DNA from: Saccoglossus kowalevskii
Lineage: Eukaryota > Hemichordata > Enteropneusta > Harrimaniidae
Length of the DNA: 23,741 nucleotides
Assembly (NCBI RefSeq): GCF_000003605.2
Contig: NW_003146283.1
Location: 433,873-457,613 of the forward strand
Direction of reading: 5' to 3'
Made by a program: the position numbers and the translations under genes. Under the pieces are notes generated by a model, which worked only from the letters and a program-made list of their open reading frames with translations, was not told the origin of the DNA and made no database searches. Each line of letters starts with the position of its first letter. The first letter of the stretch is position 1. This document shows positions 1 through 23,741 of this stretch, piece after piece.

Positions 1-629
1 TATCAGTGAAGCAGACAGGCATAAGGGTTTATCTAGGGAATTAACGATCCATAATATGCCAACAGTAAACAAGTTGTCAAATGTACATGATAAACTATGT
101 GAATTACTAGTTCTCTGTACTTTGATAACAGAGCTATTCCTTTCCCTGGCAATCATGAAACTTTTGAACTTCTGCGGTTGAAACATCTAGTGTTTTATGA
201 AAGCGAAATGCGGCTTGTTTTGATGCACAAAATTGGTGTAAATGTATTCACATTTTCAGTAAATTTCACTGAATTCAGTCTCATTTTTGAACCAAACAAA
301 CTAAATATGATACTAGTATTGCTATTAGTTTGAGATCACAAAATTTGAAATTTTTCGTCATTTGAACAGACTATAAATCAAACTATTGTGGACGTGAATG
401 GACTTCACTTGAGCGCTCAAATAGTTACGACAAAACAGACAAAAAAAACCTACTTCTTGTTTGTTTGGTTTTTGTAAAAGCAACATTTATTATAATGATT
501 GTCCTTCTAAACAATGACAAAATGCATAAACTTCAATGAATATATTGCTTAGCAGACTATCATCAGCAATACCTATGAATGCATTGATGCTGCAGTTTGG
601 CGTCTTCTACATCGATCTGATGCATATTG

Positions 630-813
630 TGTAGAATTGTATAGAAGAGATTCGGGTCGATAGAGATAACGGAGGCGAGATAATAGTGGCTTGAGGAAGT
701 AACGAGGTTTATTACACTCACATAAAACAGCATCTGACAAGTACAAGGACAACTTCTCTATTTATAGGGGAATGGTGCATTCTTGAATTTAGGCGGGAAG
801 AGGATATATTACA
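630..813 (-). mobile_element. Probable solo LTR of a retrotransposon
   Basis: Read on the minus strand, the segment starts TGTAATATATCC and ends CAATTCTACA, the usual TG...CA form. Between them lies a TATA box, CTATAAATAGAG (756-767). About 43 bases further on is an AATAAA polyadenylation signal (708-713). This order (short U3, TATA, short R with AATAAA, U5) is typical of the 150-200-bp LTRs of invertebrate Ty3/gypsy-like elements. No primer-binding site or gag-pol remains nearby, so it would be a solo LTR. I could not find a matching 5-bp target duplication, so the exact ends are uncertain. Confidence 0.5.
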
Positions 814-824
814 TGTTTGTAATA

Positions 825-1032
825 CTGTAAAATGACTAATTTTCACTGGGTTTAAATTTCACTGATTTACCATTTCAGGCATATTCAGTGGGTTTTAAAT
901 TCACGGTTTCGTCATTTAGATAATGTGTTCTATGCTAAATTTTACATATTCACTGTGTTTTAATTTAGCGCATTTTTCCAGTCAGCGAAATAAGCTAAAT
1001 TAAAACCCAGTGAATAATTACCCCCTTTACAG
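825..1032. mobile_element. Small TA-flanked inverted-repeat element (MITE)
   Basis: The ends are inverted copies: CTGTAAA, a five-base variable gap, TAATT, then TTCACTGGGTTT on one side, and the reverse complement on the other. Each end is flanked by TA (823-824 and 1033-1034). A TA duplication with a short non-coding body is the pattern of a Tc1/mariner-derived MITE. The interior repeats CACTG...TTTAAATT phrases and has no ORF. A decayed relative lies at 3574-3694. Confidence 0.65.
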
Positions 1033-1179
1033 TAGGTCAATAAGAAAGGGATCTGATTGGCTAAAATATATATGTTGTGATAGGCTGAATCTTTCGTATG
1101 CAGAATCAAAAAGTTGCATTAAGCTCGAGTGCTTATAATGATTCCCGATACATATCGCGCTAGGTGTGCCGGGAGTTTG

Positions 1180-1193
1180 TTCGAAATTTCGAA
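1180..1193. repeat. Perfect 14-bp palindrome
   Basis: TTCGAAATTTCGAA reads the same on both strands. It is followed by a related GAACGTTTCGAAG. It lies about 110 bases downstream of a CCAAT-like and TATA-like pair (GATTGGCTAAAATATATATG, 1056-1075). The segment could be a cryptic promoter, but no coding exon follows, so the function is unknown. Confidence 0.4.
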
Positions 1194-1857
1194 CGTTTCG
1201 AAGTCAATTGTCGATTGCCACGTATTTTACGGATATATTAAGGTAATTTTGTTGTAAACGACTCCTATTGAGCCCTGCTTAGGTTTTAATTTTATCAAAT
1301 TGGATAGATAGCGGAATACAGCAGTGATTGTATGCCACAACAACAAATATAAATTATACACAAAAAGTCAAGTAGACAAACCATGGATACACATGCACCA
1401 CCAATGAATGGAGATTAAAAACTGTGTCACCTGACTTTAGGTCACACTGTGCCTCACACATCCTTTCAATAAATATTCTCCTGTTGTGTATTTCTGTCAT
1501 GCGAGTACAAGGCCACACACTACTAGCAATCAGATCATCCATAGCATTTATCTCTAAATGCACTTGTGGAATGTGTTTGGTTTTACAACTTTAAATTGCT
1601 AACAGTATGTGATTGTAATGGAATGGTAACGCAACATTATGTGCTAAATCTTTCACGACTTTTTATTCACTAGTGTTATATTTTGATGAATTTATGTGTT
1701 TGTGTTTGGTGTTGTATTTTCAGTCAATTTTATTGCATGTTAAATTTTATTGCAAGTTAAACTTGTAACTTACGTTAAAACAAAATAATCAGGCCCGTGG
1801 ATTATCCCAGAGCATCTACATATGTATGCACCAAATTTTCAAATTTGTATTCCATCA

Positions 1858-1871
1858 CCCCCCCCCCCCCC
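1858..1871 (+). repeat. Poly-C run (14 C)
   Basis: An uninterrupted run of 14 cytosines lies in AT-rich DNA. Length polymorphism or sequencing error is likely here. Confidence 0.95.
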
Positions 1872-2823
1872 ATCCAAAAATTAACATGTAGGGGAACCTT
1901 GTCATATATTTATGGTTTGTGAAGTATGTACAGAGATTGAGCTGGATATCCATATTTAGCAAGGGCGATTTGCCAGGGATGGTTTAACAAACATATATCT
2001 TAAGAATTTACCCTAGCGGCCTTTGTAGTCACACAATTTCTGCAAATTGGAGTTGTGATATGCAACGATAACACACAGATACCATGCAGTATAAAATATG
2101 TGAGAAATGACATCAATGACCCAGAAAACATTCACAACAAGTGGTGGACACAGGATGTATGTAAGACATGTATATATCTATTATTCTCAATTTTAAATTG
2201 TACAATTTTGTTACATATCGGATATCAACGGTACATGTACTTTACCCTTTATTACTCACTGATTGGAAGTTAAAACTGAATAACAATGAGCCTTTTCTCA
2301 GAATCGGGCAAATGTGTCAACCCTTTGAGTACCAAAATGTTGCGAAAATTTCAAACTTTGGGTTCAGAAACTAGAAGCAATGTCACATTTTGTCTGTCTG
2401 GTCAAAAATTGAGATTGAATTATCTTTTTTTTATGTAGGACATCCAATTGCATACGAACTATATAATAGAATTTCAGGAAATGAAACTGTTGATTGACAG
2501 GCTATAAATAAATTCCATTACAAGCAGGATATGTCCATTTTATATTCTATCTCATTGCAAGATTTCAGAACACTACAGAAGTAGAAAATATTAACTAAAA
2601 TCAATGTATTATCATGGAGTGTGATCTCCACCACACTGAGCCTGGAAAAAACCAACACCATACGAAAAATTTAAATTATCTTTGGCAATATGACTTTTCT
2701 CTCGTGAACCTCCACCTGAGGAATATACATCACCATACTAAGGACTAAATGTACACAACACTAGGGAATAAATAACCATCAGACTAAATCTTCAAACTAA
2801 TTAAGAACTAAAATCTCCACCAC

Positions 2824-3530
2824 ACTAAGGGGTTGTTAACATTATACTAAGGAGTACATCTGCAACTTGATAAGGAGTAAATCTCCACCACGCTGAGGAG
2901 TAATATCTCTACCGCACTGAGGAGTAATATCTCCACCGCGCTGAGGAGTAATATTTCCACCGTGCTGAGGAGTAATATTTCCACCGTGCTGAGGAGTAAT
3001 ATTTCCACCGTGCCGAGGAGTAAAATCTCTACCACACTGAGGAGTAATATCTCTACCACACTGAGGAGTAATATCTCCACCACACTGAGGAGTAATATCT
3101 CCACTACACTGATGAGTAATATCTCCACTATACTGAGGAGTAATATCTCCACTATACTGAGGAGTAATATCTCCGGCACGCCAAGGAGTAATATCTCCAC
3201 TATACTGAGGAGTAATATCTCCACTATACTGAGGAGTAATATCTCCACTACACTGAGGAGTAATATCTCCACCACACTGAGGAGTAATATCTCCACCACA
3301 CTGAGGAGTAATATCTCCACCACACTGAGGAGTAATATCTCCACCACACTGAGGAGTAATATTTCCACCACACTGAGGAGTAATATCTCTACCACATTGA
3401 GGAGTAATATTTCTACCGCGCTGAAAAGTAAAATGTCCACCACGCTGAGAAGTATAATGACCACCACGCTGAGAAGTATAATGTCCACCGCACTGAGGAG
3501 TAAAATGTCCACCTCGCTGAGGAGTAAAAA
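2824..3530. repeat. 24-bp minisatellite array, about 29 units
   Basis: The core unit is CTGAGGAGTAATATCTCCAC plus CACA, 24 bp, repeated without gaps and with local variants (CCGCG, CCGTG, CTATA, CTACA) clustered in neighbouring units. Clustering suggests unequal exchange or slippage. Each unit contains GGAG-N6-CTCC, a small inverted repeat. Because 24 is a multiple of three and the unit lacks stops in one frame on each strand, the array gives long open frames both ways (2962-3609 plus, 2847-3542 minus). These translate to monotonous eight-residue repeats (TLRSNIST and VVEILLLS) and are almost surely not genes. Confidence 0.95.
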
Positions 3531-3573
3531 ACCAACATACATGTACTATTTATGTTCACTAACATTTAAATTA

Positions 3574-3694
3574 CTGCATACTCACTGGATTTTCATTTTA
3601 AGTTCATGAAATTCTAGGTGAACAATGAGTTCCCTTCAGCAAATTATACTTATCAGCAAAAATGAAATCTAGTGAATAATTAATGCCTGCACAG
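3574..3694. mobile_element. Decayed TA-flanked inverted-repeat element
   Basis: This is a shorter, diverged relative of the element at 825-1032. The left end (CTGCATACTCACTGGATTTT) and right end (inverted AAATC...AGTGAATAATTAATG...CACAG) pair imperfectly. TA flanks both ends (3572-3573, 3695-3696). It abuts the minisatellite array. No coding capacity is seen. Confidence 0.5.
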
Positions 3695-4040
3695 TAGCAC
3701 AGAAAATCACCATAATACTAAGTAAATCTTCACCAAACTGAAGTGGAATACTATACTAAGGAGTAAATCTTCACCAAACTAATAAGTGAATAACCAACAT
3801 AGTATGGAGCAATTCCGCCTACACAGATATTTTCTCTCAGAAGGTATGTGTGATGAACCCTGAAAACAATGAGGTTTATAGATCTCCTGACCTTTAAACA
3901 GTGAGTAACAGTACACCTATTGGCAATTGACAACATGGCTAGCAATAAAGCAAGATATCCCTGCATTTGTAGCTGCATAAATACCACAGTACCCAAGCAA
4001 CGTACTGCTTGTTTAACCAACCATTAATCCTGTCAAGCAT

Positions 4041-4466
4041 CACTTTTCCAAATTCTTTAGTAAGTTAGTAACGTGAATGTGAGAACACATAATAAATGTG
4101 TTGTTCTACATGTGCATTTAGGATGGAGGAGACTTTAACCAGCTTTAGACTATGCACTGTTATGTTAGTATGATGGCTTGCAATTTATTAGTCATGGTAA
4201 ATTAGTTTATAGGCAGAGAAAATTTTTACATACATGTACAAGACATGATTCATTTTTCTAAATTCTTTAGTACCGGTAAGTTAGTAACGTCAATGTGAGA
4301 AGACATAATAAATGTGTTGTTCTACATGTGTATTTAGAAAGGATGAGACTTTAGCCAGCTTTAGACTATGTACTGTTATGTTAGTATGATGGCTTGCAAT
4401 TTATTAGTCATGGTAAATTAGTTTATAGGCAGAGAAATTTTTTACATACATGTACAAGACATGATT
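4041..4466. repeat. Tandem duplication, two units of 210 and 216 bp
   Basis: Units 4041-4250 and 4251-4466 are nearly identical, from CA(C/T)TTTTC through AGACATGATT. The second unit has a 6-bp insertion (TACCGG-like, in AGTACCGGTAAG) and scattered substitutions. Identity is above 90 percent by eye, so the duplication is fairly recent. No exon is recognised in either unit. Confidence 0.9.
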
Positions 4467-5833
4467 TCTAATTTTAATAATCTGATTTCAGTATGACCAA
4501 TGCCAGAAAACAAGCATTTTGAATTGCATATTCCGTGTGTGTGAAAGACCATAAAGAGATTATATAATTCATACAAAATAGCAGTCAACCATTTTGAATC
4601 AAATCAAGGAAAGAAATGACATGCATCAAAGACCTATTACATTGAATAGACATACAAAGTTTGAACAAAATATTCCCATGCGTGACTGAGATTCGGTTCA
4701 GGAATGTCATAATGTTTCATTTTGGTCAATTTTTAGCGCTAAAATGGCTGACTACATAAGCACACATTTGTATGTACTGTATGATATGAACGTCTCAAAA
4801 GCTATGCTAAATATTGAAAATAAATTTTGCATATTAAAAATTTACCACCTCTGTTTATGTTTTCAATATTTTTTTTATTTTCAATCGTTTCACTACAATT
4901 CAGTAAATCAGTGTCACAGCCTCTGAAAAGGTTGAGCCAACTGGAACACTTGCATATTGTGAGCATTTGAATCATGCATAGTGTGAGAGTTCACTAAATC
5001 ATGCATCATTTAAATATTGTTGTTGTTTATACTTGTTTTACATGTTGCATATGTCACAAGGGTCATGTCAGACCTCTCGGTACATAATTTGGACAGAAAA
5101 TCATACATCCATAGACATTTTTGTATTTTCTTTTATTTTCTAAAAAAATCCGACTGCATGGCTTGAAAACTTGAGATTTTCACCAGCCCAACTGAATAGT
5201 TACCCGTAAACCCTGGGCAACTATAAAGAATCAGTTAGTAGTGAGATGAGAAAAGAAATGATGTGTGGTAGTACAAAAAAGTAATTTAGAAAATGGATTT
5301 GAATGTTTATATTTTGGGTATTACCATTATGTAATGTAAATTATGCATTGATTTCCAGACAGTTAGCTTTAATATGCAACATGACAACGATGATTCCCTT
5401 GCTGAATACAACAAATTACAGTGTCATATAATGATTGTTGTGTACTCACTATTTTCAAGACTGTTCAGAGATGGGGGTTGATGATAAATGATAAAACTAC
5501 AATGTTTTTAATCAGACCATACACCATAAGATCATGATGCAATTGCCTTTCAATTTATTTTATTCAATTGTATAAATTTGTATATAATAAATGGCAAAGT
5601 TATCCAAATAAAATGTATGTACTGACACAGTATGAAATGTCAGGACACAGTCGATGGTATGTGTCATACCAACCATAAATGAACGCATTTAGCCAAACAA
5701 AGCACTCATAAAAATGGTTTGATTGGAAAGGTTATCCAATTGCAGTACATGCTCCAAGCATTGTATGCTGGATCATTAAAATATTAATAATTCTAACCAG
5801 ACACACCTCTGTATGTAAGTGTATGTGCTACTA
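4467..5833. other. No gene seen; AT-rich non-coding stretch
   Basis: I see no exon with good borders on either strand, no RNA gene and no clear repeat. A 60-codon plus-strand frame (4744-4926) has no recognisable features and is expected by chance at this base composition. Confidence 0.45.
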
Positions 5834-6161
5834 ATCCTCGGGGGCGGACATCCGGGCATTTTCACCGTCTGGCAACCCGCGGCAGTGAAAACAAAGGCCC
5901 AAAACTCGCAGAAAACGGTACTTTGGGATGATTGTTGAGATTCCTCTGAACAGTGTAACAAGATTAGCCCTACGTGTGTAACATATATAAATTTGGTTGT
6001 TCGGGATTACTTCAAAGTTGAGTTTGTATTGTTTTCTCGAATTTTCACCAGCTCGACCGGCGTTCCACAGCAGCGCGCACAGAGCCCATAGAAATGCATG
6101 TACAGTGGTGCGCGCCGTAGCAACGTAGAACGTCTTGTGACGTAGCTCCGCCCCCGAGGAT
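5834..6161. mobile_element. CpG-rich 328-bp inverted-repeat element (MITE)
   Basis: The ends are a perfect 14-bp inverted repeat: ATCCTCGGGGGCGG at 5834-5847 and its complement at 6148-6161. The outer parts are much richer in G+C and CpG than the surroundings (GCGCGCAC, GGTGCGCGCCG, GACGTAGC), while the centre is AT-rich. No intact ORF is present. A 61-codon minus frame overlapping the left half is a by-product. No unambiguous target duplication is visible. The structure suggests a non-autonomous DNA transposon. Confidence 0.65.
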
Positions 6162-6951
6162 AGAGCCAGTATCTATTTAAAGCTCACATTAACAGCACAC
6201 ATAAAATACCACACACCAGTATTTTGAATTAAAAAGTCTGACATTACCTGTCGATTGACACTTTTAATTATAGTAAAAATGTTATTTGACAGCTACTGGA
6301 AGGAAGCCTTATAGCCTGACTGATGACAGTTGACTGATAAATTGATTCAGAATAAAAAGTAGTTGTCTGGTACCAGTTAATAATAGTTCTTTGTACGTGT
6401 ATTGAAAACTAAACTATAAGTGTATGACTCATCTGTCTGTTCAATGATCAAAATAATCAATAGACCATGAACCAACATGTGTAAATGTAACAGTAAATGG
6501 AAGGACCCTTGCCATCCAGTCTTCTACTGCCAGTAAATAAATAATTTTAACTCGCTCATACAGCTGTTACTGAATTATATGATATACATATTTAAACTGC
6601 ACAGGATTATTAAGCACCAAGGATTGTAGCTAAAGTGTACTGTATAACACAATGTCAGAAATGGATGATGTGTAGAAATGCATACAAATCAAATTCAAAT
6701 CTGGTTAAAGCATAGACCTTACTAAGGTCTATGGTTAAAGGTACATGTAGAGGCTCTGTTCATGTTTAATTTCTATAACTTGTGTAGATCGTCTTTGACT
6801 GCATGTGTTGGAATTTGTTGACCAATTACAATGCAACTTACTACAAAGTAACCGCAACAAAAGTTCTGATTGATTACCCAGTAAATAAACAAACCATTCC
6901 ACACTTGGCTAGATGGTTCTGCACAATACAATTTGGAACAGAGGCATTGAT
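6162..6951. other. No gene seen between two transposon remnants
   Basis: This is AT-rich sequence without supported exons, apart from the palindrome at 6711-6733. A 134-codon plus frame begins at 6803, but most of its length runs through the transposon at 6954-7133, so I do not count it as a gene. Confidence 0.45.
6711..6733. repeat. Perfect 11-bp-arm palindrome
   Basis: CATAGACCTTA, a single C, then TAAGGTCTATG. The flanking GGTTAAAG words are direct repeats on both sides. It could form a hairpin. The role is unknown. Confidence 0.8.
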
Positions 6952-6953
6952 TA

Positions 6954-7133
6954 CTGTAAAATCTGTATTAGAAACCGCGGCTTCTATTAAAATGGTACAA
7001 TGCAGTAGAGGGGATGCGGCTTCTATTAGAGCACCTAAACATATGAGAAATGATGAATTTTTCGTTCTCAATTATTCAAAAAGGATGGGTGCGACTTCTA
7101 TTAGGGATGCGGCTTCTAATACAGATTTTACGG
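6954..7133. mobile_element. TA-flanked inverted-repeat element, intact copy
   Basis: The left end CTGTAAAATCTGTATTAGAA and the right end TTCTAATACAGATTTTACGG are inverted copies with one mismatch. The pairing continues into CCGC/GCGG. TA flanks both ends (6952-6953, 7134-7135), as expected for a Tc1/mariner-type insertion. The interior repeats GCGGCTTCTATTAGAG-like phrases several times. No transposase is encoded. Confidence 0.75.
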
Positions 7134-7135
7134 TA

Positions 7136-7810
7136 GTTGCCAATTATTACTCTTCAAATGCAAGTATGCATGTTATATCGGAAAGAGTTTTGTACCAAGA
7201 CCACTAAACCTAATTCTAACCCCCACCCAAGCCCCCCTAATTTAAATGTATGCTCTTCAAGATAACTACAGGTGTTTATAAGAGGGGTATATAAAATTAA
7301 ATTGGGGAGAACTGAATTGTACAGGTAGAGTTAGCGTTAGAGGTGAGAACTTTTTATGTGATGTTATTGAGCCCCAAAAAATGCTGGCCAGCAAAATCAG
7401 TCTGTGTAGTCTTTGTGCTTCCCACAAGTCACAAGCAAGTGTTATTTTGTCCGCCAAAAAGGCAGACAATTCAAATTTTTCTATAAGGGCATTTTTACAG
7501 TAGTGACTTTCAATTTTCTCATTTCCAGCATCACTTGTGACCTAGTTACAGAGCTGGAATTATTGATTTTGACCAATGAAGATTCACAAACAGGTTTACA
7601 TAATCAGACTGAGATAGCAAATGAGCCAACTTTGTTCTTAATAAACACATGACAAATATCTACAGGGATCATATGGAAAACAAATTCATGGCACATAAAA
7701 GCATTACACTTACATTATACTTTTAAATTTGATTCCCGAATTTCAGTTGTTACTATTTTAGCTGAGGACTTCTTGTTGAAATGGCAACTACCAACATCGG
7801 ATATTTATAA
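7136..7810. other. No gene seen between element copies
   Basis: Short frames on both strands (for example 7413-7652 plus) have no recognisable motif or splice borders. The segment separates two related transposon copies and is otherwise featureless. Confidence 0.4.
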
Positions 7811-7934
7811 TTACTGTAAAATCTGTATTAGAAACCGCGGGTTCTATTAAAATGGTACAATGCAACAGAGGGGATGCGGCTTCTATTAGAGCATCTACAC
7901 ATATGAGAAATGATGAATTTTTGGTTCCCAATTC
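7811..7934. mobile_element. Partial second copy of the 6954-7133 element
   Basis: About 120 bases match the first copy with only a few differences (for example CCGCGGGTTC for CCGCGGCTTC, and CAACAG for CAGTAG). The right terminal repeat is absent, so the copy is truncated. Shorter pieces with the same CTTNTATTGG...AACAGAGCAAATA phrase occur at about 10168-10205 and 12448-12491. Confidence 0.75.
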
Positions 7935-9211
7935 CACATTTTTTGTGTAAAACTGTAAATTTAACAGGAAACCTTAAGATCTTTTGTCATATACAGTGCT
8001 GACAATCCAAAACAGAGCACTATGCCATCATATTATCAAAAGTTAACCACGCTCCTCAACATCAATACATGTATCAAAACGTCTCAAGCAAATCAAACTA
8101 TCACCAGCCATGAATTTAATTCCAAAACCTAAAGAAAAAATGCCAACAATTCTGACAAATTCCATATAAATTAAGTTCTGAATTGGGAGTAAATTGTTTA
8201 ATGACCCTGTATACTATAGGAGGTTTTTGCAGTACACATAGTAGCATCAACATGTGGCACCAATGGATATGGGTATGGTAGACTCTTCCGGTGACTGGGA
8301 AATTCTTTACACACAAAGGTACCGTTTGATGAAACCATAGTGTCTGCACACACAATAACCCTTCACCAGACATTAATGGCTAATTAAATTCAGGTCCGGC
8401 TACAGGAAATGATGTTACTTTCACTATCAATGGCCAAGAAAAATTACAAATCTTAAATAATTGAGAATTTAAAAACACTGAAGTGAATTCATGGAATGAG
8501 GGCAAAAATATTTTTTTTTATAGAAATTTCATTAAATATTCATATCAACTCCAATACATTTTGCAATTTCAACTGAATAGACAGGATTTGACATTGCTTA
8601 CAAGTTTTAGGAAAAAGATTTGCCAGTTTGGGTTAAATACAACAAGTAGTTGTCACATAGTCTATTTACAAATGGTAAATAAATAATTACAGTTAAATTA
8701 ATTGTACTTTACACATGATGTATACATCATAAGGACAATGTGACTCGAAAAGTATTGATGTCAATCAAACAAAACTATTTTTAAACCAATAATCATCTTC
8801 AGACCTGCAAAAATTCTTCATATAAAGCATGTGATTTAACGAGTCAAGGTCACTTTAATTTCCTGTTATGTCTTGGAATGTTTGAAGTTATTACAAAACT
8901 TACAAATAAATTTGAGAAATTATTTGTTGTTTAAAGCAAAATACAACACAATTGTATCTAAATACTGCTGTCTGTTTACTGTAAAAATTTTGTTCATATT
9001 CATCTACAATGCCATAGAGAATCCAGGACTATAGAACAGAGAAAATTGGGAGGTCTGACCAAGCTACCAATTGATACATGTACTTGTACAAGTGAATAAA
9101 TAATCTATCTATTTTCTGTTTGCCAACATACATGTGTACTGTTTAAACAGTTTTAATTATGCGAATGATTAATTCTCGCAAGTCAAAATCAAGAAATTTT
9201 GCTGCAGTGTA
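7935..9211. other. No supported gene; AT-rich stretch
   Basis: An 85-codon minus frame (8116-8373) and a possible small plus-strand exon near 8248-8320 were considered and not accepted. No repeats stand out. Confidence 0.4.
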
Positions 9212-9409
9212 AATAGGTGATTTTCCGTACAATTGCGAGATCTTGCGAGATGCACGAAAGACGCGCGTCGAACGTCTGCCGCAAAAATCGAACAATTTGA
9301 TTTTGAACTTCTTAATTTCGTAGCTCACATCGTTAGACCGTTAGAGGAATATTGCTTCCAAATACCCTTACTTAATCGAAATTGCCTATCATCAAATGTG
9401 GACAGCACA
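9212..9409. mobile_element. Partial copy of the 10615-10985 element
   Basis: It starts AATAGGTGATTTTCCGTACA and matches the left half of the element at 10615 through GACAGCACATT, with scattered substitutions and small indels. It then departs from it, and the right terminal repeat is missing. Short open frames here are inherited from the element and are not genes. Confidence 0.75.
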
Positions 9410-10614
9410 TTCAATTTTTGGGGTTCTATGAGCGTCTGTGACTTTTACAAAACTTTAACTTCACGAATGCCAATAAAATCATCAAATACAGTAGTTCATT
9501 GTTCAAGTTGGACTACTATAAGTTTTCAAATATCGTAGCCCAGTGTCTGTGCATCTTTGATTACTGTTATTTTGAGCTGAATGTATTGATGCACCTGTGA
9601 GATTTCAGTGTAATTAACTTTCTTCTATGCAGTGTTCCATGAGGCATTACGGCAATCAAAAAGTCTTTAAATAAGCAATAAGTGAGGTTAAAGAACTTTA
9701 AAAACATTGCTAGTTAATCTTTTAAGTCCGCAACTCATAAAATGGACTCAATTGTGCTAGACACTAAAGAAATCAAAAAAGAAGTCCTAACTTCAATCTC
9801 ATTCAAAATCTACATGAAGATAGACTGCTCTGTCCTGATGGAATTGATCACATGAATTCTTATGTAAGCTTGCCAACACATATACGAGACACTAATGCAC
9901 CAATAATTAAAAATGTATTCATTATTAAAATGTACAATTCGATTTCCGACAAGGAGTTTCATTTTTCCAGTCTACAAAAAAATATTTGCAAAATAAAACT
10001 CCCACGCTATTTTTGGTAGTCGCCATGATTAGCAAACATGACTGGAAAGGTTAAACAAAGCACTAGTCTGCTGAGGTAAGATGTAAGAACTAAGATTAAA
10101 TACTAAACGCCCGATAAACAATTTCCTGCGAGCGTCATGAAATCACAAAAACTAAACAAATGTGTGTGCTTTTATTGGAGATAGGTTTCTAACAGAGCAA
10201 ATAATGTATAAATACTACTAATAACTACTTGTATGTTCATATCTAATTTGTAATGATTATTATTATTATTATTATTATACATCTGTCACCGTAACGCCAT
10301 ACGTTACAGTGTGCTGAAATTTTGTGGTACTAGTATTTTACAGGGTATTTTCATCCTACCATATTGGGAAATGCAAATTCAAAATATGGAACGATTATGC
10401 TTGATTATGCGCCCTCTAATAATAAAAACAAACATGGCTGCCACCAGGGTTTGACCGGAAAAGATGTATAATAATAAGATTATTACGAGAATACCTCAAA
10501 GCATGCACTCAGACAGTATGCGCTCAGAGAGTAAGCTACACGTCAGTCAATACATTACAAAGGTAATGTATCAAATATTTGAAAACACTTAACACCAAAT
10601 TTAATATTCCCTTT
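9410..10614. other. No gene seen; contains one microsatellite
   Basis: Non-coding, AT-rich. It contains the ATT microsatellite listed separately, and a CGCCCTCTAATAAT...ACATGGCTGCC phrase near 10409-10443. That phrase resembles common dispersed repeat ends and short YY1-like words, without an exon behind it. Confidence 0.4.
10256..10279 (+). repeat. (ATT)8 microsatellite
   Basis: Eight uninterrupted ATT units. Confidence 0.95.
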
Positions 10615-10985
10615 AATAGGTGATTTTCTGTACAATTGCGAGATCTCGCGAGATGCATGAAAGACGTGCGCCGAACGTCTGCCGTAAAAATCGAACGATT
10701 GATTTTTAACACAAATTTCTTTATTTCGTAGCTCACATCGACCGGCCGATCTTCGACAGAGGAATATTGCTTCCGAATAGCCCCCACTTAATCGAAATTG
10801 CCTATCATCAAATGTGTACAGCACATTAATTAAGGATGGAAATGTCCCCCAAAATACTTTCGCGTTTGTCGAATCCCACGCGATGATGCCACTACAACAC
10901 ACGCTATGACCTTTGTTTGTCCTGTTTTTACGTTCGATTTCACGCATAACGCGTGATTCTCGCAGTGAACGGAAAATGGTCTATT
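10615..10985. mobile_element. 371-bp inverted-repeat element
   Basis: The left end reads AATAG....TTTTCTGTACAATTGCGAGA and the right end is an imperfect inverted copy (AATAG....TTTTCCGTTCACTGCGAGA on the minus strand). The interior is CpG-rich (CTCGCGAGATGC, GACGTGCGCCGAACG, TCACGCATAACGCGTGA). Two overlapping minus frames of 83 and 130 codons lie within it. They show no transposase motif, and the matching segment of the partial copy at 9212-9409 keeps only an unrelated short frame, so they are unlikely to be functional. A clear target duplication is not visible. Confidence 0.7.
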
Positions 10986-12538
10986 ATATACAGTGACCAT
11001 GACTGAGCCATTTCCACCTTTGATTCATTGAAAAGCTTGTGTCAAAATTACCAATAAAGTATGTCCACAGCAAGCTACATGTAACTAATTAGATTCACAA
11101 ACAATACAGACAAAAGTCAAGTGTCATGCTAAGCCTTGTCTTCATCATGAGTGAACAATTACCTCTTCGTTACCTGCTGTCACTGTTACAATACATAGCA
11201 ATATTATGGACAGTTGGTGAATTGAACAATTGTTCAAGACAGTATAATCCCTAAAATTCTGATGTTGAATTTTGTTCACCATTGAACAACTTCTTCAACT
11301 TTTAAGTTTATCAATACAGTTTCATGAAATTTTTTATAATTACAAATTTGTAAAAATTTTGTTTTTAACACATCAACCAAGGCTTTAACAGAAACTACGC
11401 TGCTCCAGATGAAAAAAAGCTAACACAGGCAAGAAGGCCAGCACCATTAGCGAAAAAAAAAAATTAAATACTTAACGACAGATTTTGTTCCAGGTTATAC
11501 TCACTCCCTATATTGCACGAATACACAGGCTTGTTTCCAGCATTGTGGTCATCTGAGTAGGACTGAATTATAAAGCTTTTTACTCATCATACGGTACATG
11601 ATAACCCCCCTCCAGGCCATTTATGGTACGGTACTTTAACATGGGGCAACTTCACAATTTAAGATAATTTTATGTATTTCAATTATTTTTCACCAAATAT
11701 TTATAAGCAATTGTCACAATCCTGAAAGAGTCAGGATGAGTGATCAAAAATCAAGTACAAGACATACATTTAGACAATTGGTTAGGATTTTGTGTATGAC
11801 GTGTAAAAACTAGGTCTCCAAGACCTGGGTGGGGTCCAGTGATCTCAACCTTATTTCATACAACGTATATCTTAGACAAGACAGAAAGTAAAGTTTACAA
11901 AGAGAACTGATTTCTCAAACAAAGAACACGCACAGCATCATTTTAGACAAATAAAGCTTGTGATTAGGCAGAGGACATGAACTAAATAATCTTTGCTGTA
12001 CAAACAGCTAAACAACAAATATTTAGTGGATCTATGTTCAACAGCAAATCAGTCTAGTGTGCTGAATGGAAAATGTTCGTATTTTAACACAACCTTCACC
12101 ATCAGCGTCATGTTGCAAGAGAAACCATGTTCTGGGTTACAGGAGTATATGACCATCGTCCACATAAGGATAATTCTCAAACACCCGATGACCTTAACCA
12201 AAGACACAAATCCCTTAAAGTACGTCTAGCTAGCCTGTTCACATCTGCTTTTTTGCCCTGAAACCCCAGTGTAACTTAGAGGAATGTGAAAGAAAAACAG
12301 GAATGAACACGTAAAAGAGTTTAACCCCACAAGGAAAGGGGTACCAGCACAGGCGTAACTATTACATAACACTTCACCAGTGAAAAAACAGATGAGAGCA
12401 CAAAACATACATCAATAATTGATCATATAATACATGCATTTTTTAGTTTATATGCGCTTCTATTGGTGATGCGCTTCCAACAGAGCAAATACACTACCAG
12501 TACTCAATAAGTGTTGCATTTTCAATCACATTGTTATA
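10986..12538. other. No supported gene; AT-rich stretch
   Basis: A segment at about 12050-12240 is open on both strands (78 codons plus; roughly 60 codons minus, without stop). I could not match either to a family or find paired splice sites. A fragment resembling the 6954-7133 element interior lies at 12448-12491. Otherwise nothing is seen. Confidence 0.4.
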
Positions 12539-13270
12539 CCATGGAACTATAAACCCCAGGAAGAACAACGAAACTAAAAGGATTAAAAAAACCTTTGTCT
12601 TAGTTTATCTTACAGTGCTTTCGCTTTTGTTTCCACAACATTAGTCATATTCCATGTTAGTTGCCGCCGATACGCCCGTTTCAACCGCTTTGCTGGAAAC
12701 GGAAAACTTGAAAAAAAGTTTCATATCTGCGCAGTAAAATATTTCGTTCACTACACATGCGCAAACAAGTCGGTCTGCAGGGTGACCTTCAGTGTACTGG
12801 AAATCATGCAACAGGTCGGAGTTTTAGCGAGTTTTCATAATTTTCAATGTCGTTTTTGATTACTTCTTTCAACCCTCGAAAAAATAAGGTTGCGAAAGTT
12901 TGCAAAACATGGGGTTTGGTATGCTGTTTGTTGTCGAGATATCCCGACTTATTCCGTGTTTCCCTTCGATTGCCAGAAGTGGCAATGTGTTTTTTTTCCC
13001 TGTTGAATGTCGCTCATTTATCAGTGTTTTTGTCTTGGGGCCATTGTTTTTTATGCTATAACCGAAACAACTCGATCACGTGATCTCCCGAAGTCGCCCG
13101 ATTGACTCCGAAAATGACCGATAGTCGGAGATAAACGTTCATTTGCGTAAATCGGCTTAATTTTTAAAGCGACGAAATAAACAGTCAAAATAAACATTAG
13201 ACATCGCGGCAACTATCATAGTTCAAAGGAAACGAAGTGGTTGTTCTTCCTGGGGTTTATAGTTCCATGG
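12539..13270. mobile_element. 732-bp DNA transposon with perfect 31-bp ends
   Basis: Positions 12539-12569 and 13240-13270 are perfect inverted repeats, beginning CCATGGAACTATAAACCCCA. TTATA flanks both sides (12534-12538, 13271-13275), giving a 5-bp target duplication, or 6 bp if an ambiguous C is counted. The interior has a CpG-rich centre (CGCCGATACGCCCG, CGACGAAATAA) and a 78-codon plus frame (12847-13083) with no recognisable transposase motif. It is therefore probably non-autonomous. Perfect ends and an intact duplication indicate recent insertion. Confidence 0.85.
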
Positions 13271-13346
13271 TTATACAATGTACATTGTGTACAGTTGAAC
13301 TCGAGATCTGCTTGCGATGTTGATTATTATGACATTTAATGGCTAA

Positions 13347-13359
13347 TAGTTGTCAACTA
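13347..13359. repeat. Short palindrome within a larger stem-loop
   Basis: TAGTTG T CAACTA, nested between TGATTAT (13321-13327) and ATAATCA (13363-13369). It could fold as an interrupted hairpin. No neighbouring gene gives it a role. Confidence 0.5.
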
Positions 13360-13578
13360 CTGATAATCATTAAGTCAAAGACACAAAAGAGTAAAAATAA
13401 TAAATAAGAGACACAAAAGACAAAGATATATGGTCTACCAATACATTGCCTATCTGCGAGTCATTGTGGCTATTGAAAAACACTTACCTAATTGGAAGAT
13501 TACGAGATCCCCGAGTCTTTAATTACTTAGTAGAGCAGTGTAAATTTTTCTAGTAAGAACATGGTATTAAAGTGAATG

Positions 13579-13911
13579 AATAGTTGCGTTCACGCACAGC
13601 TCCTTAGCATGGGCTAAGAGGTCAAATTCCTTAGCCCGTGCTAAGAAAACGTGCGTGAACGCTTAGCACGGGCTAAGGAATGCTAAGTACGGGTTAAATC
13701 TGATCCGAATTTAAGACGCGGTCTAGACCTTAGCACGGGCTAACGAAGTATGCGCGAACACTTAGCTGAATGGCACCCCTTAGCCTGTGCTAACGACTGG
13801 CCCTCCCTGTGCGTGGACGGAATTGGATCTAGCCGAAATGCAAATATGCTAGATAAGCCTAGATCAGCTAAAATCTTAGCCCGTACTTCGTGTAACGTGA
13901 ACACAACTATT
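13579..13911. mobile_element. Foldback element built from palindromic modules
   Basis: The ends are inverted copies starting AATAGTTG(C/T)GTTCACG and continue imperfectly for about 39 bp. Inside, a near-palindromic 16-bp word, CTTAGCACGGGCTAAG, recurs in both orientations at 13603-13618, 13630-13645, 13662-13677, 13729-13744 and 13779-13794, with partial copies at 13682 and 13875. The left 77 bases (13586-13662) form a nested hairpin whose outer arms are GCGTTCACGCAC and GTGCGTGAACGC. Frames on both strands (13740-13928 minus, 13750-13938 plus) are products of this symmetry, not genes. No clear target duplication is visible. Confidence 0.75.
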
Positions 13912-15177
13912 ATCTCAGAAGCAGCCAATGGTATGTAAACATGCTAAGCAAACAAGTGGGTCAATACAATTGTTGATAACATTTAAAATGCAGATAATTT
14001 GCTGTTTACAAACTTTAAAAATCACATGACAAGGTAAACGTTGAAAGACAGGTCAAACTCTTCATCAAACCAGCCTAATCCAGTTTTATCTAGTTACAGG
14101 GCTCAAAATTAACAAATATGTTTGCAAGTCTACTGGGCTACCAGTTTAAAGAGCTGGTAAGCCCATAATTGTATTGGGTGGACTACACAGGTATAGTAGA
14201 TACTTGCCTCCATGCAGAGAAGTGTCAACCTAAATAAATAAATGCCATTTTGCTCAATTTGTATCAGACACTCATAATCTGGAGACAAATTGGTTTATTT
14301 AAAGTATTAACTTAATATTTTGGAAATTTCTAATTGTCCAGTTAGGCTATTAATTTTGGATAATGGTAGCCCAACCTAGTGTCAAAAATATACTCATAAA
14401 CTGATGTGTACCATATTCAGCAGTGATATTTCAAACTGAATATCTTTTAATGTACTATGGCTATGTGGTAATGATCCAAATAAGAAAATTATTAATAGTA
14501 AATACGTGACAAGCACAATAACAGCTGTTCTACATGTACACTGTGCACAAAATACTAATGCAAATCTAATTTAACACATGACTCAAACATGAAATGTAGT
14601 CAGTCATTGTATTAATTATTTTATTGTGTAAATGTATTATTTAAATAAAAATTGGGATCACCAGATGATTTTTTGAGATACACAAGTCCCAAATATCATG
14701 GAAAATGGTCAAAATTGTCATTGGTTTCTATGGTGAAATTATTGATTCATATCTCAAAATTTTGCCCAGTGACATGGGATGAAAAAATTGTACATTATTC
14801 TTGATAAAAAATATAACGTTATGAAATCATTTCAAAAAATGTGATTCAGTAAGTTTCCAGAAACAAGTTTTCCATTAGACACAATGGGAAGTTATCAACC
14901 ATAATGCATAGCCTGACGAGGTAACGCAAGACTAGTTGCGCTCTCAGTGGTGCTCCAAACCCAACACACGCCTAACAGATCGATGTAGTTGTTCACTTCC
15001 CCTAACGATTTTTTGACGGTACCAATCAAATTGCAGGAACCTCAGATAGTGACAGCCATCAAAGAGTTTATTTGTTTGTTGACATAATGTGTGATAAGGT
15101 GCTGGCAAATTTTCGTCCAATGTTTATCATCTTGTTGAAAACAGTCTGTGATTTTTGCCAACAATGCAAACACTGCT
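13912..15177. other. No gene seen; possible decayed repeats
   Basis: Non-coding on both strands by inspection. It contains the hairpin listed separately. The part from about 14909 to 15177 has raised CpG and may belong to the dispersed repeat whose conserved core starts at 15178. Confidence 0.4.
14136..14164. repeat. Hairpin within a probable dispersed repeat
   Basis: GGGCTACCAG and CTGGTAAGCCC pair with one bulged base around a short loop. The flanking GGGCTCAAAATTAACAAA (14099-14116) and the GGCTATTAATTTTGGA at about 14346-14361 are loosely inverted relative to each other. A decayed element spanning roughly 14099-14361 is therefore possible. Confidence 0.4.
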
Positions 15178-15304
15178 TTGACTGACGGTGTTACCATGGC
15201 CACCAAAATGAATATTCATTGAACTCATTACAAGAAGGCGTGAACTTTGCAAATTCGCAGTATTGATCTTGCCGACGAGACATACATTGTACACTATTCT
15301 GTCA
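15178..15304 (+). repeat. Dispersed repeat, copy A (inverted relative to 22240-22356)
   Basis: The segment from TTGACTGACGGTGTTACC to ACACTATTCTGTCA matches the reverse complement of 22240-22356 at roughly 80-85 percent by eye. Shared words include ACCAAAATGAATATT and CGCAGTATTGA. It has no ORF. The type of parent element is not determined. Confidence 0.75.
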
Positions 15305-16319
15305 CTGAAGAAACTTTGTGATTCTCATCAGAAGTTACAATTATCTGAAGGGATTACCTAAAATGTTCATTATATAGGGCAGTTGGGCGTTTAAAACAGC
15401 AAACAATTATTTAATATTCAAACCCATCCTAAAAGTGCGAAGAAAAAAAATAATATGAAACTTCTGTTTTGGAGAGATTTTTAACACTAAACTCACACTG
15501 AACCATTTGTTCATTTTTTTGAACGTGTCATTCAGCAACCTTATGTCATACATAGGTCACAAGTTTTTATGATTAATCAGTAGTTGTACAATATTTTGCA
15601 GACTGATGATTTAAATACACATACACAAATTTAGGGCACAATATGACGCAAACTTGAAACAAAACCATACCAAGATTATTATGGAAGTGAACCCATTAGA
15701 ATTTAGAAATAGATTATGTTTAGTAGTTCACAGTATGATGAGAATGTAATTCACAATTTATTGAGAACATACTAATAGTAGGGCAAGTACAATATATAGT
15801 ATGTTTACATAATAACAATAATAACTGTACTGGACATGTACCATCTGAGGGTACTGTATGGTAAAGACAAAACATAAAATGTACGGCACAGATATAAACA
15901 AACAATACATAAAGTGAAACTATTAAAGAAAATATCTGTTACAAAAAACGCCTTTGTTTTTATTTAATTTGCTATATTGTATTTTTTTTTAATATTTGGC
16001 CAATGCAATACTACACTTGCATATTGATTTACGCGTCATTTGTGTAGTTATTTGTTTACATACAAAATTCTCTAGGCTTGAACTAGTATGCTGTGACCAC
16101 AGAATTATAGATTGTGACACACCCCTTGCTTTGTGACAAATGTAATACCACCAAAAGTTGGTTTCCTTCTCAAAACATGGATATATGACCGACACAACAA
16201 ACCCATTCTCTTATTTTTTATAAATATTTAAATTAATTTCAACTGAATCCAATCAGCTAATCAATACTCAAAATGTGCATTGAAAACATTACAATATTTC
16301 TCCATTGACCAAAAGAAAA
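15305..16319. other. No gene seen
   Basis: AT-rich, with only short frames lacking splice borders or motifs. Probably intronic sequence of the minus-strand gene. Confidence 0.4.
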
Positions 16320-16775
16320 CTAGTGATATTTTAAAAAATGAAGGGAATGGATTTGTTGTGTGAACAGTATAAGGCGTTTTACAAAACATGTATTTCCAAG
16401 AATTTGAAAAACATATTGCAGACGACATTCTTTTTCAAAAATAATGTAGTTCCATGATTTTACAAAGGGACATTCTAAAATAAACAATAGCAGCCTTTGT
16501 GAAAAGTAGTGGAGAGACCAAATGTGTAGCATCCTTGTATCAAAATTCTCTTGTTCAATGAAGTTTGGCAAACTGCCATTGTTTTTGTACAATAAAAACT
16601 TCAGGCATGTTATTGAACTTTTAAAAAGGTCATATAATACATTTATGAAACGGGATGAGAAACATACTTCTATTACTTTGACCCATTTTAGTAGCGAATA
16701 AAAAAAGCTGTGACCTAAACAAGTACGCCTACTGAACAGCTGTGCACCCAAAACATTCGTCATGGGACAATACAT
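16320..16775 (-). other. 151-codon open frame of unknown status
   Basis: This is the longest frame not explained by a repeat. It begins MYCPMTNVLGAQLFSRRTCL directly after an in-frame TGA and is rich in Phe, Leu, Ile, Cys and Lys. At this base composition such composition also arises by chance from A/T-rich DNA. No domain, signal peptide or clear membrane-segment pattern is recognisable. It lies on the same strand as the NRBP1-like gene and within its presumed intron 1. It matches no part of that family that I know. Confidence 0.2.
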
Positions 16776-16791
16776 TCATACTCGCCATTCA

Positions 16792-16815
16792 CCCCCCCCC
16801 CCCCCCAAAAAAAAA
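16792..16815 (+). repeat. C15-A9 homopolymer junction
   Basis: Fifteen C followed directly by nine A. It lies about 150 bases upstream of the candidate plus-strand start codon. Length is likely to vary or be misread. Confidence 0.9.
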
Positions 16816-16967
16816 TCTCGTATCCAATTAAACTAATTATCTTTTTTTTTAAATCGGGGGACTTCACAATTTTGTGTGAAAATTGACAATGATAGAGAAT
16901 AAGGTCACTCAGAAACGGCCACGCGGACTATTCATGACATACATACAACAGTACAAAGTTAGTCAAA
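16816..16967 (+). promoter_or_regulatory. Candidate promoter and 5' UTR of the plus-strand gene
   Basis: About 150 bases precede the ATG at 16968. They include a CpG-containing patch (AAACGGCCACGCGGACT at 16912-16928) and the AAAATGGCGG word around the start. That word resembles the YY1-type element AANATGGC often found over metazoan translation starts. No TATA box is evident. A C15A9 homopolymer run lies just upstream. The assignment depends on exon 1 being real. Confidence 0.25.
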
Positions 16968-17029
16968 ATGGCGGAATTTGAGGTTACAGTTTGCCACTTC
17001 AACTGCTGTTCCCGGCATCATTTCGGCAA
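16968..17029 (+). CDS. Unrecognised plus-strand gene, candidate coding exon 1
   Basis: The exon encodes 20 codons plus two bases, beginning MAEFEVTVCHFNCCSRHHFG. The ATG is in good context (AAAATGG). An in-frame TGA ten triplets upstream (16935-16937) makes it a plausible true start. It ends CAA|GTAAAT, a fair donor, in phase 2. Exon 2 starts with exactly one base before its frame, so the two join in frame as ...GK LIMEE. The short N-terminus is rich in Cys and His (C9, H10, C13, C14, H17, H18), which could bind metal, though that is inference. The exon sits within intron 1 of the minus-strand NRBP1-like gene. An alternative is that the true 5' end is a non-coding exon elsewhere and translation starts at the ATG in exon 2. 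Confidence 0.5.
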
Positions 17030-17382
17030 GTAAATGTCTCCATTTAAAGCAAGATTCAAGTGTGTTATATAGCCTATCAGAAAATATCCCTGTTTCACTA
17101 AAATGTTCAAAAAAACATCGAATTCAAAAACGATCCCGGCACATATGTGACTGTAGATGTCAAATACAGGCATTGAGACCGTGTGGGTGAAACGATCGCA
17201 TGTTCTATTCCCGGATTCCTCGCCTGCTAGTTTAATTTCTAAATTTATAGTCGTTAACCGTCATTTTTCAAACAACGGCCAAGAACAGTAGTATTATTTT
17301 CATAAATTTCATGTTTGTCTGGTAATATACGAGCACAAGCAACCACATGAATCAAAGCACCATTCCAGTGCACTAGCCCTAC

Positions 17383-17493
17383 CTCTTCCCTTCTCTTCTG
17401 CCATCGACCACACGGACTTTCTTCCAGAACTTCTTCATCTTCGCTTTCATCACCACTATCCTTTGCGGCCTTGTCCTCTGGTTCACTTGACAT
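17383..17493 (-). CDS. NRBP1: NRBP1-like pseudokinase, first coding exon (partial gene)
   Basis: This exon encodes 37 residues. It starts MSSEPEDK, continues through an acidic Ser/Asp/Glu stretch, and ends with LEESPCGRWQKRREE. From memory, that block is the signature just before the kinase-like domain of nuclear receptor binding protein (NRBP1 and NRBP2 in vertebrates, Madm in flies). These are pseudokinase adaptors linked to ER-Golgi traffic and growth signalling. The reading frame runs on past the exon, but similarity to the family stops exactly at a GAG|GTAGGG donor (GT at 17381-17382), so the exon ends in phase 0. The start is supported by an in-frame TAA eight triplets upstream (17518-17520) and an A at -3. 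The family protein is roughly 500 residues, so the kinase-like domain and C-terminus are missing here. I found no later exon to the left. The exon lies inside intron 1 of the plus-strand gene. Family assignment is from remembered similarity, not a search. Confidence 0.85.
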
Positions 17494-17700
17494 CTTTTGG
17501 CACCGACTGTCTCGGTGTTATTCCAACAACACGTCTGGAATCACAGAAATACGCCACGCATTCAATATACTATATTATCCGGTATTACTATGCCATGGCC
17601 TAACGGCGAGAAAATCAGCTTCGAACGAGATTGCAAGTAAATAATTTAAATTGCAAATGAGGTTGTTGTTATTAATTTGCATTGCTAATGAGCCGGTCAA
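17494..17700 (-). promoter_or_regulatory. Probable 5' UTR and promoter zone of the NRBP1-like gene
   Basis: This stretch lies directly upstream of the NRBP1-like ATG. It has more CpG than the flanking AT-rich DNA (CACGTC, ACGCCACGC, CCGG, AACGGCGAG, TTCGAACGAG). No clear TATA box sits at a fixed distance, which suits a housekeeping-type promoter. The start site cannot be placed from sequence alone. The plus-strand gene would be transcribed through this segment as intron, so sense and antisense signals may overlap here. Confidence 0.35.
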
Positions 17701-19353
17701 AGTTGAAGTTTTGCCTTGTCCATTAAACAAGGGGTGAAAGTATTCACTTCAAAGCGAATACCACATTGTAAACCATTTCACACTTATTGTGAAATAGTTG
17801 TGGACGTAACTAAATTCTTAATTGGTCATATTAACTGATTAACAACTGAATCCTTGCGTTCTTCATGTTTGTTCCCAGTGAAAACTCCAACGTCACAAAC
17901 TGCCTGCTCGGAATGAACTCGCCCAGACAAACTATTGCGCATGGTCATTACAGTCATTGCAAATGGCTGACGCGTGGGAATGAATCGAAGCACACAAAAA
18001 ACTGGAAATAACAATTGTTTCAGAAACTTTGTTATCGTGTTATTACATTATGGATTTTCTGTCGTGCACACACTGTGAATACTAAGGTAACTATCGTGTG
18101 TAATTTTATGCCAACACATCATGAAACTAGCTTGATACCACAGTCCGGTGTTCTAATATTTTTTACAACTTATGGTTTTGTGCATCGGCGGTGAAACTAA
18201 AAAATATCCTTATATAACGCCGGTAACAACGGGTTACAAAGTAGGGTATTCTATCAAGACGATTTGATGATAATGATGATCTACAGTTGCACAATATTTT
18301 GTGAACGGTCAAATTATTTCCAATATCTGAGCATAATTTCACTACCTTTCATTGTATTTTAGGGTATATGTCCCTTTTTATTATAAAATGCTGTATGTGC
18401 TTCCTTGTTCTCCGATTTTTTTTATATTTTGTGATACGATTGCCCCAGTGGTTTGTTTGGGCTGGAATTTTTGGGACTTGAGAGTGATATTTGGAAGAAA
18501 ACAGAGTAATATTGAACATTGGCAATCAAAAATCTGCATGTTCAATGCCTTGCCCTCTGGCAGTTCAGCATGAATTTCCATAAACTGTCAAACTACCACT
18601 TTTGCACATGAAATTGAGTGTTGAACTTTTTTTTGGTCAAAAACTGGAAGGAAAACGGCGAATACATTTCGAAAAAATTCTGAATACAACAAAATGCATA
18701 AACAATTCAACAATAAACAGTGAAGTCATTCGTATAGGGCTGTCTCTCACTACTAATATTATAGTAATAGCAATGGGAAATTTAAGGAAACAAATTTATT
18801 GATACTGTTGACTGAGATCTCTTTCTCAATACAGACCAGTTCAAAAGTGCTAATGCGAAATTTCTTTTACTTCCTGTTTCGTTTGTTTTGGATCATACTT
18901 GAGCGAAAACTTGTAGTCCTTACAGAATTGTTATCTAGTCTATGGCAATCATTGCTTCAATCAGTGTGGTTAATGCAACAATATTATTATTATACGTCTT
19001 TTTCTAGACTGGTCCAGCTGTGGCTATTTTAATTATTTTCATTCTTAAATCATGGTTCGATGTGAAATTACCACAACTGGTCTATTCTGAGGCGTATTAA
19101 TTGCTATTAATTATTCATGGTATGGACTTCCAAAAGAGGAAAGTAAAAGTGCGCTAGTTCAATGGGTTCTACGCGTCACCTCAAAAACACAGCCACAACT
19201 ATAGAGGGCGCTATAGAACAGACCAGTCATGAAAATTTCGTGTCAACGCGAGTCATTCTCCAAACTTGTTTTTCAGAGAAATATATAAAACAATAAAATT
19301 GCCACGACTTTGCCAAAGTACATTTGAAAATAATGATACACTTGACTTTACAG
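17701..19353. other. Intron 1 of the plus-strand gene or upstream intergenic DNA
   Basis: No coding exon is supported. Short frames around 18352-19032 are AT-driven. Donor-like sites (GCAA|GTAAAT near 17636, AAG|GTAACT near 18086) could belong to an alternative non-coding first exon of the plus-strand gene. An inverted pair, ACTGGTC-CAG-TGTGGCT (about 19006-19024) and AGCCACA...GACCAGTC (about 19191-19228), brackets about 220 bases with a GAGGGCGC core. It may be a small decayed element. Confidence 0.4.
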
Positions 19354-19490
19354 GCTTATCATGGAAGAGTTGCAATTCTTTGACTCCGGTGTGGAGTTGG
19401 CCGTGACGTGTGCTGGCCATATTGATGATCCTGGTTTAACAGTACAGTTGCAACACATAAAGTCTAAACTATGTGAAGTATTAGATACAG
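19354..19490 (+). CDS. Unrecognised plus-strand gene, coding exon 2
   Basis: The exon follows a good acceptor (CTTGACTTTACAG) and ends at ACAG|GTGAGT, a near-consensus donor. It encodes LIMEELQFFDSGVELAVTCA and then GHIDDPGLTVQLQHIKSKLC and EVLDT. The composition is helix-rich and soluble, typical of a real protein, with no obvious signal peptide or membrane segment. If exon 1 is wrong, the ATG at 19361 is the likely start. It leaves phase 1 and joins in frame with the exon at 21152. I do not recognise the family. It could be the N-terminus of a larger alpha-helical protein, since the gene continues beyond the window. Confidence 0.7.
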
Positions 19491-19963
19491 GTGAGTTGAA
19501 TTACATAACAGTACAAAGTAAAATACTATGCTGGGATTCAGGAACAGCCAATGAAAAAACATTTTAGTGTTAATGGAGGCCCAGCTCTGTGATGTACAGT
19601 GTGATGTATATGAAAGATGTCTGTTCTCCAACTAAAATTACATACATTATCAATGCATAACAATAGAATGTTTTAATCACCTCCATTGTTAGTCCCCGTT
19701 CGACACAGTCTGAAAACTGGGACTTGGATTGGATTGACCTCTGTGTGTGCGTCTGTGGATTCCTAGCACCGGACCTATATCTTGGACATGCCTAGACAAA
19801 TCACATTGAAGCTTCACACATACATGGGCGAATGGCGGCCAATTTTGTACTGAAATCTAGCATTTCTGGCATTCCAGAACTAGTTCTTGGTTGGATTTTG
19901 TTCAAATTTAGTACATACATTGGATGTTATGGTACCTTGGTGCACTTGGTGCACAGGCACATG

Positions 19964-19990
19964 TCTGTGTGTGTGTGTGCGTGCGTGCAT
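19964..19990 (+). repeat. TG-rich microsatellite
   Basis: A (TG)n run grades into GCGTGCGTGCATGCG. Confidence 0.85.
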
Positions 19991-20371
19991 GCGTTCGGAC
20001 CTACATGTAGATTTTAGAGATGCCTGGACAGATTACATTCGAACTTCACACATACATCATACATACCTAATATTATACAAATGCACATCAATTTGTTTCT
20101 CGATCTGATTGAAGATGCCCGAATAGCGACATTTTTCTTCTCAGCTGTTTACAGATGGATTTTGTTCAAACTTTGTACAATACATTGGACATTATGGGAC
20201 CTTGATGCACATCATTTTATTTTACAGATCAGATTTTATATTCATTATACATCATGTAGTAGATATACAGATGTATTGGTTTGACCTCTGATTCAAAATG
20301 GCCGAATGGTGGCCATTTTTCTGCTAAAAAATCATCAAAAATTGAACATTCCTGGCATTCTGGAAAGGATT

Positions 20372-20395
20372 TCGGCCGGCCGATGGATGGATGGA
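20372..20395. repeat. 12-bp palindrome joined to a GATG microsatellite
   Basis: TCGGCCGGCCGA (20372-20383) is a perfect palindrome and contains an FseI-type GGCCGGCC. It runs directly into GATGGATGGATGGA (20382-20395). Confidence 0.85.
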
Positions 20396-20640
20396 TTTTC
20401 TTATAAATATATTCCAAGCGAAAATAAAGTATTTTATGTACCTTTGGTAGACCTCACTTAGATTTTTTTCCATTTTATGATAATATCTTTAATTTTAGTG
20501 AATATTTTTGTAATTTTTGGTATAATTTTTTGAAAACTGCAAGTCCAATTTCTTTAATACATGTATTATACATAATTGTACTACATGTGGACCTCTCTCA
20601 AATTTGTTCATTTTGTAATGATATCTTCAACTCGTTAATT

Positions 20641-21151
20641 GAAATGGGCATTGCTAACAGTGAAGCTATTTCAGTCGTGAGGCTGCTTGTTATTTGGAGG
20701 TGTTAATTCCATGTGCTTCATCTTCAGCTACACTATTATCTGTTGAGTAAGTTCAAAAAAGCCACTTGATCTATTGAAGGCAGCTTCCTGGGTCTCTTTT
20801 GCTCTAGGTTGACAATGAAACACAATTCCTGCAAACTAATACAGTTACATTATTGGAAGGATCATAAGTGTGTATCCTTTGTTTCCAACATACAAACGTA
20901 TAACACATGCCATGCAAACTATCGACAGTGCAACTAATGCCATTTAGTTGCCTCTTTTGCTGGGCGTTTAAAAGTATGTGTGCGTGTTCGTACATCACTG
21001 AACTTAACTTTGACTTCCAATAAAGCAATGAAAAAGACTATTTAGTTCATAGCTTTTTAAAAATGGAAGACTGGACAAAACGTACTCAGACAAAACGTCC
21101 CAGTAATAAGTGAAAGACATGTACATGTACATTTAAATTTGATTTTTCAAG
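20641..21151. other. Intron sequence, nothing further seen
   Basis: The end of intron 2 of the plus-strand gene. A 74-codon minus frame at 20804-21028 has no supporting feature. Confidence 0.4.
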
Positions 21152-21227
21152 CTGCCAATCTGGCTTTCACACACTGGTCGATCCACACAGGACTTCACAA
21201 AGTCTACCGTTTCAAAATAACAAGATG
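21152..21227 (+). CDS. Unrecognised plus-strand gene, coding exon 3
   Basis: This 76-base exon is bounded by TTGATTTTTCAAG| and AAGATG|GTGAGT, a consensus donor. Joined to exon 2 in phase, it reads AANLAFTHWSIHTGLHKVYR followed by FKITR, with no stop, and leaves two bases (TG) for the next exon. The match of phase, borders and protein-like composition makes it convincing although it is too short to stand alone as an ORF. I tested the plausible acceptors to the right (for example 21367, 21385, 21629, 22570 and 22784). Each gives an early stop or no usable exon, so exon 4 probably lies beyond the window. Three exons give about 91 residues of a longer protein. Confidence 0.65.
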
Positions 21228-22239
21228 GTGAGTTTAATCTCAAGTCCAAAATAAACATAACAGTATGTTTATTTTTTTTTCTTGAAAAATTCCACCTGAA
21301 ACATTCTTAACGGTACATTCATTTATTTTCTCTAAATTGGGCTGATTAAAAACTTGACCTATCAGGTCAATAAACACACTTTCAGGTCACTCGTGGGCAT
21401 AAAAAAACATGGCGGATATCGTGTCGCATCAAGTGTTTAAATGAGGGTTACATAGGCAAGTTCATTCGTTTCACAATCCGATTCAAGGTGGCCGAATGAT
21501 GGCCATTTTTTGATGGAAAATTCTCAAATTCTGCCATCAAGAATTCTGGATATCTGCCATACATGGGCAGCAATTTTTTTGATCTTTGAAGACATTGAAC
21601 ATGATGGGATCATAATGTATTTCAGATCAGACTGTATGACGGAAATTTTGTATTAACGAATGCTGTTCTAAGGCCATGACTTTGACATGCTTTGACAAAT
21701 TGTACTCTGGTAATAAAGTGTACAACTACATTAAACATCATGTCACACATGTGTTACCAATAATGAAAATTAAATTGGTGTCATTGTCCGATTTTACAAG
21801 AAATGTTGTAACAAATGTCCAAATATTGTATTGGATAAAAAAAAAATCATACATGTATATTATTATGGATATCCATCATGATATTATTCAAACGTTTTTA
21901 AAAATTGCAAGTCTCCAGTCTGCTAATAGCGGTCTATTATCGGGTATACAATTCATCGGCCATTCGTGATAAACATGTTAAAATTGTATTTTCAATACTA
22001 GTAGTTAGAATAGTAAAAAAAATATCACAATAGTGAAATTGCCCGTCAGATACACACTGGTATGGCATATTCACCTGCACTAAACTGTATACATGTAGGT
22101 TGTTATCATAAAATGCTTACTGACTTGTAGAGAATTTCTGGTTCACAGATCAATTTGTAACAAGTTGACCCATGTTGTAGCAGGACAAGTAGGCGTAAGT
22201 GGCACGCTCGCCGGCTAAACTTCAGACCCTACTAACACC
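21228..22239. other. Intron 3 sequence with one dispersed repeat unit
   Basis: It contains the fourth copy of the repeat unit described at 19491-20640 (about 21486-21600), and an AACATGGCGGATATCG word (21410-21425) that opens only a short frame. A 97-codon plus frame (21676-21969) shows no motif and no usable splice phase. Confidence 0.4.
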
Positions 22240-22356
22240 TGACAGAATAGTGTACGTCTCGTAGGCAAGTTCAATACTGCGACTTTGCAATGTTCATGCC
22301 TTCTTGCAATGAGTTTCAATTAATATTCATTTTGGTGGTCAAGGTAACACTGTCAA
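22240..22356 (-). repeat. Dispersed repeat, copy B
   Basis: This is the inverted partner of 15178-15304. Homology stops at TGACAGAATAG on one side and ACTGTCAA on the other. Both copies end in GACAG/CTGTC-type words, which may mark termini. Confidence 0.75.
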
Positions 22357-22518
22357 TCCATGGAGGTAAAAGACAGGAGGAGTTACAACTGGTTTAAGAT
22401 CAAAGGTTTCAGGATCATTTCCGCCGTTTACTCGGTGATTATAATGTTTGCTAGTTAATCTAGCAGGAAACAACAGATTATCGAATTAACATACTGCAGG
22501 ACGTAAAATTTTCATGCA

Positions 22519-23093
22519 ATGAAATTTTCGCGTAAAAGCAAATTAGAAAAAATTTGCGTTTTCCTTGCAGATGAATTATTTCAACTTTATTATTCAATGC
22601 CTGTTACTAATTCACACATTAAAATGGGTGTTACGCTTCCACTAGCCATCACACGTCCGAGGATTATCGCTATTGTTACTGCAGTTCACACTAAGAATGG
22701 TAACCATTTTACCAAGTAAAAAATACGGGAAACAATGCATATTTAGACACTGTTATCATTCCGTATGTGACATCGTCTAACCAGAAGCTGCGGTTACCCG
22801 AAAAACAAGAAGCCCTGGCAATTCAGCCCTCTGGAATATTCGAAAACCGTCTGACCAAAGGTCATTGTTTAAAATGGTGTTTCGTGAACTTAAGTTGTGT
22901 ACGTGTTCGAGAAGTCAAAGTCGATGATTGTTTCAATTCAATGGAAGTAAATGATATTGAAACAGTCGTGATTGAAGAGGATATATTTTGGATAATAGCG
23001 AAAGGTGTACCCAAAAGTCTTGCAATAACGAGAAATAAAAAAAAACTTGTCTACTGCATGCGCGGAGTGCTCTGGATGGACATTGTAAAGTAG
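22519..23093 (+). pseudogene. Protein-like frame with one frameshift, probable pseudogene
   Basis: An ATG at 22519 opens a 66-codon frame (starting MKFSRKSKLEKICVFLADEL) that stops at 22719. A second frame, offset by -1, is open from 22704 to the TAG at 23091-23093. It passes through NTGNNAYLDTVIIPY and later ETVVIEEDIFWIIAKG. The frames overlap at a CATTTTACC tract (22705-22713), where one missing base would explain the break. The second frame has no ATG at its beginning, only a GTG at 22767, so it makes sense only as a continuation of the first. Both parts use acidic, basic and hydrophobic residues in a protein-like way. I recognise no family. A splice from GT at 22700 to AG at 22784 is out of phase. 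It could be a decayed retrocopy, a captured gene, or a real gene with a base-calling error. Confidence 0.4.
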
Positions 23094-23187
23094 GCTTCAA
23101 TTTAAACTGAAACATAAGTTGGCCAATTTAGTGCAACCCTACGAAAACAGCAGTTGAAATAACCTATAGGTACAGTACTCATTTCGC

Positions 23188-23341
23188 CGAACCTCCCGCC
23201 CGCTTCCGGATTTCGATCGCTTTTTTTTCGCTCGTTTTATTCAATTCGACCGCGCAATTTCCGCTTTTTTTTCGACCGCGCAAATCCGGAAGTATCCGCT
23301 CGCGCAATCGCTCGCTCGCTCGCCTGACAGCGCAACCGTCC
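23188..23341. repeat. CpG-dense block with internal repeats
   Basis: About 150 bases are far richer in CpG than anything else in the window. They contain a perfect 11-bp inverted repeat (CTTCCGGATTT 23203-23213; AAATCCGGAAG 23282-23292), a direct repeat TTCGACCGCGCAA (23245-23257; 23271-23283), two CGCTTTTTTTTCG-like tracts, and a (CTCG)n run (23309-23322). No ORF is present. It may be the core of a mobile element or a small unmethylated island. No gene start is visible next to it. Confidence 0.6.
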
Positions 23342-23741
23342 GCATTTACAGTTCATTACCTACTGTTTCATGTACAAGTGTATCATTTTTGTTTTTTATG
23401 ATGTTAAAATAAATCAAATACGACACTGACACAGACACAACTAATATGAAATAAAACCTTTCTATTTTTGGTGGAGAGCGAAAAATGTCTACTGTAGAGT
23501 ACGGTATTCGTTGAGTAACCGTGTGTAGGGTGGTGGTTGTCATGCACGCATGGTTTGGGTTTAACACGGGTCAAGTTGTAGTTATGTTAAAATCCGTGGC
23601 ACCTATAACAATTGAAGAATATCTGCAGGAATAGTAAGACTGTGAAAAAAAACGACTGATCGATTGTTATAGAATGACCGTAGTGTACAATTTGTCAACA
23701 ATACATACTTGCAAATGTAATGTCCGCCAGCGCCCATCTTA
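23342..23741. other. No gene seen at the right edge
   Basis: A 73-codon minus frame (23346-23567) lacks support. The segment is probably the continuing intron of the plus-strand gene. Confidence 0.35.

Follow-up and report, generated by a model that had tools for sequence, protein, structure and literature searches.

A probable divergent gene pair at a promoter-like CpG domain of Saccoglossus kowalevskii, comprising an NRBP1-like gene and possibly NCOA6, with candidate interleaved starts

The window, that is, the whole stretch of 23,741 nucleotides analysed here, contains the first coding exon of an NRBP1-like gene on the minus strand and, to the right of it, a putative exon of a second gene on the plus strand that may be NCOA6. 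A short segment to the left of the NRBP1-like exon had been described as the first coding exon of the plus-strand gene, and the two exons at issue lie in a domain with promoter-like composition. These features are as follows:

16801 to 18400, no strand: near-normal CpG domain, promoter-like, delineated by o/e in 400-bp windows
16968 to 17029, plus strand: claimed coding exon 1, a candidate of 62 nt, with its ATG context, an upstream TGA and a weak donor
17383 to 17493, minus strand: NRBP1-like first coding exon, 37 codons, with a tblastn match, a donor and an upstream stop
19354 to 19490, plus strand: putative exon 2, 137 nt, with splice signals, an open frame, distinct GC content and an NCOA6-like lead

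The minus-strand exon begins with an ATG at 17493 that opens 37 codons, with a GT directly after 17383, and is preceded by an in-frame TAA at 17518-17520. Its donor, GAG/GTAGGG, is in phase 0 and has a score of 4.03 that is reached by 15 of the 2,897 GTs on both strands. When human NRBP1 (535 residues) was used as a tblastn query with an E cut-off of 10, residues 41-71 matched positions 17469-17380 of the minus strand with 74% identity (E 3e-9), and the conserved N-terminal EESPCGRWQKRREEV segment of NRBP1 was found in the exon by the same query. The assignment of this exon to NRBP1 in the preliminary description is thus confirmed, and the exon is firmly identified by homology as the N-terminal segment of this protein. 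The window has no other recognisable NRBP1 exon, including those of the pseudokinase domain, all remaining tblastn matches having E values of at least 1.8; accordingly, intron 1 of NRBP1 would be longer than 17 kb, an open-ended value, and the remaining exons may lie past the left end of the window. A degenerate pattern for the NRBP1 PCGRWQKRREEV had 0 matches in the viral and 0 in the prokaryotic contig collections, as expected there, and a search of PDB sequences with the exon yielded only an unrelated protein at E 2.6.

On the plus strand, putative exon 2 is delimited by the best donor of the window (CAG/GTGAGT; score 8.36, one of 2,897 GTs) and by an acceptor at 19353 whose score is reached by 25 of the 2,335 AGs. 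Its GC content is 42% compared with 34-35% in the flanking sequence, and it can be read in frame either as a continuation of exon 1 or starting at an ATG of its own, 19361, which has a purine at -3 and a G at +4. No further exon of the plus-strand gene was recognised downstream, up to the end of the window, where the plus strand has 46 frames of 28 codons or more, and Rfam and ARAGORN gave no matches. The same part of the window includes a 129-codon open frame at 22704-23093 (plus strand), without a Pfam match.

For the plus-strand gene, the sequence provides a weak lead to NCOA6, with chances that appear to be somewhat better than even. The open frame 19346-19567 matches Pfam family PF13820 (NCOA6/TRADD-N) over match residues 19-64 with E 0.12, a match that extends past the exon 2 donor into intron residues; no match to this family is reported for the peptide bounded by the exon itself, nor is one listed for any of the 46 downstream frames. 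When the exon 2 peptide was shuffled 20 times, matches were obtained to two unrelated Pfam families, one member each, with E values of 0.0056 and 0.059. For this reason, the Pfam matches of other frames in the window (E 0.04 and 0.0079-0.24) were taken as chance. The exon 2 peptide can be aligned with the N-terminal stretch of human NCOA6 through the motifs FDSG(V/L)E and GxIDD. The local alignment has a score of 31, which is reached by 92 of 2,000 shuffles, and shuffling the first 15 residues of exon 2 produced an exact 4-mer shared with the first 49 residues of this stretch in 329 of 20,000 trials; tblastn yielded no match at exon 2. According to one study, NCOA6 of most animals has TRADD-N as its sole recognizable globular domain and is kept as a single copy across most animals (PMC8195603). 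HPS3 was also considered as the plus-strand gene and rejected: its sequence scores 18, below the mean of about 23 for shuffles of the same peptide against NCOA6, and neither exon 1 nor exon 2 was matched in tblastn.

The CpG content of the region around the starts is distinct from that of its immediate surroundings. CpG o/e is 0.89-1.12 in 400-bp windows starting at 16801-18001, as opposed to 0.24-0.56 in those starting at 15501-16501 and 0.51-0.57 in those starting at 18201-18501, and there is a smaller rise (o/e 0.87) at 18901-19300. Stretches near 5.9, 10.7, 13 and 23.2 kb, some of which lie in repeats, contain more CpGs than this domain, so that the domain can be considered supporting evidence only. 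The simplest reading that we infer from the CpG profile is an open promoter domain common to both genes (about 16.8-18.4 kb), compatible with each of the three models of the plus-strand start that are discussed below; the domain may also reflect the promoter of NRBP1 alone.

GC content of the window varies between 26 and 45% over 500-bp steps; together with the NRBP1 exon and the splice signals, this gives the window the appearance of animal DNA. Repeats of several kinds are scattered along it. At 2873-3527, a 24-bp unit is repeated about 27 times with 90% matches, and the array is open in two frames of the minus strand and one of the plus strand, in each case over more than 230 codons. A 216-bp unit is tandemly duplicated at 4060-4466 (95% matches). 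A CpG-rich dispersed repeat is present in two copies, at 9212-9411 and 10615-10827 (matches of 93 nt, 89%, and 47 nt, 94%), the latter overlapping a 141-codon open frame on the minus strand (10555-10980) that has no Pfam match. At 12528-13281, there is a 42-nt inverted repeat, 93% complementary, with arms 670 nt apart, a candidate MITE or small DNA transposon. The segments 19776-20057 and about 20290-21510 contain two diverged copies (80%) of a 50-nt repeat and, further on, a recurring phrase of the ATGGCCGAATGGTGGCCATTTTT type. The start of the plus-strand exon 1 has 15 nt in common with the repeat near 20.3 kb at 93% (E 0.63), a similarity on a par with other chance matches, and a dispersed-repeat origin of exon 1 was set aside.

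The claimed exon 1 of the plus-strand gene begins with an ATG at 16968 in the strong context CAAAATGG (CAAAATGGCGG). An in-frame TGA precedes it at 16935, and the frame stays open over 62 nt up to a GT at 17030. These letters, like both starts, the upstream in-frame stops and the donor GTs of the two genes in general, are exactly as previously described, and the span of 526 bp given for the overlap is arithmetically correct. If exon 1 is used, the plus-strand transcript would cross NRBP1 exon 1 and the primary transcripts of the two genes would overlap by at least 526 bp, an outcome to which we assign somewhat less than an even chance. Joined to the acceptor at 19353, a good one, exon 1 stays in frame with 19354-19490, reading MAEFEVTVCHFNCCSRHHFGK-LIMEELQFFDSGVELAVTCAGHIDDPGLTVQLQHIKSKLCEVLDT, and this junction would put FDSG at residue 30, compared with residue 28 in human NCOA6. 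Furthermore, the GC content of the 62-nt segment is 48% against 35-38% alongside, and the segment is located inside the CpG-normal domain. Its donor, CAAGTAAAT (CAA/GTAAAT), by contrast, lacks a G at -1 and +5 and is weak, with a score of 2.01 that is reached by 88 of the 2,897 GTs in the window. The Cys/His-rich exon 1 peptide shows no similarity to the N-terminal stretch of NCOA6 (1,920 of 2,000 shuffles score as high or higher), and a search of PDB sequences with the joined peptide of exons 1 and 2 returned nothing. As a further point against the exon, ATGGCGG may also be a motif of the YY1/Pho type.

Candidate first exons were defined by a purine at -3, a G at +4, 40-300 nt of open frame and a donor score of at least 2.0. 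Five candidates of this quality exist on both strands of the whole window, namely, 16968, the ATG at 19361 and three others, one of which has the phase of the 16968 site. The chance expectation for equal candidates in the right phase within the 2,386 nt preceding exon 2 is about 0.05-0.07, where about 0.05 is derived from the same-phase count and about 0.07 from three or four sites spread over the three phases. The thresholds were fixed at the values of exon 1 itself after the site had been seen, the donor at 2.01 just passing, and therefore the estimate flatters exon 1. Altogether, exon 1 appears plausible on these sequence features, modestly above chance and unproven.

The plus-strand transcript could instead begin to the right of the NRBP1 start, with two features bearing on this possibility:

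18084 to 18092, plus strand: donor-like AAG/GTAACT, which could terminate a non-coding leader exon, detected by donor score
19282 to 19289, plus strand: TATA-box-like TATATAAA, 79 nt before the ATG at 19361

The donor at 18087 has a score of 4.78, the highest among the five plus-strand sites scoring at least 2 in the 16.6-19.35 kb interval; it is thus the best donor between the genes and is located inside the CpG-normal domain. A leader exon ending at this site and spliced to the acceptor at 19353, with translation from the ATG at 19361 in its favorable context, would correspond to a bidirectional promoter without overlap of the two genes. This arrangement appears unlikely, although not strikingly so, considering that a donor of this strength is probably not rare over a region of this length. 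Still less probable is a start near 19.31 kb directed by the TATA box at 19282, in which case exon 2 would be the first exon and the starts of the two genes would be about 1.8 kb apart. Strong-context ATGs number 114 in the window (67 on the plus and 47 on the minus strand), and only the one at 19361 has TATAWAAR 40-130 nt upstream; the small local rise of CpG o/e at 18901-19300 is consistent with such a start. Nevertheless, TATAWAAR occurs eight times in the window, three times on the plus strand, so that a chance occurrence is possible, and the good acceptor at 19353 would be left without explanation. The acceptor favors splicing and argues against a start at the TATA box; the TATA box points in the opposite direction.

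Combined, these observations suggest a divergent pair that consists of NRBP1 and a second gene, possibly NCOA6, both probably served by one promoter-like domain. This explanation is supported by the firm homology of NRBP1 exon 1, by the donor, acceptor, raised GC and open frame of exon 2, by CpG o/e values near 1 around both starts that fall to about half on either side, and by the FDSG and GxIDD motifs common to the exon 2 peptide and human NCOA6. It is weakened by the tentative character of the NCOA6 lead, by the CpG-rich stretches elsewhere in the window, and by the lack of a recognised further exon of either gene. Under the divergent-pair explanation, NRBP1 would leave leftwards from about 17.5 kb and the second gene rightwards, with the domain at about 16.8-18.4 kb, which is probably unmethylated, serving both. 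Each gene most likely would have a core promoter of its own in or beside the domain, with the open chromatin common to the two and, if exon 1 is used, the plus-strand polymerase would cross the NRBP1 start.

Whether the 5' ends of the genes are interleaved, as claimed in the preliminary description, depends wholly on the weakly supported exon 1 of the plus-strand gene, the use of which that description itself gave as inferred: nearby divergent starts are likely, whereas the use of 16968-17029 as an exon is not confirmed. The probability that plus-strand transcripts begin to the left of 17.49 kb and overlap those of NRBP1 seems to be just short of even, and the non-overlapping divergent starts, taken together, are about as likely as the interleaved ones. 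The more demanding version, in which the two coding starts are interleaved in each other's first intron and the coding transcript of the plus-strand gene would necessarily overlap irrespective of start-site choice, coupling the two conserved genes, is rather doubtful.

Genes that overlap at their 5' ends are common and well documented: in a human study, 582 such gene pairs are reported from 73 TSS libraries, with the overlap depending on the start sites used (PMC8076222). In the same study, 73 pairs were tested, with 33 positive and three negative cases of expression correlation, and mean expression was higher when the genes overlapped (PMC8076222); these data argue against assuming antisense repression at the present locus. 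Of the papers listed by a literature search, none concerned an NRBP1/NCOA6 pair, as judged by titles and the starts of abstracts. Should the overlap prove genuine and be conserved in related species, the locus would be a simple case of a 5' overlap fixed by coding exons and, as such, useful for asking whether overlap of this kind couples or hinders both genes.

The present locus resembles the human pairs (PMC8076222) in its divergent orientation and, if exon 1 is right, in the 5' overlap itself; it differs in that the overlap is predicted from DNA alone. The human overlaps, as reported there, are mostly TSS-dependent, whereas the present one would be a feature of every coding transcript if exon 1 is the sole coding start. 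As with bidirectional promoters, two divergent starts would be associated with a single CpG-normal domain, within it or next to it; in bidirectional promoters, however, a spacer separates the starts, which here would be interleaved if exon 1 is used. If it exists as claimed, the arrangement adds one more case to a known and common kind.
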